Positions 1-64,000 of a stretch of 64,000 nt of DNA are shown here, one piece after another. The notes under the pieces were generated by a model. It did no database searches, was not told the origin of the DNA, and was given only the letters and a program-made list of their open reading frames with translations. The number at the start of each line of letters is the position of its first letter. Position 1 is the first letter of the stretch. The DNA lies in NCBI RefSeq assembly GCF_029952955.1, contig NZ_JASATX010000002.1, positions 307,316 to 371,315 of the forward strand, read 5' to 3'. The stretch comes from Ruicaihuangia caeni. GTDB lineage: Bacteria; Actinomycetota; Actinomycetes; Actinomycetales; Microbacteriaceae. The position numbers and the translations under genes were made by a program.

Positions 1-150
1 GCCGATCGAGTGCGGCTCTCGGCGCCCGATATCGCGTCGCGGTAGCCGCTGCCCTCCTCCTCGCGACCGCGCACCCGGACCGCCGTCGCGCGGGGGCCCG
101 ACTCTCTTGGCCGAGCGCGCTGCTGCTGCGCCTCTCCGTCGCGCAGTCAC

Positions 151-194
151 CCCGTATCCCTTCGTCGCGCGGTCGCCCCGCATCCCTTCGTCGA
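151..194. repeat. 18-bp direct repeat, two copies 26 bp apart
   Basis: The word CCCCGTATCCCTTCGTCG at 151-168 recurs with one change at 177-194. The repeat abuts the left arm of the 49-bp inverted repeat. Function is unknown. Confidence 0.6.
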
Positions 195-195
195 G

Positions 196-244
196 ATGCC
201 AAGAAGTGCTGCAGATTCGCCGCCGGGGGCGCACTTCCTGTCAT
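196..244. repeat. 49-bp inverted repeat, copy 1 (14-21-14)
   Basis: The left arm ATGCCAAGAAGTGC (196-209) and right arm GCACTTCCTGTCAT (231-244) are complementary at 12 of 14 positions around a 21-nt loop. The same element with identical arm and loop lengths occurs at 11847-11895. The arms are conserved between copies while the loop sequence drifts. Confidence 0.65.
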
Positions 245-331
245 GTCGGCGGCTGGTTTCGGCGGAGTCCGCAGACAGCAGGAGAGCGGATGCCGAGCCT
301 CGGCTGTGAGGTGGTGCGCAGCGGCGCGAAC

Positions 332-337
332 TAGGCT
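332..337 (+). promoter_or_regulatory. -10 box TAGGCT for a leaderless SURF1 gene
   Basis: TAGGCT is followed after 8 nt by GTG at 346, the spacing of an actinobacterial -10 box to a start codon that is also the transcription start. No Shine-Dalgarno precedes the GTG. The same hexamer precedes purN. Confidence 0.55.
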
Positions 338-345
338 TGTGGCCC

Positions 346-1248
346 GTGTGGAGAGTTGCCCGACGGCCCAAGTGGATCGGCGTGCTGGTCGCGTGTCTGG
401 CCGTCGCGGCGGCGTTCGCGCTGCTCGGCCAATGGCAGCTCGAGCGCAGCTTCGACCAGGCCGTGGTCATCGAGCGCGACACTGAGACCCCGCATCCGAT
501 CGAGGCGGTCACCGCTCCCCAGCAGCCCGTCTCCGAGACGCTCGCTGGCCTGGTGGTCACGGTCGAGGGGTCATTCGTCGCCGGCGATTTCGTGACGCTC
601 ACCGAGCGGCTGCAGCACGGCGAGCCGGGCGATTGGCTGGTCGGCCACTTCCTCACCACGGAGGGCGCGAGCCTCGCGGTCGCGGTCGGATGGCAGGCCG
701 ACGACAAGGGGTTCGACTCGGCCGCCGACGAGCTCGTCGCACTCGGGGCCATCGAGATCGAGGGGCGCTACCTGCCGAGCGACTCTCCGACCCAATCGGA
801 GTACGAGGAGGGCCAGCGGTCGGCGCTCGCGGTCGCCGAGCTCATCAATGAGTGGAGCGAGGTCGACGGCGTGTACAGCGGCTACGTCGTGTCGCACACC
901 GACCTCGGTGTCTCGGCATCCGGTATGGAGGCCATCGACTCGCCCAAGCCGGATTCCGAGTTCGAGCTCAACTGGCTCAACATCTTCTATGCCATCGAGT
1001 GGGCGCTCTTCGCCGTGTTCGCCGTGTACCTCTGGTACCGGCTGGTGAAGGATGCCTGGGAGCGCGAGGTCGAACTTGCCGAGCTCGAGGCGGCAGGGGC
1101 CGGAGCGAGCGCGGAGGCCGAAGCAAACGCAGAGACCCGGGCGAACGCGGCGGCAGGCGGCGCCGCGCATTCCCCCGCAGTGACCTCCAGCGGTTCGCGG
1201 GCAGCATCCGGCGCTCAGGAGCCGCTGCAGCGTGCGCCGGTAGAATGA
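346..1248 (+). CDS. SURF1 family cytochrome oxidase biogenesis protein
   Basis: This about 300-residue membrane protein belongs to the SURF1 family, which helps place haem or assemble the aa3-type cytochrome c oxidase. It has the SURF1 layout: an N-terminal transmembrane helix ending in a GQWQLERS motif, a large extracytoplasmic domain, and a second helix near residues 210-235 rich in Trp and Tyr. A tail of about 60 residues rich in Ala and Glu follows and looks disordered. I chose GTG 346 because a TAGGCT -10 box sits 8 nt upstream and the protein then begins WRVARRPKWI, typical of actinobacterial members; TTG 337 is the alternative. Its stop overlaps the next start by ATGA, so it is coupled to the DUF3817 gene. 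Family is clear; the exact assembly role is inferred. Confidence 0.85.
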   Translation: MWRVARRPKWIGVLVACLAVAAAFALLGQWQLERSFDQAVVIERDTETPHPIEAVTAPQQPVSETLAGLVVTVEGSFVAGDFVTLTERLQHGEPGDWLVGHFLTTEGASLAVAVGWQADDKGFDSAADELVALGAIEIEGRYLPSDSPTQSEYEEGQRSALAVAELINEWSEVDGVYSGYVVSHTDLGVSASGMEAIDSPKPDSEFELNWLNIFYAIEWALFAVFAVYLWYRLVKDAWEREVELAELEAAGAGASAEAEANAETRANAAAGGAAHSPAVTSSGSRAASGAQEPLQRAPVE

Positions 1249-1685
1249 CCGGCATGGCCCTTGCTCCCCGCCTCGAGACGTTTCCGCAGATCCGGGGCAG
1301 CCTGAAGTTCTACCAGGTGACCGCCTACATCACCGGTGTGATGCTGCTGCTCCTGTGCGTCGAGATGGTGCTGAAGTACGCGTTCGGCACCGAGATCGAG
1401 TTCGGCGGGGCATACGGTCTCATCGCGTTCGTGCCCTCGGGCACGGTGCAGGCCGTCAACCTGAGCATCGGCATCCTGATCGCCCACGGCTGGCTCTATG
1501 TCGTGTACCTGATCGCCTGCTTCCGTCTCTGGACGTTCATGCGCTGGCCGTTCCTGCAGCTCGTGCTGCTCGCCACCGGCGGCGTCGTGCCATTCCTGTC
1601 GTTCATCGTCGAGGTCAATGTGACCCGGCGCATCAAGCGCTATCTCGCCAGCCGAGAAGCCGAGCTCGTGGAGGTTGCTGATTAG
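1245..1685 (+). CDS. DUF3817 family membrane protein
   Basis: This 146-residue protein has three hydrophobic helices (roughly residues 25-45, 60-85 and 95-125) and a basic end after the last helix, matching the DUF3817 family of small actinobacterial membrane proteins. No biochemical function is established. ATG 1245 overlaps the SURF1 stop codon as ATGA; ATG 1254 nine bases on is also in frame. Its own stop lies inside the 5' end of guaA, so SURF1, DUF3817 and guaA form one coupled transcript, an arrangement common in Microbacteriaceae. Confidence 0.85.
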
Positions 1686-3438
1686 CGCCGCAGACCGCTC
1701 CGAACAGCCCTCCGACGGGGCTCCAGGCGACGCCGTCGCAGCCTCGATCGATACCGGCGAGAGCGACACCGACCTCGTCGACACCGCACTTTCCGCTGAG
1801 ACGGATGCGGGGGCGGATGCCGAGGCATCCGGTGCCGCGAACACTCCCGACGCGACGGTCGGCGCCCCTGGCACCGCGGCGCGGCCCGTGCTCGTCGTCG
1901 ACTTCGGTGCGCAGTACGCGCAACTGATCGCGCGGCGCGTGCGCGAGGCGAACGTGTACTCGGAGATCGTGCCGCACACGATCAGCGCGGCGGAGGTCGC
2001 GGCGAAGAACCCGGCCGGCATCGTGCTCAGCGGTGGCCCGTCGAGTGTGTACGAGACCGGTGCGCCCGCGCTCGATCCGGGCATCGTCGAGCTCGGTGTG
2101 CCGATGCTCGGCATCTGCTACGGATTCCAGGTCATGGCGAAGCAACTCGGCGGCGAGGTCGCGAAGACCGGCCAGCGCGAGTACGGAGCGACTCCTGTCG
2201 CGGTGAGCGGCGACGGCGGCGACCTGCTGGCCGGGCAGCCCGCGACCCAGACCACCTGGATGAGCCACGGCGACTCGGTCGTGCGCGCGCCGGAAGGGTT
2301 CTCTGTGCTGGCGTCGACGGCGTCGACGCCGGTGGCCGCATTCGCCCACGACCAGCGAAAGCTCTACGGCGTGCAGTGGCACCCCGAGGTGAAGCACTCC
2401 GAGTTCGGCCAGCGCGTCATCGAGAACTTCCTGCATCGAGCGGCCGGCATCCCGGCCGATTGGAACGCGGGCAATGTCATCGCCGAGCAGGTCGAGCGTA
2501 TCCGCGCCCAGATCGGTGACGGGAAGGTCATCTGCGGACTCTCCGGTGGCGTCGACTCGGCAGTGGCCGCAGCGCTCGTGCACAAGGCGGTCGGCGACCA
2601 GCTCGTCTGCGTGTTCGTCGACCACGGGCTGCTGCGCAAGGATGAGCGCCGCCAGGTACAAGAGGACTACGTCAAGGCGACGGGCGTGCGCCTGGTGACG
2701 GTCGACGCCGAGCAGCAGTTCCTCGACGCGCTCGTCGGCGTGAGCGACCCTGAGCAGAAGCGCAAGATCATCGGGCGCGAGTTCATCCGCACCTTCGAGC
2801 AGGCCGAGCGTGAGCTCGTCGCCGAAGCGGCCTCGGAAGGGGAGCCGATCCGCTTCCTCGTGCAGGGCACGCTCTACCCCGACGTCGTCGAGTCGGGCGG
2901 CGGCAGCGGCACGGCGAACATCAAGAGCCACCACAATGTCGGCGGGTTGCCTGAAGACTTGCAGTTCGAGCTGGTCGAACCGCTGCGCACGCTGTTCAAG
3001 GACGAGGTGCGCGCGATCGGCCGCGAACTCGGGCTCCCCGAGGAGATCGTCAACCGTCAGCCCTTCCCGGGCCCTGGTCTCGGCATCCGCATCGTCGGCG
3101 AGGTGACGAAGGACCGTCTGGAACTGCTGCGGGATGCCGACGCGATCGTGCGCGAGGAGCTCACCGCGGCGGGGCTCGACACCGAGATCTGGCAGTGCCC
3201 GGTCGTGCTGCTCGCCGATGTGCGCTCGGTGGGTGTGCAGGGCGATGGACGCACCTACGGTCACCCGATCGTGCTGCGCCCTGTCTCGTCTGAAGACGCG
3301 ATGACCGCCGACTGGACGCGGTTGCCCTACGACGTGCTCGCGCGCATCTCGAACCGCATCACCAACGAAGTGCGCGACGTCAACCGCGTCGTGCTCGACG
3401 TCACCTCAAAGCCCCCCGGCACCATCGAGTGGGAATGA
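1675..3438 (+). CDS. guaA: GMP synthase (glutamine-hydrolysing)
   Basis: GuaA aminates XMP to GMP using glutamine and ATP, the last step of guanine nucleotide synthesis. The class I amidotransferase domain has the nucleophile Cys148 in GICYG and His236/Glu238 in WHPE. The ATP pyrophosphatase loop SGGVDS is at 290-295, and the protein ends with the usual KPPGTIEWE. The core begins only near residue 70. Before it lies an acidic, Ala/Asp/Thr-rich stretch with no ATG. Possible starts are TTG 1675, CTG 1678, ATT 1681 or GTG 1888. A GGAGG at 1670-1674 is best spaced (6 nt) for ATT 1681, while GTG 1888 falls within the first core strand and would truncate it. So a real N-terminal extension is likely. 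Confidence 0.95.
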
Positions 3439-3483
3439 CGGCGCGTTCATGAGGGCCCTTTCGGGCCCTCATGCGCCGTCATT
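3434..3483 (+). terminator. Long hairpin terminator overlapping the guaA stop codon
   Basis: Arms AATGACGGCGC (3434-3444) and ATGAGGGCCC (3449-3458) pair with GGGCCCTCAT (3463-3472) and GCGCCGTCATT (3473-3483) around a TTTC loop, with one 4-nt bulge. The stem totals 21 bp and includes the TGA of guaA. There is no T tract. Confidence 0.8.
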
Positions 3484-3486
3484 CCC

Positions 3487-3546
3487 GGTTCGACGTCTCG
3501 GCGAACCGTCGCGGCTTCAACCTCGCCAACCGCACGCCTGCCAGGT
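3487..3546 (+). repeat. GTCTCG-loop stem-loop repeat, copy A
   Basis: A hairpin GGTTCG / CGAACC (3487-3507) with GTCTCG in its loop is followed by GTCGCGGC, a variable part, and the conserved end CGCACGCCTGCCAGGT (3531-3546). Copies B and C share the loop, the GTCGCGGC word and the CTGCCAGGT end, while the stem changes with compensating bases. Confidence 0.65.
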
Positions 3547-3601
3547 CTAACCCCACGACTTGGCGGGCCCTCGGGATCGCCGAGTCCGCGTGTTCGTTCC
3601 C

Positions 3602-3662
3602 GGTCGGGCGTCTCGCCCGACCGTCGCGGCCGCAGGCACTCGCGACAGCACGTCTGCCAGGT
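3602..3662 (+). repeat. GTCTCG-loop stem-loop repeat, copy B
   Basis: The stem is GGTCGGGC / GCCCGACC (3602-3609 and 3615-3622) with a GTCTC loop. GTCGCGGCCGCAGGCACT, CGCGAC and the shared CTGCCAGGT end follow. It is nearly the reverse complement of copy C at 4237-4297. Confidence 0.7.
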
Positions 3663-3854
3663 GTAGCCGGGCTGGCCAGGCGAACCCGGGCTCAAGCCCT
3701 TTCGGACCCTCATGCGCCGTCCCGGCGCCCGACCTACGCGGCCTCACGCCCTCGCGAGCCCGGCGAGGGTTCGCCGCGCCGGCCCCGGTTGCAACCACCG
3801 CCGCTGCATCGAACCCCCGCCGAGTTCGAGCGGCTGCACCGGCAGAGGAGCCGG

Positions 3855-4148
3855 CTAGCGCTTCACCTCGACCTCGACGAACACCACTTCGGCATCCGAT
3901 TCGTTGACGATGTTGTGCTCAGTGCCCGGTGTGCGGGTGTACGACGCTCCGGCCGCCAGGGTGAACGACCGCGAGTCCGCACCCCGCTCGTTGAGCACGA
4001 GCGCGCCGTCCGTCACGGGCACGACGACGTAGTCGAGTTCGTGCGTGTGCCACCCGGTCTCGGTGCCGGGTGCGAAGCGCCACCGCGTGACGCGCACTGT
4101 GTCGTCGTCGAGCTGCACTTCAGCATCCGCCTGCCGTCGTTCTGTCAT
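3855..4148 (-). CDS. Small cupin domain protein
   Basis: This 97-residue protein is a single cupin barrel. It has the first-motif core GWHTHELDYVVVPVTDG (residues about 32-48), with His and Glu-type metal ligands, and a second motif PGTEHNIVNES near residues 74-84. Such one-domain cupins bind a metal and a small ligand; a reaction cannot be assigned. It is read from ATG 4148 and stands alone between guaA and the BI-1 gene, enclosed by three stem-loop repeats (A and B downstream, C upstream). Confidence 0.75.
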   Translation of the reverse strand: MTERRQADAEVQLDDDTVRVTRWRFAPGTETGWHTHELDYVVVPVTDGALVLNERGADSRSFTLAAGASYTRTPGTEHNIVNESDAEVVFVEVEVKR

Positions 4149-4236
4149 GAATCAATCCTCCCTGAACGGGAAAAGGCCCGGCCGAAGCCGAGCCTTCTCT
4201 CTTGAACCATCGAGAACCTTGCACCAGTCCGGTTGA

Positions 4237-4297
4237 ACCTGGCAGGCGTGCGGTCGCGAGTGCTTGCGGCCGCGACGGTCGGTCGAGACGACCGACC
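4237..4297 (-). repeat. GTCTCG-loop stem-loop repeat, copy C (inverted)
   Basis: Read on the minus strand this matches copy B: a GGTCGGTC / GACCGACC stem (4277-4284 and 4290-4297) with the GTCTC loop, the GTCGCGGCCGCAAGCACT block and the CGCACGCCTGCCAGGT end. It sits directly beside the BI-1 terminator hairpin. Confidence 0.7.
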
Positions 4298-4350
4298 GAG
4301 TGATCAAGCGCGACGGCCAGAAATGGCCCTCGCTGGGAGCTTGATCACTC
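4298..4350 (-). terminator. Nested hairpin terminator of the BI-1 gene
   Basis: A perfect 12-bp outer stem GAGTGATCAAGC (4298-4309) / GCTTGATCACTC (4339-4350) encloses an inner stem GCGACGGCC / GGCCCTCGC (4310-4318 and 4325-4333) with loop AGAAAT. The outer stem contains the BI-1 stop codon (4345-4347). The AGAAAT loop and GCGACG stem recur in the repeats flanking icd. Confidence 0.8.
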
Positions 4351-5175
4351 CGAACCGCGCAGGATCGCGATGAGGCGCAGGATCTCGAGGTACAGCCACA
4401 CCACGGTGACCAGGATGCCGAAGGCCGCCTGCCAGCCGTAGACGCGGGGCACGCCGCGCTCGACGCCCGTCTTGATGTTCTCGAAGTCCATCACGAGCGA
4501 GTACGCCGCGAGCAGCACGACGAGCACGCCGAGCCAGGCGCCAAGGGGCAGACCGAGGAACTCGACGCTGCGCAGGCCGAACATGCCGTCGGTCACGCCG
4601 AAGATCATGAGGCCGAAGTTCACGAGCGAGAACGCCGCGTAGCCGATCATCGCGACGAGGAAGATCCGCGTGAGCTTCGGAGTGGCGCGCACCTTGCCGC
4701 TCGCGAAGAGCGCGAGGGTCACGCCGACGACCGCGAGGGTTCCGAGCAGCGCCTGCGTGACGATGCCTTCCCACATGGTCGAGAAGAGGTACGAGATGCC
4801 GCCGACGAAGACGCCCTCGACAGCCGCATAGGCGAGGATCAGCCCCCGCGAGGGCTGCTTCTTGAAGACGTTGACGAAGCCGAGCACGAGCCCGACGAGC
4901 GCGGCGGGAAGCGCTAGCACAGGCACGAACCAGCCCACCGCAGCGCCGAGCAGCAGCACACCGAAGCTGATGACGATCTTCATGATCGTGTCTTCGTACG
5001 TCATGCGCTCCGCCTCGGGCAGCACGGGGGCTGCGGGCGCGAGCGGTGCAGTGCCGGCGGGGCGGTCCTGGTCGGTCGCCGAGGGGCGGCCGTAGAGCTC
5101 GTTGAGCTGCTCCACGGTCATGCTCGGCGCCTTGCCGCTGAACGCGGGCGAGTTGCTGAATGCAGGGTTGGCCAT
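4345..5175 (-). CDS. Bax inhibitor-1/YccA family membrane protein
   Basis: This 276-residue protein has about 80 N-terminal cytoplasmic residues, including SMTVEQLNELYGRPSAT and MTYEDTIMKIV, then seven hydrophobic helices, as in the BI-1/YccA (UPF0005) family. Some members conduct calcium or modulate membrane proteases; the role in actinobacteria is not known. ATG 5175 is chosen because AAGGAG lies a suitable distance upstream. Longer reading into the upstream region has no family support. The stop codon is built into the terminator hairpin. It is monocistronic and separated from the next minus-strand gene by about 45 bp. Confidence 0.9.
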   Translation of the reverse strand: MANPAFSNSPAFSGKAPSMTVEQLNELYGRPSATDQDRPAGTAPLAPAAPVLPEAERMTYEDTIMKIVISFGVLLLGAAVGWFVPVLALPAALVGLVLGFVNVFKKQPSRGLILAYAAVEGVFVGGISYLFSTMWEGIVTQALLGTLAVVGVTLALFASGKVRATPKLTRIFLVAMIGYAAFSLVNFGLMIFGVTDGMFGLRSVEFLGLPLGAWLGVLVVLLAAYSLVMDFENIKTGVERGVPRVYGWQAAFGILVTVVWLYLEILRLIAILRGSE

Positions 5176-5219
5176 GGCGAGGGGTCTCCTTCGATCGCCG
5201 TGCGAGTCTTCATGACAAT

Positions 5220-5777
5220 CTATCGGAACGATGGTGTCCGGTGGCTGTGGATTCGCCTCACTCCCGCGATTTTCCGCGCAACCAGGGCCGATCCGGCGAT
5301 GACTGCCATCGCCCCGGCGAGGGCGGGGAGCAGTTGCGAGTACTCGGAGAAGACGGATGCCGCGAACACTCCGTACGCGATGACGAACAGCCCCGTCACG
5401 TAGCTGCGCAGCGGGCGATGGCGCACGAGCAGCCACGCGAGGTAGGGCACGATCAGCGTCCACATCGACTGCGGTCCGGTGAGGATCAACCAGATCTGCA
5501 CGCCGCAGGGAAACACGACGACGTGGCGCCGCCATCCCGCAGCCGGCATGATCCACCAGCCCACGACGTGCGCCACGGTCCCGGTGATCAACGGCAGCAG
5601 GAAGGTCGTACTGGCCGCTTGCAGCCCGATCATGCCCCCCACGATGAGCGCCGCACCCGCGATCGAGCGGCCCTGCCAGGTGCCCCAGCGCAGCGGAAGG
5701 GCCATGGTGGGCTCTGCCATCTGCCCGCCGCCGCGGGGTGGCTCGTCGGCGACTTGCTTCGGGGCACGGCGCGGCAT
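5220..5777 (-). CDS. Unrecognised five- to six-helix membrane protein
   Basis: From the ATG at 5777 this gives about 185 residues: a short basic/polar N-terminus, then hydrophobic segments around GAALIVGGMIGLQAASTTF, TGTVAHVVGWWIMPAAGW, the QIWLIL region, a segment before RHRPLRSYVTG, and two near the end. The C-terminus is basic. I do not recognise a family. ATGs at 5807, 5831 and 5885 are also in frame, but the last would overlap the divergent GDPD start and its promoter, and the extra residues are low-complexity. It lies immediately upstream of, and may be cotranscribed with, the BI-1 gene. Confidence 0.6.
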   Translation of the reverse strand: MPRRAPKQVADEPPRGGGQMAEPTMALPLRWGTWQGRSIAGAALIVGGMIGLQAASTTFLLPLITGTVAHVVGWWIMPAAGWRRHVVVFPCGVQIWLILTGPQSMWTLIVPYLAWLLVRHRPLRSYVTGLFVIAYGVFAASVFSEYSQLLPALAGAMAVIAGSALVARKIAGVRRIHSHRTPSFR

Positions 5778-5863
5778 CGCGCGTCGCCTGGTGGCGCCGC
5801 GTCTCATCCCGCCCGGTTCCGAGCTGCCCATCCCGCTCCCAGTTCTCGCGAACGCCGCCAGTT

Positions 5864-5869
5864 TAGGGT
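5864..5869 (+). promoter_or_regulatory. -10 box TAGGGT for a leaderless GDPD gene
   Basis: TAGGGT lies 6 nt before GTG 5876 with no Shine-Dalgarno between, the actinobacterial leaderless layout. Confidence 0.5.
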
Positions 5870-5875
5870 TCTGGT

Positions 5876-7003
5876 GTGCGCGCACTCGGAACCCCGCTCG
5901 TCATCGGTCACCGTGGCGCGAGCGGATACCGGCCCGAGCACACGCGCACGGCCTACCGTCTTGCCTTCGCGCTCGGGGCCGACGCCGTCGAGCCTGACAT
6001 CGTCGCGACGCGCGACGGCGTGCTCGTGCTGCGCCATGAGAACGAGATCTCGCAGACGACCGACGTCGCCACGCGTCGCGAATTCGCCGACCGCCGCACC
6101 ACCAAGTCGATCGACGGCGAGTCGGTGACCGGCTGGTTCACCGAGGACTTCACCTGGCCCGAGCTCGCGACGCTCCGTGCGGTGGAGCGCCTGCCCGGCA
6201 TCCGCAGCTCGAACGCCACCTTCGACGGGCTCGACCCGATCATGCGGTTGAGCGATCTCCTGCCACTCATCGATGAGGCGTCGGATGCCGCCGGCCGGCC
6301 GTTGCGACTCGTCGCCGAGCTCAAGCACGCGACCTATTTCGAGTCGATCGGCCTGCCCCTCGATGAGCTCTTCGCGACGGAGGTCGCAGGTTGGGTCCGT
6401 GACGAGACGCTGATCACCGAATCGTTCGAGCAGTCAGTGCTCGACAAGCTCATCATTCGAGGAGTGCCCGGCAAGAAGATCTACCTGCACGAAGCGACGG
6501 GGGCCGCCGCCGACCTCGTCGCGCGCGACGGTCGCTCGGCCCGCACGTACGAGCAGCAGCGCAGCGAGGCCGACCTCGCCGAGCTGGCACGGAACGGCAT
6601 CCATGGCATCAGCGTCGACAAGGCGGTGCTGCTCGAGGATGCCGCATCCCGGCAGCCGCGAGGCCGTGGCTCCGGCGAGCCGGCATCTTCAATAAGGCTC
6701 GGCGGCCTCACCCGAGAGCCCCTCACCGGTCGCGCCCTGGTGGAACGAGCGCACGCTCACGGGCTCGAGGTGTACTCCTGGACGCTTCGCCCCGAGAACC
6801 GCTTCCTCCTGAAACGGCACCGCGGCAAGGGCAGTGCGGCCGACTGGGGCGATTGGCGCGCGGAGTTCGAGGCCGTGCTCAGCACCGGCGTCGACGGCGT
6901 CTTCGCCGACCACCCCGACCTGGTGCTCGATGCGATCGAGCGTTCGCGGCTGTCGCGCGACGAGCGGCTCAGTCGCACGAGTCGGGAGCGAACCGGAGAC
7001 TGA
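5876..7003 (+). CDS. Glycerophosphodiester phosphodiesterase family protein
   Basis: A TIM-barrel GDPD hydrolyses glycerophosphodiesters to glycerol-3-phosphate and an alcohol. The catalytic signature is intact: His12-Arg13 in GHRGASGYRPEHT, metal ligands Glu39 and Asp41 in VEPDIV, and a second histidine in LRHENEIS. Glu and Lys of VAELKHATYF, the WTLRPENRFL segment and GVDGVFADHPD follow as in the family. At 375 residues it matches the longer actinobacterial type. It has no obvious signal peptide, so it is probably cytoplasmic. GTG 5876 is supported by a leaderless-type -10 box. It is followed by pcrA after a 117-bp gap. Confidence 0.9.
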   Translation: MRALGTPLVIGHRGASGYRPEHTRTAYRLAFALGADAVEPDIVATRDGVLVLRHENEISQTTDVATRREFADRRTTKSIDGESVTGWFTEDFTWPELATLRAVERLPGIRSSNATFDGLDPIMRLSDLLPLIDEASDAAGRPLRLVAELKHATYFESIGLPLDELFATEVAGWVRDETLITESFEQSVLDKLIIRGVPGKKIYLHEATGAAADLVARDGRSARTYEQQRSEADLAELARNGIHGISVDKAVLLEDAASRQPRGRGSGEPASSIRLGGLTREPLTGRALVERAHAHGLEVYSWTLRPENRFLLKRHRGKGSAADWGDWRAEFEAVLSTGVDGVFADHPDLVLDAIERSRLSRDERLSRTSRERTGD

Positions 7004-7120
7004 GCACCGACAAGGCGACCGGTGCTGGCGGAGGCAGGGAGCGGACGGATCTTCCCGCAGCCGACCTCAGGCGGCCAGTCGGGCTCATTGTCGGCAGGGG
7101 TACCTAGACTTGACGGCGCA

Positions 7121-9493
7121 ATGACCTTCATCCTCGACGGCGTCACCACCCCCGAAGAACGCCTCCTCAGCGGTTTGAACCCGCAGCAGCGCGAGGCCGT
7201 GCTCTACCGCGGCGAGGCGCTGCTCATCGTCGCCGGCGCCGGTTCGGGCAAGACCAGCGTGCTCACTCGTCGGATCGCCGGCCTCCTCCAGGCCCGTGAA
7301 GCGTGGCCGAGCCAGATCCTCGCCATCACCTTCACCAACAAGGCCGCGAACGAGATGCGCGAGCGGGTCGAGGCGATCGTCGGGCGCGAGGCCGCCGACG
7401 GCATGTGGATCTCTACCTTCCACTCGGCGTGCGTGCGCATCCTGCGTCGCGAGGCCGAGACGATCGGCTACACCAAGACGTTCACCATCTACGACTCGGC
7501 CGACTCTCGCGCGCTCATCAAGCGCATTCTCAAGGAGACGGATGCCGACACGATGGGGTTCACGCCTGGAAGCGTGGCGGCCCGCATCTCGAAGCTCAAG
7601 AACGAGCTCGCCGACGTCGACAGCTTCGCCCGACAGGCGAACTTCAACGATCCGAAAGAGGCGCTCTTCGTCGAGATCTTCCGGCGCTACAGCTCGGAGC
7701 TCGAGCGCGCGAAGGCGTTCGACTTCGACGACCTCATCGCGCAGACGGTCTACCTGTTCCGTGCGTTCCCGAAGGTCGCGGCGCTCTACCAGCGTCGCTT
7801 CCGGCATGTGCTGGTCGACGAGTACCAAGACACCAACCACGCTCAGTACTCGTTGATCAGAGAGCTGACCCGACCGGTCGAAGCGCATGTCGCAGCAGAG
7901 CTGGAAGCCGAGCAGGGCTACTCCTCGAGCCAGCGCGCGGCCGACGGCGCCATCCCAGCGGCGTCGCTCACCGTGGTCGGTGACTCCGACCAGTCGATCT
8001 ACGCCTTCCGTGGTGCCGACATCCGCAACATCGTCGAGTTCGAGCGCGATTTCCCAGGCGCCAAGGTCATCCTGCTCGAGCAGAACTACCGCTCGACCCA
8101 GAACATCCTCGACGCCGCCAACGCGGTGATCTCGAACAACTTCGACCGCAAAGACAAGAAGCTGTTCACGACGGTCGGCGGGGGCGACAAGATCGTCGGC
8201 TACACCGGCTACTCGGGGCACGACGAGGCGCAGTTCGTCGCCGACGAGATCACGGCGCTGCACGACCGCGGTGTCGACTACCGCGACATCGCGGTGTTCT
8301 ACCGCACGAACTCCCAGACGCGCGCGCTGGAGGAGATCTTCATCCGCTCGGCGATCCCGTATCGGGTGCTCGGCGGCACGAAGTTCTACGAGCGGGCCGA
8401 GATTAAAGACGCGATGGCGTATCTGATCACCGTGGCGAACCCCGACGACCCGATGGCGCTGCGCCGCATCATGAATGTGCCCAAGCGGGGCATCGGGCCC
8501 GCCACCGAGGCGGCCCTGCAACTGCACGCCGACACCCGCGGCATCACACTGCGCGAGGCGATGCGCGAGGCAGACCAGCTCGGGCTCGGGCCGAAGGTCA
8601 CCGGTGCGTTGCGAGAGCTGGCAACCCTGCTCGACGAAGAGATGGAGCGCGCGCCGCGCACGCCCGTTCCCGACACGCTCAAGGCGCTGCTCGAGCGCAG
8701 CGGCTACCTCGAAGCTCTTCGCAACTCACGCGACCCGCAAGACGAGGCGCGCGCAGAGAACGTCGAGGAACTGGTCGCGGTGACGCGAGAGTTCCAACGC
8801 AGCACCCCCGATGGCACGCTGCTCGACTTCCTCACCGAGGTATCGCTCGTCGCGGCCGCCGACGAACTCGATGACTCCAGTGGCACCGTCTCGCTCATGA
8901 CGCTGCACACCGCGAAGGGGCTCGAGTTCGACGCGGTCTTCATCACGGGCGTCGAGGAAGACCTCCTCCCGCACCGGATGTCGGCCTCGGAGCCCGGCGG
9001 CCCCTCCGAGGAGCGAAGGCTCTTCTACGTAGGCATCACCCGCGCCCGCAAGAAGCTCTACCTGTCTCTTGCAATGACCCGGGCGCAGTTCGGCGATGTG
9101 ACAGTGGCGATGCCCAGCCGCTACCTGCAGGAGATCCCCGCCGAGCTCATCGAGTGGAAGCAGTCGCCCGGCATGGCGAACTCGCGCGGCGGCAGCCAGC
9201 CAAGGGCGCTCAATGCGCGCCGCGAGCGCGGCTTCAACCTTCGCGACTCGCTGCCGCCCGCGCCTTCGAAGCCGCGCGTGAAGACCGAGTGGACCAACCA
9301 GGTCACGGGCAAGATGCGCGACAACGGCGACCTCACGCTCGCAGCGGGCGACCGCATCCGCCACACCGACTTCGGCGAAGGCCGCGTCACCTCCGTGAGC
9401 GGGCAGGGCGCGAAGTCGATCGCCGAAGTGCAGTTCGACCAGGTCGGCCGCAAGCGACTGCTCATCAAGATCGCGCCGATCGAGAAGCTCTAG
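7121..9493 (+). CDS. pcrA: ATP-dependent DNA helicase PcrA/UvrD
   Basis: This 790-residue superfamily 1A 3'-5' helicase acts in nucleotide excision repair, mismatch repair and clearing of replication conflicts. Motifs appear in order: Q-motif LNPQQREAV, Walker A GAGSGKT (39-45), motif Ia TFTNKAANEMR, Walker B DEYQDTNHAQ, motif III GDSDQSIYAFRGAD, motif IV QNYRS, motif V TLHTAKGLEFDAV and motif VI FYVGITRARKKLY. The C-terminus ends in the Tudor-like RNA-polymerase-binding segment GDRIRHTDFGEGRV, as in PcrA/UvrD. The start ATG 7121 is placed by homology (MTFILDG). A TAGACT box lies 10 nt upstream, giving a very short leader. In-frame sequence upstream of it is non-conserved. Confidence 0.96.
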   Translation: MTFILDGVTTPEERLLSGLNPQQREAVLYRGEALLIVAGAGSGKTSVLTRRIAGLLQAREAWPSQILAITFTNKAANEMRERVEAIVGREAADGMWISTFHSACVRILRREAETIGYTKTFTIYDSADSRALIKRILKETDADTMGFTPGSVAARISKLKNELADVDSFARQANFNDPKEALFVEIFRRYSSELERAKAFDFDDLIAQTVYLFRAFPKVAALYQRRFRHVLVDEYQDTNHAQYSLIRELTRPVEAHVAAELEAEQGYSSSQRAADGAIPAASLTVVGDSDQSIYAFRGADIRNIVEFERDFPGAKVILLEQNYRSTQNILDAANAVISNNFDRKDKKLFTTVGGGDKIVGYTGYSGHDEAQFVADEITALHDRGVDYRDIAVFYRTNSQTRALEEIFIRSAIPYRVLGGTKFYERAEIKDAMAYLITVANPDDPMALRRIMNVPKRGIGPATEAALQLHADTRGITLREAMREADQLGLGPKVTGALRELATLLDEEMERAPRTPVPDTLKALLERSGYLEALRNSRDPQDEARAENVEELVAVTREFQRSTPDGTLLDFLTEVSLVAAADELDDSSGTVSLMTLHTAKGLEFDAVFITGVEEDLLPHRMSASEPGGPSEERRLFYVGITRARKKLYLSLAMTRAQFGDVTVAMPSRYLQEIPAELIEWKQSPGMANSRGGSQPRALNARRERGFNLRDSLPPAPSKPRVKTEWTNQVTGKMRDNGDLTLAAGDRIRHTDFGEGRVTSVSGQGAKSIAEVQFDQVGRKRLLIKIAPIEKL

Positions 9494-9568
9494 GCGTCCA
9501 GTTCGTCAATCCGGGCGGGGTGGACGGGCCTCCACCGTCACGGGCCGTGGCGCGCTCAGCGGCGGGGG

Positions 9569-9623
9569 TAAACTGGCCCGCGGCCCATTTGTCTCGACAT
9601 CGAACTATCTCGAGGTCAAGACA
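9569..9623 (+). promoter_or_regulatory. sucCD promoter with two overlapping TATCTCGA-type operators
   Basis: A -10 box TAAACT is at 9569-9574. Just downstream lie two 18-bp near-palindromes, TGTCTCGACATCGAACTA (9590-9607) and TATCTCGAGGTCAAGACA (9606-9623), overlapping by 2 bp. Both fit the palindrome TATCTCGA-NN-TCGAGATA, which is nearly perfect in front of icd (30643-30660). Downstream placement suggests repression by a dimeric regulator; this is inference. Confidence 0.55.
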
Positions 9624-9664
9624 CTGGAAGATCATCGCCCTCGACGGAGCATTGGAAGAGCACT

Positions 9665-10834
9665 GTGGATCTTTTCGAGTACCAGGCCAGGGACCTCTTT
9701 GAGTCCTACGGCGTGCCAGTACTGCCCGGCCTGGTGGCCGACACCCCCGACGAAGCGAAGGCTGCGGCCGAGAAGCTCGGCGGCACGGTCGTCGTCAAGG
9801 CGCAGGTGAAGACCGGCGGCCGCGGCAAGGCCGGCGGTGTGAAGGTCGTGCACAACCCCGATGACGCGTATGCCGCGGCAGAGCAGATTCTCGGGCTCGA
9901 CATCAAGGGACACGTGGTCAACCGCGTCATGATCGCGGCGGGCGCGCGCATCGCCAAGGAGTTCTACTTCTCGGTGCTGCTCGACCGGGCGAACCGCTCC
10001 TACCTCTCGCTCTGCAGTGTCGAGGGCGGCATGGAGATCGAGCAGCTCGCGGTGGAGCGTCCTGACGCGCTCGCCCGCATCGAGGTCGACCCGCTCACCG
10101 GCATCGACAAGGCCAAGGCTCTCGAGATCGCCAAGGCTGCTCGCTTCGATGACGACCTCGTCGAGAAGGTCGCGGATGTCTTCGTGAAGCTCTACGAGGT
10201 GTACAAGGGCGAAGACGCCACCCTCGTCGAGGTGAACCCGCTCGTGCTCACCGAAGACGGCGAGCTCATCGCGCTCGACGGCAAGGTCACCCTCGACGAC
10301 AACGCCGAGTTCCGCCACCCGAAGCACGAGCAGCTCGAAGACAAGTCGGCTGCCGACCCGCTCGAGGCGAAGGCCAAGGAGCAGGACCTCAACTACGTGA
10401 AGCTCGACGGTGAGGTGGGCGTCATCGGCAACGGCGCCGGCCTGGTGATGAGCACCCTCGACGTCGTCGCCTACGCGGGCGAGAACCACGGCGGTGTGAA
10501 GCCGGCGAACTTCCTCGACATCGGCGGCGGAGCGTCAGCAGAGGTCATGGCTGCGGGCCTCGACGTGATCCTCGGCGACCCGCAGGTGAAGAGCGTCTTC
10601 GTGAACGTCTTCGGCGGCATCACCGCCTGCGACGCGGTTGCGAAGGGCATCGTCGGTGCGCTCGCCGAACTGGGCTCGACCGCCAACAAGCCGCTGGTCG
10701 TGCGACTCGACGGCAACAACGTCGAGGAGGGCCGCCGCATCCTCACCGAGGCGAACCACCCGCTGGTCACCCTCGCCGCGACCATGGACGAGGGCGCCGA
10801 CAAGGCTGCCGAGCTCGCCCACAACGCTGCCTGA
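9665..10834 (+). CDS. sucC: Succinyl-CoA synthetase (ADP-forming) beta subunit
   Basis: SucC is the ATP-grasp beta subunit of the heterotetramer interconverting succinyl-CoA and succinate with ATP synthesis in the TCA cycle. At 389 residues it has normal length and begins [19 protein letters not shown]. It carries the nucleotide-binding [18 protein letters not shown], the metal-binding [11 protein letters not shown] and the C-terminal [15 protein letters not shown] and [10 protein letters not shown] that contact the alpha subunit. GTG 9665 is the family start. sucD follows 22 bp later on the same transcript. Confidence 0.97.
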
Positions 10835-10856
10835 ACGAGAAACGGACTCCGGAACA

Positions 10857-11744
10857 ATGTCAATCTTCCTCAACAAGGACTCCAAGGTCATCGTCCAGGG
10901 CATCACGGGCGGTGAGGGCACCAAGCACACGGCACTCATGCTGAAGGCCGGCACCAACATCGTCGGCGGCGTCAACGCCCGCAAGGCCGGCACCACGGTG
11001 CTGCACGGTGACAAGGAACTGCCGGTGTACGCGAGCGTCGCCGAAGCGATGGAGAAGACCGGCGCCGACGTGTCGATCGCGTTCGTGCCGCCGGCATTCA
11101 CCAAGGACGCGATGATCGAAGCCATCGACGCTGAGATCCCGCTGCTCGTCGTGATCACCGAGGGTGTGCCCGTCGGCGACACCGCTGAGGCATGGGCGCA
11201 CGCGAAGGCCAAGGGCAACAAGACGCGCATCATCGGCCCCAACTGCCCGGGCATCATCACGCCCGACGAGGCGCTCGTCGGCATCACCCCGGCGAACATC
11301 ACGGGCAAGGGCCCCATCGGCCTGGTGTCGAAGTCTGGCACCCTGACCTACCAGATGATGTACGAGCTGCGTGACTTCGGCTTCTCGACCGCCATCGGCA
11401 TCGGCGGCGACCCCGTGATCGGCACGACGCACATTGACGCACTCGAGGCGTTCGAGGCCGACCCCGAGACCAAGGCGATCGTCATGATCGGCGAGATCGG
11501 CGGCGACGCCGAGGAGCGCGCGGCCGAGTTCATCAAGGCCAATGTGACCAAGCCCGTGGTGGGCTACGTCGCAGGCTTCACCGCGCCCGAGGGCAAGACC
11601 ATGGGTCACGCCGGCGCCATCGTGAGCGGCTCCGCCGGCACCGCCCAGGCGAAGAAGGAAGCGCTCGAGGCCGCAGGCGTGAAGGTCGGCAAGACGCCGT
11701 CCGAGACCGCGCAGCTGATGCGCGAGATCCTGCAGTCGCTCTAA
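10857..11744 (+). CDS. sucD: Succinyl-CoA synthetase alpha subunit
   Basis: SucD binds CoA through an N-terminal Rossmann domain and carries the phosphohistidine. Features in its 295 residues are [10 protein letters not shown] (CoA site), [31 protein letters not shown] and the active-site histidine in [10 protein letters not shown] near residue 248. It starts at ATG 10857, directly after sucC, with [16 protein letters not shown] strong GC hairpin ends the operon 34 bp after the stop. Confidence 0.97.
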
Positions 11745-11777
11745 GCACACACAGGGTCGGGTTCACCGGCTGTCGAC

Positions 11778-11814
11778 CGGATGCCGGGGCCGCGAGTTCG
11801 CGCCCCGGCATCCG
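11778..11814 (+). terminator. sucCD terminator hairpin
   Basis: CGGATGCCGGGG (11778-11789) pairs perfectly with CCCCGGCATCCG (11803-11814), followed by TCATTT. The stem contains the over-represented GGATGCC/GGCATCC word. Confidence 0.8.
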
Positions 11815-11846
11815 TCATTTCCGCCCAGACCGGACTCGCCATCGAG

Positions 11847-11895
11847 ATGCCACGAAGTGCACACGATCCGCAGCATTCGTTGCAGTTCCTGTCAT
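11847..11895. repeat. 49-bp inverted repeat, copy 2 (14-21-14)
   Basis: ATGCCACGAAGTGC (11847-11860) and GCAGTTCCTGTCAT (11882-11895) frame a 21-nt loop, exactly the geometry of the copy at 196-244. The preceding CGAG and the following TCG-rich bases also match. Confidence 0.65.
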
Positions 11896-11997
11896 CTCGT
11901 CGCGTCGTCTCCCGGCTGGACGCCGCGGAGCAACGGTGAGGCGACAACGGCACCGGGTGTCACCGCGCGCCGCGCGGAGAGAGCACCGCGCGGGGGT

Positions 11998-12003
11998 TAG
12001 GGT
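11998..12003 (+). promoter_or_regulatory. -10 box TAGGGT before the DUF6350 gene
   Basis: TAGGGT precedes ATG 12013 by 9 nt with no Shine-Dalgarno, so the transcript is leaderless or nearly so. Confidence 0.5.
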
Positions 12004-12012
12004 CGAGCGCGT

Positions 12013-13245
12013 ATGAACCGCCGCTTCACCATGCTTCTGGCCGCGTTCGAGACCGCGGTCGTGGTCGCCGTCGGGGTGGCGATCCCGCTCGCGGTCACCA
12101 CGGTGCTCTGGGGCTTCCACTTTCAGCTCGCCCTCGGCTGGGACGTCTTCTGGCGGGCCGCCGTCGATCTCTGGCTGGTCGGCCACGGCGTGGACGTGCT
12201 CGTCCGAGTCGATCCGGAACTCGCCGCGTCGATGGGGATCGCGGAGGGGGATGCCGCCTTCGTCGTGACCATCGCGGCGCTCGGCTTCGCGCTGCTCACG
12301 GTATTGCTCGCGCTCCGAACGGGCCGGCGCATCGCCGAGACCCCGCACCGGTTCATCGGAGAATCGGTGGCGCTCGGCACGTTCGCCCTCTTGTCGCTGC
12401 TGCTGACGGTGAGTGCCGACTTCCCGGCGGTCAGCCCCTCGCTCTGGCAAGGTCCGCTGCTGCCCACGGTGGTGTTCGCGATCGGCCTGTTCATCGGGTC
12501 GACGCGAGAGAGGCTGCGCAACCCGGCCGAGCAGCACGGCAGCAGCATCCGCGATTGGATCGACGACTGGCCGCCCACGGTGAGGGACGTCGCGGCATCC
12601 GCTCTCCGCACCGGCGCCGCCGCCGCGGCCATCGTGGTCGGGGTGGCCGCTGTCGCTCTGGGAGTGCAGATCGTCACGCACTACGCCGAGATCATCCGTC
12701 TCTACGAGGCCGGACAGACCGGCATGCTCGGAGGCGCGGTGGTGACCTTCGCCCAGCTCGCGCTCCTTCCGAACTTCGTCATCTGGACGGCTGCCTGGTT
12801 CATCGGCCCCGGGTTCGCCATCGGTGCGGGATCATCGGTCGGTCCGCTCGGCACAGCACTCGGCCCGCTGCCGACAGTGCCGGTGCTCGGAGCGCTGCCG
12901 ACCGGCGAGCTCGAGTGGGGTGTGCTGGGACTCCAGGTTCCCGTGGTAGCGGGGTTCCTCGCAGGGGCGCTCACTGTCGTGACCTCGCGTGATCGTGCTC
13001 CGCTCATGCACCTGGCCGGGGGAGCGGGAGCGGGCATCGTGGCGGGTCTCTCGCTGGGTCTGCTCGCCTGGGCGTCCGCTGGTTCTGCGGGGCCCGGACG
13101 GCTCGCCACGGTCGGCCCCGACCCGCTCGCGGTCGCGCTGTGGGCGGCCTTGGAGATCGGCGTGGCCGCCGCGCTGGGGAGCCTCGCGACCGGGTTCGCG
13201 CGTGATCGCCGCCGCATGAGCAGCGAGGCCGTGCCGCTAGGCTAG
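12013..13245 (+). CDS. DUF6350 family polytopic membrane protein
   Basis: This 410-residue protein has about eight to nine hydrophobic helices and matches the actinobacterial DUF6350 family by its N-terminus (a long helix, then a [17 protein letters not shown] segment), its central [18 protein letters not shown] and its position between sucCD and purN. Some members are annotated as PerM-like cell-division proteins. That name is by homology only, and I cannot assign a molecular role. It begins at ATG 12013 behind a TAGGGT box, and its last codons contain the promoter of purN. Confidence 0.8.
13238..13243 (+). promoter_or_regulatory. -10 box TAGGCT for leaderless purN
   Basis: TAGGCT overlaps the last codons of the DUF6350 gene and is followed after 6 nt by GTG 13250. 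This gives purNH its own leaderless promoter. Confidence 0.6.
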
Positions 13246-13249
13246 AACG

Positions 13250-13843
13250 GTGTTGCGCCTGGTCGTCCTGATCTCCGGCGGCGGGTCGAACCTCCGCGCG
13301 TTGCTCGACTCCGCAGCGGATGCCGGGTTCCCCGCGCGCATCGTCGCGGTCGGCGCCGACCGAGACGCAGGCGGGCTCGCGCACGCCGAGGAGTTCGGCA
13401 TCCCGACCTTTGTGGTCGCGCCATCCGGGTTTCCGACCCGCGAGGCCTGGGGCGAGGAACTGCTCGAGCAGATCCAGCGATGGCAGCCTGATCTCGTCGT
13501 GCTCAGCGGCTTCATGCGGTTGCTGCCCGAACGGATGGTCGCGGCGCTCAGCCCGGCGCTCATCAACACTCATCCCGCCTACCTGCCCGAGTTCCCCGGC
13601 GCGCACGGCGTTCGCGACGCGCTGGCCGCCGGAGTGGTCGAGACGGGCGCATCCGTGATCGTCGTCGACAACGGAGTCGATACGGGGCCGATCATCGCCC
13701 AGCAGCGCGTGCCAGTGCTGCCGGGCGACACGGAAGCCACCCTGCACGACCGCATCAAGCCCGTCGAGCGCGAACTGCTTCGGCAGGTCATCCTCGACAT
13801 CGCCACCGGCCGTCTCGAATTGAAGGAGCTCGCACGATCATGA
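13250..13843 (+). CDS. purN: Phosphoribosylglycinamide formyltransferase
   Basis: PurN transfers the formyl group of 10-formyltetrahydrofolate to GAR in purine synthesis. In 197 residues it has the phosphate-binding [10 protein letters not shown] near the N-terminus, the catalytic Asn and His in [16 protein letters not shown], and the Asp in [11 protein letters not shown]. Start GTG 13250 follows a TAGGCT -10 box by 6 nt. The stop overlaps the purH start as ATGA, so the two are translated together. Confidence 0.97.
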
Positions 13844-15492
13844 GCGCGCCTCGTAGCCAAGATCCAAGCCTCTACCGCGACCGCGACGTCGTGCCGGTCA
13901 AGCGAGCGCTGATCTCCGTGAGCGACAAGACCGGTCTCGCCGACTTCGCGGTCGAGCTCGCGAAGGCCGGCGTCGAGCTGGTGTCGACCGGCTCCACCGC
14001 CGCCACCATGCGTGAGGCCGGCGTGGACGTTCGCGATGTGGCCGAGCTCACCGGGTTCCCGGAGTCGCTCGACGGCCGTGTCAAGACGCTGCACCCCGCC
14101 GTGCACGCCGGCATCCTCGCCGACCTGCGGCTCGAAGATCACGAGCGCCAGCTGGGCGAGCTCGGAATTGAGCCCTTCGAGCTCGTCGTGGTCAACCTGT
14201 ACCCCTTCACCGAGACGGTGATGAGCGGGGCCGCCGACGCCGACGTCATCGAGAACATCGACATCGGAGGCCCGACGCTCGTGCGCGCGGCAGCGAAGAA
14301 CCACGCGAACGTCGCGATCGTGGTCGACCCCGAGGACTACGCCGAAGTGCTCGATGCCGTGCGTCAGGGCGGAACCCCGCTCGGCCTTCGGCGGCAGCTC
14401 GCCTCGATCGCCTTCGACCACACCGCCTCGTACGACGCCGCCGTCGCGAGCTGGTTCGCCGCGAACGTGTACGACCCGTGGGAAGAGCTCGACGAGGTAT
14501 TCGAAGACGCCGACCTCGAAGCGGACGTCGAGGGCGAAGAGTCCGACGACACCGGGTGGGGCGACGGCATCGGCCTCGACGCGGAGCTTGGTCAGGTGCT
14601 GCGCTACGGCGAGAACTCCCACCAGTCAGCCGCCCTCTACGTGGGCGACGGCGCCGCCGGGATCGCCCAGGCGGTGCAGCTGCACGGCAAGGAGATGTCG
14701 TACAACAACTACGTGGATGCGGATGCCGCGCTGCGCGCAGCGTACGACCACACCCAGCCGGCGGTCGCCATCATCAAGCACGCCAATCCCTGCGGCATCG
14801 CGATCGGCGACACGATCGCGGCGGCTCACCGGCTCGCGCACGAGTGCGATCCCGTATCGGCCTTCGGCGGAGTGATCGCCGCGAACCGCACCATCACGCG
14901 TGAGGCGGCGGAGTCGATCAAGGACATCTTCACCGAGGTCATCGTCGCCCCGGGGTTCGAGCCGGGAGCGCTCGAACTGCTCACGCAGAAGAAGAACCTG
15001 CGCCTGCTGCAGCTTCCCGACGACTACGAGCGCGACGAGCTCGAGCTGCGTCAGATCTCGGGCGGGCTGCTCGTGCAGGAGCCCGACGACCACTTCGCCC
15101 CGGCCTCCGAGTGGACGTTGGCGACCGGTCGACCGGCGGATGACGCAACCCTCGCCGATCTTGAGTTCGCGTGGCGAGCGGTGCGCGCGGTGAAGTCGAA
15201 CGCGATCCTGCTCGCCTCGGGCGGAGCGTCGGTCGGTGTCGGCATGGGCCAAGTGAACCGGGTCGACTCCTGCCACCTCGCGGTGCAGCGCGCCGGCGCT
15301 CGCGCGGCGGGCAGTGTCGCGGCATCCGACGCGTTCTTCCCGTTCGCCGACGGACTCCAGGTGCTCATCGACGCGGGTGTGAAGGCGGTGGTGCAGCCCG
15401 GTGGGTCGGTGCGTGACGCCGAAGTGATCGAGGCCGCCGAGAAGGCTGGCGTGACCATGTACTTCACGGGCGAGCGCCACTTCTTCCACTGA
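13840..15492 (+). CDS. purH: Bifunctional AICAR transformylase/IMP cyclohydrolase
   Basis: PurH performs the last two steps of IMP synthesis. The N-terminal MGS-like cyclohydrolase domain begins [17 protein letters not shown] and includes the [13 protein letters not shown] phosphate site. The C-terminal transformylase has [13 protein letters not shown], the catalytic [21 protein letters not shown] and a carboxyl end ERHFFH. At 550 residues it is slightly longer than the enterobacterial enzyme, partly from an acidic Glu/Asp-rich linker around residues 210-250. It is coupled to purN by a 4-bp overlap. Confidence 0.97.
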
Positions 15493-15496
15493 GGGG

Positions 15497-15577
15497 GCAC
15501 TGAGCGCTGCACTGAGCGCGGCACTGCGCGCTGAACTGAGCTCGGCGCCGAGCGCTGCCGAAAGCCGCACTGAGCGG
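15497..15577. repeat. Degenerate 12-bp tandem repeat after purH
   Basis: Five 12-bp units (15497-15556) vary around GCACTGAGCGCT, and a further GCACTGAGCGG lies at 15567-15577. The array fills the first third of the gap between purH and the exporter genes; the rest of that gap holds a promoter and a long leader. Confidence 0.6.
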
Positions 15578-15580
15578 GGC

Positions 15581-15610
15581 TTGTCGGCACCCCTGCGGAC
15601 TCGATAAGCT
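15581..15610 (+). promoter_or_regulatory. Probable promoter of the first ABC exporter pair
   Basis: TTGTCG (15581-15586) and TAAGCT (15605-15610) are 18 bp apart and resemble an actinobacterial sigma-A promoter. They would give a leader of about 175 nt before ATG 15791. Confidence 0.45.
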
Positions 15611-15790
15611 GATCGGCTGCTGCCGCGCGTCCGCGACCGAAGGACGCCCGTCAGCAGGCGGGATCATCGCGAGCGGTGCAGGGGCTATACGCCTCGCGCC
15701 GACGCCGTGGGAGCCCGCAGCATCCGCCGATCCGGCAGGCCGCACGATGGTCCGCCGCAGCCGCGTCACACCACGACGCTCTCAGGAAGC

Positions 15791-17641
15791 ATGATGTCGC
15801 CCCGACCGCACTCGACCGACCGCCACAAGCCACGTGACCGCCGCAAGCCACGTGACCCCCGCCAGTCACGCCCCTCAACGGCGCGCGCCATCGCGCGTCT
15901 CTACCCCTGGGCGCGACCGGCGCTGCCGCGCATCGTGCTGGGCGCCGTCGCCGCCCTCACGGGCGCGGTGGTGGCGCTGCTGATCCCGCAGGTGCTGCGC
16001 TCACTCGTCGACGGCGGCCTATCGGATGGCGACCCCGCCGCGATCTGGCCCGCTGTCGGACTGGTGACCGCACTCGGTGTGCTCGAAGCCGGCATGGTCG
16101 CTCTCCGACGGTGGTTCGTGCTCGTTCCGGGCACGCGGGTCGAAGCGGCCATGCGCCAGGACTTCTACGCGAAGCTGCAGGACCTGCCGGTCTCGTTCCA
16201 TGATCGATGGCCAAGCGGTCAGCTGCTCTCGCGTGTGGTGAGCGACCTGAACCTGATCCGCCGATGGCTCTCGTTCGGCGTCGTGCTGCTTGTGGTGAAC
16301 ACCGTCACCATCCTCATCGGAATGCTGCTGCTCTGGCAGCTCAGCTGGCAGCTCGCGGTGCTGTTCCTCATCTGCTCCGTGCCGCTCTGGGTGTACGGCT
16401 ACCGCTTCGAGAACAAGTACTCGGCCGTCGCCCGCCGCAGCCAGGACCAGGCGGGCGACCTGGCCACCACGGTCGAGGAGTCGGTGCACGGCATCCGGGT
16501 GCTCAAGGCGTTCGGCCGCGGGCATCACGCGCTGGAGCGCTTCTCGCAGCAGGCCGAGGAGCTCCGCACCACCGAGATGGAGAAGGCGCGTGCCATCGCG
16601 GGCATCTGGCTGTGGCTGCTGCTCGTGCCGGATGTCACCTTCGCGCTCTCGCTCTTCGGCGGCGTGCTGCTGGCAGTCGCCGGCGAGGTGTCGGTCGGCG
16701 CGCTGGTCGCCTTCTTCGCGACCGCGACCGTCTTGCGGTGGCCGGTCGAGTCCATCGGATTCCTGCTGTCGATGACCTTCGATACCCGCACGGCCGTCGA
16801 CAGGTTCTTCGAGGTGATGGACGAGCGAAACACGATCGTCGACCCCGTTGCGCCCTCGACAGTGGCGCGTCCGCAGGGACGTCTGACGTTCGAGGACGTG
16901 CACTTCCGTTACCACGACGCCCCGGCGGGCCAGCGCGATCTGCTCGACGGCATCGACCTCGACATCCGGCCCGGCGAGACGATCGCCCTTGTGGGCCTCA
17001 CCGGTTCGGGTAAGTCGACCGTCACCGCGCTGACGACGCGGCTCTACGACGTGACAGGCGGGCGCATCCTCCTCGACGGCATCGACATCCGCGACCTCAC
17101 CCGTGAAGAACTTCGCAGCCACATCGCGATGGCGTTCGAAGACGCGACGCTGTTCTCGGCATCCGTGCGCGACAACGTGCTGCTGGGGAATCCGGATGCC
17201 GACGACGACGCGTTGCGCGAGGCGCTCGAGATCGCGCAAGCCGGCTTCGTGTACGAGCTGCCAGAAGGGGTCGACACCATGGTCGGCGAGGAGGGCTTGA
17301 GCCTCTCGGGCGGGCAGCGCCAGCGCCTCGCCCTGGCTCGAGCGGTCGCGGCGAAGCCCAGCGTGCTGGTGCTCGACGACCCGCTCTCGGCGCTCGACGT
17401 CGACACCGAAGCGCTCGTGGAGCAGGCGCTTCGCCAAGTGCTCGCCTCGACGACCGCGGTCATCGTTGCGCACCGGCCCTCCACGGTGATGCTCGCGGAT
17501 CGCGTCGCGCTGCTGGAGCATGGGCGGGTCACGGCCGTCGGCACGCACTCCGAGTTGCTCGCCGGCAATGACCACTACCGCTTCGTGCTCAGTTCGCTCG
17601 AGCACGAGACACGACCCGAGCGCGAGGAGGCCCCCGCATGA
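15791..17641 (+). CDS. ABC exporter half-transporter with degenerate catalytic site
   Basis: This 616-residue protein fuses six membrane helices to an ATPase domain. Walker A is GLTGSGKST, the signature is LSGGQRQR and the H-loop is VAHRPS. The residue after Walker B is Asp (LDDPLSALD) instead of the catalytic Glu, marking the non-consensus partner of a heterodimeric exporter. The N-terminus is Arg/Pro-rich and contains an 18-bp tandem DNA repeat encoding KPRDR units (about 15830-15871). ATG 15791 (or 15794) is chosen because AGGAAG lies just upstream and the longer frame is non-conserved. Its stop overlaps the next gene as ATGA. The substrate is unknown; drug or lipid export is typical. Confidence 0.88.
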
Positions 17642-19443
17642 GCGTCATCGGCGTAGAAGGCGAAGACCGCGAGCACCTGTCGAAGGAGGAGCGGCGTCAC
17701 CTCAGGCGGCGCTCATTCGCGCTGCTCCGCTCACTGCTGCACCCCGTACGCGGCACCGTCGCGCTCACGGCTGCGGTGGTGGTGATCAGCTCCGCGGCGC
17801 AGGTCGCCGGCCCTGCCCTGATCGCCTATGGCATCGATGCAGGACTGCCCGCGCTGCTGCGCAATGATTGGCTGCCCCTCGGGCTTGCCGTCGGCGCGTA
17901 CATCGCGACGGGCGTACTGGGCGCGGTGCTCATCGCGTGGTACACCGTGCTGACGGCACGCGTGAGCCAGGCGATCCTGATCGATCTGCGTCGTCGCATC
18001 TTCCTGCACACGCAGAAGCTGAGCCTCGAGTTCCATGAGAACTACACCTCAGGTCGCATCATCGCGCGTCAGACTAGCGACCTCGACGCGATCAAGGAGT
18101 TGCTGAACTCCGGACTCAACCAGCTCGTGCAGGGCGGGCTCTACATGCTGTTCGTCGGCGTGGCGATGTTCATCGTCGACTGGGTGAGCGGCCTGGTGCT
18201 GCTCGCATCGATCGTGCCGCTGGCGGTGCTCACGCGGTGGTTCCAGCTCAAGAGCGAGCGGCTGTTCCGGCGTACGCGGGTGGCGTCTGCCCGGTTGATC
18301 GTGCAATTCGTCGAGACCATGACGGGCATCCGTGCCGTCAAGGCGTTCCGGAAGGAACGGCGCAACGATGATGAGTTCGCCGAGCAGGTCGAGGAGTATC
18401 GCTCCGCGAACGCGAAGGTGATTGGCGCTTTCGGCACCTATGAACCGGGACTCATCCTCATCGGCAATCTCGCGCTCGCCGCGGTGCTGCTGATCGGCGG
18501 GTTCCGAGTGGTCGACGGCTCACTGGCGATCGGTGTGCTGCTCGCCGCGTTGCTGTACACGCGCAACTTCTACGCGCCGGCCGAAGACATGGCGATGTTC
18601 TACAACTCGTACCAATCGGCATCGGCCGCGCTCGAGAAGATCTCGGGCGTGCTCGAAGAGCTGCCGGGCGTGCCCGACCCGGCCGATCCGGAACCGCTCG
18701 GTCATCCCGCGGGGCACCTCGAATTCGACTCGGTCACGTTCGCCTACACACCGGCGCGGGTGGTGCTGCCGCAGTTCTCGCTCGACATCCCGGCCGGGCA
18801 GACCATCGCCCTTGTCGGCACGACCGGTGCCGGCAAGTCGACGCTCGCCAAGCTCATCTCGCGCTTCTATGACCCGAGCGAAGGCGCCGTCAGGCTCGAC
18901 GGCGTCGACCTGCGCCGATTGAAGCCGGATGACCTTCGCCGCGCCATCGTGATGGTGACGCAGGAGGCGTATCTCTTCAGCGGCTCGGTGGCCGACAACA
19001 TCGCTCTCGGGAAGCCGGGCGCGAGCATGGAGGAGATCACGGATGCCGCGAAAGCGGTGGGCGCGCACGACTTCATCGTCGCGTTGCCCGACGGCTATGA
19101 CACCGACGTGAACAAGCGCGGCGGGCGCGTGTCGTCGGGCCAGCGACAATTGCTGTCGTTCGCACGGGCGTTCCTGGCTGATCCGGCGGTGCTGATCCTC
19201 GACGAGGCGACGGCGTCGCTCGACATCCCGAGCGAACGGCTCGTGCAGCGCGGGCTCCAGACGCTGCTCGCCGACCGGACGGCGATCATCATCGCGCACC
19301 GTCTCTCGACCGTCGCGATCGCCGACCGTGTGCTCGTGATGGAGCACGGCCGCATCGTCGAAGACGGCGCTCCTGACGACCTCATCGCCGGTGACGGCCG
19401 CTTCGCTCGGCTTCACAGCGCCTGGCGCGACTCGCTGGTCTGA
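17638..19443 (+). CDS. ABC exporter half-transporter, catalytic partner
   Basis: This 601-residue six-helix plus ATPase protein has Walker [10 protein letters not shown], the Q-loop [10 protein letters not shown], an altered signature SSGQRQL, and Walker B with catalytic Glu ([11 protein letters not shown]) and H-loop IAHRLS. With the upstream gene it forms a TmrAB/LmrCD-like heterodimer: one intact site uses this subunit's Walker motifs, and the other is degenerate. Translation is coupled to the partner by ATGA. No substrate can be read from the sequence. Confidence 0.88.
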
Positions 19444-19473
19444 GTCGCCGCGGGCGCGAGTGCCGCAGCCATG

Positions 19474-19520
19474 CGCTTGCCCTGCGCCTCACCTCCGAGC
19501 GGCGAGCCGCAGGGCAAGCG
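19474..19520. terminator. Bidirectional terminator between ABC genes and fgd
   Basis: CGCTTGCCCTGCG (19474-19486) pairs perfectly with CGCAGGGCAAGCG (19508-19520) across a 21-nt loop, between two convergent genes. Confidence 0.75.
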
Positions 19521-19532
19521 GTCACGCGACGC

Positions 19533-20537
19533 TCAGGAGAGTGCGCGGAGGCGCGGTGCGAGGTCGCGGCGGAAGAGTTCGAGGAACCGCTTCTGGTCGT
19601 GACCGGGGTTGTGGAACACCAGGTGGTTCAGACCGGCGTCGATGTACTGCTTGATCTGCTCCACGGCCTCGTCGGGGTCGGAGGCGACGATCCACCGCTT
19701 GGCGACCTGCTCGATCGGCAGCGCGTCGGCGGCGGCCTCCATCTCGATCGGGTCCTCGATGGAGTGCTTCTGCTCGGCGGTCAGCGAGAGCGGTGCCCAG
19801 AAGCGGGTGTTCTCCAGCGCGGCATCCGCGTCGGTGTCGTACGAGATCTTGATCTCGATCATCCGGTCGAGGTCTTCGAGCTCGCGGCCCGACTTCGCGG
19901 CGCCCTCCGCGACGGCGGGCATGAGCTGCTCGGTGTAGAGCTCCATGCCCTTGCCCGACGTGCAGATGAAGCCGTCGCCGGCACGGCCGGCGTAGCGGGC
20001 GACCATCGGCCCGCCGGCAGCGATGTACACCGGGATGCCGCCCTCCGGCACGTCGTAGATCGAGGCGCCGTCGGTCTTGTAGTACTCGCCGTCGAAGCTG
20101 ACCCGGTCGCCGACCCACAGCTCGCGCATCAGGTCGACGGCTTCACGGAGCCTCGCGAAGCGCTCCTTGAACTCGGGCCACTCGCCGGCGAAGCCGGTGG
20201 CGATCTCGTTCAGCGCCTCGCCGGTGCCGACTCCGAGCATCACCCGTCCCGGGTACAGGCACCCCATGGTCGCGAACGCCTGCGCGACGACGGCCGGGTT
20301 GTACCGGAACGTCGGCGTCATCACCGACGTGCCGATCATGACGCGCTTGGTGCGCTCACCGACCGCCGTCATCCACGAGATCGAGAACGGTGCGTGCCCG
20401 CCGTTGTGCCTCCAGGGCTGGAAGTGGTCGCTCGCGGTCACGCTGTCGAGGCCGTACTCCTCGGCCATCACTCCGAGTTCGACGAGTTCGCGCGGTGCGA
20501 ATTGCTCAGCGGATGCCTTGAGTCCCAGTTTCAGCAC
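19533..20537 (-). CDS. fgd: F420-dependent glucose-6-phosphate dehydrogenase
   Basis: Fgd oxidises glucose-6-phosphate and reduces coenzyme F420 to F420H2, feeding F420-dependent reductases. The protein (334 residues) matches mycobacterial Fgd1 along its full length: [68 protein letters not shown]-type segment and [14 protein letters not shown]. The active-site His of DHFQPW and the proposed catalytic Trp and Glu are present. GTG 20537 is chosen for its AAGGAGAG ribosome site. It shows the organism uses F420 and sits next to an LLM-class enzyme that could use the product. Confidence 0.93.
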
Positions 20538-20682
20538 AGATCTCTCCTTGGTCGGCGGCGTTGCCGTAGTGGTAAGGCGCCGGTCAGCGATGCCCCTCTC
20601 AGTATCGCTGATCATGGGGAGCGAGTGCCACCAGAATGAACCACCGGTTCAATGTATGAACCATCCTTATTGCGCTTCGCCG

Positions 20683-21753
20683 TTACACAGATGAGAGTGC
20701 TGGCGCCGGACGGAACGCCTCGATCATCGCTTCGTAGTTCTCGGTCAACGGGAGAATGACGATTTCGTCAACGCCCGTCGCCTCCCACTTCTTCAGCTGC
20801 TCCTGGCACTCCTCACGGGTACCAGCGGCGATGTAGTTCAATGCGATATCTTCGGTGACGAGCTCGGTCGCCTCGTCGAGGGCTTCGGGCCGGGAGGGCC
20901 ATTGGCCGACCACGCGCTTCACCTCCGCGAGAAATTCCTCGGGAAGCCCGCTGGCAAGGCCAATATGCGGCTGCTGCCCGAGGTACATGGCGTAGAGCCG
21001 CCGTGCCGCGCGCCTGGCGTTGTCGCCGTCTTCGTCCAGCGCGACGTTGACGTACACGGGCTTGGCAATGTCATCGAGCGCCCGGCCGGCGCGCTCGGCG
21101 CCGATCCGGATGTGTTCGATGCTTTCGACGATGTAGTCGGGCTTCAGCAGGCCGTTGATCAGTGCGCCGTCAGCGACTTCGCCCGCAAGTTCCATCATCT
21201 TGGGACCCGTAGGTCCCAGATAGATGGGGACGTTCTGTGGTACTCGCGGATCCCCGTGCCCGAGGTCAAGGCTGAGTCCGTCGACGCTCAACAGATCGCT
21301 CTTGAACGTAACGTTTTCCTCCAAGGCGAGCAACCGGCGCACAACGTCGACGTATTGACGCATCTGCGTCAGCGGCTTCGACCGAACGATCCCTTGCTTC
21401 GCTGCCAGCGGGTCCCAATAGGCACCGAGCCCCATGATGACGCGGTCTGGAGCAAGGTTGTTCAATGTGGCGAACGTCATTGCCATGAGTGCTGGGTTGC
21501 GGTTCCACGTGTTCACTACTCCCGAACCGATCTGGATCCGCTGTGTGCGGGCGGCGATCGCGCCCATCACCGAGATCGCGTCCCGCGCGAGCCGAGTCTC
21601 GCAGACCCAGATCGAGGAATAGCCGTTCTCTTCAGCGAGTTGAGCGAGTTCGAGCTGTTCCGGAACTGATGGGCGATCGAGGACTGCGAATCCGTACTTC
21701 ATCGGCGATCTCAGCGATCCGGCAAGCTCCGCGATCTCATTCGGCGTCTTCAT
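20683..21753 (-). CDS. LLM-class (F420 or flavin) oxidoreductase
   Basis: This roughly 356-residue luciferase-like monooxygenase-fold protein shows the family landmarks KYGFAVLDRPSVPEQLELA, GYSSIWVCETR, RIQIGSGVVNTWNRNP, RVIMGLGAYWDPLA and VPIYLGPTGPKMMELAGEVADG. It resembles the methylenetetrahydromethanopterin-reductase branch more than Fgd. The cofactor may be F420 or FMN. ATG 21753 follows GAAGGTGACG; ATG 21777 and 21702 are alternatives. It is the first of the lower-GC island genes, with a 24-bp motif upstream that also precedes the carbamoylase-like gene. A role in reduction or oxygenation of a heterocycle before ring opening is inference. Confidence 0.8.
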   Translation of the reverse strand: MKTPNEIAELAGSLRSPMKYGFAVLDRPSVPEQLELAQLAEENGYSSIWVCETRLARDAISVMGAIAARTQRIQIGSGVVNTWNRNPALMAMTFATLNNLAPDRVIMGLGAYWDPLAAKQGIVRSKPLTQMRQYVDVVRRLLALEENVTFKSDLLSVDGLSLDLGHGDPRVPQNVPIYLGPTGPKMMELAGEVADGALINGLLKPDYIVESIEHIRIGAERAGRALDDIAKPVYVNVALDEDGDNARRAARRLYAMYLGQQPHIGLASGLPEEFLAEVKRVVGQWPSRPEALDEATELVTEDIALNYIAAGTREECQEQLKKWEATGVDEIVILPLTENYEAMIEAFRPAPALSSV

Positions 21754-21826
21754 CGTCACCTTCGGCTGTCGTGGCATCCCCGGGCGGGAGGCCTAGGCCT
21801 TCAAGCCTGCTGACGGCGTTGGGACG

Positions 21827-21850
21827 TGTCCAATATCGAATTCGTCTCTC
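21827..21850 (-). promoter_or_regulatory. Shared island motif, site A (upstream of the LLM gene)
   Basis: The + strand word TGTCCAATATCGAATTCGTC plus CTC matches 26532-26555 at 19 of 24 positions, and all five differences are transitions. It lies about 50-95 bp upstream of the LLM start and downstream of the lysR stop. Its relation to its gene is the same as site B's to the nitrilase gene. Confidence 0.5.
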
Positions 21851-21869
21851 ATTGAGGAGAGCAACGCAC

Positions 21870-22769
21870 CTAATCGCCGGCGGCAGGGGTCGGGAGGACC
21901 TCTTCCGCGATTCGGAGCACCTTCTGCAGGGCGGGGGAGTGGTTGTTGCTGCGCCAAGCCAGCGCGGCGTGCAGCACTCGGGGAGGCCCGGACAGCGGCC
22001 GGAAGATGAGGTCATCGCGCGCGTGCTGCACGGACGACGGTGTCAATGTCACGCCGACTCCAGCGGCCACCAGCGCAAGGATCGTGTAGGTATCAGGCGC
22101 TTCCTGTGCGATCTGGGGGCTGAATCCGGCTTCGACACACGCGTGGACGAGCGCATCGCGCACCGAGGACGCGACGATACCCGGAAATGTGACGAACGGT
22201 TCTTCTGCCAAATCCGAAAGATCGATGCGAGGTAGTGAGGTCAGGCGGTGATGGGCCGGCAGCGCCACGACCAGTTCCTCTTGCTCGATGATGCGATGGG
22301 CCACACCGTCCCGATTGATCGGCAGTCGCACGAAGGCGAGATCGAGCGACCCATCAGCCACTTCGGAGAGCGCATCGTTGGCATAGTTCTGGCGGGAGAG
22401 GACCAGCCGCAGTCCCGGGTGGTGCTCTCGCACCGCGCCTGCGAGTCGCGGAAGGTGAAGGTGACTCGAAGCGCCTGAGAACCCGAGTGATACTCGACCG
22501 AGCTCACCCCGCCCGCCCGATCGTGCGGCTCGAATGGCGACGTCGACATCGTCCAGCACCCGAATCGCGGGCTTCAACAACGCCTCGCCCGCCTCTGTGA
22601 GGCGAACAGCGCGAGTCGTTCGTTCGAAGAGTTCCACCCGCAACTCTCGCTCCAACTGCCTAATCCGCTGGCTGAGGGGCGGCTGGGCCATTTGCAGTCG
22701 GGCCGCGGCACGACCGAAATGCAGTTCTTCGGCCACCGCGACGAATGCGGTGAGGTGTCTCAGTTCCAT
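21870..22769 (-). CDS. LysR family transcriptional regulator
   Basis: This 299-residue regulator has the N-terminal winged helix ELRHLTAFVAVAEELHFGRAAARLQMAQPPLSQRIRQLE (in pieces: a helix-turn-helix at about residues 18-37) and a periplasmic-binding-like effector domain, with LDLAFVRLPI and PFVTFPG segments typical of the BenM/CatM type. It lies among the catabolic genes it probably controls. ATG 22769 is preceded by TATGCT and 6 nt, a leaderless layout. A 41-bp perfect inverted repeat ends 13 bp before the start, so autoregulation is likely. The effector is unknown. Confidence 0.92.
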   Translation of the reverse strand: MELRHLTAFVAVAEELHFGRAAARLQMAQPPLSQRIRQLERELRVELFERTTRAVRLTEAGEALLKPAIRVLDDVDVAIRAARSGGRGELGRVSLGFSGASSHLHLPRLAGAVREHHPGLRLVLSRQNYANDALSEVADGSLDLAFVRLPINRDGVAHRIIEQEELVVALPAHHRLTSLPRIDLSDLAEEPFVTFPGIVASSVRDALVHACVEAGFSPQIAQEAPDTYTILALVAAGVGVTLTPSSVQHARDDLIFRPLSGPPRVLHAALAWRSNNHSPALQKVLRIAEEVLPTPAAGD

Positions 22770-22775
22770 TGCGGG

Positions 22776-22823
22776 AGCATAACGAGTCCCGTCCTAATAG
22801 GTATAGCGTTAGGACGGGACTCG
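22776..22823 (-). promoter_or_regulatory. Leaderless -10 box and 15-bp inverted repeat before lysR
   Basis: Arms CGAGTCCCGTCCTAA (22783-22797) and TTAGGACGGGACTCG (22809-22823) are perfect, with an 11-bp spacer. A TATGCT box on the minus strand (22776-22781) lies between the repeat and ATG 22769. The repeat also lies 13 bp after the MFS stop, so it may act as that gene's terminator, as the LysR operator, or as both. Confidence 0.6.
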
Positions 22824-22836
22824 AAACATGCCGAGG

Positions 22837-24201
22837 TTAGGCGATCGCTTCTGCATCCAGTTCATCGCTCGCGTAGAGGCTTCGAGCGCCACTGCGGGCG
22901 TGGTGGCGCCGCATCAGCAACATGCCGAGCAAGCACCCGGCGAGCGAGACCAGCCCGATTATCGCGAGCAAGAGCGCTACGCCCCACGAACTGCCTCCCG
23001 ACGTAGCAAGAATCGTCACACCGAGCGCTGGCATGAAGCCACCCACCAGGCTTCCGATGTTGTACGTCACCGCGAGGCCGCTGTATCGGATCGCGTCCGT
23101 GAAGAAGCGACCGAGGATCACTCCGACGATCCCGAACGGCGAAGTCACCAGCGCGATGCCGATCACGATTCCCAGCTGCACCAGCGCGGTCTCCTTCGTC
23201 TCGACCATGGCGAAGACAGGGAAGGCGCAGGCTGAGGCCGCGATTGCGGCGACGATGAATACCTTGGTCACCTCGAAGCGGTCCGCCAGCCACGAGTACA
23301 TCGCGATCATGAAAATCTGCACCACAGTGCCGATGAGAATTGCATTCAGAATGAGATCGCGGGGAAGGTTCAGCGTGGCCGTTCCGTAGTTGGTCATGAA
23401 CGTCGTCACAACGTAGAAACCGCTCGCGCTGAGCTGCACCATGAAGATTCCGGCGATGACCCGTCCCCAGGCGGTCCGCAGCAGCGCGGCGAGCGGTACC
23501 TTCTCGAGTTGCTGAGCACGCGCCGCTCGCGCGAACAGCGGCGACTCCTCGATGCCGAGTCGCATATAGAGGCCGATCGCCAAGAGCAGGAACGACACGA
23601 GGAACGGGACGCGCCAACCCCACGTGGCGAATCCGTCGCCGGGAAGATTGCTGAACAGGCTGAAGAGCCCGGTTGACATCAGGGTGCCGAACGGCGCCCC
23701 GAGCTGCACGAACATCTGGTAACGAGCACGCCGCTTCTTCGGAGCGTGTTCGAGCACGAGAGTGGTGGCGCCGCCCCACTCACCGCCCAGGCAGAAGCCC
23801 TGGACAAGACGCAGCAAGAGCAGCAGGATCGGCGCGGCCACCCCGATTGCGTCGTAGGTCGGCAACAATCCAATGAGGCCGGTCGCGCCGCCCATGATCG
23901 TCATTGTGAGGATCAGGGTGAAACGGCGACCGCGCTTGTCGCCCAAGTGGCCGAAGAAGATCGCCCCCAGGGGCCGCATCAAGAATCCGGCTGCGAAAGT
24001 CAGGAACGCGACGAGCGTTCCAGTTACCGGGTCGAGGTTCGAGAAGAAGACCGCATTGAAGATGAGGGCGGCGGCCGTGCCGTACGCGAAGTAATCGAAC
24101 CATTCGAGGGCGGTGCCCGCCGTAGAGGAAATGATGACTCGGCGCATCATGGACGGCGAGGTGACCATTGGTTCCCCGCTCGCGTTGTCTTGTGTGCTCA
24201 C
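22837..24201 (-). CDS. MFS transporter, metabolite:H+ symporter type
   Basis: This 454-residue twelve-helix protein is of the MHS family (ShiA/ProP/KgtP type). Marks are GTALEWFDYFAYGTAAA at the first helix, GHLGDKRGRR in loop 2-3, FCLGGEWGGATTL in helix 5 and PLAALL...RVIAGIFMVQ. Family members import organic acids, betaines or shikimate-like compounds by proton symport. The GTG start at 24201 has AGGAG five bases upstream. It is the likely uptake system of the catabolic island; the substrate is unassigned. Confidence 0.88.
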   Translation of the reverse strand: MSTQDNASGEPMVTSPSMMRRVIISSTAGTALEWFDYFAYGTAAALIFNAVFFSNLDPVTGTLVAFLTFAAGFLMRPLGAIFFGHLGDKRGRRFTLILTMTIMGGATGLIGLLPTYDAIGVAAPILLLLLRLVQGFCLGGEWGGATTLVLEHAPKKRRARYQMFVQLGAPFGTLMSTGLFSLFSNLPGDGFATWGWRVPFLVSFLLLAIGLYMRLGIEESPLFARAARAQQLEKVPLAALLRTAWGRVIAGIFMVQLSASGFYVVTTFMTNYGTATLNLPRDLILNAILIGTVVQIFMIAMYSWLADRFEVTKVFIVAAIAASACAFPVFAMVETKETALVQLGIVIGIALVTSPFGIVGVILGRFFTDAIRYSGLAVTYNIGSLVGGFMPALGVTILATSGGSSWGVALLLAIIGLVSLAGCLLGMLLMRRHHARSGARSLYASDELDAEAIA

Positions 24202-24276
24202 CTGAACTCCTTTGTCTTGGTAGGCGGGGCGTCGGCATTGACGCTCCCGTTGCATTCGCCGGCTTCGGCCCTCCAG

Positions 24277-25593
24277 CTATTCGAAGTACCGTGTCAGCCC
24301 TCGGTCGAACCTTCGGACCAACTCGTTCACCTCCTCGGCGGTGATGACCAGGGGAGGCGCCACCATCACGACATGGGTGGTCGAAGAGCCAGGCACATGA
24401 GACGTGGCCGGGTAGAGCAGCAGACCCGCATCCCTCATCGCGCCTAACAGCAGACCCGCGCTTGACTGTCGATCGTCGGGGCGTGCCACTATCTCGACCG
24501 CGTTCATCAACCCGACACCGCGAACACTGCTGATCCGCTCGGAGTGCCGCTCTCGGAGCAGGCGGAGTTGTGTCCGCAGTTCCTCTCCTCTTGCGTGAAC
24601 CGACGACAGGAACTGTTCAGCGAGGATGATTCTGCACGCGGCGAGGCCGACGGCGCTCGGCAGGGGCGTGTTCATGTACGTGTGCCCGAGACCGACGCCA
24701 CCGAGCTCGTCGAGTCGTTCCGCCACTGCAGTAGTGACGATCACACCGCCGAGGGGACAGTAGCCACCGCTGACGCCCTTGCCGAACGTGACGACATCCG
24801 GTTCGAGGCCGAGGTGCTCGAATGCAAAGAGCCTTCCGGTGCGGCCGAACCCGCTCATGACTTCATCGACGATGAGTAGCGCTCCGGTTTCGCGGCAGAA
24901 GCGCTGAATTCGATCGGTGTACGAACGCGGCGGAACAATTGCACCGCCCGACGTTCCACTCACGGCCTCGATCATCACCGCTGCGACGTGGTGGGGTTGC
25001 ACCGAGCAAAGAGCGGTCTCCAACTCTGCAAGGAGGCGGCTCTCACCCTCGGCGTCGAGATCGGGGCCCGGGGAAGGCAGCCGTGGCACTTCGAACAGGA
25101 GCGGTTCCATCACCGCCCGGCGCTCCGCGAGTCCCGTGAGCGACAGCGCACCCAATGTCGCGCCGTGATAACTGCGCCCTCGGGCTAGAACATGCTGCCG
25201 TTCCGGGTGCCCCTCGCCATGCCAATATCTGATGCTGAGCGCGAGGGCGAGCTCGTTGGCGTCCGAGCCGCTGCTCACGAACATCGAGCTCGAGAGATCA
25301 CCGGGCGCCCGCTGGGCGAGCAGATCGGCCAATTCCTCGGTCGCCCGATTCCTCAACTGAGTGCGGTGCGCGAACGCGACGGACATCGCCTGGTTGCTCA
25401 GCACCGCTGCCATGTCGCCGCGCCCGTGTCCGAGCGCGGCGGCAAGCGCGCCGGAACTGCCGTCCAAGTAATTGACGCCGTCTTCTGCTTCGAGGAAGAC
25501 GCCACTGCCTCGACGCACATACGGCAGCTCGCGACGTGCCCGCCAGCCGAGCAGGCTCCCGGGGCTCGTAACGCTTGTCGCGCTGTCAGCCAC
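24277..25593 (-). CDS. Class III aminotransferase (omega/beta-amino acid type)
   Basis: This 438-residue PLP enzyme has the acetylornithine/omega-aminotransferase fold, with VSSGSDANELALALSIRYW (cofactor phosphate site), SYHGATLGALSL, Asp243 in LIVDEVMSGFGRTG and the Schiff-base Lys272 in TFGKGVSGGYCPLGG. Such enzymes move amino groups from beta-alanine, beta-aminoisobutyrate or other omega-amines to pyruvate or 2-oxoglutarate. Its GTG start overlaps the stop of the nitrilase-fold gene by one base, so the product of that amidohydrolase, possibly a beta-amino acid, is a sensible substrate. This is inference from context. Confidence 0.88.
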   Translation of the reverse strand: MADSATSVTSPGSLLGWRARRELPYVRRGSGVFLEAEDGVNYLDGSSGALAAALGHGRGDMAAVLSNQAMSVAFAHRTQLRNRATEELADLLAQRAPGDLSSSMFVSSGSDANELALALSIRYWHGEGHPERQHVLARGRSYHGATLGALSLTGLAERRAVMEPLLFEVPRLPSPGPDLDAEGESRLLAELETALCSVQPHHVAAVMIEAVSGTSGGAIVPPRSYTDRIQRFCRETGALLIVDEVMSGFGRTGRLFAFEHLGLEPDVVTFGKGVSGGYCPLGGVIVTTAVAERLDELGGVGLGHTYMNTPLPSAVGLAACRIILAEQFLSSVHARGEELRTQLRLLRERHSERISSVRGVGLMNAVEIVARPDDRQSSAGLLLGAMRDAGLLLYPATSHVPGSSTTHVVMVAPPLVITAEEVNELVRRFDRGLTRYFE

Positions 25594-26471
25594 TATTCCG
25601 CGCCTGAAGATACGAGCAGCCCGTAGTGCTGCGGTTGGCGCGCGTTCAGGAAGTTCATGGCTCCAGCGCGCACTCGCTCGCAGTGCTCCGCATCGACATC
25701 CGCGTAGGCGATCTCCTCGCCGTCACCGCACTCGGCAAGCACTCGACCCTCGGGGCTGAAGATCACGGAGCCACCGGGGTAACGCGAGCCGGGCTTCACT
25801 CCATCGCCGAGCACGGGGCCGATCTTGTTGACACCGGCGACATAGATGCTGTTCTGGAAGGCGAAGGTCTGAAGCTCTGCTTTCCAGATCTCCTTGATAA
25901 TGGAGTCGCGATAGGAGGCGGTCGGTACGAACAGCAGATGGGCCCCCTGCATGGCATAGGCGCGGCCGCTTTCTGGGAAATGACGGTCGTAGCAGATCGC
26001 AGAACCGGTCGAAAGACCTGCTATGGGACCGGGCAGCACGAATCCGGTGTCGCCGGCATCGAAATAGAAGCCCTCGTTCGCGCCCTTCTGTCCATTCGTT
26101 GCGCCGAGCACGGGGATATGCGTCTTGCGGTATTTCCCGAGAATTCCGCGTTCGGGGTCCAGGTACACCACGGTGTTGTACCGGGTTGCGGCATCAACCT
26201 CGTACAGCGGGAGCAGTACCGCGACACCCGTGGATCTGGCCGCCTCGAGCAGGGCGTCCGTCGATGGACCCGGCACTGGCTCTGCCAGTGCGAAGTGCTT
26301 GCTCTCTTCGTCGTCGTAACAGAAATAATCGGTCGTCGCCAGTTCGTGGAACATGACGAGATCGGCGCCGCCGGCCGCCGCTTCCTTCGTCAGAGCGACC
26401 ATTTTGTCGCGATTTGCTTGTACTTCGGCGGTGCTTTCGAACTGGGCGACAGCAATGCGCGTCGTTACCAC
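25593..26471 (-). CDS. Nitrilase-fold amidohydrolase, carbamoylase-like
   Basis: This 292-residue carbon-nitrogen hydrolase has the complete catalytic triad Glu43 (FHEL), Lys116 (YRKTHIP) and Cys160 (AICYDRHFPE). It resembles N-carbamoylputrescine amidase and beta-ureidopropionase-type members, which cleave N-carbamoyl groups to CO2, ammonia and an amine. It is coupled to the aminotransferase downstream and is divergent from a dihydropyrimidinase-like gene, fitting hydrolysis of an N-carbamoyl amino acid formed by ring opening. Its true substrate is not shown by sequence. A 24-bp motif shared with the LLM gene lies 61-84 bp upstream of its start. Confidence 0.85.
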   Translation of the reverse strand: MVTTRIAVAQFESTAEVQANRDKMVALTKEAAAGGADLVMFHELATTDYFCYDDEESKHFALAEPVPGPSTDALLEAARSTGVAVLLPLYEVDAATRYNTVVYLDPERGILGKYRKTHIPVLGATNGQKGANEGFYFDAGDTGFVLPGPIAGLSTGSAICYDRHFPESGRAYAMQGAHLLFVPTASYRDSIIKEIWKAELQTFAFQNSIYVAGVNKIGPVLGDGVKPGSRYPGGSVIFSPEGRVLAECGDGEEIAYADVDAEHCERVRAGAMNFLNARQPQHYGLLVSSGAE

Positions 26472-26531
26472 GGTGGCTCCTGATCGTCGTTGGAACTGAT
26501 GCGTGCCACGCTGTCACCGCGGTATCAGTCA

Positions 26532-26600
26532 TGTCCAATACCGAGTTCATCCCTTACTCGGACGCGCTGCTACATAATCGTGTCCGGACGATTAGGACTC
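26532..26600. promoter_or_regulatory. Divergent control region with shared motif site B and a palindrome
   Basis: Site B (26532-26555) matches site A at 21827-21850. Beside it is a palindrome, TAATC ... GTCCGGAC ... GATTA (26576-26595 approximately), followed by TTAGGACTC, which echoes the TTAGGAC arms of the repeat before lysR. The region lies between the divergent nitrilase-fold and dihydropyrimidinase-like genes. Confidence 0.5.
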
Positions 26601-26634
26601 CCGTTGTCTCACTCACTGCAGTATTCGGTCTTGG

Positions 26635-28035
26635 ATGTCTGGCGCGCAGTTTGGCACGCTGTTCGGCATGGACTCTGATGCCCGATGCGATTACTTGATT
26701 CGAAACGCGCGCGTCGATGGCTCTCGGGATGGCGAGCAGTTGATCGATATCGGCATCGCCGAGGGCAAGATCGTCGCGATGACTGAACCCGGGATGCTGT
26801 CGGCACCCGAAGAGCTCGACGCGGCCGGGCGCACGGTCGTGCCCGGGGCGGTCGATGTGCACGTGCACCTCGGTAACGGGCCCCAGACGGTGATCGAAGA
26901 TCTCGTTACCGAAACCCGCATGGCCGCGTCGGGCGGCGTGACGACGATCTGCCCGTACATCATCTCCGCTGGGGGCTACGACGACATCATGGGCCAGCTC
27001 GCAGACGCGGTGTCCGAGCGCAGCGCGGTGGACGTGTTCCCACAGCTGGGAATCGTGTCGCCCGATCAGATCTCAGAAGTCCCCCGCTTGCATCGCGAGT
27101 TCGGTGTGCGCGCGTTCAAGTGCTTCATGGGGTACAAGGGGGCCGAGGCGTCGCCGAGCGGCATCCGAGGAATCGACGACGCTTCCATCGTCGTGCTTAT
27201 GTCCGAGGTTGCCAAGATTCCCGGTGGTCGTCTGGCAGTGCACGCGGAGAACATGGAGATCATCGAAGCGGCGCGAGCACGAGTGCAACACGATGAGCCC
27301 GATGGATCGCTTGCTGCGTGGACGAGGGCGCGTCCGAGCCTGGCTGAGACCGAAGCGGTACAGCGTGTGCTCCAGTTCGCTCGCGAAACGGGCTGCCCGG
27401 TCACCATCCCTCACATGAGCGTGGGCCAAGACATCGCGCTGCTGCGGGAGCACGCTGTGGGTGTCGATGCGGTGTTCGAGACGTGTCCCCACTTCCTCCT
27501 CTTCACCTGTGAGTCCCCGATCGGTGTGTGGGGTAAGGCGAATCCGCCGCTTCGAGGCGCGCTCGACCAGGCCGCACTGTGGGCGGCCTTGAAGGGCGGC
27601 GCGCTCGACGTGCTGGGGAGCGACCATTGCCCCTTCGATGCGAAAACGAAGCAGGCCGACAGGACGATCTGGGAGGCCCGGCCCGGCATTCCAAATGGCA
27701 GCGCGGTGATCCTGCCCATGATGTTCGATCGCCGAGCCGGCGATCCCGAAATCTCTGCCGCGATGATCACTGAGCTCACGTCGCAGAACGCCGCCGCTCG
27801 GTTCGCGCTTGCAGGCAAAGGGACGATAGCGCTCGGTGCTGACGCCGACCTCGCGATCATCGACGCCACCCCTGCGGTGTTCGACTCCGCCGAGCTAGGG
27901 GGCGTAGCTACCCATTCTCCTTACGATGGGAGGACGTTCGGCCACCGGGTCTGGGCGACGATCGCGCGGGGCGACATGGTCTTTCTCGAGGGGGAGCGTC
28001 GCAATCCCACCCGCCCGGCACGGGTGCTGACTTGA
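26635..28035 (+). CDS. Dihydropyrimidinase/hydantoinase-like cyclic amidohydrolase
   Basis: This 466-residue amidohydrolase-superfamily enzyme has an intact binuclear metal site: His76 and His78 (VDVHVHLG), the carboxylated Lys162 (FKCFMGYKG), His203 (AVHAENME), His260 (IPHMSVG) and Asp330 (LGSDHCPF). The family opens cyclic amides such as dihydropyrimidines, hydantoins or allantoin. VDVHVHLG differs from the usual DPHTH or DVHTH, so the substrate may be unusual. ATG 26635 is used; ATG 26668 is also possible, and neither has a clear ribosome site. The stop overlaps the SDR start (TTGA). Confidence 0.85.
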   Translation: MSGAQFGTLFGMDSDARCDYLIRNARVDGSRDGEQLIDIGIAEGKIVAMTEPGMLSAPEELDAAGRTVVPGAVDVHVHLGNGPQTVIEDLVTETRMAASGGVTTICPYIISAGGYDDIMGQLADAVSERSAVDVFPQLGIVSPDQISEVPRLHREFGVRAFKCFMGYKGAEASPSGIRGIDDASIVVLMSEVAKIPGGRLAVHAENMEIIEAARARVQHDEPDGSLAAWTRARPSLAETEAVQRVLQFARETGCPVTIPHMSVGQDIALLREHAVGVDAVFETCPHFLLFTCESPIGVWGKANPPLRGALDQAALWAALKGGALDVLGSDHCPFDAKTKQADRTIWEARPGIPNGSAVILPMMFDRRAGDPEISAAMITELTSQNAAARFALAGKGTIALGADADLAIIDATPAVFDSAELGGVATHSPYDGRTFGHRVWATIARGDMVFLEGERRNPTRPARVLT

Positions 28036-28853
28036 GCACGGAAGCGCGGTTGCAAACGGCCAGCGGAAGCGGGCTCCCTCGCGACGACGGTCTCCAAGGA
28101 AGAGTCGCGCTCATTACCGGTGGGGCGAGCGGCATCGGCCGGGCGACGGCCGTCGCGTTCGCTCGGGCGGGGGTGCGCACAGTCATCGGCCACTACCCCG
28201 GCGATCCCCACGATGCGACCTCGGCCATTGCCGCCGTGGAAAAAGCGGGCGGCGAGTGCATCGCGGTTCCGCTCGACGTGCGCGAGAGCAGTCAGGTCGA
28301 TGAATTCGCGCAGGCCGCGATAGACCGGTACGGGCGGCTCGACATCGTGGTCGCCGCGGCGGGCATCGCCCGCAGGTCTCCGTTGGAGGAAATGGTCGAC
28401 TCGTTGTGGAATGACACCATCGACGTGGACCTAACCGGGGTCATGCGCACGTTCCGGTCGGGTGCGGCCCGCATGACGGGCCCGGGAGCGATGGTCGCCA
28501 TCTCGTCCATCGCGGGCGGCATTTATGGCTGGAGCAGTCATGCTCACTATGCTGCTGCGAAGGCTGGAGTGCTCGGTCTCTGCCGCGCTCTGGCGCTGGA
28601 GCTGAGCGACCGAGGCGTACGCGTGAACGCTGTCATTCCAGGGCTCATCGAGACGCCGCAGACTCTTGACGGCGCGAACTCGCTCGGGCGTGACAACCTC
28701 GCACGCGCCGGTGCTGTGATCCCTGTTGGTCACGTCGGAGTGGCCGACGATGTCGCCCGGGTGATCCGCTTTCTGAGCTCCGACGACAGCGGGTACATCA
28801 CAGGACAGCAAATCGTAGTCGACGGCGGACTCACCGCGCGACGCGCTGATTGA
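28032..28853 (+). CDS. Short-chain dehydrogenase/reductase
   Basis: This 273-residue classical SDR has the NAD(P) motif TGGASGIG (29-36), NAG-like AAAGIA, catalytic Ser158/159, Tyr173 and Lys177 in YAAAK, and PG-type VIPGLIETP. The ending DSGYITGQQIVVDGG is typical of the FabG-like branch. The TTG start overlaps the hydantoinase-like stop, so the pair is coupled. In the proposed pathway it would reduce the semialdehyde produced by transamination, as some SDRs do for malonic semialdehyde; this is not proven. Its 3' end overlaps the convergent MGMT-family gene by 23 bp. Confidence 0.85.
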   Translation: MSTEARLQTASGSGLPRDDGLQGRVALITGGASGIGRATAVAFARAGVRTVIGHYPGDPHDATSAIAAVEKAGGECIAVPLDVRESSQVDEFAQAAIDRYGRLDIVVAAAGIARRSPLEEMVDSLWNDTIDVDLTGVMRTFRSGAARMTGPGAMVAISSIAGGIYGWSSHAHYAAAKAGVLGLCRALALELSDRGVRVNAVIPGLIETPQTLDGANSLGRDNLARAGAVIPVGHVGVADDVARVIRFLSSDDSGYITGQQIVVDGGLTARRAD

Positions 28854-29232
28854 CATCGGCTCTCTCAAGCCATTCTCGGTGACGAGCGCTGAGCATGTCG
28901 ATGCGAGGACGTTCGCCCCGGCGCGTCAACGGGGTGCCCTCAGCGAGGTAGTGCTCAAGAGCCTCACCCTCGTGGCATGCCGGGGGCTCGCCCGATGCGC
29001 GAACCACGCGCCACCAGGGGAGTCCATCCCCGTGCCAGGCCATGATCTGTCCGACGCGACGTGCCGCGTTCGATCCAAGCGCAGCGGCGATGTCGCCGTA
29101 GCTCATCACCCGCCCCGCGGGGATCGCCGCAACGATCTCGAGCACGGCAGCCGTGAACGCGTCTCCCGTCGGCGCACCGCCGGCCGGAGAACGGAGCCGA
29201 TCAGCGCGACTCGCCGTTGTTCCGTTCGTCAT
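28831..29232 (-). CDS. MGMT-family alkyltransferase-like protein (no catalytic Cys)
   Basis: This protein of about 133 residues has the methylguanine-DNA methyltransferase C-terminal fold: AVLEIVAAIPAGRVMSYGDIAAALG, the RRVGQIMAW recognition helix, and the active-site loop. That loop reads LPWWRVVRASG where MGMT has PCHRVV and typical ATL proteins have PWHRVV. The Cys is replaced by Trp and the His by Trp, so it cannot transfer alkyl groups in the normal way. It may bind damaged bases and flag them for excision repair, as ATL proteins do. ATG 29232 overlaps the upstream paralogue by 32 bp; no strong ribosome site is seen. Confidence 0.75.
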   Translation of the reverse strand: MTNGTTASRADRLRSPAGGAPTGDAFTAAVLEIVAAIPAGRVMSYGDIAAALGSNAARRVGQIMAWHGDGLPWWRVVRASGEPPACHEGEALEHYLAEGTPLTRRGERPRIDMLSARHREWLERADVNQRVAR

Positions 29233-29965
29233 CGCCGCGAAGCAGAGCATCGAACGAGAACTCGGCTGCAGCAGGCACGGGCCTGGGCTGCGCCGCGGCA
29301 TCCTGAGCGCTCTGCTGAGCGGCCGACACCGGGGGAGCGACATCCGCCGGAGCGCTCGGCACCGACTCCACATCGGCGTCGAGCGTCATGACCTGCGTCG
29401 GTGCGTCACCCGGGGCCGAGGGCGCGGACGGTGCTGACGGCGCCGATTCGGGCGACGGAGGCGAGGCAGGGGAGTCGGGGGATGAGACGGATGCAGCGGC
29501 ATCCGTCGTGATGTCTTCAGCGACCGCGTCGGCACCCGTGCCGGCCGCGAACGAGGCGTTGTGCGCTGCGGCCGCTGCCGAGACCGGCTGGACGGCCGGC
29601 GCGGCCAGGTCGATCGGGGCCGCGACGGCTTCGATCGTGTCGACCACAGTGGGTTCCGGGCTGGCGGCGCGAAGATCCACCGCGAAACCGAAGTCGGAGC
29701 TCGAGGGGATGATCGGCGTGCGCTCCGTCAGGTAGCGCTCGAGCGCACGGCCGGGGGCCTCTTCTCCGAAGAGCGGCGAACCGTCGTCGCCCGTGATGCG
29801 CCACCACGGCAGGCCTTCTTCGCGGTGCGCGTTGAGCACGTGGCGAATGGCGTCGGCGTCGGACTCAGCGAGGTCGGCGACCTTCGAGATCGCGAGCGCG
29901 CGACCAACCGGGATCGAGACGACGATCTCGACGACCCGGATCGTGAAACCCGTGGATTCGATCAT
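29201..29965 (-). CDS. Second MGMT-like domain with long Ala/Pro/Ser tail
   Basis: The first 80-90 residues resemble the downstream MGMT-family protein: FTIRVVEIVVSIPVGRALAI, then HREEGLPWWRITGDDG and ALERYLTERTPI match its AVLEIVAAIPAGRVMSY, WHGDGLPWWRVVRASG and ALEHYLAEGTPL. The remaining roughly 160 residues are low-complexity Ala/Pro/Ser/Asp with short SAPSAP repeats, probably disordered. It looks like an ancient tandem duplicate that lost the fully formed DNA-binding helix (SDADAIRHVLNAH instead of RRVGQIMAW) and gained a tail. No biochemical role is known. Confidence 0.6.
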   Translation of the reverse strand: MIESTGFTIRVVEIVVSIPVGRALAISKVADLAESDADAIRHVLNAHREEGLPWWRITGDDGSPLFGEEAPGRALERYLTERTPIIPSSSDFGFAVDLRAASPEPTVVDTIEAVAAPIDLAAPAVQPVSAAAAAHNASFAAGTGADAVAEDITTDAAASVSSPDSPASPPSPESAPSAPSAPSAPGDAPTQVMTLDADVESVPSAPADVAPPVSAAQQSAQDAAAQPRPVPAAAEFSFDALLRGDDERNNGESR

Positions 29966-29978
29966 TCGTCCAGCTTAC

Positions 29979-30434
29979 TTATAGCTCGAGGGCCCCGATG
30001 TTCTCGCCGTATGCGGTTTCACCGATGACCTTGAAGCCAACGCTCTTGAAGAACTGCTCCGGCCCCTTGTCGCCCGGCTCCCAGATCACGGTGAGCCGCT
30101 TGAAGCCGCGCGACCGCGCCTCGTCGGCGAGCGCGAGCACAGCGAACCGGCCGACACCGAGCCCCTGCTGGTCGGCCGCGACGTGGATGCGCCAGATGCA
30201 GCTGCGGAAGTACTCCTGCTCGGCATCCGGATCGAAGTTGCCGCGGATGAACCCGACGACGTGGTCGTCACCGTCGACCACCACGCGCGGCCAGGAGGTC
30301 ACCGGGTTGATGTATGCGTCTGCGATCGCGTACGAGGGCGGGGAGATGAACTGCTCCTGCCCCGGGCGCAGCGTGAGGCTGTTCGCCGCGACGATGTTCT
30401 TCGCCGACAGTTCTTCCAGTCGCAGCTCGGTCAT
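29979..30434 (-). CDS. GNAT family N-acetyltransferase
   Basis: This 151-residue GNAT has the acetyl-CoA pyrophosphate loop in QQGLGVGRFAV (motif A, Q/R-x-x-G-x-G/A) preceded by WRIHVAADQ, and motif B around PEQFFKSVGFKVIGE. The N-terminus RLEELSAKNIVAANSLTL and DPDAEQEYF suggest the spermine/spermidine acetyltransferase-like branch, but the substrate is not certain. ATG 30434 is the conserved start. It lies 13 bp from the MGMT-like gene on the same strand and may share its transcript. Confidence 0.85.
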   Translation of the reverse strand: MTELRLEELSAKNIVAANSLTLRPGQEQFISPPSYAIADAYINPVTSWPRVVVDGDDHVVGFIRGNFDPDAEQEYFRSCIWRIHVAADQQGLGVGRFAVLALADEARSRGFKRLTVIWEPGDKGPEQFFKSVGFKVIGETAYGENIGALEL

Positions 30435-30529
30435 GGCCACAGGGTAATCCTTCTGCCCATCTTCGCGGTGGATCTTCGTCGTCCTCGAGGTGAAGGAGCC
30501 GCCACGCTCCAAGAAGATATCTCGACACG

Positions 30530-30583
30530 AGCGCGCTGGAGCTTGGAGCGACGACCATTTCTGGTCGTCGCCGCGACGCCAGC
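30530..30583 (+). repeat. AGAAAT-loop compound repeat, copy X (left of icd)
   Basis: This 54-bp core is 49/54 identical to the reverse complement of 32044-32097. It has a perfect 9-bp stem GCGACGACC / GGTCGTCGC (30548-30556 and 30563-30571) with loop ATTTCT. A second hairpin GATGGCC-GTCTC-GGCCATC follows. A degenerate TATCTCGAC half-site at 30518-30526 abuts it. Confidence 0.7.
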
Positions 30584-30642
30584 GCCGATGGCCGTCTCGG
30601 CCATCGGAAGACGGCAACCCAGCATCCGCCGTGCCGGAAAAA

Positions 30643-30681
30643 TATCTCGACATCGAGAGATCTAGCGAGGTCGCGTAACAT
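30643..30681 (+). promoter_or_regulatory. icd promoter with TATCTCGACATCGAGA operator
   Basis: TATCTCGACATCGAGAGA (30643-30660) is an almost perfect 18-bp palindrome. A TAACAT -10 box at 30676-30681 puts the -35 region (about 30653-30658) inside the palindrome, so binding there would block polymerase. Two related sites lie in front of sucCD. Confidence 0.6.
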
Positions 30682-30704
30682 GGTCGGCGGTCAAAGGAGA
30701 GGAC

Positions 30705-31925
30705 TTGCCCGTGGAAAAGATCAAGGTCGAAGGCACCGTCGTCGAGCTCGACGGCGACGAGATGACGCGCATCATCTGGCAGAAGATCAAGGACTCGCTC
30801 ATCCACCCGTATCTCGACCTCAACCTCGAGTACTACGACCTCGGAATCGAGCACCGTGACGCCACCGACGACCAGGTGACGATCGACGCCGCGCACGCCA
30901 TCCAGAAGCATGGCGTAGGCGTCAAGTGCGCCACCATCACCCCAGATGAGGCCCGCGTCGAGGAGTTCGGCCTCAAGAAGATGTGGAAGAGCCCGAACGG
31001 CACGATCCGCAACATCCTCGGCGGCGTGATCTTCCGCGAGCCGATCATCATCTCGAACATTCCGCGCCTGGTGCCCGGATGGAACAAGCCCATCATCATC
31101 GGGCGCCACGCCTTCGGCGACCAGTACCGCGCGACCGACTTCCGCTTCCAGGGCGAGGGCACGCTGACCGTCGAGTTCACCCCGAAGGACGGCTCGGAGC
31201 CGCAGAAGTTCGAGGTGTACCAGTCGCCCGGCGACGGCATCGCGCAGGTGCAGTACAACCTCGACGCGTCGATCCGCGACTTCGCTCGCGCGTCGCTCAA
31301 CTACGGCCTCAGCCGCAAGTACCCCGTGTACCTGTCGACGAAGAACACGATCCTCAAGGCGTACGACGGCCGGTTCAAGGACATCTTCCAGGAGATCTAC
31401 GACACCGAGTTCAAGGAGCAGTTCGAGGCGGAGGGGCTCACCTACGAGCACCGGCTCATCGACGACATGGTCGCATCGGCCATGAAGTGGGAGGGCGGCT
31501 ACGTCTGGGCGTGCAAGAACTACGACGGCGATGTGCAGTCCGACACGGTGGCGCAGGGCTTCGGCTCGCTCGGTCTCATGACCTCCGTGCTCAGCACTCC
31601 TGACGGCAAGGTCGTCGAGGCGGAGGCGGCGCACGGCACCGTCACCCGCCACTACCGCCAGCACCAGCAGGGCAAGCCCACCTCGACGAACCCGATCGCT
31701 TCGATCTTCGCGTGGACCCGTGGCCTGCAGCACCGCGGCAAGCTCGACGGCAACCAGGCCCTGATCGACTTCGCGCTGACGCTTGAAGACGTTGTCATCA
31801 AGACCGTCGAGTCAGGCGCGATGACGAAGGACCTCGCCCTGCTCGTCGGCCCCGAGCAGCAGTGGCAGACAACCGAGGAGTTCCTCGCGACCCTCGACGA
31901 GAACCTCAAGGCGCGGCTCGCCTGA
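30705..31925 (+). CDS. icd: NADP-dependent isocitrate dehydrogenase
   Basis: Icd converts isocitrate to 2-oxoglutarate and CO2 with NADPH formation. The 406-residue protein is of the eukaryote-like homodimeric type: [14 protein letters not shown] at the N-terminus, [47 protein letters not shown]-like substrate segment, [26 protein letters not shown] (Tyr/Lys/Asp catalytic residues, in parts) and [15 protein letters not shown] 30705 has AGGAG at 5 nt spacing; GTG 30711 is an alternative. Two inverted copies of a stem-loop repeat flank it, and a TCA-type operator covers its promoter. Confidence 0.96.
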
Positions 31926-31939
31926 GCCGAGCGCACCGC

Positions 31940-31981
31940 CGAGAACGGCGCCCCTCCCTCGGGAGGCGGGCGCCGTTCTCG
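31940..31981 (+). terminator. icd terminator
   Basis: CGAGAACGGCGCCC (31940-31953) pairs perfectly with GGGCGCCGTTCTCG (31968-31981), followed by TTTG, 14 bp after the icd stop. Confidence 0.85.
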
Positions 31982-32042
31982 TTTGCGGTGGGGTCGTGCG
32001 ATGGCCGAGACGACCGAGCCGGGCGCCGAGACGGCGCCAGGG

Positions 32043-32097
32043 GCTGGCGTCGCGGCGACGACCAGAAATGCTCGTCGCTCGTGGCTTCAGCGCGCTG
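32043..32097 (-). repeat. AGAAAT-loop compound repeat, copy Y (right of icd, inverted)
   Basis: Reverse-complement partner of copy X. The stem is GCGACGACC / GCTCGTCGC (32055-32063 and 32070-32078, one mismatch) with loop AGAAAT. To its left are a GGCGCC-GAGAC-GGCGCC hairpin (about 32021-32039) and a GATGGCCGAGACG half-hairpin. The order of hairpins is the same as at 4277-4333. Confidence 0.7.
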
Positions 32098-32150
32098 AGG
32101 CAAGCCTGAGCTTGCTGGAACTCGGCGACCGGTGCGCGTAGAACTGAGTC

Positions 32151-34082
32151 ATGCGGTGGTTCGGGCAGGCGGTGCGTCACTACCCCGTAGTGGCGATCAC
32201 GCTCGCCATCGGCGCGGTGTCGCTCGTGCTCACACAAACGGATGCTGCCGCCGCTGTGCCCTGGATCGTCAGCGTCTACACCCTCGCCGTGGCAGCCCGC
32301 GCGGGGTGGAGCATGGTCCGCTCGTTGCTGTCGGGCCAGATCGGGCTCGACCTCTTGGCGGTCACCGCGATCATCGCGACCGTGGCAGTCGGCGAGTACT
32401 GGGCGAGCCTCGTCATCGTCTTGATGCTCTCGGGTGGCGAGGCGCTCGAGGACTATGCCGCTGGGCGCGCGAAGCGCGAGCTCAATGCGCTGCTCGAGCG
32501 AGTGCCGCAGCAGGCGCACCTCATCGTCGACGGAGACGAGACGCGGGTTCGCGACATCCTCGTCGGCGATGTCGAGCCCGACGACGAGTTGCTGATCCGT
32601 CCTTCTGAGATCGTGCCGGTCGATTGCGAGTTGGTCAGCGCCGAGGCGACCGTCGATGAGTCGTCGTTGACCGGGGAGAGCCTGCCGGTCGAGCGACACC
32701 AAGGTGAGCTGCTGTTGAGCGGCTCGGTCAACGGATCCTCGGCGATCCGAGTGCGCGCCGCCGCCTCTGCGGCCGACAGCCAGTACCAGCGGATCATCGA
32801 CCTGGTGCGCGAGGCATCCGAGAGCAAAGCCCCGATCGTGCGGCTCGCCGACCGCTACGCGCTGCCGTTCACGCTCGTCGCGTATGCGATCGCCGGTGTC
32901 GCCTGGCTGGTCTCGGGTGACCCGGTGCGATTCGCCGAAGTGCTGGTCGTCGCGACTCCCTGCCCGCTGCTCATCGCCGCGCCCGTGGCGTTCATGGCGG
33001 GGATGAGTCGTGCGGCGAAGGCGGGTGTCGTCGTCAAGAACGCGGGCACTCTCGAGCGGCTCGCCAGAGCCCGAACCGTCGCATTCGACAAGACTGGGAC
33101 GCTCACTCACGGCCAGCCCGAGGTGGTCTCGATCCTGCCGGCACCCGGCACGGGTATCGGTGACGCGGAGCTGCTCCGGCTTGTCGCCTCGGCCGAGCAG
33201 TACTCGTCGCATGTGCTCGCCGAGTCGCTCATGCGTGCGGCGAACGAGCGCGGTCTCACCCTGATCGCGGCGGAGTCCGCGAGCGAGGTCGCGACCAACG
33301 GGGTGGCCGCCGTGCTCGACGGTCGTCGAGTGGTGATCGGAAAGCCGCGGTTCGTGGCCGAGAACACCGGCAGCTTCGACCCGGTCGAGCTCGGCGCCGG
33401 TGAACTCGCCGTGTATGTCGGCGTCGATGGCCGCTACGCGGGCGCGGTGGTGCTGCGCGACAGGCTGCGCCACGAGGCGCATGACACGCTCGACGCGCTC
33501 ACGCGGTTCGGCGTGGCCGAGACGCTCATGCTGACCGGTGACACTGAGGCGACCGCCAGACAGATCGCCGCCCAGATCGGCATCACGGAGGTGGCGGCCG
33601 ACCTGCTTCCCGAGGACAAGGTGCGCATCGTGAAGGGGGCGACACCGAAACCCGTGGTCATGGTCGGCGACGGTGTGAACGACGCGCCGGTGCTCGCCGT
33701 CTCCGACGTCGGCATCGCGATGGGCGCGCGTGGCTCGACAGCGGCGAGCGAATCGGCCGACGTCGTGGTGCTGATCGACGACCTCAGCCGTGTTGCGACC
33801 GCCGTCGCCATCGGGCACCGCACCGTAGCGATCGCGCTGCAGAGCATCTGGATCGGGATCGCGTTGAGCGTCGTGCTGATGGTCGTGGCGGCCTTCGGGC
33901 TGCTGCCCGCGATCGTCGGCGCGACGCTGCAAGAGGTCATCGACCTGGTGACCATCGTCGCCGCTCTTCGGGCGCTCGCGCCGGGTCGCGACCGCCGCTT
34001 GGCTGGCGTGAGCCAGGGTGCGGCGCCGGCGACCACGCGAGACCAGGCGAGATCGGGCGTCGACCAGGCGCTCGAGCGCTAG
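32151..34082 (+). CDS. Heavy-metal-type (P1B) P-type ATPase without metal-binding domain
   Basis: This 643-residue ATP-driven metal transporter has the P1B transport motif TPCPLL (Cys271), TGES in the actuator, phosphorylated Asp313 in DKTGTLT, MLTGD and GDGVNDAPVL. The P1B histidine region reads SSHVLAESL where many have HP. There is no N-terminal HMA or CXXC metal-binding domain; the protein starts almost directly at the first helices. The ion could be zinc, cadmium, cobalt or copper and cannot be read with certainty. ATG 32151 is the likely start. Its stop shares a CTAG palindrome with the stop of the convergent P-type ATPase. Confidence 0.88.
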   Translation: MRWFGQAVRHYPVVAITLAIGAVSLVLTQTDAAAAVPWIVSVYTLAVAARAGWSMVRSLLSGQIGLDLLAVTAIIATVAVGEYWASLVIVLMLSGGEALEDYAAGRAKRELNALLERVPQQAHLIVDGDETRVRDILVGDVEPDDELLIRPSEIVPVDCELVSAEATVDESSLTGESLPVERHQGELLLSGSVNGSSAIRVRAAASAADSQYQRIIDLVREASESKAPIVRLADRYALPFTLVAYAIAGVAWLVSGDPVRFAEVLVVATPCPLLIAAPVAFMAGMSRAAKAGVVVKNAGTLERLARARTVAFDKTGTLTHGQPEVVSILPAPGTGIGDAELLRLVASAEQYSSHVLAESLMRAANERGLTLIAAESASEVATNGVAAVLDGRRVVIGKPRFVAENTGSFDPVELGAGELAVYVGVDGRYAGAVVLRDRLRHEAHDTLDALTRFGVAETLMLTGDTEATARQIAAQIGITEVAADLLPEDKVRIVKGATPKPVVMVGDGVNDAPVLAVSDVGIAMGARGSTAASESADVVVLIDDLSRVATAVAIGHRTVAIALQSIWIGIALSVVLMVVAAFGLLPAIVGATLQEVIDLVTIVAALRALAPGRDRRLAGVSQGAAPATTRDQARSGVDQALER

Positions 34083-36703
34083 CGAGATGCGCCGCGCATG
34101 TGGCGCGCGAGCTTCTCCAGCTCGACGATGATCAGCACTGTCGATGCGACCGCTCCAGCACCCAGCCATTCCGCCCACGACAGCTGAGTGAGCCCGAGCA
34201 GCTCTGCTGAGACGGGCCAGCTCATCACTGCCCAGAGCAGCACGACGGCCCCCACCGCCGTTGCAAGCAGCACCTTGTTGCGGAAGGGGCTGAGCGCGAA
34301 CAGCGACTTGTACTCGGCGCGGGCGCTGCCGACTTGAAAGAAGTTGAAGAGCACGAACGTCACCATCGCGAGGCTTCGCGCCCGCTGGTCGTCGTAGCCC
34401 TGGTGCAGCGCCCACCCGTACACGAGCACGACGAAGGCGCCCATCCACACTCCCGTGACGAAGGTGCGGATCCACAGCGTTCGCGAGAGCACGCCCTCGG
34501 TTCGCGAACGGGGTGGCCGATGCAACTCGCGGCCCTCCGCGGGTTCGAGCGCGAGCGCGATGTCCTGGATGCCGCAGGTGACGAGATTGATCCAGAGGAT
34601 CTGCACCGGCAGGAAGATCAGCGGTTGATCGAGGATCAAGTTGATGGAGAGCGCGACGACACCGGCCACGCCGTTCGACAGCAGGAAGAACGTGGCCTTT
34701 CGGATCGCTGCGAACGTGACCCGACCCTGCTCGATGGCGTGCACGATCGTGGTGAAGTTGTCGTCAGTGAGCACGAGATCGGATGCCTCCCGGGCCACGT
34801 CAGTGCCCGACCGCCCCATGGAGACCCCGATCGCCGCGGCCCTGAGGGCGGGCGCATCGTTCACGCCGTCGCCGGTCACGGCCACGGTGTCCGGGCCGTC
34901 CTCGAGGATGCGCACGATGCGCAGTTTGTCTTGCGGCGAGACGCGCGCTGCGACATTGGTCTTCGTCAAGCGAGCAGCGAGTTCGTCATCGCTGAGCACG
35001 GCGATCTCGGCGCCGGTGAGGGGCGGGCTGGATGTCTCGATGCCCAGGCGCCGGGCGATGGCCTCTGCCGTGATCGGATGATCCCCCGTGATCATCTTCA
35101 CAGCGACGCCCGCACGACGGCAGTCGGCGATGGCGGCTGCGACATCCGGCCGAGGAGGGTCGGCCATGCCCTCCATGCCGAGCAAGGTCAGCCCGGCAGG
35201 GTCGGCGAGCGCGGCCGTCGCGTCCTCATGAGGCTCCAGAACCCGGAACGCCACCGCGATGACGCGCAACCCCTCCTGCGCCATCGTCTCGTTCGCCTCG
35301 AGCACCCTGCCGGGCGAGTACCCGTTTTCCTCGCCCCAGAGCGATGTGCTCATCGCTGCCAGGGTCTCGGGCGACCCCTTGACGTAGAGCACGGATCGGC
35401 CGTCGGCTCGTCGTCGCACCGTCTGGGAGTAGCGCAATTGCGGTTCGTATGGAGTGTGAGCGACAGGATCGGCCGCGCGCTCGGTCTCATGAACGGCGCC
35501 CGTGGCGAGCGCCGCCTCCGCCATGGCCACGTCGACAGCATCCCCGTGGAGCGTTCCGTCGTGACCGCGCTGGGCTTCGTTCGTGAGCGCGCCGCCACGC
35601 AGAGTCTGCAGCGCGAGGTCGCTGAGCGGCCCCGTGGGCGACTCGAAGCCGTGCGCGGTCCAGAGTTGCTCCACCGTCAATCGATTCTGGGTGAGCGTGC
35701 CAGTCTTGTCAGACGCGATGACCGTGGTCGACCCCAGCGTCTCGACCGAGGGAAGAGTGCGCACGATGGCCCCGCGTCTCGCCATCCGGGAGACCCCGAC
35801 GCTCATCGCGACCGTGAGGATGATGGGCAGCGACTCCGGAATCGTCGCGACGGCTAGCGCCACCGCAGTGCGGAACATCTCGTCGACGGCGTATCCGCTC
35901 AACAACCCGACGCCGAACACGAAGACGATCGTGGCGAGCACGATCAGTCCGATACGGCGCTCCAGTGCATGAGTGAGCTTCTGCAGGGGCGTCTTGCTCG
36001 CGCGGCCGACGACGAGGCCGCTGATCGCGCCCAATTGCGTCTCGGCGCCAGTCGCCACCACGATCCCGGTGCCGCGGCCCGAGGTGACGAACGTCCCGCT
36101 GAACGCCAGGCTGAGGCGGTCGCCCGTCGCCGCATCGGCGGCTACCGGGTCGGCCCCTTTGGCGACCGCGATGGACTCACCGGTGAGCATCGATTCATCG
36201 ATGCTCAGGCCGTTGACGGCGATCAGTCTGAGATCGGCGGGCACCTGAGCGCCGCTCTCGAGCTTCACGAGGTCCCCAGGCACGAGCGCTGCCGACTCGA
36301 TGACGTGCTCGACCCCATCGCGGAGCACCAGCGCATTGGTGCTCGCCAGCGATTGAAGAGCGCGTACGTCGTGCTCCGCCTTCCGCTCCTGCGCGAAGCC
36401 GAGCGCGGCATTCAGGGCGAGCACCATCCCGATCGCCGCGGTATCGACCCAGTGCTGCTGAGCGGCGGTGATGGCTGCGGCGATCGCCAGGATGGCGATG
36501 AGAGGGCTGACGAACTGTCGAGCCAGCACGCGCCACCATGGGGTCGGCGGGGCGACCGGCAGCGCGTTCGCCCCGTAGTCGCTGAGTCGTTCTTCGGCCT
36601 CCACCGCTGTCAAACCGCTATCGGGCGTGCGCAGCAGTTCCCGCACGCGCTCGCCGTCGAGCGCGTGCCATTCGGGCCGTTGCGAAGCGAGCGGTTGCGG
36701 CAC
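34079..36703 (-). CDS. P2-type cation ATPase (calcium/magnesium/sodium-like)
   Basis: This 874-residue P-type ATPase of the SERCA/PMR1-like branch has an N-terminal cation ATPase domain (WHALDGERVRELL), TGES at 174-177, transport motif IPESLP (289-293 region), phosphorylated Asp332 in SDKTGTLTQN, MITGDHP, TGDGVNDAPAL and six C-terminal helices. IPESLP in place of PEGLP is the family's helix M4 site and is compatible with calcium, but the ion is not certain. It probably acts in export or homeostasis at the cytoplasmic membrane. The gene is convergent with the P1B ATPase, overlapping by 4 bp. Confidence 0.88.
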   Translation of the reverse strand: MPQPLASQRPEWHALDGERVRELLRTPDSGLTAVEAEERLSDYGANALPVAPPTPWWRVLARQFVSPLIAILAIAAAITAAQQHWVDTAAIGMVLALNAALGFAQERKAEHDVRALQSLASTNALVLRDGVEHVIESAALVPGDLVKLESGAQVPADLRLIAVNGLSIDESMLTGESIAVAKGADPVAADAATGDRLSLAFSGTFVTSGRGTGIVVATGAETQLGAISGLVVGRASKTPLQKLTHALERRIGLIVLATIVFVFGVGLLSGYAVDEMFRTAVALAVATIPESLPIILTVAMSVGVSRMARRGAIVRTLPSVETLGSTTVIASDKTGTLTQNRLTVEQLWTAHGFESPTGPLSDLALQTLRGGALTNEAQRGHDGTLHGDAVDVAMAEAALATGAVHETERAADPVAHTPYEPQLRYSQTVRRRADGRSVLYVKGSPETLAAMSTSLWGEENGYSPGRVLEANETMAQEGLRVIAVAFRVLEPHEDATAALADPAGLTLLGMEGMADPPRPDVAAAIADCRRAGVAVKMITGDHPITAEAIARRLGIETSSPPLTGAEIAVLSDDELAARLTKTNVAARVSPQDKLRIVRILEDGPDTVAVTGDGVNDAPALRAAAIGVSMGRSGTDVAREASDLVLTDDNFTTIVHAIEQGRVTFAAIRKATFFLLSNGVAGVVALSINLILDQPLIFLPVQILWINLVTCGIQDIALALEPAEGRELHRPPRSRTEGVLSRTLWIRTFVTGVWMGAFVVLVYGWALHQGYDDQRARSLAMVTFVLFNFFQVGSARAEYKSLFALSPFRNKVLLATAVGAVVLLWAVMSWPVSAELLGLTQLSWAEWLGAGAVASTVLIIVELEKLARHMRGASR

Positions 36704-36899
36704 CGGAGACCAACCTCCACAGCGTCTGGGGAACGCTTGCTACGAGAGTAGAGAGATCATTGTGAGCGCGCTCGGAATCCGAGCCTTGCGCTCGGTTCCG
36801 CAGTAGTGTTATTGGGCCGCACGGCCGCGCGGCCTCCAATGCGCGGTCCCCACACCATCACCAGCGCTGCGCTCTCGCGCTCACTCTCGAGGAACACTC

Positions 36900-38633
36900 T
36901 TGGCACTGCTCTCGTTGACCTTGCGTGCCGCGCGCCCGTACGCCGCGTGGATCGCAGCGGTCGTGGTCCTTCAACTCATCGCGACGATCGCCGCGCTCTA
37001 TCTGCCCAGCTTGAACGCTCAGATCATCGACAAGGGCATCGCTTCCGGCGACCTCGAGTTCATCTGGAACACGGGGATGCTGATGCTCACCGTGTGTCTC
37101 GTGCAGGCCGCCGCAGCGATCACCGCCATCTACTTCGGCGCTCGCACGGCCATGGCTGTCGGGCGCGACCTTCGCCGTTGGGTGTACCGCAAGGTCGATT
37201 CCCTCAGCGCGCTCGAAGTGAACCGGTTCGGCGCCGCAACGCTGATCACCCGTGGCACGAATGATGTGCAACAGGTGCAGATGCTGGTGCTGATGACGCT
37301 CAACTTCATGGTGTCGACCCCGATCATGTGCATCGGCGGCATCATCATGGCGCTGCGCGAAGACCTCGGCCTGTCGTGGCTCGTGTGGGTGTCGGTGCCG
37401 ACGCTCGCCCTCGTGGTCGGCGTGCTCGTCTACTTCTTGATGCCGCTGTTCCGGCTGATGCAAGACCGCATCGACGGCATCAACGGCGTGCTGCGTGAGC
37501 AGATCACCGGCATCCGCGTCGTGCGGGCGTTCGTGCGAGAGCCGTTCGAGTCGGATCGCTACCGCCGTGCGAACAAGGCGATCACCGATGTGTCGGTGAA
37601 AGTCGGCAACCTGTTCGTGCTGATGTTCCCGGCGATCATGATGATCCTGCACCTCGCCACCGCAGCGGTGCTGTGGTTCGGCGGCGAGCGGGTGGATGCC
37701 GGCGAGATGCAGGTTGGCGCCCTGACCGCGTTCCTGCAGTACCTGCTGCAGATCCTGATGGCGGTCATGATGGGCGTCTTCATGGTGATGATGATTCCGC
37801 GCGCCGTCGTCTGCGCCGAGCGGATCGACGAGGTGCTGCGTACCGAGACGCACCAGGTCGTTCCTGAGACGGAACGGGTGCCGAGCCCCACCGAGGGACG
37901 GGTCGAGTTCCGCAATGTCACCTTCGGCTACCCGGGCGCCGAACGCCCCGTGCTCGATGACGTCAGCTTCGTGGCGGAACCCGGCCGCACCACGGCCATC
38001 ATCGGTTCGACCGGCGCGGGCAAGACCACGCTGGTCGCGCTCGTGCCCCGCCTCTACGATCCCCAGCAGGGCGAGGTGACGATCGGTGGCGTGCCCGTCG
38101 CAGAGCTCACCCGCAGGCAACTGGCAGACACGGTGGCCCTGGTGCCTCAGAAGCCGTATCTCTTCTCGGGCACGGTGGCGTCGAATCTGCGCGTGGGCGA
38201 TGAGCACGCCTCGGATGACGACCTCTGGGAGGCGCTGCGCGTGGCGCAGGCCGAGGACTTCGTGCGCGATATGCCGAAGGGGCTCGACTCACCGATCGCC
38301 CAGGGCGGCTCGAACGTCTCCGGCGGCCAGCGCCAGCGGCTGTCGATCGCTCGTGCCCTGCTCGCGAAGCCCAAGGTGTACCTGTTCGACGACTCATTCT
38401 CGGCCCTCGACGTGACCACCGACGCGCGTCTGCGTGAGGCGCTCGGTCGCGTGACCGGCGAGGCCGCACTGATCGTGGTGGCGCAGCGGGTCTCGACGAT
38501 CGTCGATGCCGACCGGATCATCGTGCTCGACGGCGGCGTCATCGTCGGCTCAGGCACTCACGAGGAACTGCTCGCCGACAACCCGACGTACCAGGAGATC
38601 GTCGAGTCGCAGCTGAGCGCGGAGGTGGTGTGA
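36900..38633 (+). CDS. ABC exporter half-transporter, degenerate subunit
   Basis: This 577-residue six-helix plus ATPase protein has Walker A GSTGAGKTT and signature VSGGQRQR. The residue after Walker B is Asp (FDDSFSALD) and the H-loop histidine is Gln (VVAQRVS). Both changes mark a non-catalytic site, so it must pair with the next gene as a heterodimeric multidrug-type exporter. The start is TTG 36900 behind GAGGA. The partner begins one base after its stop. The substrate is unknown. Confidence 0.87.
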   Translation: MALLSLTLRAARPYAAWIAAVVVLQLIATIAALYLPSLNAQIIDKGIASGDLEFIWNTGMLMLTVCLVQAAAAITAIYFGARTAMAVGRDLRRWVYRKVDSLSALEVNRFGAATLITRGTNDVQQVQMLVLMTLNFMVSTPIMCIGGIIMALREDLGLSWLVWVSVPTLALVVGVLVYFLMPLFRLMQDRIDGINGVLREQITGIRVVRAFVREPFESDRYRRANKAITDVSVKVGNLFVLMFPAIMMILHLATAAVLWFGGERVDAGEMQVGALTAFLQYLLQILMAVMMGVFMVMMIPRAVVCAERIDEVLRTETHQVVPETERVPSPTEGRVEFRNVTFGYPGAERPVLDDVSFVAEPGRTTAIIGSTGAGKTTLVALVPRLYDPQQGEVTIGGVPVAELTRRQLADTVALVPQKPYLFSGTVASNLRVGDEHASDDDLWEALRVAQAEDFVRDMPKGLDSPIAQGGSNVSGGQRQRLSIARALLAKPKVYLFDDSFSALDVTTDARLREALGRVTGEAALIVVAQRVSTIVDADRIIVLDGGVIVGSGTHEELLADNPTYQEIVESQLSAEVV

Positions 38634-38634
38634 C

Positions 38635-40737
38635 ATGGCCAGGCGCATGCGCAACGGCGGCCGTCGCTCAAGCGTGGGCGGCGACACGGTGATCGACGAG
38701 ACCGAGAAGGATGCGGCATCCGACGGTGCCGGTGAGGAGTTCGCGGAGGAGTTCGTGCCGACCGAGGCCGACGGCGACATGTTCGGCGGCACTCCGCCGA
38801 AGAAGCCGAAGCACTTCTGGCCCTCGGCGAAGCGTCTGTTCGGCCTGCTGCGCGCCGAGCGCGCGGCGATGCTGGTCGTGGTCGCGCTGGTCGCGATCTC
38901 CGTGGTGCTCACGGTCATCGCGCCGAAGATCCTCGGCATGGCGATGGACACCATCTTCAACGGCATCATCGGAGCTCAACTGCCCGCGGGCCTGACTCTC
39001 GACCAGGTCATCGAGCAGGCGCGCGCCAACGGCAACGGCCAGTTCGCCGACATGCTGCAGGGCACATCGGTCGTGCCCGGCGAGGGCATCGATTTCGCGG
39101 TACTCGGCCGGCTCATCATCGTCGTGCTCGCCATGTACACGGTCGCGTCGGTGCTCATGTGGTTGCAGGGCTACCTGCTCAACGGACTCGTGATGCGCGC
39201 CGTCTACGGCCTGCGGCAGGACATTGAGGAGAAGCTGAACCGGCTGCCGCTGAGCTACTTCGACACCCGACAGCGCGGCGACCTCATGTCGCGCGTGACG
39301 AATGACGTCGACAACATCCAGGCCGCGCTGCAGCAGGCGTTCTCGCAGCTCGTGCAATCGGTGCTCATGGTCGTCGGCATCGCCGCGATGATGTTCATCG
39401 TCTCGTGGCAATTGGCGCTGATCGCGCTGATCGCCCTACCGCTCTCCGGCATCATCGCCGGTGTGATCGGGGTGCGCTCGCAGAAGCTGTTCACCGCGCA
39501 ATGGAAGAACACGGGAGCGCTCAACGGTCATATCGAGGAATCGTTCTCCGGGCAGGACATCGTTCGCGCCTTCGGCCGTGACCGCGAGATGCTCGAGGAG
39601 TTCGACCGCCGCAACGAGTCGCTCTTCAAGGCGTCGTTCGGGGCCCAGTTCGTGTCGGGCATGATCATGCCATCGATGACCTTCGTCTCCTACCTGTCGT
39701 ATGTGCTGATCGCCGTGGTCGGCGGGCTGCGGGTGGCTTCGGGGCAGATGACGCTCGGCGACGCGACCGCGTTCATCCAGTACTCGCGCGAGTTCTCGCA
39801 GCCGATCGGTCAGATGGCGGGCATGGCGAACATGCTGCAGTCGGGTGTCGCCTCGGCCGAGCGCACCTTCGAACTGCTGGATGCCGATGAGCAGCAGCCT
39901 GAGACCGCCACCGCGACGCTGCCCGCCCGCACCGACGGCCGCGTCGAGTTCCAGCACGTGACGTTCTCGTACGACCCCGAGCATCCGCTCATCGAAGACC
40001 TCTCGTTCTCGGCGGAGCCGGGGCACACCATCGCGATCGTCGGGCCGACCGGTGCCGGCAAGACGACCCTGGTCAACCTCGTCATGCGCTTCTACGAGCT
40101 CACCGGCGGGCGGATCCTGCTCGACGGCGTCGACATCACCGACCTCTCGCGGCATGACCTGCGCTCGCGCATCGGCATGGTGCTGCAGGACGCCTGGCTC
40201 TTCGGCGGCACGATCCGCGAGAACATCCGCTACGGCCGCCTCGACGCGACCGATGAGGAAGTCGTCGAAGCGGCAGAGGCCACCATGGTCGACCGCTTCG
40301 TGCGGCAGCTGCCCGAGGGGTACGACACGATCATCGACGCCGAGGGAGGCAGCGTGTCGGCCGGCGAGCGCCAGCTCATCACGATCGCGCGCGCATTCCT
40401 CGCGAATCCGTCGCTGCTGATCCTCGACGAGGCCACCTCCTCGGTCGACACCCGTACGGAACTGCTCGTGCAGCACGCCATGGCCGCGCTGCGCACCGAT
40501 CGCACCTCGTTCGTGATCGCCCACCGCTTGTCGACGATCCGCGACGCCGACACGATCCTGGTGATGCAGCAGGGTCGCATCGTCGAGCAGGGTGACCACG
40601 AGACGCTGCTGGAGCGCCGCGGTGCGTACTACGACCTCTACATGTCGCAGTTCCGCGGCGGTGAAGAAGCCGACACGGGCGCGGGCGCGCCCACCGGCGC
40701 CGTGCCGACGCTGACGGGGACCACCTCGCAGACCTGA
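38635..40737 (+). CDS. ABC exporter half-transporter, catalytic subunit
   Basis: This 700-residue protein has an acidic N-terminal extension of about 65 residues (with EFAEEFVPTEADGDMFGG), six helices and an ATPase domain: Walker A GPTGAGKTT, signature VSAGERQL, catalytic Glu in LILDEATSSVD and His in IAHRLS. It is the ATP-hydrolysing partner of the preceding gene. The loop between helices 1 and 2 is long (about residues 115-160), as in MdlB/TmrB-like proteins of this type. It is followed by a strong terminator. Confidence 0.87.
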   Translation: MARRMRNGGRRSSVGGDTVIDETEKDAASDGAGEEFAEEFVPTEADGDMFGGTPPKKPKHFWPSAKRLFGLLRAERAAMLVVVALVAISVVLTVIAPKILGMAMDTIFNGIIGAQLPAGLTLDQVIEQARANGNGQFADMLQGTSVVPGEGIDFAVLGRLIIVVLAMYTVASVLMWLQGYLLNGLVMRAVYGLRQDIEEKLNRLPLSYFDTRQRGDLMSRVTNDVDNIQAALQQAFSQLVQSVLMVVGIAAMMFIVSWQLALIALIALPLSGIIAGVIGVRSQKLFTAQWKNTGALNGHIEESFSGQDIVRAFGRDREMLEEFDRRNESLFKASFGAQFVSGMIMPSMTFVSYLSYVLIAVVGGLRVASGQMTLGDATAFIQYSREFSQPIGQMAGMANMLQSGVASAERTFELLDADEQQPETATATLPARTDGRVEFQHVTFSYDPEHPLIEDLSFSAEPGHTIAIVGPTGAGKTTLVNLVMRFYELTGGRILLDGVDITDLSRHDLRSRIGMVLQDAWLFGGTIRENIRYGRLDATDEEVVEAAEATMVDRFVRQLPEGYDTIIDAEGGSVSAGERQLITIARAFLANPSLLILDEATSSVDTRTELLVQHAMAALRTDRTSFVIAHRLSTIRDADTILVMQQGRIVEQGDHETLLERRGAYYDLYMSQFRGGEEADTGAGAPTGAVPTLTGTTSQT

Positions 40738-40743
40738 GCGAGG

Positions 40744-40776
40744 GCGGATGCCGGGGGCTCGGCCTCCGGCATCCGC
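40744..40776. terminator. Terminator between exporter genes and purU
   Basis: GCGGATGCCGG (40744-40754) pairs with CCGGCATCCGC (40766-40776). It sits 6 bp past the exporter stop and serves two convergent units. The arms again use the GGATGCC word. Confidence 0.8.
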
Positions 40777-40815
40777 CGCTCACAGCTCGGCCGTGGCGCG
40801 CCAGTCGTAGACGCG

Positions 40816-41706
40816 CTACTTGAAGATGATGGTGCGGTGGCGGTCGAGCAGCACGCGGTGCTCGGCGAACCAGCGCACCGCCTGCGTCAGCGTGCGGCTC
40901 TCTTCGTCCTGCCCGATCGAGATGAGTTCGGCGGGACTCTGCGAGTGGTCGACCCTCACGACGTTCTGCTCGATGATCGGGCCCTCGTCGAGGTCGCTGG
41001 TCACGAAGTGGGCGGTCGCGCCGATGAGCTTCACGCCGCGGGCGTGCGCCTGCCGGTACGGGTTCGCGCCCTTGAAGCCGGGCAGGAACGAGTGGTGGAT
41101 GTTGATGGCGCGGCCCTCGAGCGCATCGCACAGCTCCGGGGAGAGGATCTGCATGTAGCGGGCCAGCACGACGAGTTCGATGTCGTGCTGCTCGACGACC
41201 TCGAGGATGCGTCGCTCGAAGGCGGCCTTCTGTGAGGCATCGGTCACTGGCGCCGATTCGAACGGCACTCCGTAGAATGCCGCGAGCTCGCCGAGGTCTG
41301 GATGGTTGCTCATGACGAGCGGGATCTCGACCGGCAGTTGGCCGGCACGCTGTCGGAAGAGCAGGTCGTTGAGGCAGTGCCCCGCCTTGGAGACCAGCAC
41401 GAGCGTGCGGAGTGGACGCCCGACGACGTCGAGTGCCCAAGTCATGTCGTAGCGCTCCGTCACCGGCCGAAGCGCCTGTTCGAAGTGCTCGCGGTCGGTC
41501 GAAGACTCCACCTGCAAGCGCATGAAGAAGCGCCCGGTGTCTTCACTGGAGAACTGCTGCGACTCCGTGATGTTGCCCTCGGCCTGCACGATGGCCCCGC
41601 TGATGGCGTGGACGATTCCCGGCTGGTCGTCGCAGACGAGAGTGAGGATCCAGTGATTGGGCCAAGGCGCTGCGGCGGCGGCCGCGTGAGGGGCAGTCGA
41701 GGTCAC
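40816..41706 (-). CDS. purU: Formyltetrahydrofolate deformylase
   Basis: PurU hydrolyses 10-formyltetrahydrofolate to formate and tetrahydrofolate, balancing one-carbon pools. The 296-residue protein has an N-terminal ACT domain (WILTLVCDDQPGIVHAISG, residues about 18-100) and a formyltransferase domain with the catalytic Asn and His in INIHHSFLPGFKGANPY and Asp in DLDEGPIIEQ. The start is GTG 41706, with a TACCCT box 6 nt upstream, so it is probably leaderless. It is divergent from the cupin-led operon. Confidence 0.94.
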   Translation of the reverse strand: MTSTAPHAAAAAAPWPNHWILTLVCDDQPGIVHAISGAIVQAEGNITESQQFSSEDTGRFFMRLQVESSTDREHFEQALRPVTERYDMTWALDVVGRPLRTLVLVSKAGHCLNDLLFRQRAGQLPVEIPLVMSNHPDLGELAAFYGVPFESAPVTDASQKAAFERRILEVVEQHDIELVVLARYMQILSPELCDALEGRAINIHHSFLPGFKGANPYRQAHARGVKLIGATAHFVTSDLDEGPIIEQNVVRVDHSQSPAELISIGQDEESRTLTQAVRWFAEHRVLLDRHRTIIFK

Positions 41707-41712
41707 CCCTCA

Positions 41713-41718
41713 AGGGTA
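41713..41718 (-). promoter_or_regulatory. -10 box TACCCT for leaderless purU
   Basis: On the minus strand TACCCT precedes the GTG start by 6 nt with no ribosome site. Confidence 0.45.
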
Positions 41719-41876
41719 TTGGCTCGGAGGGGCGGCCGAGGCCTCGATGGTGAATCATTGCCCTGCTAGGGTTTCTGCTGGTACAAAAAATACCTGGGGT
41801 CTTCGGCAACGGTCACGGAAGTCGCTTCCGGCAACGTTCCAACAGCGGGGTCCAGTCACAGTTCGAGGGGGAACTC

Positions 41877-42230
41877 ATGGCCACGATTCTCAATGTCGGC
41901 GAAAGCATCGCGCAGTCGCCGCCCACTGCGCTTCCCGCGTGGACGAACGCGCTCATCGGGCATCTCAACACCGGCACCGTCATCCACAGCGGGGGCGGGG
42001 AGCTCGACGGAGCCTGGCACTCGCAGGACAGCGACGAACTGCTCGTGGTGATCGAGGGCGCCTGCACTGTCGACACGATCGACGGCCCCACCACGCTCCG
42101 CAGCGGCGATGTGGCGCTCATCAGCGCAGGGGAGGCGCACCGGGTGAGCACGCAGGCGGGAACCAGGCTCGTGGCGGTCGAAGCGGCATCCGCTCGTCGT
42201 ACACCGCTCAGCGACCCCACCTTCGTATGA
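41877..42230 (+). CDS. Cupin domain protein heading a six-gene operon
   Basis: This 117-residue single-domain cupin has a first motif HSGGGELDGAWHSQDSDELLVVIEG (in parts; His47 region and Glu55 region) and a second motif GDVALISAGEAHRVST. It lacks the GX5HXH spacing of classical metal cupins in its first motif, so metal binding is less certain. ATG 41877 has GAGGGGG at 6 nt. Its stop overlaps the GT2-like start as ATGA. The head position with coupled genes suggests a binding or isomerising step in the same pathway, but the reaction is unknown. Confidence 0.75.
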   Translation: MATILNVGESIAQSPPTALPAWTNALIGHLNTGTVIHSGGGELDGAWHSQDSDELLVVIEGACTVDTIDGPTTLRSGDVALISAGEAHRVSTQAGTRLVAVEAASARRTPLSDPTFV

Positions 42231-42940
42231 CCCCGCGCCTCGTCGCGCTCCTGGCCGTCTTCAACGACGCTCGCTACCTCGCCGGTTGGCTCGACCGCGT
42301 CGGCTCGCAGGTCGACGCCGTGGTGGCGCTCGACGACGGCAGCACCGACGCCTCACGAGAGCTGCTGCGGGCAGCGCCGTGCGTCACGCGCTTGCTCACC
42401 GTCGACCCGGCCGAAAAGGTCGGCTGGAACGAGCCCCTCAATCGCGAGCGCCTGGTGCGAGCGGGCCAGGAGCTGAAGGGCGAGTGGTTCATCGCCTTCG
42501 ACGCCGACGAGCGGCCTGAACGGCGACTCTGGGAGCGGATGCCGCAACTGCTCGCCGACGCCGACCGGCACGGCATTGACGTGCTCGACTTCGCCCTGCG
42601 CGAGGTGTGGGATGAGCCCGATCATTACCGCAGCGACGGACTCTGGGGTCTCAAGCGCAAGGCGGCCGTGTTCCGAAATCTCGGCGACGACCACGAGTTC
42701 GACCCCGCGCAGTGGCATGGCGAGTGGTATCCGATGCAGTGCCACGGCACCGACCGCATCCAGAAGGTCGACTTCGACCTCTACCACCTGAAGATGCTGC
42801 ATGCCGATGACCGCCGCGCACGCATGGAGCGCTACCAGTCCGTCGACCCGGATGCCGAGTACCAATCCGTCGGCTACGACTACCTCTGCGACGAGTCGGG
42901 CCTGCAATTGACGAAGATCACCCGTGACCGCGCCTACTGA
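42227..42940 (+). CDS. Glycosyltransferase family 2-like protein
   Basis: This 237-residue soluble protein has a GT-A fold start RLVALLAVFNDARYLAGWLD, nucleotide-sugar motif ALDDGSTDASRELL and the DxD-like FDADERPE. The second half (DHYRSDGLWGLKRKAAVFRNLG, in parts, and VDFDLYHLKMLHADDR) does not match a family I can name. It has no membrane segments. Its operon partners are transport and small-molecule enzymes rather than polysaccharide genes, which is unusual for a GT2. Either it glycosylates a small metabolite, or it has diverged. Confidence 0.7.
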   Translation: MTPRLVALLAVFNDARYLAGWLDRVGSQVDAVVALDDGSTDASRELLRAAPCVTRLLTVDPAEKVGWNEPLNRERLVRAGQELKGEWFIAFDADERPERRLWERMPQLLADADRHGIDVLDFALREVWDEPDHYRSDGLWGLKRKAAVFRNLGDDHEFDPAQWHGEWYPMQCHGTDRIQKVDFDLYHLKMLHADDRRARMERYQSVDPDAEYQSVGYDYLCDESGLQLTKITRDRAY

Positions 42941-44309
42941 GTCGGGCGAACCGGAGCCCGTGCGCGGCGCTGCGCAGCAGCGGGACGTGTCGGCTTCGCC
43001 CGCCTCCGCGCTGGTGCCGGCGCGAGCCATCGAGCGGCCGACGGCCGGCGACCACGGGCATCGCGCCGGCTTCGCGGCTCTCTTCGCGGGCATGGCGATC
43101 GCCGTGCCCGGCAGCGCTCACCTGATGCTCGTATGGGGAACGCCTGCGCCGCTCACGGGCGCGGCCCTCGCCGCGTCAACGCTCGCAGGAGTCGCGGGGG
43201 CGCCCCTCTGGGGCCGGATGGATGACCGGGCACCCGGGCGGGGAATGCGTGTCGCTGGATTCCTCGCCGCGAGCGCCTGCGCCGCGCTGGCCGTCATCGC
43301 GACGGCACCCGCCGCGACCGCATCGAGCCCCGCGGAACTCGTGCTGCCGCTGCTCTTCGCGAGCGTGCTGGTCGTCTTCGGCTTCTCGGCCGGCGGAGTG
43401 GAGCCCTTGTTGTCAGCGCGGCTCCAGCGCGCTCGACGTCTCGCGGGTTACTCCGGCATCCGAGTCTTCGGTTCGATCGGCTGGATCGCCGGCCTCGCCA
43501 TGGCGACGACCGCATTCGGCATAGCGGCGCCCGCGGCAGCGTTCGCGGTAGCGGCCGCCTGCTTCGCAGCGCTCGCGCTCTCCCGCACCGCTGCCACCAC
43601 CGCCGCGCGCCGCACCCAAGTACCGCCCAGCGGGCGCATCGTGCTGTTCGTCATCATCGGGTTGCCTGTGCCGGTCTCGGCGTTCGTGCTGACGTTGTTC
43701 TCGTCGACGGCGGCCGCTGAGCTCGGGCTCGTGGTGCCATCGCTGCCGTTCGTCACGTTGATGGCGCTCGCCGTCTTCGAGGTCCCTGCCTTCCTCATCG
43801 TTCACGCGCTGCGCAGACGACTCACCCCGATCGCTGCGTATGCGGCGTCGCTCACGGCACTCGTCGCCGCCTGGATGCTCATCGTCGTCTCGTCCGAGCC
43901 GCTGGTGCGGGGCGCAGGAATCGCCGTCTACGCCCTCGCCGTCGCGTTCTGGGCGAGCGCGCAAGTGACCATGGTCGCGTCGCTCGCCTCAGAAGCGGTG
44001 GCGGCGCTCCGCCAGGCGACGGCGGCATCGCTTGCGAAAGCCTTGAGCGCAGCACTCGGCGGGCCCGTCATGGGGGCGCTCATCGATGCGGCCGGGGCCG
44101 GCGCTGCGGCCTGGTCGCTCGGCTGCGCCGGTCTCGTCTCGCTCGCCGCGCTCGCGGTTGTGGCCGCGACCGGTGCCGGGGCCACACGGCCAGCGCAACG
44201 ACACGCGACCGAGACCGAACGACCACTGACCGAACGACCACAGACCGAACGACCACTGACCGACCAGTCACAGATGAGGAAGGTGCACGATGACCACCGT
44301 GCTCGATGA
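42924..44309 (+). CDS. MFS transporter with repeat-encoded C-terminal tail
   Basis: This 461-residue protein has 12 hydrophobic helices after about 45 polar residues; helix 1 is near AALFAGMAIAVPGSAHLMLVW. It has the loop 2-3 motif WGRMDDRAPGRGMR and GYSGIRVFGSIGWIAG at helix 5, as in the nucleoside:H+ symporter-like MFS_1 branch. The C-terminal tail TERPLTERPQTERPLTDQS is encoded by a four-unit 15-bp tandem repeat. GTG 42924 overlaps the GT2-like gene by 17 bp and its own end overlaps the aminotransferase by 20 bp, so translation is coupled throughout. The substrate is unknown. Confidence 0.82.
   Translation: MTAPTESGEPEPVRGAAQQRDVSASPASALVPARAIERPTAGDHGHRAGFAALFAGMAIAVPGSAHLMLVWGTPAPLTGAALAASTLAGVAGAPLWGRMDDRAPGRGMRVAGFLAASACAALAVIATAPAATASSPAELVLPLLFASVLVVFGFSAGGVEPLLSARLQRARRLAGYSGIRVFGSIGWIAGLAMATTAFGIAAPAAAFAVAAACFAALALSRTAATTAARRTQVPPSGRIVLFVIIGLPVPVSAFVLTLFSSTAAAELGLVVPSLPFVTLMALAVFEVPAFLIVHALRRRLTPIAAYAASLTALVAAWMLIVVSSEPLVRGAGIAVYALAVAFWASAQVTMVASLASEAVAALRQATAASLAKALSAALGGPVMGALIDAAGAGAAAWSLGCAGLVSLAALAVVAATGAGATRPAQRHATETERPLTERPQTERPLTDQSQMRKVHDDHRAR
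44213..44272 (+). repeat. 15-bp tandem repeat within the MFS gene end
   Basis: Four units: GACCGAACGACCACT (twice), GACCGAACGACCACA, and a diverged GACCGACCAGTCACA. In frame they encode TERPL/Q. The array ends just before the ribosome site of the aminotransferase gene. Confidence 0.85.
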
Positions 44310-45606
44310 TGTCCACGCGCTCGACGGAATCTCACGACGGCTCGCAGATCGCGACCGCCGTTTCGTCGCCAGACCGACCACCCGCATCCCGCTCGCAGTG
44401 CGAAGCGGAGAGGGCGCGCACCTGATCGATGAGGACGGCCGGCGCGTGCTCGATCTGACTTCTGGCTGGAACGTCGCGAACGCCGGCTGGAACCACCCTC
44501 GCATCGTCGCCGCGGTTGTGGAACAGGCGAAGGAACTGGCGTTCGCGCCGCCGTGGTGCACACACGATGCCCGCTCGCGCGTCGCCGAACGTCTCAGCGG
44601 CATGCTCTCGACCGCTTCCGGTGTCGACGGCGAGTTCAAAGCCCTGAGCGGCGCGACGGGCAGCGAAGCCGTCGAAGCGGCGCTCAAGGTGGCTCGTCGT
44701 GCCACCGGTCGGCAGGCGACCGTGGGGTTCACCGAGGCGTATCACGGCGGAACGCTCGGTGCGCTTCAGGCGGGGGGTGTGCCCCAGGTGCAGGGCGTCG
44801 ACGTGCCGACCTCTCAGTTCCACCGGCACGCGCCGATTCCCGACATGCTGCGCGCGAACGGCCGCGACTACGCTGCCCTGGTGCGCGAGGCGCTGCTCAG
44901 CGGCCCGCCGCCCGCGGCGATTCTGCTCGAACCCGCCTTCACCAACCCCGGAGTGATCCACGGTGATCGCGAGTTCTACCAGGCCGTGCAAGCGGCGGCG
45001 CGCGAGGCTGGGGCGCTGCTGATCATCGACGAGGTCGGTACCGGCTTCGGCCGCATGGGCCACACCTTCGGGTTCGAGCACTGGGGGCTGCAACCGGACA
45101 TCGTGGTCGTCGCCAAGGCGCTCACCTCAGGAGCCGTTCCCATGGCCGGCGCCCTCATGCGGAGTGAACTCGCCGACGCCGTGTCGGGCCCCGGGTTCTC
45201 GTCGACCTTCGGCTGGGTGCCGCTCGCCTGCGCAGCCGCCACCGCCTCGCTCGACGTGCTCGAGGACGAGCAGCTCGCGCTGCGAGCCCGTCACCTCGGA
45301 GAGCTGGCGCTGGAGCGCCTGCGACCCCTCGTTGACGCGCACTCGAGTATCGCCGCCGTGCGCGGTATCGGGCTCGAGCTCGGCATCGAGTTCACCGACG
45401 AGTCGGGCGATCCGCTGCCGCGGCCGCCGATGGAGACCCTCACCCGCCGGCTGCTGCAGCGCGGCATCTTCGCCGAGCCCTCCGCGTACACCTCGACCCT
45501 TCTCCTCATGCCGCCGCTCGTGATCGACGAGGCCGAGTGGCTCGGCGCGCTCGACACCATCGCCGAGCAGATCGGCGAGATGGCCGAGGCGGGTGAGTTC
45601 GCATGA
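44290..45606 (+). CDS. Class III aminotransferase of the cupin operon
   Basis: This 438-residue PLP enzyme has Asp247 in LIIDEVGTGFGRMG, Schiff-base Lys276 in VVVAKALTSG, the cofactor phosphate site SGATGSEAVEAALK and AYHGGTLGALQ. The fold is that of omega-amino acid:pyruvate or GABA-type transaminases. It is only distantly like the island aminotransferase at 24277-25593. It overlaps the MFS gene by 20 bp and the following dehydrogenase by 4 bp (ATGA). Pairing with a beta-hydroxyacid dehydrogenase suggests an amine-to-aldehyde-to-hydroxyacid sequence. Confidence 0.86.
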   Translation: MTTVLDDVHALDGISRRLADRDRRFVARPTTRIPLAVRSGEGAHLIDEDGRRVLDLTSGWNVANAGWNHPRIVAAVVEQAKELAFAPPWCTHDARSRVAERLSGMLSTASGVDGEFKALSGATGSEAVEAALKVARRATGRQATVGFTEAYHGGTLGALQAGGVPQVQGVDVPTSQFHRHAPIPDMLRANGRDYAALVREALLSGPPPAAILLEPAFTNPGVIHGDREFYQAVQAAAREAGALLIIDEVGTGFGRMGHTFGFEHWGLQPDIVVVAKALTSGAVPMAGALMRSELADAVSGPGFSSTFGWVPLACAAATASLDVLEDEQLALRARHLGELALERLRPLVDAHSSIAAVRGIGLELGIEFTDESGDPLPRPPMETLTRRLLQRGIFAEPSAYTSTLLLMPPLVIDEAEWLGALDTIAEQIGEMAEAGEFA

Positions 45607-46481
45607 TCGGCGGGCGCATCGGCATCGTCGGCCTCGGCGCGATGGGCGGCGGCGTCGCGCGTTTCCTGTTCGAGAGCGGGCGCGACACCATCGAGTACGA
45701 CGCGCTCGAGTCGACGCGCGCGCGAGCGCGGGATGCCGGGCGTCCCGTCGCAGCATCCATCTCGGAGCTGTGCACTGCGGCCGACTGGGTGTTCCTGTTC
45801 CTGCCCGGGCCCACCGAAGTACGCCAGGCCGTCGACGCGATCCTCGCCGCTGACGGTACTGTGCGCGGCGTCCTCGACTTCACGACGAGCGACCCGACCG
45901 TCAGCAGAAGCGTCGCCGCAGAGCTCGCGGCATCCGGAATCGACTACGCCGATGCCGGTGTGCTCGGCAACCCGCCCCTGGCACGCACCGGATCGCTGCT
46001 CCTGCTGCTCGGCTGCCCCCAAGGCAGCGACCTCGCCGCGGTCGCCGAACTCGTGAGCAAGCGCTGCTTCTTCCTCGGTGAGACCGGCGCGGGACACGCA
46101 GCGAAGCTCGCGGCGAACGAGTTGTTCACAGCACAGGTCGCGGCCATGGCTGAGGCGATGACGCTGCTGCACCGCCTCGGGGTCGACCAGGAGGTCTTCC
46201 TCGACGCGCTCGGTGCGACCGGCGGCCGTGGGGTCGGGCTGGCTGATATCGGCCGCACCATGCTCCAGCCGCCCGAGGAGGCGGGGTTCGCCCTGCGTCT
46301 GGCGGCGAAGGACCTCGCGTTGCTGTCGGTGCTCAACGAGCAGGCCGAGGCAGGGCTGGCCGTCGCGCCCGCGCTCGCCGGGTTGTTCGCACGGGCGGCG
46401 AAGCACGATCCGGATGCCGACTACACGGCTGTGTACGGTGAGCTCCGGCGCTCCGCCGGCGCCGTGCCTGCCGAGGCGTGA
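45603..46481 (+). CDS. 3-hydroxyisobutyrate dehydrogenase-like oxidoreductase
   Basis: This 292-residue protein has the Rossmann motif GIVGLGAMGGGVARFL (residues 7-22), the substrate segment DAGVLGNPPLARTGSL (DAPVSGG-like but altered) and catalytic Lys168 in GAGHAAKLAANEL. Family members include 3-hydroxyisobutyrate and tartronate-semialdehyde reductases and succinic/glyoxylic semialdehyde reductase. The altered GVLGNPP where most have APVSGG suggests a less usual substrate. It is coupled to the aminotransferase by ATGA. Confidence 0.85.
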   Translation: MIGGRIGIVGLGAMGGGVARFLFESGRDTIEYDALESTRARARDAGRPVAASISELCTAADWVFLFLPGPTEVRQAVDAILAADGTVRGVLDFTTSDPTVSRSVAAELAASGIDYADAGVLGNPPLARTGSLLLLLGCPQGSDLAAVAELVSKRCFFLGETGAGHAAKLAANELFTAQVAAMAEAMTLLHRLGVDQEVFLDALGATGGRGVGLADIGRTMLQPPEEAGFALRLAAKDLALLSVLNEQAEAGLAVAPALAGLFARAAKHDPDADYTAVYGELRRSAGAVPAEA

Positions 46482-46490
46482 GGCGACACG

Positions 46491-47276
46491 GTGTCGGGAG
46501 TCGCGATGCGTGAGCGTGCGGATGAGGGACAGGGACTGCTTCCCGTCTCTGCCGTGCACGAGGGGGAGATGCACGGGGGCGGGCTCGCGGAAGTGGCGGG
46601 GCTCGAGGCGATCGACGCGATCGTGTTCGACATGGACGGCGTGCTCGTCGACACCCCGTCGGTGCACCGTGGCGTGTGGCTCGACTTCGTGCGCGATGCG
46701 CCGTGGGATGAGCTGCGCGCCTTCGCGCCAGGGGCGACGGGGCGGCGCTCGCGAGATGTGCTGGGTGAAGTGCTGGGGCATCGTCTGCCCCCGGCCGAGA
46801 TCGACGCGATCGTCGCCGGACTGCACGAGCGCTTCCTCGAGCGCAGCAGAGGCGTCGACCTCGTCTTCCCGCAATTGAGTCCAGTGCTCGACGACCTCTC
46901 CGCGGCGCTGCCGTTGGCTGTGGCGACGAGTGCGCCGCCGCATGTGGTCGATGCGCTGCTCGGCCCGCTCGCTCACACGTTCGCCGGCATCATCACGGGT
47001 GCGGACTGCACGCACGGCAAGCCTCACCCCGAGGTGTATCGGCGTGCGGTGTCACTGCTCAGGCATCCTGCCGACCGCGTGCTGGCGATCGAAGACACCG
47101 TTGTGGGCGTCACGGCGGCGGTCGCTGCCGGATGCCGGGTGTGGGCGGTCGACCATCAGGGCGCCGGCGGGTTCACCGAGGCCGGGGCCGAGGCGGTCGC
47201 CGGAAGCGCTGGGGAGCTCGCGGTGATGCTTCGAGCGATTCTCGATGCACCACGGCATGGAGGTTCCGGCCGCTGA
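46491..47276 (+). CDS. HAD superfamily phosphatase (beta-phosphoglucomutase-like)
   Basis: This 261-residue HAD hydrolase has the nucleophile and acid Asp47/Asp49 in VFDMDGVLVD, the Thr/Ser motif VATSAPP, Lys of GKPHPEVYRRA and the metal Asp in AIEDTVVGVTAA. The cap is the small helical type of phosphoglycolate phosphatase or beta-phosphoglucomutase-like proteins. About 40 polar residues precede the domain from GTG 46491; a later start is possible. It ends the cupin operon and would remove a phosphate from a pathway intermediate, but nothing in the operon obviously makes a phosphate ester. Confidence 0.82.
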   Translation: MSGVAMRERADEGQGLLPVSAVHEGEMHGGGLAEVAGLEAIDAIVFDMDGVLVDTPSVHRGVWLDFVRDAPWDELRAFAPGATGRRSRDVLGEVLGHRLPPAEIDAIVAGLHERFLERSRGVDLVFPQLSPVLDDLSAALPLAVATSAPPHVVDALLGPLAHTFAGIITGADCTHGKPHPEVYRRAVSLLRHPADRVLAIEDTVVGVTAAVAAGCRVWAVDHQGAGGFTEAGAEAVAGSAGELAVMLRAILDAPRHGGSGR

Positions 47277-47290
47277 GAGGCCCTTGGTGC

Positions 47291-48166
47291 TCAGGCGTCG
47301 AGCTTGCGGCTCTGCACCGCGCGGTAGGTGCGGTGCAGGGCCGAGAGCGACTCGTCGTACGCGCGCTGGGCGACGCCGATGAAGAGGCAGTCGACCACCA
47401 TGAGTTGCGCGATGCGGCTGCCGAGCGCTCCCGAGCGGAACTGCGTCTCGCGAGCGGCTGTCGTCAGCAGGATGTCGGCCTCCTCGCCGAGCGTCGACCC
47501 GCCGAAGTTCGTGATGGCGATGGTGGTCGCGCCCGACTCCTTTGCGATGCGGAGTGCATTCACAGTGTCGATCGTGGTTCCCGAATGCGAGATGGCGATG
47601 CAGACGGCCTTGTCATCCAGCAGTGAGGCCGCGGTCCACGCGGAGTGCGCATCGCGCCAGGCGAACGCCGCGAAGCCGATCCGGATGAGCTTCTGCTGCA
47701 GGTCGGCGGCCACGAACGCGCTCGCGCCCACGCCAACGATATCGATGCGCGAGGCGCCGGCCAACGCACTGATGGCGGTTTCGAGCGCTACGACATCGAT
47801 CGCCTGCGCGGTGTCGCCGATTGAGAGCGTCTCGTTCATCGCCACTTTCGCGATGATGTCGGGCAGCGTGTCGGTGCGGTTGATGTCGCTCGACATCTCG
47901 GGCGGCGCATTGCGCTCGAGGGTCTCGCGAGTCGATTCACGCGTGAGGTCGATGCGCAGCTCGCGGTAGTGGTCGTACCCGAGCCTCTTCGTGAAGCGCA
48001 CGACGGTCGTCGTCGACGTCGAGCACGCCTCCGCGAGATCGGTGATCGAGAGCGACGCGGCCTGCTCAGGATGCTCGAGAACGAACTCGGCGATGCGCCG
48101 CTCGGATGGGCGCAGCGAGGGCACCGCAGCGCGGATCCGCACGAACAGGGTGCGGGAATCGGTCAC
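47291..48166 (-). CDS. RpiR/MurR family regulator with SIS domain
   Basis: This 291-residue regulator has an N-terminal RpiR helix-turn-helix (LRPSERRIAEFVLEHPEQ, then STTTVVRFTKRLGYDHYREL, near residues 15-75) and a SIS phosphosugar-binding domain (IDIVGVGASAFVAADLQQK, AISHSGTTIDTVNALRIA). In E. coli MurR, of this family, represses MurNAc genes and is relieved by MurNAc-6-phosphate. It stands next to murQ, anmK and nagB genes, so that effector is the natural guess. It is coupled to the upstream transporter ATPase by a 4-bp overlap and is convergent with the HAD gene. Confidence 0.9.
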   Translation of the reverse strand: MTDSRTLFVRIRAAVPSLRPSERRIAEFVLEHPEQAASLSITDLAEACSTSTTTVVRFTKRLGYDHYRELRIDLTRESTRETLERNAPPEMSSDINRTDTLPDIIAKVAMNETLSIGDTAQAIDVVALETAISALAGASRIDIVGVGASAFVAADLQQKLIRIGFAAFAWRDAHSAWTAASLLDDKAVCIAISHSGTTIDTVNALRIAKESGATTIAITNFGGSTLGEEADILLTTAARETQFRSGALGSRIAQLMVVDCLFIGVAQRAYDESLSALHRTYRAVQSRKLDA

Positions 48167-49881
48167 GGTGCGAGCACCAGCCTTTCTCGGCGCATTCGCT
48201 GCTCGACCGGGTCGGGTACCGGGGCAGATGCGATCAGGCGACGAGTGTATTCCTCTTCGGGAGCGCGCAGGATCTCCTGCGTGGTTCCCAGCTCGACGAG
48301 TCGGCCGCTGCGCATGACGGCGATGCGGTCCGCGAGCAGCTCGACCACTGCCAGGTCGTGCGTGATGAACAGGCAGGAGAAGCGCAGCTCGCTCTGCAGC
48401 TCACGGATGAGGTCGAGCACCGAAGCCTGCACCGAGACATCGAGCGCGGATGTCGGCTCATCGGCCACCAGGAGCTTCGGCTTGAGCGCGAGGGCTCGCG
48501 CGATGCCGATCCGCTGGCGCTGGCCGCCAGACAGCTCGTGCGGGTAGCGGTTGCGCCAAGCCGCGGGAATGCGAACGCGGTCGAGCAGTTCCCCGACGCG
48601 TCGATCCAGTTCGGCGCCGCGAGCGGTGCGGTGCACGCGCATGGGTTCGGCGATGCTGTCACCGATCGAGCGCCGCGGGTCGAGCGAGGAGCCCGGATCT
48701 TGGAACACCATGGCGATATCGCGGCGGAGCGGCCGGAACTTCGCCGGCGAAAGCGCGGTCACGTCGGTGCCGTGCAGCAGGATCCGTCCGGATGCCGCCG
48801 GCACCAGCCCGACGGCGCAGTTCCCGAGCGTCGACTTGCCCGACCCCGACTCGCCGACGAGTCCCACCACTTCGCCGGCGGCAACGGTGAGCGACACGTC
48901 GTCGATCGCTCGGAACGGTTCCTTGCCGCGCGATCCCGGGTACTCGACCACGATGTTCTCGAGCACGAGCGCCGGCTCGGTCGCCGCATCGCGGGATGCG
49001 GTGCCGGCATCCGGAGAGGCGTCGCGCTCGTTCGTCTGCAGGGTCTGGCCCAGGTGGGGAACCGCCGCGAGCAGCGCCTGCGTGTACTCGTGCTGGGGCG
49101 CTTCGAACAGTCGGTGCACCTCGGCCTCCTCGACCACTTCGCCGTTGCGCATGACCACGACCCGATCGGCGAGGTCGGCGACGACCCCCATGTCGTGCGT
49201 GATGAGCAGGATCGCCATGTCGAGCCGCTCGCGCAGTGAGCGAAGGAGCTCGAGGATCTCGGCCTGCACGGTCACGTCGAGCGCGGTGGTCGGCTCATCG
49301 GCGATCAGCAGCTTCGGCTCGCACGAGATCGCCATGGCGATCATGGCGCGCTGGCGCTGTCCGCCTGAGAGCTGGTGGGGATAGTGGTCGACACGAGTCT
49401 CGGGGGAGGGGATGCCGACCATGCCGAGCAGCTCGATCGCCCGCTTGCGGGCCTCGGCCTTCGACAGCGGCCGGTGCAGTCTCAGCGTTTCGATGATCTG
49501 TGCGCCGACGGTGTGCACCGGGTTCAGCGCGGTCATCGGCTCCTGGAAGATCATCGCGATCTCCTCGCCGCGCAGCGAACGCAGCTCGCTCTCCTTGGAG
49601 CCCAGCAGGTCGCGTCCGCGCCACCGGATGCTGCCGTTCGCCCGCGCGTTGGAGGCCAGAAGGCCGAGCACCGAGAGCGAGGTCACCGATTTTCCCGAGC
49701 CCGATTCGCCGACGACAGCGACGACCTCACCCGGGTGGACCTCGAGCCGGACCTCGCGGATGGCGGATGCCGTCGAGCCGCCCATCGCGAACTCCACGCT
49801 CAGGTCGTCGATGGTCAGCAGCGGACCCGCGGCGCCGAGCGCTGTGCTCTTGGCGGTCGTGTCTTGCGTGGTCGACGTCAT
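48163..49881 (-). CDS. Fused Dpp/Opp-type ABC importer ATPase
   Basis: This 572-residue protein joins two oligopeptide-type ATPase domains, the equivalents of DppD and DppF. The first has Walker A GESGSGKS, signature LSGGQRQR and [13 protein letters not shown]. The second (from about residue 300) has [17 protein letters not shown] and [12 protein letters not shown]. Both sites look intact. It energises the permeases encoded divergently at 51.7-53.6 kb. Start ATG 49881 lies about 50 nt after a TATCCT box on the minus strand. Import of muropeptides or peptidoglycan fragments fits the neighbours, but the ligand is inferred. Confidence 0.92.
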
Positions 49882-49938
49882 CGGCGGCCCTTATCTCTCT
49901 TCAGTCGCGTGAACCGTGTCACTCGGGACGGTCACCCA

Positions 49939-50034
49939 AGGATAGGAAAAAGAATTACAAGAAAACAGTAGATCGGGAAAATTATTTGCGCTAACGTGCC
50001 TTTCAGTTCGGTACTGCCGCCTTGCACCGTACCG
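49939..50034. promoter_or_regulatory. AT-rich divergent promoter/operator region of the MurNAc locus
   Basis: A block of about 50 bp (49940-49990) rich in A and T stands out from the surroundings. On the minus strand TATCCT (49939-49944) can serve the ATPase-murR unit. On the plus strand TAACGT (49992-49997) can serve the binding-protein operon. An inverted repeat CGGTAC / GTACCG (50009-50014 and 50029-50034) follows at the expected start of transcription and could be an operator for the RpiR-type regulator. Confidence 0.45.
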
Positions 50035-50074
50035 ATGTCGTTCTGCGACGAACCATTCGATAGCGGAGGTAACA

Positions 50075-51628
50075 ATGACGTTTCGCCCATCCCGGAAGCG
50101 AGCTGGTCTCGCCATTCTCGCGGGCCCGGCAGCGCTCGCGCTGATGGTCACCGGGTGTTCCAGCGCAAATGAGCCTGACCCCCAGTCGACGAGCGGCTCC
50201 GGCACGCTGGTCGCCGCGATCACGGCCGACCCCGACACGCTCTTCCCCTGGAAGGCCACGCAGTTCCAGGCCGTCAACGTGCTCGAGAACATCTACGGCA
50301 CCCTCACCCAGTTCGACGATGAGCTCAACGTCGTGCCCGGCCTTGCCGAGAAGTGGGAGCCGTCGGAAGACGGGACCCAGGTGACGCTCACGCTGCGCGA
50401 CGGCGTGACCTTCCACGACGGCAGCGAGTTCGACGCCGACGATGTGAAGCACTCGCTCGACCTCATCCGCGACGAGGCGACCGCCGCGGTGGCAGCGGCG
50501 AGCATCGGCTCGGTGACCGACGTGGAGGTCGTCGACCCGCTCACGGTGACGCTGACCCTGTCGGCGCCGGATGCCGGTCTGATGGCGAATCTCGCCAACG
50601 TCAACGTGGCGATGCTCTCCTCCGACGACACCGAGGAGGACCTCAACACCGAGCCGAACGGCACCGGCGCGTTCGTCTACGTCGACCGCACGCCCAACCA
50701 GTCGATCAAGCTCGAGGCCAACGAGGACTACTGGGGCGACGCCGCATCGCTCTCCTCGCTCGAGTTCCGCATCATCGCCGACGAGACGTCGATCGTGTCG
50801 GCGCTGCAGTCGGGTGATGTGCAGTTCGCGGTGCTCAACGACCCGCTCGTCGCGAAGACCGCGGAGGGCTCCGGGATCTCGGTCGTGGGAACCCCGCAGC
50901 TGAGCTACCACGCGCTGCAGCTCAACGCGACGAAGGGTGCGCTCACCGATGTGAACGTGCGCCTCGCGATGCAGTGCGCGATCGACCGGCAGCAGGTGCT
51001 CGACACCGCCGCCCTCGGCGAAGGCGAAGTGACCGGCCCGATCACGTCACCCGCGTTCAAGTCCGACCCCGAGGCGCGCCCGTGCCCCGAACGCGACCTC
51101 GACAAGGCCAAGGAGTACCTCGCGAAGGCGGGCATGGCTGACGGCGTCACCGTGAAGACCATCGTGTCGCAGGGCTCGTACGCCACCTCCGTGAACGAGG
51201 CGCAGAACCTGCAGGCGCAGCTCGCGGAGGCCGGCATCACCCTCGACCTCGAGGTGCTCGAGGCGGGCGCGTACGTCGACCGCTGGATCGCGGCCGACTT
51301 CGAGGCCGCTGTCGCGCTCAACGGCGGGCGTCCTGACCCCGACGGCATGTACGGCCGCTACTTCCCGAGCACGGGCAACCTCAACCAGGTCGCCGGCTAC
51401 AACTCGCCGGAGCTCGACGCGCTCTTCGCTGAGGGCAAGGCGACCATGGACGCCGACGAGCGCAAGTCGATCTACGACGAGATCTCGCAGCACCTCGAGG
51501 ACAACGCGGCGTGGATCTGGCTGTTCACCAGCTACACCTACACCGCGACGACCGACACGGTCGACGGCTTCACGCCGATGGCCAACGGGTCGCTGCAGAA
51601 CCTCCGCTCCACCACGGTCAGCAACTGA
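50075..51628 (+). CDS. Family 5 substrate-binding lipoprotein
   Basis: This 517-residue extracellular binding protein is of the DppA/OppA family. It has a basic start, a hydrophobic stretch and lipobox LMVTGCSS, with lipidation at about Cys28. The SBP_bac_5 domain includes LFPWKATQFQAVNVLENIYG, LAEKWEPSEDGTQVTLTLRDGVTFHDG (in parts) and VRLAMQCAIDRQQVL. ATG 50075 has GGAGG at 5 nt. Opp-family proteins can bind muropeptides (MppA in E. coli is an example), which suits this locus. Peptides or other ligands remain possible. Confidence 0.9.
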   Translation: MTFRPSRKRAGLAILAGPAALALMVTGCSSANEPDPQSTSGSGTLVAAITADPDTLFPWKATQFQAVNVLENIYGTLTQFDDELNVVPGLAEKWEPSEDGTQVTLTLRDGVTFHDGSEFDADDVKHSLDLIRDEATAAVAAASIGSVTDVEVVDPLTVTLTLSAPDAGLMANLANVNVAMLSSDDTEEDLNTEPNGTGAFVYVDRTPNQSIKLEANEDYWGDAASLSSLEFRIIADETSIVSALQSGDVQFAVLNDPLVAKTAEGSGISVVGTPQLSYHALQLNATKGALTDVNVRLAMQCAIDRQQVLDTAALGEGEVTGPITSPAFKSDPEARPCPERDLDKAKEYLAKAGMADGVTVKTIVSQGSYATSVNEAQNLQAQLAEAGITLDLEVLEAGAYVDRWIAADFEAAVALNGGRPDPDGMYGRYFPSTGNLNQVAGYNSPELDALFAEGKATMDADERKSIYDEISQHLEDNAAWIWLFTSYTYTATTDTVDGFTPMANGSLQNLRSTTVSN

Positions 51629-51644
51629 CCCGAGATCCGGCGAA

Positions 51645-51681
51645 CCCGGTGCCGTCTGACGACTCCACAGACGGCACCGGG
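51645..51681 (+). terminator. Hairpin between binding protein and permease genes
   Basis: CCCGGTGCCGTCTG (51645-51658) pairs perfectly with CAGACGGCACCGGG (51668-51681), with a 9-nt loop and no T tract. It probably attenuates or protects the transcript, making the binding protein more abundant than the permeases. Confidence 0.7.
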
Positions 51682-51698
51682 GAGCCCCGGTTGGAACC

Positions 51699-52667
51699 AT
51701 GAGAACCATCACCCGCCACCCCATCGCCCGAAAGCTGGCAGAAGCGGCGCTCACCCTTCTCGGGGTGGCCGTGCTCGTCTTCGTCATGCTGCGCGCGACT
51801 CGCGGCGACCAGATCAGCGCCACGCTGGGCATCGAGGCCGCCGCGCTGACTCCCGCCCAGCGAGCGGCGCTCGAGGCGTACTACGGCCTGGATCAACCGC
51901 TCGTCGTGCAGTTCTTCTCGTGGCTGGGCAATGTCGTGACGGGCAACCTCGGCTACTCGTCACGGTCGCGCCAGTCGGTGCTCGAGATGACGGCCGACTC
52001 GTTGCCGATCACCTTCGAGCTGGCCGTGCTCTCGATCATCATCGGCCTGCTCATCGGCGTGCCGCTCGGCATGCTCTCGGCCTCGCGCGCCAACTCGCTC
52101 CGTGACGCGTTCGGTCAGACGGTCGGCCTCGCCGGCCTGTCGATCCCGGCATTCCTGCTCGGCTCGACCATGCTCGCGCTCTCGGCGTCCATGCTCGGCT
52201 ACAACCCCAACGCTCGCGGCTTCGCGAGCTTCGCCGAAGATCCGTGGCTGAACCTGCAGCAGATGCTGATGCCGGCCCTCGTGCTCGGCTTCGGCCTGGC
52301 GGCGCCCATCATGCGCACCGCTCGCTCAGCCCTGCTCGAGGTGCGCTCCATGGACTTCGTCCGTACAGCGCGCAGCAAGGGCGCGGGTCCGGTCCGTGTG
52401 CAGTTGAAGCACGTGCTGCACAACGCGCTCGTGCCGATCGTCACGATGACCGGTCTGCAGTTCGGCTACCTGCTCGGGGGCGCGGTCGTCGTGGAGCAGA
52501 TCTTCTCCATTCCCGGCATCGGCCGGCAGGTGCTCATCGGCATCCAGCAGAAGGAGTACGCCGTGGTACAGAGCACCGTGCTCGTCATCGCACTCAGCTT
52601 CGTGATCATCAACCTGCTCACCGACCTGCTCTACCGGGTCATCGACCCCAGGGTGCGTGCGCAATGA
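51699..52667 (+). CDS. Dpp/Opp-type ABC permease (DppB-like)
   Basis: This 322-residue inner-membrane permease has six helices: RKLAEAALTLLGVAVLVFVML at the start, the YYGLDQPLVVQFFSWLGNVV loop typical of DppB, and the EAA motif around VRTARSKGAGPVRVQLKHVL that contacts the ATPase. It starts at ATG 51699, 70 bp after the binding-protein gene and just after the hairpin, and overlaps the second permease gene by 4 bp. Confidence 0.92.
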   Translation: MRTITRHPIARKLAEAALTLLGVAVLVFVMLRATRGDQISATLGIEAAALTPAQRAALEAYYGLDQPLVVQFFSWLGNVVTGNLGYSSRSRQSVLEMTADSLPITFELAVLSIIIGLLIGVPLGMLSASRANSLRDAFGQTVGLAGLSIPAFLLGSTMLALSASMLGYNPNARGFASFAEDPWLNLQQMLMPALVLGFGLAAPIMRTARSALLEVRSMDFVRTARSKGAGPVRVQLKHVLHNALVPIVTMTGLQFGYLLGGAVVVEQIFSIPGIGRQVLIGIQQKEYAVVQSTVLVIALSFVIINLLTDLLYRVIDPRVRAQ

Positions 52668-53557
52668 GCGCCGAGGTCACCGTCGACACCACGGCGCTGC
52701 AGGCGCCCGCGAAGGGCCGGGGCTCGGTGCTCGCCGGCATCCTTCGCAGCCCCAGCGGGCTGATCGGACTGCTGCTCACCGGAGCGGTCGTGACGCTCGG
52801 GCTGCTCTCCGTCTTCAACCTGCTTCCGTTCGACCCCATCGCGCAGCGCCCTGAAGTGCGCCTGCAGGGCCCGTCGGGCGAGCACTGGTTCGGCACCGAT
52901 CAGTTCGGTCGCGACATCCTCTCGCGCACGGCGTCGGGCGTCGCCAACTCTTTGCTGATCTCAGTCGTGGCGGTCGCATTCGCCGCCATCATCGGCACTG
53001 CGGGCGGGCTCATCGCCGGGTTCTTCCGCGGCTGGTCGGACCGCTCGATCAGCGGTGTGACCAATGTGCTGTTCGCATTCCCGCCGCTGCTGCTTGCGCT
53101 CTCGCTCGCCTCGGCGTTCGACCGCACCTGGTTCACGATCGCGGTGGCGATCGCGATCGTCTACGCTCCGATCTTCGTGCGCGTGGCCAGGGGCCCGGTG
53201 CTGTCGCTCCGCGAAGCCGACTTCGTCCGCTCCGCGACCGTGGTCGGCATGCGTCGCTTCGCGATCATCTGGCAGCACATCCTTCCCAATATCGGCGCCA
53301 TCGTCATCGTGCAGATCACGCTCTCGCTGTCGTGGGCGGTGCTCACCGAGGCGTCGCTCAGCTTCCTCGGGCTCGGCACGCCGCCGCCCGCGGCATCGCT
53401 CGGCGCCATGATCTTCGAGGCCCGCACACTCGTCAATTTCGCGCCGTGGACCATGTTCGCGCCAGGCGCCGTCATCATCCTGCTCGTCGTCGGGCTCAAC
53501 CTGCTCGGCGACGGCCTGCGCGATGCGCTCGACCCGAGGAACAGAGGAACCAAATGA
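52664..53557 (+). CDS. Dpp/Opp-type ABC permease (DppC-like)
   Basis: This 297-residue permease has a short cytoplasmic N-terminus, a first helix, the EHWFGTDQFGRDILSR signature of the DppC family, and the EAA loop VRSATVVGMRRFAIIWQHIL. It pairs with the DppB-like protein to form the channel. ATG 52664 overlaps the previous stop and its own stop overlaps murQ (ATGA), so the transporter and MurQ are synthesised together. This is direct evidence that the importer serves MurNAc metabolism. Confidence 0.92.
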   Translation: MSAEVTVDTTALQAPAKGRGSVLAGILRSPSGLIGLLLTGAVVTLGLLSVFNLLPFDPIAQRPEVRLQGPSGEHWFGTDQFGRDILSRTASGVANSLLISVVAVAFAAIIGTAGGLIAGFFRGWSDRSISGVTNVLFAFPPLLLALSLASAFDRTWFTIAVAIAIVYAPIFVRVARGPVLSLREADFVRSATVVGMRRFAIIWQHILPNIGAIVIVQITLSLSWAVLTEASLSFLGLGTPPPAASLGAMIFEARTLVNFAPWTMFAPGAVIILLVVGLNLLGDGLRDALDPRNRGTK

Positions 53558-54480
53558 CCCAGGCCGTCTCCGGTCTCGACACCCTCGTCACCGAGCTCGC
53601 CGACCCGCGTTTCGCTCGCATCGACGAACTCACGGTGCTCGAGCTGACCGCGCTGATGAACGAGCTCGACGCCGAGGTCGCGACCGCGGTGAAGCGAGCC
53701 GTGCCCGACATCGCCGCGGCGATCGAGGAGGTCGTCGCCCGCATGCGTCAGGGAGGCCGGCTCATCTATGTGGGTGCCGGGACCCCGGGACGAATCGGCG
53801 TGCTCGACGCATCCGAGTGCCCGCCCACGTTCGGCACCGACCCCGATCAGGTCATCACGCTCATCGCCGGTGGCGCGACCGCGATCGTCTCAGCGGTCGA
53901 GGGCGCGGAAGACGACGCAGACGAAGGCGCGGCCGCGGTCGATGCGGCAGGGGTCGGGCCGCTCGACAGCGTGATCGGCATCGCCTCGAGCGGGCGCACC
54001 CCGTACGTGATCGCGGCGGTGCGTCGCGCTCGAGAGCTCGGCGCCTTCACCGCCGGGCTGTCCTGCAATACCGACACCGAACTCGGCGCGGTCGCGGAGC
54101 GGTCCATCGAAGTCATCGTCGGACCGGAGCTCGTGGCCGGCTCGACTCGGCTGAAGGCCGGTACCGCCCAGAAGATGGTGCTCAACATGTTCTCGACCAT
54201 CAGCATGGTCGGGCTCGGCAAGACGTATGGCAACCTCATGGTCGACCTCGTCGCGACCAACTCGAAGCTGCGCGAGCGAAGCGTGCGCATCATCACCTCC
54301 ATCACCGGCAGCACTCGTGACCGCGCGCTCAGCGCGCTCGCCGAGTGCGGCGGAAGCGTGAAGCTTGCCGTGCTCATGCTCGAGCTCCGCGTCGATGCGA
54401 AGCAGGCGGCTCAACTCCTCGACGCGGCCGGTGGAAGGTTGAAAGCCGCCATCGCGAGCGGTCAGGAGGCAAGCGCGTGA
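53554..54480 (+). CDS. murQ: N-acetylmuramic acid 6-phosphate etherase
   Basis: MurQ cleaves the lactyl ether of MurNAc-6-phosphate to GlcNAc-6-phosphate and D-lactate. The 308-residue SIS protein shows [25 protein letters not shown] (in parts) with the catalytic Glu88, [16 protein letters not shown] for phosphosugar binding, and [19 protein letters not shown]. The Gly-Ala-Gly-Thr-Pro-Gly form of the loop (GTSG in E. coli) is a small variation. Its stop overlaps the anmK GTG start. Confidence 0.95.
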
Positions 54481-55643
54481 GGGTTCTCGGTCTGATCTCC
54501 GGCACGTCCCATGACGGCATCGATGCCGCGATCGTCGATTTCCGGCTCGAGGGAGACACGCTGCACGGCACCGTCGAGCACACCGCCAGCACGCCCTACG
54601 CGGGCGATCTGCGCCGCCGGATCATCGACGCGCTGCCGCCCGCGCAGACGACCATGCGCGAAGTGTGCGAACTCGACACGCTGATCGGCCAGGCGTTCGC
54701 AGCAGCAGCGGAGAGCGCGATCGAGGGAGCAGCCGGCGCGGTCGACCTCATCTGCTCGCACGGCCAGACGATGTACCACTGGGTCGACGGCGATCGGGCG
54801 CTGGGCACACTCCAGCTCGGTCAGCCCGCGTGGATCGCGGAGCGCACTGGTATCTCGGTGCTCGCTGATGTGCGCATCCGCGACATCACCGCCGGTGGGC
54901 ACGGGGCACCGCTGGTCTCGTACCTCGACACCCTGCTGCTCGGTGGACTGGGCGAGCCGGCGGCCGCGCTGAACCTCGGCGGCATCTCGAACATGACGGT
55001 GATCGCTCCGGATGCCGAGCCGTACGCGTACGACATCGGACCCGCGAACGCGCTGATCGACGCCGTTGTCACTGCGAACGGGATCGACGACGGTTTCGAC
55101 CGCGACGGCGCCATCGCGGCATCCGGCACCATCGATGAAGCCCTCCTCGAGCAACTGCTCGAAGAGCCCTACTACCGCCTGCCGGTTCCGAAGAGCACCG
55201 GCAAGGAGCTCTTCAGCCCCGACTACATCGACACCGCGCTCGAGCGGTACGGACGACCGGTGCCCTTCGCCGATCTCGTCGCCACCCTCACGGAACTCAC
55301 TGCGCGAACCGTCGCAGCCGATGTGCGGCGCGCCGGAGTCACCACGCTCGTGGCCTCTGGTGGCGGCTGCGCCAACCCGCACCTCATGAAGCGGCTCGAG
55401 CACGCGCTGCCGGGCGTGACGATTCGGTGCACCGACGAGTTCGGTGCTCCGGCCGGAGAGAAGGAGGCGATCGCCTTCGCCCTGCTCGGCTGGGCGTCAC
55501 TGCACGCTGTGCCGGCGATCGTCCCCAGCTGCACCGGGGCGGGCCGCGCGAGCGTGCTGGGCGCGCTCACCCCTGGACGCGAGGGGTTCGTGGTGCCCGC
55601 GGCAGCGATCGCGCCTGCGGCGCTGGTGCTGCGGGCGCACTGA
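54477..55643 (+). CDS. anmK: Anhydro-N-acetylmuramic acid kinase
   Basis: AnmK opens the 1,6-anhydro ring of anhMurNAc and phosphorylates it to MurNAc-6-phosphate, the MurQ substrate. In 388 residues it has the ATP motif [14 protein letters not shown] (5-18), [30 protein letters not shown] (in parts), [21 protein letters not shown] and [13 protein letters not shown]. The GTG start lies in the GTGA overlap with murQ. With AnmK the imported material need not be phosphorylated on entry, which fits an ABC importer. It also implies anhydro-muropeptides made by lytic transglycosylases. Confidence 0.95.
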
Positions 55644-55656
55644 GCGAGCGTCTGAA

Positions 55657-56829
55657 TTGAACCCGGCGATATCGGAACCGGCGGCCCTGGCCGAAGCCGT
55701 CGCTTCGGGCATGCCCATCGGAACTCGTGGGCCGGCCGGCGCCGTGGTCGGAGTGGCGAACAGCGCCGGCTCGGCCGTCGTCGCGCGTGGCACGCGCTTG
55801 CCTTCCGGCGGTGGTCAGGAACCTGGCGGCGAGGGTTACGGCAGGGGTGGTGACGACCCGACCGGCGGGGGCGCACCGCCGATGCTCGACGTCACTCCAT
55901 TCGATCTGGCATCCGTCACAAAGGTTGTGACCACCGCCGCAGTGATGACGCTTGCCGGCGAGGGGCTGCTCCACCTCGACCGCCCGGTGCGCAGCATCCT
56001 GCCTCAGTTTCGAGGGGCAGGCAAAGACGACATCACCCCGCGCCTGCTGCTTCAGCATCGAGCGGGAATGTGGGAGTGGTGGCCGCTGTACTGCGAGGCG
56101 CGCGAACCGCGGCACGCCGTGCTGCAACTGCCTCTGCGCTATGAGCCGGGCCGCGAGCATCGGTACTCCGATCTCGGCTTCATGGTGCTCGGCATGGTCA
56201 TCGAGCAGGTGACGGGCGACGGTCTGCCGCAAGCGCTCGACGCGCTCGTGCTGCGACCGCTGGGCATGACCGGCACGGCGTTCGTGCTCGATGAGATGAG
56301 ACGGGATGCGGCTGCCAGTGCGTTCGGCGACGCCGCCGAGCAGACGATGCTTCGCACCCGGAACCCCTACCCCGTGCCGTACGACGACACGTCGTTCGGC
56401 GGGTGGCGTGAGCGGCTGTTCGTGGGCGAGGCGAACGACGGGAACGCCTTCCACGCCTTCGGGGGCGCTGCCGGCCACGCCGGTCTATTCGCGCCGATCA
56501 GCGACCTGCTGACGCTCGGCCGGGAGTTGCTGCACGAAGACCCCTGGTGCGGCGCGACGGTGCGTGACGCCTTCATCAGCGCTGGGCCCGACGAGACACA
56601 AGCCCTAGGGCTGCGTCGGCGGACCATCGACGAGACAGGCGTCGAGGTGCTCTGGCATCCGGGGTTCACGGGCACGAGTCTGACGTTGGTGCCCTCGCTG
56701 CACCTCGTCGTGGCGGTCGGCACCAACCGGCTGCTCCACGCCCCCGAAGTGGAGCCGCTGAGCCATGACGAGCTCTGGCGGCCCGTGGGCCGCGCCCTCG
56801 CCACGACGCATGCGGAGGCCGTGCGATGA
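55657..56829 (+). CDS. Serine hydrolase of beta-lactamase/AmiE-like type
   Basis: This roughly 390-residue protein has the class C beta-lactamase fold: SxxK Ser86-Lys89 (ASVTK), the Tyr motif YSDLGF and a C-terminal HPGFTGTS box. A Gly-rich insert lies just before the SxxK (about residues 48-75). No signal peptide is seen, so it is probably cytoplasmic. B. subtilis AmiE, in the murQ cluster, has this fold and cleaves peptides from MurNAc; that activity is the best guess here. TTG 55657 is chosen, 13 bp after anmK; other starts are possible. The end overlaps the MFS start as ATGA. Confidence 0.82.
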   Translation: MNPAISEPAALAEAVASGMPIGTRGPAGAVVGVANSAGSAVVARGTRLPSGGGQEPGGEGYGRGGDDPTGGGAPPMLDVTPFDLASVTKVVTTAAVMTLAGEGLLHLDRPVRSILPQFRGAGKDDITPRLLLQHRAGMWEWWPLYCEAREPRHAVLQLPLRYEPGREHRYSDLGFMVLGMVIEQVTGDGLPQALDALVLRPLGMTGTAFVLDEMRRDAAASAFGDAAEQTMLRTRNPYPVPYDDTSFGGWRERLFVGEANDGNAFHAFGGAAGHAGLFAPISDLLTLGRELLHEDPWCGATVRDAFISAGPDETQALGLRRRTIDETGVEVLWHPGFTGTSLTLVPSLHLVVAVGTNRLLHAPEVEPLSHDELWRPVGRALATTHAEAVR

Positions 56830-58169
56830 GTGCACACCGACGAGACCAGCTCGACGAAGAGCAGGCCGAATCGCGCACGCGCAGCGGGGCAAGCCCGGCG
56901 GTGAGCGCCGATGCCGTGCCGCCGCGGGTCTCGACGGCCGCGGTATTCCTCGCGTTCGCCGGGCTCGGCGGCACTGCCGCCTCGGTGCCGGCAGTGCTGC
57001 CCGCGCTCGCGGCTGCCGCGGCCACGCCGATGGATGCCTATCTGCCTGCTGTGCCGGCGCTATTCGGAGGCCTACTGCTCGGCGTGCTGCTCACGACGGT
57101 GATCGCGTCACGACTGACGCCGCTTCGTACGCTGGCGCTCGGTGCGGGGCTGCAAGCAGTGGCACTGGCGACGATGGCCGCCGCCAGTCAGCCGCCGTTC
57201 TTCATCACGGCCGCCGCCGTCGCGGGCGTCGGTTTCGGCCTCGGCGAGGCCGGCGGCAGCATCGTCGCCAAGCGCATCGCGGATGCCGGCGCCGCCCGGT
57301 TGCTGACGGCGCTCACCGCGACCGTCGCCGCAGTCGCCGCGCTTGGCCCTCTCATCGTCGTGTTCGCTGCGTTCGACGCCCGTGCCCTCCTGCTGGCAGC
57401 CGTCGCCGCTGTGCACGTGGCGGCGGGGCTCATCGCGATGCGTGCCGCGGTGCACTCGCCTGGCGGAACCGCCCGCGGAGCAGGCCTCGACGCTGCAACC
57501 CATCCGCCCGCCCCTGCATCGCCCGCTGTCGCTGGCGGGGGAGGCCGGGGACTGGCCATCGCGCTCGCGTCGGTCGCAGTCGCCCTGGCGCTCTACGTCG
57601 GCATCGAGACGATCGTCTCAGGATGGTCGGCTGTGCTCGCGTCCGAGCTTCTCGAGCTCACTCCCGCCCACGCCGCGCTCGGCACTTCGGCGTTCTGGGC
57701 GCTCATGGCCCTCGGTCGCGGCATCGCATGGCTGCTGCTGCGGGCGGCCCGCGACCCGCGGCGCTACGCCGCTGCGAACCTCGGGATCGTGGCGGTGCTC
57801 ATGGCGGCAGCCGCGTTCAGCGTCGTCGAGGAACCGATCATCGCGGCGCTGCTCATCGGCGCCGCCATCCTGGCGCTGGCCCCGTGCTACGCCGTGATCC
57901 TCGGCGTGGGCCTCGCCGCGGTCAGCGATGTCCAGGCCGAACGGATAACCGGATTGCTCGTCGCGTGCGGAGCCGGCGGGGGAGCGTTGCTCCCGGTCGC
58001 AGCGATCGCGCTCGTGCCCGGCTCAGTGGGCACCGGCCTGTTCGTGCTCACCGCGGTCGGTGCCACGCTCGCTTGTGTGCTCGTGCTCCTCGCTCCGGCA
58101 TCCGCGCCGACGACTTCTTCGTCCACCGCAGCCGCTCGCTCCGCCTCGAAAGGCCCAGGACCACAGTGA
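56826..58169 (+). CDS. MFS transporter in the MurNAc operon
   Basis: This 447-residue protein has a polar N-terminus of about 40 residues and 12 hydrophobic helices, for example STAAVFLAFAGLGGTAASV, AAVAGVGFGLGEAGGSIVA and RGLAIALASVAVALALYVGI. It does not carry an obvious sugar-porter signature and I cannot assign a substrate. Overlaps with both neighbours (ATGA before, GTGA after) tie it to the serine hydrolase and the D-lactate-dehydrogenase-like gene. It might move a released amino sugar, a peptide or lactate. Confidence 0.8.
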   Translation: MSAHRRDQLDEEQAESRTRSGASPAVSADAVPPRVSTAAVFLAFAGLGGTAASVPAVLPALAAAAATPMDAYLPAVPALFGGLLLGVLLTTVIASRLTPLRTLALGAGLQAVALATMAAASQPPFFITAAAVAGVGFGLGEAGGSIVAKRIADAGAARLLTALTATVAAVAALGPLIVVFAAFDARALLLAAVAAVHVAAGLIAMRAAVHSPGGTARGAGLDAATHPPAPASPAVAGGGGRGLAIALASVAVALALYVGIETIVSGWSAVLASELLELTPAHAALGTSAFWALMALGRGIAWLLLRAARDPRRYAAANLGIVAVLMAAAAFSVVEEPIIAALLIGAAILALAPCYAVILGVGLAAVSDVQAERITGLLVACGAGGGALLPVAAIALVPGSVGTGLFVLTAVGATLACVLVLLAPASAPTTSSSTAAARSASKGPGPQ

Positions 58170-61100
58170 CACTCGCCGCCTCCGACCCAGCTCTGCTCGA
58201 CCGGCTCGAAGCCGCCGCACCCGGGCGCGTGCGGAGCCGCGCGACCGATCGACTCGCGCTCGCGCACGACGCCTCGCACTACCTGCTCACCCCGCAAGCG
58301 GTGGTGAGCGCGTCGACCATCGAGGAGGTCGCACGCCTGCTCAGCGAGGCGACCGCCGATGCCCCGATCACGTTCCGGTCGGGCGGCACAAGCCTCAGCG
58401 GGCAGGCGGTCACCGACGGCGTGCTCATCGACACACGCCGGTACTTCCGCCGCATCGAAGTGCTCGACGAGGGTCGGCGCGTGCGAGTGCAGCCAGGGGC
58501 CACCGTGCGACAGGCCAACGCCTGGCTGGCACGGCACGGCCGGAAGCTGGGTCCCGATCCTGCCAGCGAGGCCGCCTGCACCATCGGCGGCGTCATCGCC
58601 AACAACTCCAGCGGCATGGCGTGCGGCATCCGCGACAACGCGTACCGCACGCTCGAGTCCGCAACGCTCGTGCTGCCGAGCGGCACGGTCATCGACACGA
58701 GCAGACCGGATGCCGACGAGCAGTTGCGCGAGCAGGAGCCCGAGCTCTACAGGGGGCTGCTCGGCATCCGCGAGACACTGCTCGGCGATCGCGCGCTCGC
58801 CGAGTCGGTGCGAACGCAGTTCGCCCGAAAGAACACCATGGGCTACGGCCTCAACGCCTTTCTCGACCACGAAACGCCGGCGCAGATGCTCGCGCATGTC
58901 GTCGTGGGCAGCGAGGGCACCCTTGCCTTCGTCGCCGAATCGACCATGCGCACCATTCCGCTGCTGCCGCATGCAGCGACGGGGCTGTTGTACTTCGATG
59001 ACCTGGAATCGGCCACCTCGGCGCTGCCGGCGCTCATCGAGGCCGGTTTCGCGACGATCGAACTGCTCGACGCCGCTTCGCTCAGGGTGGCCCAGCTCGA
59101 CACGCTCGCCGAGGAAGGACTGCGCGGGTTCACCGTCGCCGACCACGCCGCCCTGCTGGTGGAGTTTCAAGCCGCCACCGACGGTGAACTCGACGCGCTC
59201 GTGGCCGCGGGGCAGCCGGTGCTCGACGCGCTGCCCCTGACGGTGCCCGCCCGGCTCACGCGCGACGCATCGGCGCGAGCCGCGCTCTGGCACATCCGCA
59301 AGGGTCTCTATGCGGCGGTCGCCGGGTCGCGCCCGCAGGGCACCACCGCGCTGCTCGAAGACATCGCCGTGCCGCCCGAGGCGCTCGCCCGCACCTGCCG
59401 CGAGCTCAGCGTGCTGTTCGACCGTCACGGGTACCGCGACAGCGTGATCTTCGGTCACGCGAAAGACGGCAACATCCACTTCATGCTCACCGAGCGGTTC
59501 GGAGACGACGAGGGGCTCGACCGCTACCTGGCGTTCACCGACGAACTGGTCGCGCTGGTGCTGGCGGAAGGCGGCACGCTGAAGGCCGAGCACGGAACGG
59601 GTCGCATGATGGCGCCGTTCGTGCGGGAGCAGTTCGGCGACGAGCTGTACGCGCTCATGGTCGAGCTCAAGCGGCTCTGCGACCCTCGCGGAGTGCTCAA
59701 CCCCGGTGTCATCATCACTGAGCACGCCGACGCGCATGTGCGCGACCTGAAGTCGGCGTTGCCGGTGGAGGAGGAGGTAGACCGCTGCGTCGAGTGCGGC
59801 TACTGCGAGCCAGTGTGCCCGAGCCGCGACCTCACGCTGACACCACGGCAGCGGATCGTGCTCAGGCGCGAACTGGCGGCAGCGGAGCACCGCGGTGATG
59901 AGCGCCTCGTTCGGCAGCTCGAGCGCGAGTACGAGTACGACGGCGAGCAGACCTGCGCCGCCGATGGCATGTGCCAGACCGCGTGCCCCGTCGCCATCGA
60001 CACCGGCGCCCTCGTCAAGCGTCTGCGCGCCGAGCGCGTCGGACGCCTGGAGCAGGCAGCGTGGTCGGGCGCCGCCCACCGATGGGGAGGGGTTGCGCGT
60101 GCAGGATCGGCCGCATTGACGGTCGCCGATCGCATGCCCGAACCGCTCGTCACCGGAGCCAGTCGCGCTGCAAGGTCGGTGCTGGGCGCTGAACGGGTTC
60201 CGGAATACCGTCGACCGATGCCAGCGGGCGGTCCCAGGCGCTCGGCGCTGCAGGCCGAGAAGCCGGTGGCTGTGTTCTTCGCCGCGTGCATCGGCACCAT
60301 GTTCGGCGCTGAGCAGGGGAGCGACGGCGAGCGGGGCATGGGGTCTGCGGGCGCGTTGATCGAGCTCTGTGAGCGCGCGGGCGTGCCGGTTCGTGTGCCC
60401 GACGCGATCGAGGGCCTCTGCTGCGGCACGCCCTGGCGATCGAAAGGGTTCACACGCGGCTTCGAGTCGATGCGGAAGCGCGTGCTCGACGCTCTGTTCG
60501 AGGCGACCGAGGGCGGCGCGCTCCCGGTCGTGTGCGATGCGTCTTCGTGCACTGAAGGACTCATGGCGATGATCGCGTCGGATGCTGCCGGGCCTCCCGT
60601 CGCTGAGCATCCCGCGAACGACGGTGCCGGCGGCGAGAATTCGCTCGCAGGCGGCGCCTCGGGGCTGAACGTGGTCGATGCGGTGTCGTTCGTCGCCGAG
60701 CACGTGCTGCCGAAGCTCGAGGCCACCTCGCCGATCGCGTCGATGGTCGTGCACCCCACCTGCTCCTCGCATCGCCTCGGCACCACGGCAAGCACGGTTG
60801 CCATCGCCACCCGCATCGCCGACGAGGTCGAGGTGCCGGCCGATTGGGGGTGCTGCGGCTTCGCGGGCGACCGGGGCCTGCTGCATCCGGAGCTCACCGC
60901 GGCCGCCACGGCTCCCGAAGCCGCGACTGTCGCAGCGCAAGACTTCGAGGCCTATGCGTCGAGCAACCGCACCTGCGAGTTGGGAATGACCCGTGCGACG
61001 GGAAGGCCGTACCGGCACGTGCTCGAACTGCTCGAAGAGTCGACGCGCACGGTCGACGCGCGAGTGGACGCCGCGACGGTCGCTACGCTCTCGGCATCCG

Positions 61101-61192
61101 CCACGCCTTCTGCTGCCCCTGATGTGGCCGGCGATGGCGTCAGGCCGGCTCAGGGCCCTGTCAGACCAATACGAACCGATCGGGGAAGATAG
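58166..61192 (+). CDS. FAD/Fe-S oxidoreductase, probable D-lactate dehydrogenase
   Basis: This 1008-residue protein fuses a GlcD-type flavin domain and a GlpC/GlcF-type iron-sulfur domain. FAD binding is shown by TFRSGGTSLSGQAV and DPASEAACTIGGVIANNSSG; the FAD C-domain has HAKDGNIHFML and TLKAEHGTGRMMAPFV. Two 4Fe-4S motifs are at CVECGYCEPVCP (from Cys541) and CAADGMCQTACP. The CCG motifs are at Cys752 and Cys896. Such proteins oxidise D-lactate, D-2-hydroxyglutarate or glycolate. Coupling to murQ, whose product is D-lactate, makes D-lactate likely. The GTG start overlaps the MFS stop. The flavin domain precedes a Glu/Ala-variable end. Confidence 0.87.
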   Translation: MTLAASDPALLDRLEAAAPGRVRSRATDRLALAHDASHYLLTPQAVVSASTIEEVARLLSEATADAPITFRSGGTSLSGQAVTDGVLIDTRRYFRRIEVLDEGRRVRVQPGATVRQANAWLARHGRKLGPDPASEAACTIGGVIANNSSGMACGIRDNAYRTLESATLVLPSGTVIDTSRPDADEQLREQEPELYRGLLGIRETLLGDRALAESVRTQFARKNTMGYGLNAFLDHETPAQMLAHVVVGSEGTLAFVAESTMRTIPLLPHAATGLLYFDDLESATSALPALIEAGFATIELLDAASLRVAQLDTLAEEGLRGFTVADHAALLVEFQAATDGELDALVAAGQPVLDALPLTVPARLTRDASARAALWHIRKGLYAAVAGSRPQGTTALLEDIAVPPEALARTCRELSVLFDRHGYRDSVIFGHAKDGNIHFMLTERFGDDEGLDRYLAFTDELVALVLAEGGTLKAEHGTGRMMAPFVREQFGDELYALMVELKRLCDPRGVLNPGVIITEHADAHVRDLKSALPVEEEVDRCVECGYCEPVCPSRDLTLTPRQRIVLRRELAAAEHRGDERLVRQLEREYEYDGEQTCAADGMCQTACPVAIDTGALVKRLRAERVGRLEQAAWSGAAHRWGGVARAGSAALTVADRMPEPLVTGASRAARSVLGAERVPEYRRPMPAGGPRRSALQAEKPVAVFFAACIGTMFGAEQGSDGERGMGSAGALIELCERAGVPVRVPDAIEGLCCGTPWRSKGFTRGFESMRKRVLDALFEATEGGALPVVCDASSCTEGLMAMIASDAAGPPVAEHPANDGAGGENSLAGGASGLNVVDAVSFVAEHVLPKLEATSPIASMVVHPTCSSHRLGTTASTVAIATRIADEVEVPADWGCCGFAGDRGLLHPELTAAATAPEAATVAAQDFEAYASSNRTCELGMTRATGRPYRHVLELLEESTRTVDARVDAATVATLSASATPSAAPDVAGDGVRPAQGPVRPIRTDRGR

Positions 61193-61198
61193 TTCGAA

Positions 61199-61990
61199 AT
61201 GGAAATCGTCATCTGTGAGGATGCCGCCGAGATCGGTCGCATCGCCGCCAGCAAGATCATCGACCTCGTGCGGCGGAAGCCGACGGCCGCAATCGGCCTC
61301 GCTACCGGGTCCTCGCCCCTGGGCATCTACGCCGAGCTCGCGCACGCAGTGGCGAGGGGCGAGCTCGACATGTCGCGGGCGCACGGCTTCGCGCTCGACG
61401 AGTACGTCGGAATCGAGCTCGAGCACCCGCAGAGCTACTACAGCGTCATCCACCGTGAAGTCGTCGAGCGGCTGTCGATGGACCCCGCTCGCGTGCATGT
61501 GCCGGATGGCCGAGCGGCCGATCTCCACTCGGCGTGCGACGCCTACGAAGAGGCGATCGAGCAGGCCGGAGGCGTCGACCTGCAGATCGTCGGCATCGGC
61601 AGCAACGGGCACATCGGCTTCAATGAGCCCACATCATCCTTCGGCTCGCGCACGCGCGTGAAGGCGCTGGCACCGCAGACCCGGGCCGACAACGCCCGCT
61701 TCTTCGATTCGCTCGACCAGGTGCCGACCCTGTGCCTCACGCAGGGGCTCGGCACGATCATGGACGCACGCGAGGTCGTGCTGGTCGCCCAGGGAGAGCA
61801 CAAGGCCGACGCGATCGCCGCGGCGGTGGAGGGCCCCATGGCAGCGGTCATGCCGGCATCCGTGCTGCAGGGCCACCGCTACGCCACGGTGATCATCGAT
61901 GAGGCCGCCGCGAGCAAGCTGCAGTACACGGAGTACTACCGGCACGCGTGGAACACGAAGCCGGAGCGCGCGGTCAGCGCAGCGGTCTGA
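61199..61990 (+). CDS. nagB: Glucosamine-6-phosphate deaminase
   Basis: NagB converts glucosamine-6-phosphate to fructose-6-phosphate and ammonia, sending the amino sugar into glycolysis. In 263 residues it has GLATGSSPLGIYAEL (phosphate loop), catalytic Asp67 in FALDEYVG, His138 in IGSNGHIGFNEP and the VMPASVLQGH end. ATG 61199 lies 6 bp after the previous gene. It completes the route MurNAc-6P, GlcNAc-6P, GlcN-6P, Fru-6P together with MurQ and NagA. Confidence 0.96.
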   Translation: MEIVICEDAAEIGRIAASKIIDLVRRKPTAAIGLATGSSPLGIYAELAHAVARGELDMSRAHGFALDEYVGIELEHPQSYYSVIHREVVERLSMDPARVHVPDGRAADLHSACDAYEEAIEQAGGVDLQIVGIGSNGHIGFNEPTSSFGSRTRVKALAPQTRADNARFFDSLDQVPTLCLTQGLGTIMDAREVVLVAQGEHKADAIAAAVEGPMAAVMPASVLQGHRYATVIIDEAAASKLQYTEYYRHAWNTKPERAVSAAV

Positions 61991-62062
61991 GAAGCACTCC
62001 GATGCAGCACTGAGCACTCGCCCGCAGAGGGCAGGCGCGCAGAGGACGGGCGAGCAGAGTCT

Positions 62063-62068
62063 TAAGCT
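62063..62068 (+). promoter_or_regulatory. -10 box TAAGCT for the last MFS gene
   Basis: TAAGCT is followed after 7 nt by ATG 62076, the leaderless spacing. The intervening GGAAGGG is too close to act as a normal ribosome site for that ATG. Confidence 0.45.
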
Positions 62069-62075
62069 GGAAGGG

Positions 62076-63338
62076 ATGCTGCGCCTCGCGGCATCCCGCT
62101 TGAACGGCGACAACGTTCCCCTGTCCTCTGAAAGCAAGGCAATGTCCGCGCCTGTTCGTACCGGCGGCTTCCCCTGGCCGGCCCTTCTCGTGCTCGCTGG
62201 AGCGATCTTCAGCTGCACGGTGAGCGAGTTCCTGCCCACCGGCCTGCTGCCCGACATCGCTCGCGAGCTGAACGTGAGCCAGGCACAGGTCGGACTGCTC
62301 GTGACGATCTTCGCGGGAACCGTCGTGGTGAGCGCCGCGCCGCTCACCGCGCTCACCCGCCGGTACTCGCGCCGCGCCCTCATCGTGACCGTGCTGCTGC
62401 TCTTCGCCGCCTCGAACCTGGTCGCGGCGATCGCGCCCGACTACACGGTGCTCGTCGTGGCCCGTGTCATCGCGGGGCTCGCGCACGGTGTCTTCTGGGC
62501 GGTCGCCGGCGCATACCCGGTGCAACTCGTGACCGGTGCGCAGCTCAACAAGGCCATCGCGGTGACTAACATGGGCAGCACCGCGGCATTCGTCATGGGC
62601 GTCCCGCTCGGCACGGCGCTCGGGCAGGCGCTCGGCTGGCGCCTCGCGTTCGCTTCGGTGGCGGTCACCGTCGCGGTGCTCGCGGTGCTCGTGCGCCTGC
62701 TGCTTCCTCCGGTGGAGCACCGAGTGCCGCTCCGCACCGGCGAGATCGCCATCCCGGTGCGCCGCGACCCGACCCTGCCCGCCGTCGTGGTCGTGTGCGT
62801 GCTGACGCTCCTGATCATGCTCGGCCAGCACTCGTTCTACACCTACATCGCGCCGTGGCTCATCGAGGTGCCAGCGCTGGATGCCGCGGCCGTGCCGACC
62901 GTGCTGCTGCTCTACGGGCTTGCCGGGGCAGTGGGGCTCTTGCTCGCGGGCACCATCGGCCGCCGGTACCCGAGCGGCACCTTCGTCGGGGCGATCATCG
63001 TCGCCGGTGGCGCGATCGTCTCGCTCGCGCTGACCGCCTCGTGGCAGTGGCCGGTGTTCGTGCTTGCGCTCGTGTGGGGCGCGACCATGGGCCTCTTGCC
63101 CACGCTGCTGCAGACGCGACTCTTGCGGGTGGCCTCGCCTCGGGTGCGCGACGTGTCGTCGGCCTTCCTCACGACCTCGTTCAACGTCGGAATCGGCACG
63201 GGGGCGCTGGCGGGAGCCGCGGTGCTGGAGGCCGGGGGAGCGATTGCCGTGCCGTGGCCCGCGGCGGTGCTGCTCGCGCTCAGCGCAGTGGTGGCCTTCA
63301 TCACCGACCGTCGGGTGATGCGCGGCGCCCTGCGCTGA
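62076..63338 (+). CDS. MFS transporter, drug/arabinose efflux type
   Basis: From ATG 62076 the protein has 420 residues; ATG 62142 (giving MSAPVRTGGFPW) is an equally plausible start. It has 12 helices with the DHA1/AraJ-like marks AGAIFSCTVSEFLPTGLLPDI, LTRRYSRRALIV in loop 2-3, VARVIAGLAHGVFWAV and GTALGQALGWRLAF in helix 5. This group exports sugars or drugs. A TAAGCT box gives it its own promoter, so it may not belong to the MurNAc operon. An 8-bp stem CTCGCCCG / CGGGCGAG lies between nagB and this gene. Confidence 0.85.
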   Translation: MLRLAASRLNGDNVPLSSESKAMSAPVRTGGFPWPALLVLAGAIFSCTVSEFLPTGLLPDIARELNVSQAQVGLLVTIFAGTVVVSAAPLTALTRRYSRRALIVTVLLLFAASNLVAAIAPDYTVLVVARVIAGLAHGVFWAVAGAYPVQLVTGAQLNKAIAVTNMGSTAAFVMGVPLGTALGQALGWRLAFASVAVTVAVLAVLVRLLLPPVEHRVPLRTGEIAIPVRRDPTLPAVVVVCVLTLLIMLGQHSFYTYIAPWLIEVPALDAAAVPTVLLLYGLAGAVGLLLAGTIGRRYPSGTFVGAIIVAGGAIVSLALTASWQWPVFVLALVWGATMGLLPTLLQTRLLRVASPRVRDVSSAFLTTSFNVGIGTGALAGAAVLEAGGAIAVPWPAAVLLALSAVVAFITDRRVMRGALR

Positions 63339-63408
63339 ACCGAGAGCTGCGGCCGACCGGGGGCGTCCCGCCCAGCCGCGTGCGCGGAGCACGATGCGGC
63401 GCGAGCAC

Positions 63409-64000
63409 TCAGGCAGCCGGGGTGAGCTCCCGACCGTCTGCCCATACACGTCGAACGTTCCACTCGGCATCGAGCAGCAGCATGTCAGCAACGGAACCGG
63501 GGTCCAACCGACCGGCACGGTCGAGACCGATCGCGCGCGCCGGCGTCTCCGTCGCCGCGGCGACGGCGTCGGCCTCCGGCACCCCGGCCTCGATCGCGCG
63601 CCGAACCGCTGCATCCATGGTCAGTGTCGACCCTGCGATGGCGCCGCCGTCGCGGAGGCGTGCGACGCCCTCCCGCACCTGCACATCCAGCGAGCCGAGC
63701 ACGTAGTCGCCATCGTGCGAGCCGGCTGCCGCCATGGCGTCGGTGACGAGCGCGATGCGGCCGGGCGCTCCGGCGAATGCGAGCCGCACGACTTCCGGTC
63801 GCACATGCACGCCGTCGTTGATGAGTTCGAGGGTCACACCCGGTGCCTCGGTTGCAGCGATCACCGGTCCGGGCTCGCGGTGATGGATGCCACGCATGGC
63901 GTTGAACGCGTGAGTGAGGAGGGTCGCTCCCGACTCGAAGGCGGCCCGCGCCTGCTCGAAATCGGCGCCCGTGTGACCGACCGCGACGCGAATGCCCGCC
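63409..64000 (-). CDS. nagA: N-acetylglucosamine-6-phosphate deacetylase, C-terminal part
   Basis: NagA removes acetate from GlcNAc-6-phosphate, the step between MurQ and NagB. The visible part (about 197 codons) runs off the window, so the N-terminus with the first metal histidines is missing. Seen are THAFNAMRGIHHREPG (substrate-binding His and Arg), LINDGVHVRPEVV, VTDAMAAAGSHDGDY with the catalytic Asp, GAIAGSTLTMDAAVR and the closing GSVADMLLLDAEW. The gene is convergent with the MFS gene. Confidence 0.94.
   Translation of the reverse strand, partial: AGIRVAVGHTGADFEQARAAFESGATLLTHAFNAMRGIHHREPGPVIAATEAPGVTLELINDGVHVRPEVVRLAFAGAPGRIALVTDAMAAAGSHDGDYVLGSLDVQVREGVARLRDGGAIAGSTLTMDAAVRRAIEAGVPEADAVAAATETPARAIGLDRAGRLDPGSVADMLLLDAEWNVRRVWADGRELTPAA

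Follow-up and report, generated by a model that had tools for sequence, protein, structure and literature searches.

SINE-type retroposons, which spread by target-primed reverse transcription, encode no protein and leave a precise 3' end, a ragged 5' junction and a long target duplication of variable length. MITEs of DDE transposons are short, non-autonomous and dispersed, and carry terminal inverted repeats and a duplication of fixed length. Many short palindromic repeats of bacteria have no known means of spread. According to the available parts of the paper on the REP super-family, in which Actinobacteria are not mentioned, CGTC REPs have no dedicated transposase and consist of the motif CGTC, a stem of 8-9 bp that almost always starts with A-T pairs, a loop of 4-5 nt and a CCA-like tail (PMC3733652). 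Three Actinomycetota are named in the accessible passages of another paper (PMC12306157). Finally, the hairpin elements of Allomyces lack flanking duplications, according to the accessible part of a paper on sponges (PMC2800124).

The window analysed here is a stretch of 64,000 nucleotides from Ruicaihuangia caeni (Microbacteriaceae; contig NZ_JASATX010000002.1, positions 307,316 to 371,315), in which an earlier note had described inverted copies of a compound stem-loop repeat on both sides of icd. None of the three Actinomycetota mentioned above presumably belongs to this family. The icd gene encodes an isocitrate dehydrogenase (30705..31925, + strand; Pfam Iso_dh, E 5.5e-62) and is indeed flanked by two copies of one element. 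Element A is a full 78-nt copy on the minus strand (30531..30608; 103.8 bits, E 1.6e-18, the E-values of the element model being rough here and below), with its hairpins P1 at 30585-30608 and P2 at 30533-30584, and occupies the spacer of a divergent gene pair formed by a GNAT acetyltransferase gene (29979..30434, -; Pfam Acetyltransf_1, E 1.7e-11) and icd (+). Element B, another full-length copy (32018..32095, +; 84.4 bits, E 1.1e-14), lies downstream of icd and before a P-type ATPase gene (32151..34082, +; Pfam E1-E2_ATPase, E 2.8e-44); its internal loop has three base changes and its stems are partly broken. The identity of 49/54 that had been reported between the inverted cores was reproduced with the second core at 32043-32096, whereas the register first given for it (32044-32097) yields 7/54. 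Ungapped comparison of the inverted copies gives 86% complementarity across 72 bp, and over the full 78-nt length A and B are identical at 64/78 positions. Element A has a weak candidate target duplication of 11 nt (TGTCGAGATAT; score 11, near chance level), with a 3'-side copy 3 nt away from the element end (30517..30527, -) and a 5'-side copy (30642..30652, -; score 11), after which come 33 nt of filler.

In total, four copies are present in the window, one of which had been missed before. The third loop that had been seen at 4310-4333, beside the BI-1 gene, exists and is part of a diverged copy, element C (4275..4350, +; 64.4 bits, E 1.1e-10), which retains P1 and the inner stem-loop, has a perfect 12-bp stem in place of the outer stem, and overlaps with its 3' end the stop codon of the gene for the Bax inhibitor-1 like protein (4345..5556, -; Pfam BaxI_1, E 3e-71). 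The hairpins with GTCTC loops noted next to these cores correspond to P1 seen from the reverse strand (GAGAC on the element's own strand). The copy that had been overlooked, element D (3429..3509, -; 52.4 bits, E 2.5e-8), is diverged and has a GAAA loop and a different outer stem, and a P1 hairpin with an unmatched inner part, probably a relic, is found at 3571..3624 (-; 25.9 bits, E 0.0045). C and D form a second inverted pair, in which P1 and the GAAA hairpin are kept and the outer stems, of 12-13 bp, are unrelated; they may represent a subfamily, or element hairpins nested within other palindromes.

The proposal that the inverted pair around icd forms a mobile unit was abandoned, because the P1 stems of A and B differ and single elements move alone (see below), and the flanking of icd looks incidental. 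Genome G281 has two inverted element pairs around other genes, which we take from their translations to be nhaA and a sigma/anti-sigma pair. Homologues of icd share a fetched stretch with the element in three genomes (loci L079 and L150, and 30711-31922 of the window), a co-occurrence that may be due to chance.

One explanation would be chance palindromes in GC-rich DNA. The GC content is high, and the loop letters are unremarkable by themselves (AGAAAT occurs five times in the window, as against 5.5 expected). This explanation is nevertheless refuted, its probability being practically nil: (i) the 24-nt hairpin occurs three times in the window at up to 3 mismatches and 0 times in 100 dinucleotide shuffles, (ii) E-values in the genome searches are as low as 4e-17, and (iii) the same core recurs in 68 genomes. 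The near-constant loops with changing but matched stems mark a real family, as had been supposed.

The element is a 78-nt double hairpin in which P2 directly follows P1. P1 has a 10-bp stem and a loop GAGAC or GGGAC; P2 is composed of a constant outer stem (CGCTGG/CCAGCG), an asymmetric internal loop, a variable inner stem of some 10 bp that is capped by a GAAA tetraloop. In 186 copies, collected with a model of the full element, the ends are sharp at positions 1 and 78, and no U-tract was found at them. The termini (NCCG.. and ..GCGCGC) are not inverted repeats. No conserved GTAG was found beside the stem, 15 flank columns on the 3' side holding at most 0.17 bit, and CTAC is present beside some copies only.

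Further copies, for which the earlier note had suggested a search of the genome and its relatives, proved to be numerous. In the 2.67-Mb genome of R. caeni, model R1, built from nine copies, recovered at least 23 copies at E<0.01 among the 150 of 5776 candidates that were scored. Within the Microbacteriaceae, 68/299 genomes from 32/85 genera match at E<=0.001, including Agrococcus lahaulensis (G264) and Pseudolysinimonas kribbensis (G010), and nine of these 68 carriers, R. caeni among them, reach the limit of 15 scored candidates. Agrococcus G302, in contrast to other members of its genus, gave no match to the element. The two sampled congeners of R. caeni had no match at E<=0.001, and an order-level sample of 248 genomes gave none except R. 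caeni itself. Across 84,980 species genomes, 99 stretches were picked out by a pattern scan, from genera that include Agrococcus, Pseudolysinimonas, Microcella, Salinibacterium, Leucobacter, Homoserinibacter, Herbiconiux and Cryobacterium, as well as from broadly labelled MAGs (e.g. 'Actinomycetota') and from one labelled Acidobacteria (G067), which was placed in the family of the window. The element was not matched in phages, plasmids or viral contigs. Rfam gave 0 matches in the window and five for loci L001-L006 (E 0.31-3.3), all below gathering scores, and no description of this element family was found in the open-access literature.

Several other arrangements of repeats were observed. The genome of R. 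caeni has a tandem array (L089 4322-4634; C1:399321-399633) of three units at 81 bp spacing and a shorter fourth unit without the constant internal-loop region. In the flanks of G281 (L076-L086), a second palindromic repeat (GGTTTCGATAACG..GGCTTCG..CTACTCAACC) recurs at many copies; several elements of this genome lie inside it, and hybrid units have one arm replaced by the element. Furthermore, a hairpin repeat (ACAACGCAAGC...GCTTGCGTTGTGC) is present downstream of the same gene in L297, L304 and L309 (Agrococcus G300, G173 and G310).

The changes in the stems are matched. In an alignment of 108 distinct copies, made by fitting them to the model and biased in its favour, 97.1% of the cells are paired and 27/29 pairs show changes on both sides; when the partner is slid by 1-3 columns, paired cells fall to 29.5-45.3%. 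A MAFFT alignment of nine copies gives 94.2% paired cells, with 10/29 pairs changed on both sides. The stems thus covary in both alignments, the absence of which had been named beforehand as a ground for discarding the family. Such covariation, together with the GNRA-like loops, the constant internal loop and a location just past stop codons and at tRNA ends, could be explained by a functional RNA (a terminator, a 3'-end stabiliser or a protein-binding hairpin) selected at each site. This explanation is considered improbable, since the element ends without a U-tract, its presence varies among related species, down to the two congeners without a match, and wobble pairs in the variable stems are no commoner than other mismatches.

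Indeed, P1 and P3 of 176 distinct copies contain 3420 Watson-Crick pairs, 17 G-U pairs and 83 other mismatches, the constant pairs G37-T62 and T33-G67 being excluded as invariant. G-U pairs represent 16-19% of the departures in P1/P3, compared with 16% in background hairpins and 2/12 types under blind mutation, whereas 19 tRNAs used as a control have 13 G-U pairs and 0 other mismatches. T-tailed hairpins, a further control, gave 6 G-U pairs and 17 other mismatches, which is too few. P2 has 187 G-U cells, mostly from T33-G67. As wobble pairs in P1 and P3 are no commoner than chance, the variable stems look as if they were kept at the DNA level, where their pairing would be restored or required, with the reserve that the constant G37-T62 and T33-G67, if they are real wobble pairs, would favour RNA, as would the GNRA-like loops. 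The 'RNA structure' proposed in the earlier note therefore holds as to the conservation of pairing and fails as to a preference for G-U over other mismatches in the variable stems, a preference that tRNAs do have. More generally, a wobble count of this kind is a simple test between hairpin covariation due to RNA selection and that due to DNA palindrome repair.

Template switching is a known source of matched hairpin changes, according to the accessible part of PMC8794818. In the orthologous copies of G264 and G306, the inner stem has been altered in place and in a matched way, and the copy at the same gene in G300 is mismatched. Loop inversion, which would be expected from free template switching, was seen in 0 cases versus 178 for P2 and in 0 versus 143 for P1, in a sample partly selected for the GAAA loop.

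The mobility of the repeat, suspected from the inverted copies, is established by two empty sites and by flanking duplications. At the first site, located after one gene in Agrococcus, the element is present in G264 and G306, and in G309 the flanks adjoin each other with an overlap of 42 nt, this overlap being the stretch duplicated around the G264 element. At the second site, located at a terminator, the G173 element lies between two 22-nt copies and the G264 flanks are contiguous with an overlap of 26 nt; the element is also absent from this site in G309, but the downstream flank is there about 2.8 kb away. The element is thus present in one species and absent, with an intact target, in a relative at two sites, and is mobile.

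Among the 169 copies with a canonical 3' end, 21 have flanking duplications scoring at least 16 (18-40 nt, filler 0-28 nt), against 0.14 expected from mismatched flanks; copies and sites share descent, so these counts are not independent. At scores of at least 11, 24 duplications were obtained, of which 16 are flush with the 3' end of the element and the others 1-3 bases off; the filler, made of unrelated nucleotides (0-37 nt), separates the upstream duplication from P1. In 14/16 flush cases, the upstream copy is preceded by a C, which is also the last base of the element. A later set of 84 Agrococcus copies has four duplications scoring at least 14 (15-43 nt), against 0.15 expected. A duplication is visible in about one of eight copies, and in one of twenty in the later set. 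The duplications are not all separate events, because some sites are orthologous: L127 and L252 are orthologous, and L167 and L381 seem to represent a single gene end in two species. Inverted repeats between the flanks are weakly enriched (9/202 at a score of at least 12, versus 1.1 expected), and several of them are terminators or other repeats. At L298 (Agrococcus G301), the final 13 nt or so of the element alternate in tandem with a target stretch, a decay form of an insertion.

The copies were placed relative to genes, all gene calls for placement, junctions and run-in genes (also in the later set) being based on an ORF and codon-position heuristic: 70 lie between convergent, 81 between co-directional and 13 between divergent genes, and 42 were called within an ORF, for the most part probably a false one. 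For 11 of the 23 duplications listed, the end of a sense gene is no more than 45 nt away from the upstream junction. The end of the stop codon lies within -5 to +2 of that junction in 10/11 of these cases (L167 is at +10), or in 10/17 if six open sense frames that continue for 59-599 nt past the junction (L067, L097, L129, L203, L223 and L239), and that were taken as chance, are counted as genes. Of 200,000 simulations that assumed a uniform null chosen by the author, 1 reached the 10/11 clustering, and the junction-to-stop values of the later Agrococcus set are -1, -7, 0 and -2 (n=4). On these small numbers, duplications that reach over a sense gene's end have their upstream junction at the stop codon. 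At L124, L103, L237 and L073, the duplication ends within the stop codon and the filler creates a different stop.

Of the other 12 duplications, that of L239 extends to the first C of a tRNA-Ser CCA; the filler completes this CCA and the downstream copies are without it, which is only suggestive of an RNA intermediate. At L127 and L252, the upstream junction is at a terminator tail. L204, where a partial tRNA-His copy precedes the element, was rejected as a tRNA-end case, since its duplication extends 6 nt beyond CCCCA. No stop codon, tRNA or terminator end was found for 8/23 duplications, two of which (L082 and L085) lie within another repeat. Elements also abut the 5' ends of sense tRNAs, at -1 to +3 nt in 5/6 close cases; none of these five copies is among the 24 scored duplications, and some lie outside the 169. 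At L267 (G067), a tRNA-Ile and a tRNA-Ala, neighbours as in an rRNA operon spacer, each stand directly behind an element that ends at the tRNA 5' end. At L153 and L064 (Microcella), a tRNA-Gly-like fragment that is cut off past the anticodon arm comes after the element and may be a carried-over 3' flank or a decayed tRNA.

Element copies also alter gene ends, by supplying stops to genes that run into them. Among 132 antisense genes running into the 3' side of the element, 13 stop at +1 and 19 in a variable triplet at +15 to +17, and this triplet provides stops in each of the three frames. The placement must owe something to selection for intact genes, because divergent spacers are rare (13 versus 70 convergent) and run-in genes stop at these positions. 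The stop-codon clustering may derive in part from such selection.

The search for a mobilising enzyme gave the following results. RVT_1 (PF00078) was found in 55 of 299 genomes, in 6/68 carriers versus 49/231 others (p 0.02, towards depletion), and was not found in R. caeni or in G010, G227 and G253, with the limits that G010 is only 86% complete and that remote reverse transcriptase families could be missed. The perfect duplications of L106, L191 and L067 lie in G010, G227 and G253. A resident reverse transcriptase is thus not supported as a partner, having no positive association with the element and not being found in these genomes with perfect duplications. End-joining was rejected as a requirement (Ku in 48/68 carriers versus 138/231 others, p 0.12), and no Ku match was obtained in G127 and G275, which have 14 and 15 scored copies. 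Y1_Tnp (PF01797; RAYT/IS200) was likewise rejected, as it occurs in 3/299 genomes, of which G012 is the sole carrier. No autonomous gene stood out beside the copies among 876 ORFs from 119 loci and the window; the largest cluster of neighbouring ORFs (25 ORFs from 18 loci) presumably consists of ABC ATPases, and DDE families were covered only through such ORF clusters. A transposase with matching ends, for which the earlier note had suggested a search, was not found (Y1_Tnp in 299 genomes; ORFs around 119 loci and the window). A REP- or MITE-like DNA element moved in trans by a Y1 (RAYT) or DDE transposase would account for short palindromic multi-copy repeats that lie mostly past gene ends, as is told of REPs. 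With Y1_Tnp so rare, no transposase-like cluster near the loci, duplications of variable length (15-43 nt) and no terminal inverted repeats, this origin is regarded as very unlikely.

As reverse transcriptase, Y1 and Ku do not track the element and no mobile gene is adjacent to it, the best remaining reading is a host polymerase that uses a small RNA or ssDNA of the element as its substrate. A precise 3' end, a ragged 5' end with extra bases and a long variable duplication are the marks left when a discrete single strand is copied in by target priming. With moderate confidence, the repeat is interpreted as a short non-autonomous mobile double hairpin of Microbacteriaceae, of which a single strand is joined by its 3' end and copied in, the stems being restored at the DNA level. 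In brief, a discrete 78-nt single strand (RNA or ssDNA) would join a chromosomal nick or gap via its own 3' end, its last C usually being common to the target; the copied strand would then add filler or jump to a neighbouring RNA or strand at its 3' end, and would so produce the variable duplication. P1 and the inner stem of P2 would drift as matched pairs through template switching during replication, which restores the palindrome, or alternatively through a requirement for a perfect single-stranded DNA hairpin. Copies last mostly beyond stop codons, the site of least harm. The element may be described as REP-like and transposase-less, a double hairpin whose insertion signature is retroposon-like; its enzyme and its RNA intermediate are inferred.

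The main rival to this reading is host replication error. In this case, an existing copy would serve during repair as the template in microhomology-mediated template switching, without any discrete mobile molecule, and the polymerase would return tens of nt upstream and so create the duplication. Several observations are in line with it: the last C common to the target in 14/16 flush cases, a match of 6 nt at the L191 5' junction and one of 5 nt between the G173 element and the empty G264 site, the truncated copies with tandem duplications in G301, the tandem array in R. caeni, and the fact that no associated enzyme was found. Pure template switching is nevertheless disfavoured, because it would be expected to move arbitrary segments and both ends of the family are sharp (in copies found with the full-element model); we consider it possible but rather unlikely. 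The same doubt applies to a bolder form of the preferred reading, copying of a discrete single strand, in which the element would be the equivalent of SINEs in bacteria: a structured RNA of 78 nt that is copied into the chromosome, either by a polymerase of the host or by a reverse transcriptase not yet recognised, and jumps to the 3' ends of mRNAs cut at stop codons, of tRNAs and of terminators. If this SINE-like reading were true, the insertions would mark RNA ends.

The insertion signature (presence/absence, exact ends, duplications) is readable and differs from that of REPs and MITEs, and since carriers are culturable, the spread of transposase-less palindromes becomes testable. The element is filed here as a short, transposase-less, palindromic mobile repeat, retroposon-like in its insertion signature, a designation that stops short of the status of a retroposon. 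As described in the available parts of PMC3733652, GTAG and CGTC REPs are also short, palindromic and multi-copy and lie past gene ends and between convergent genes; the element differs from the REPs described there in its two linked hairpins, its length of 78 nt and its long target duplications, and in having no GTAG at the stem and no Y1 transposase. CGTC is present at positions 31-34, but the element falls outside the definition of CGTC REPs given in the same source, as its inner stem is longer, begins with G/C pairs and is not followed by CCA. It resembles the mitochondrial double-hairpin and repetitive hairpin-forming elements, which are mobile short intergenic hairpins according to the accessible parts of PMC7218506 and PMC2800124, and differs from the mitochondrial elements of Allomyces, as portrayed there, in its bacterial host and in the flanking duplications of some copies. 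Like MITEs, it is short, non-autonomous and dispersed; unlike them, it has no terminal inverted repeats, and its duplications are of 15-43 nt instead of a fixed length. From SINEs it is set apart by its bacterial host, by having no poly(A) or simple 3' tail and by having no partner reverse transcriptase among those searched for, and it shares with them a precise 3' junction, a long variable duplication and a ragged 5' junction in those copies, a minority, in which a duplication is retained.
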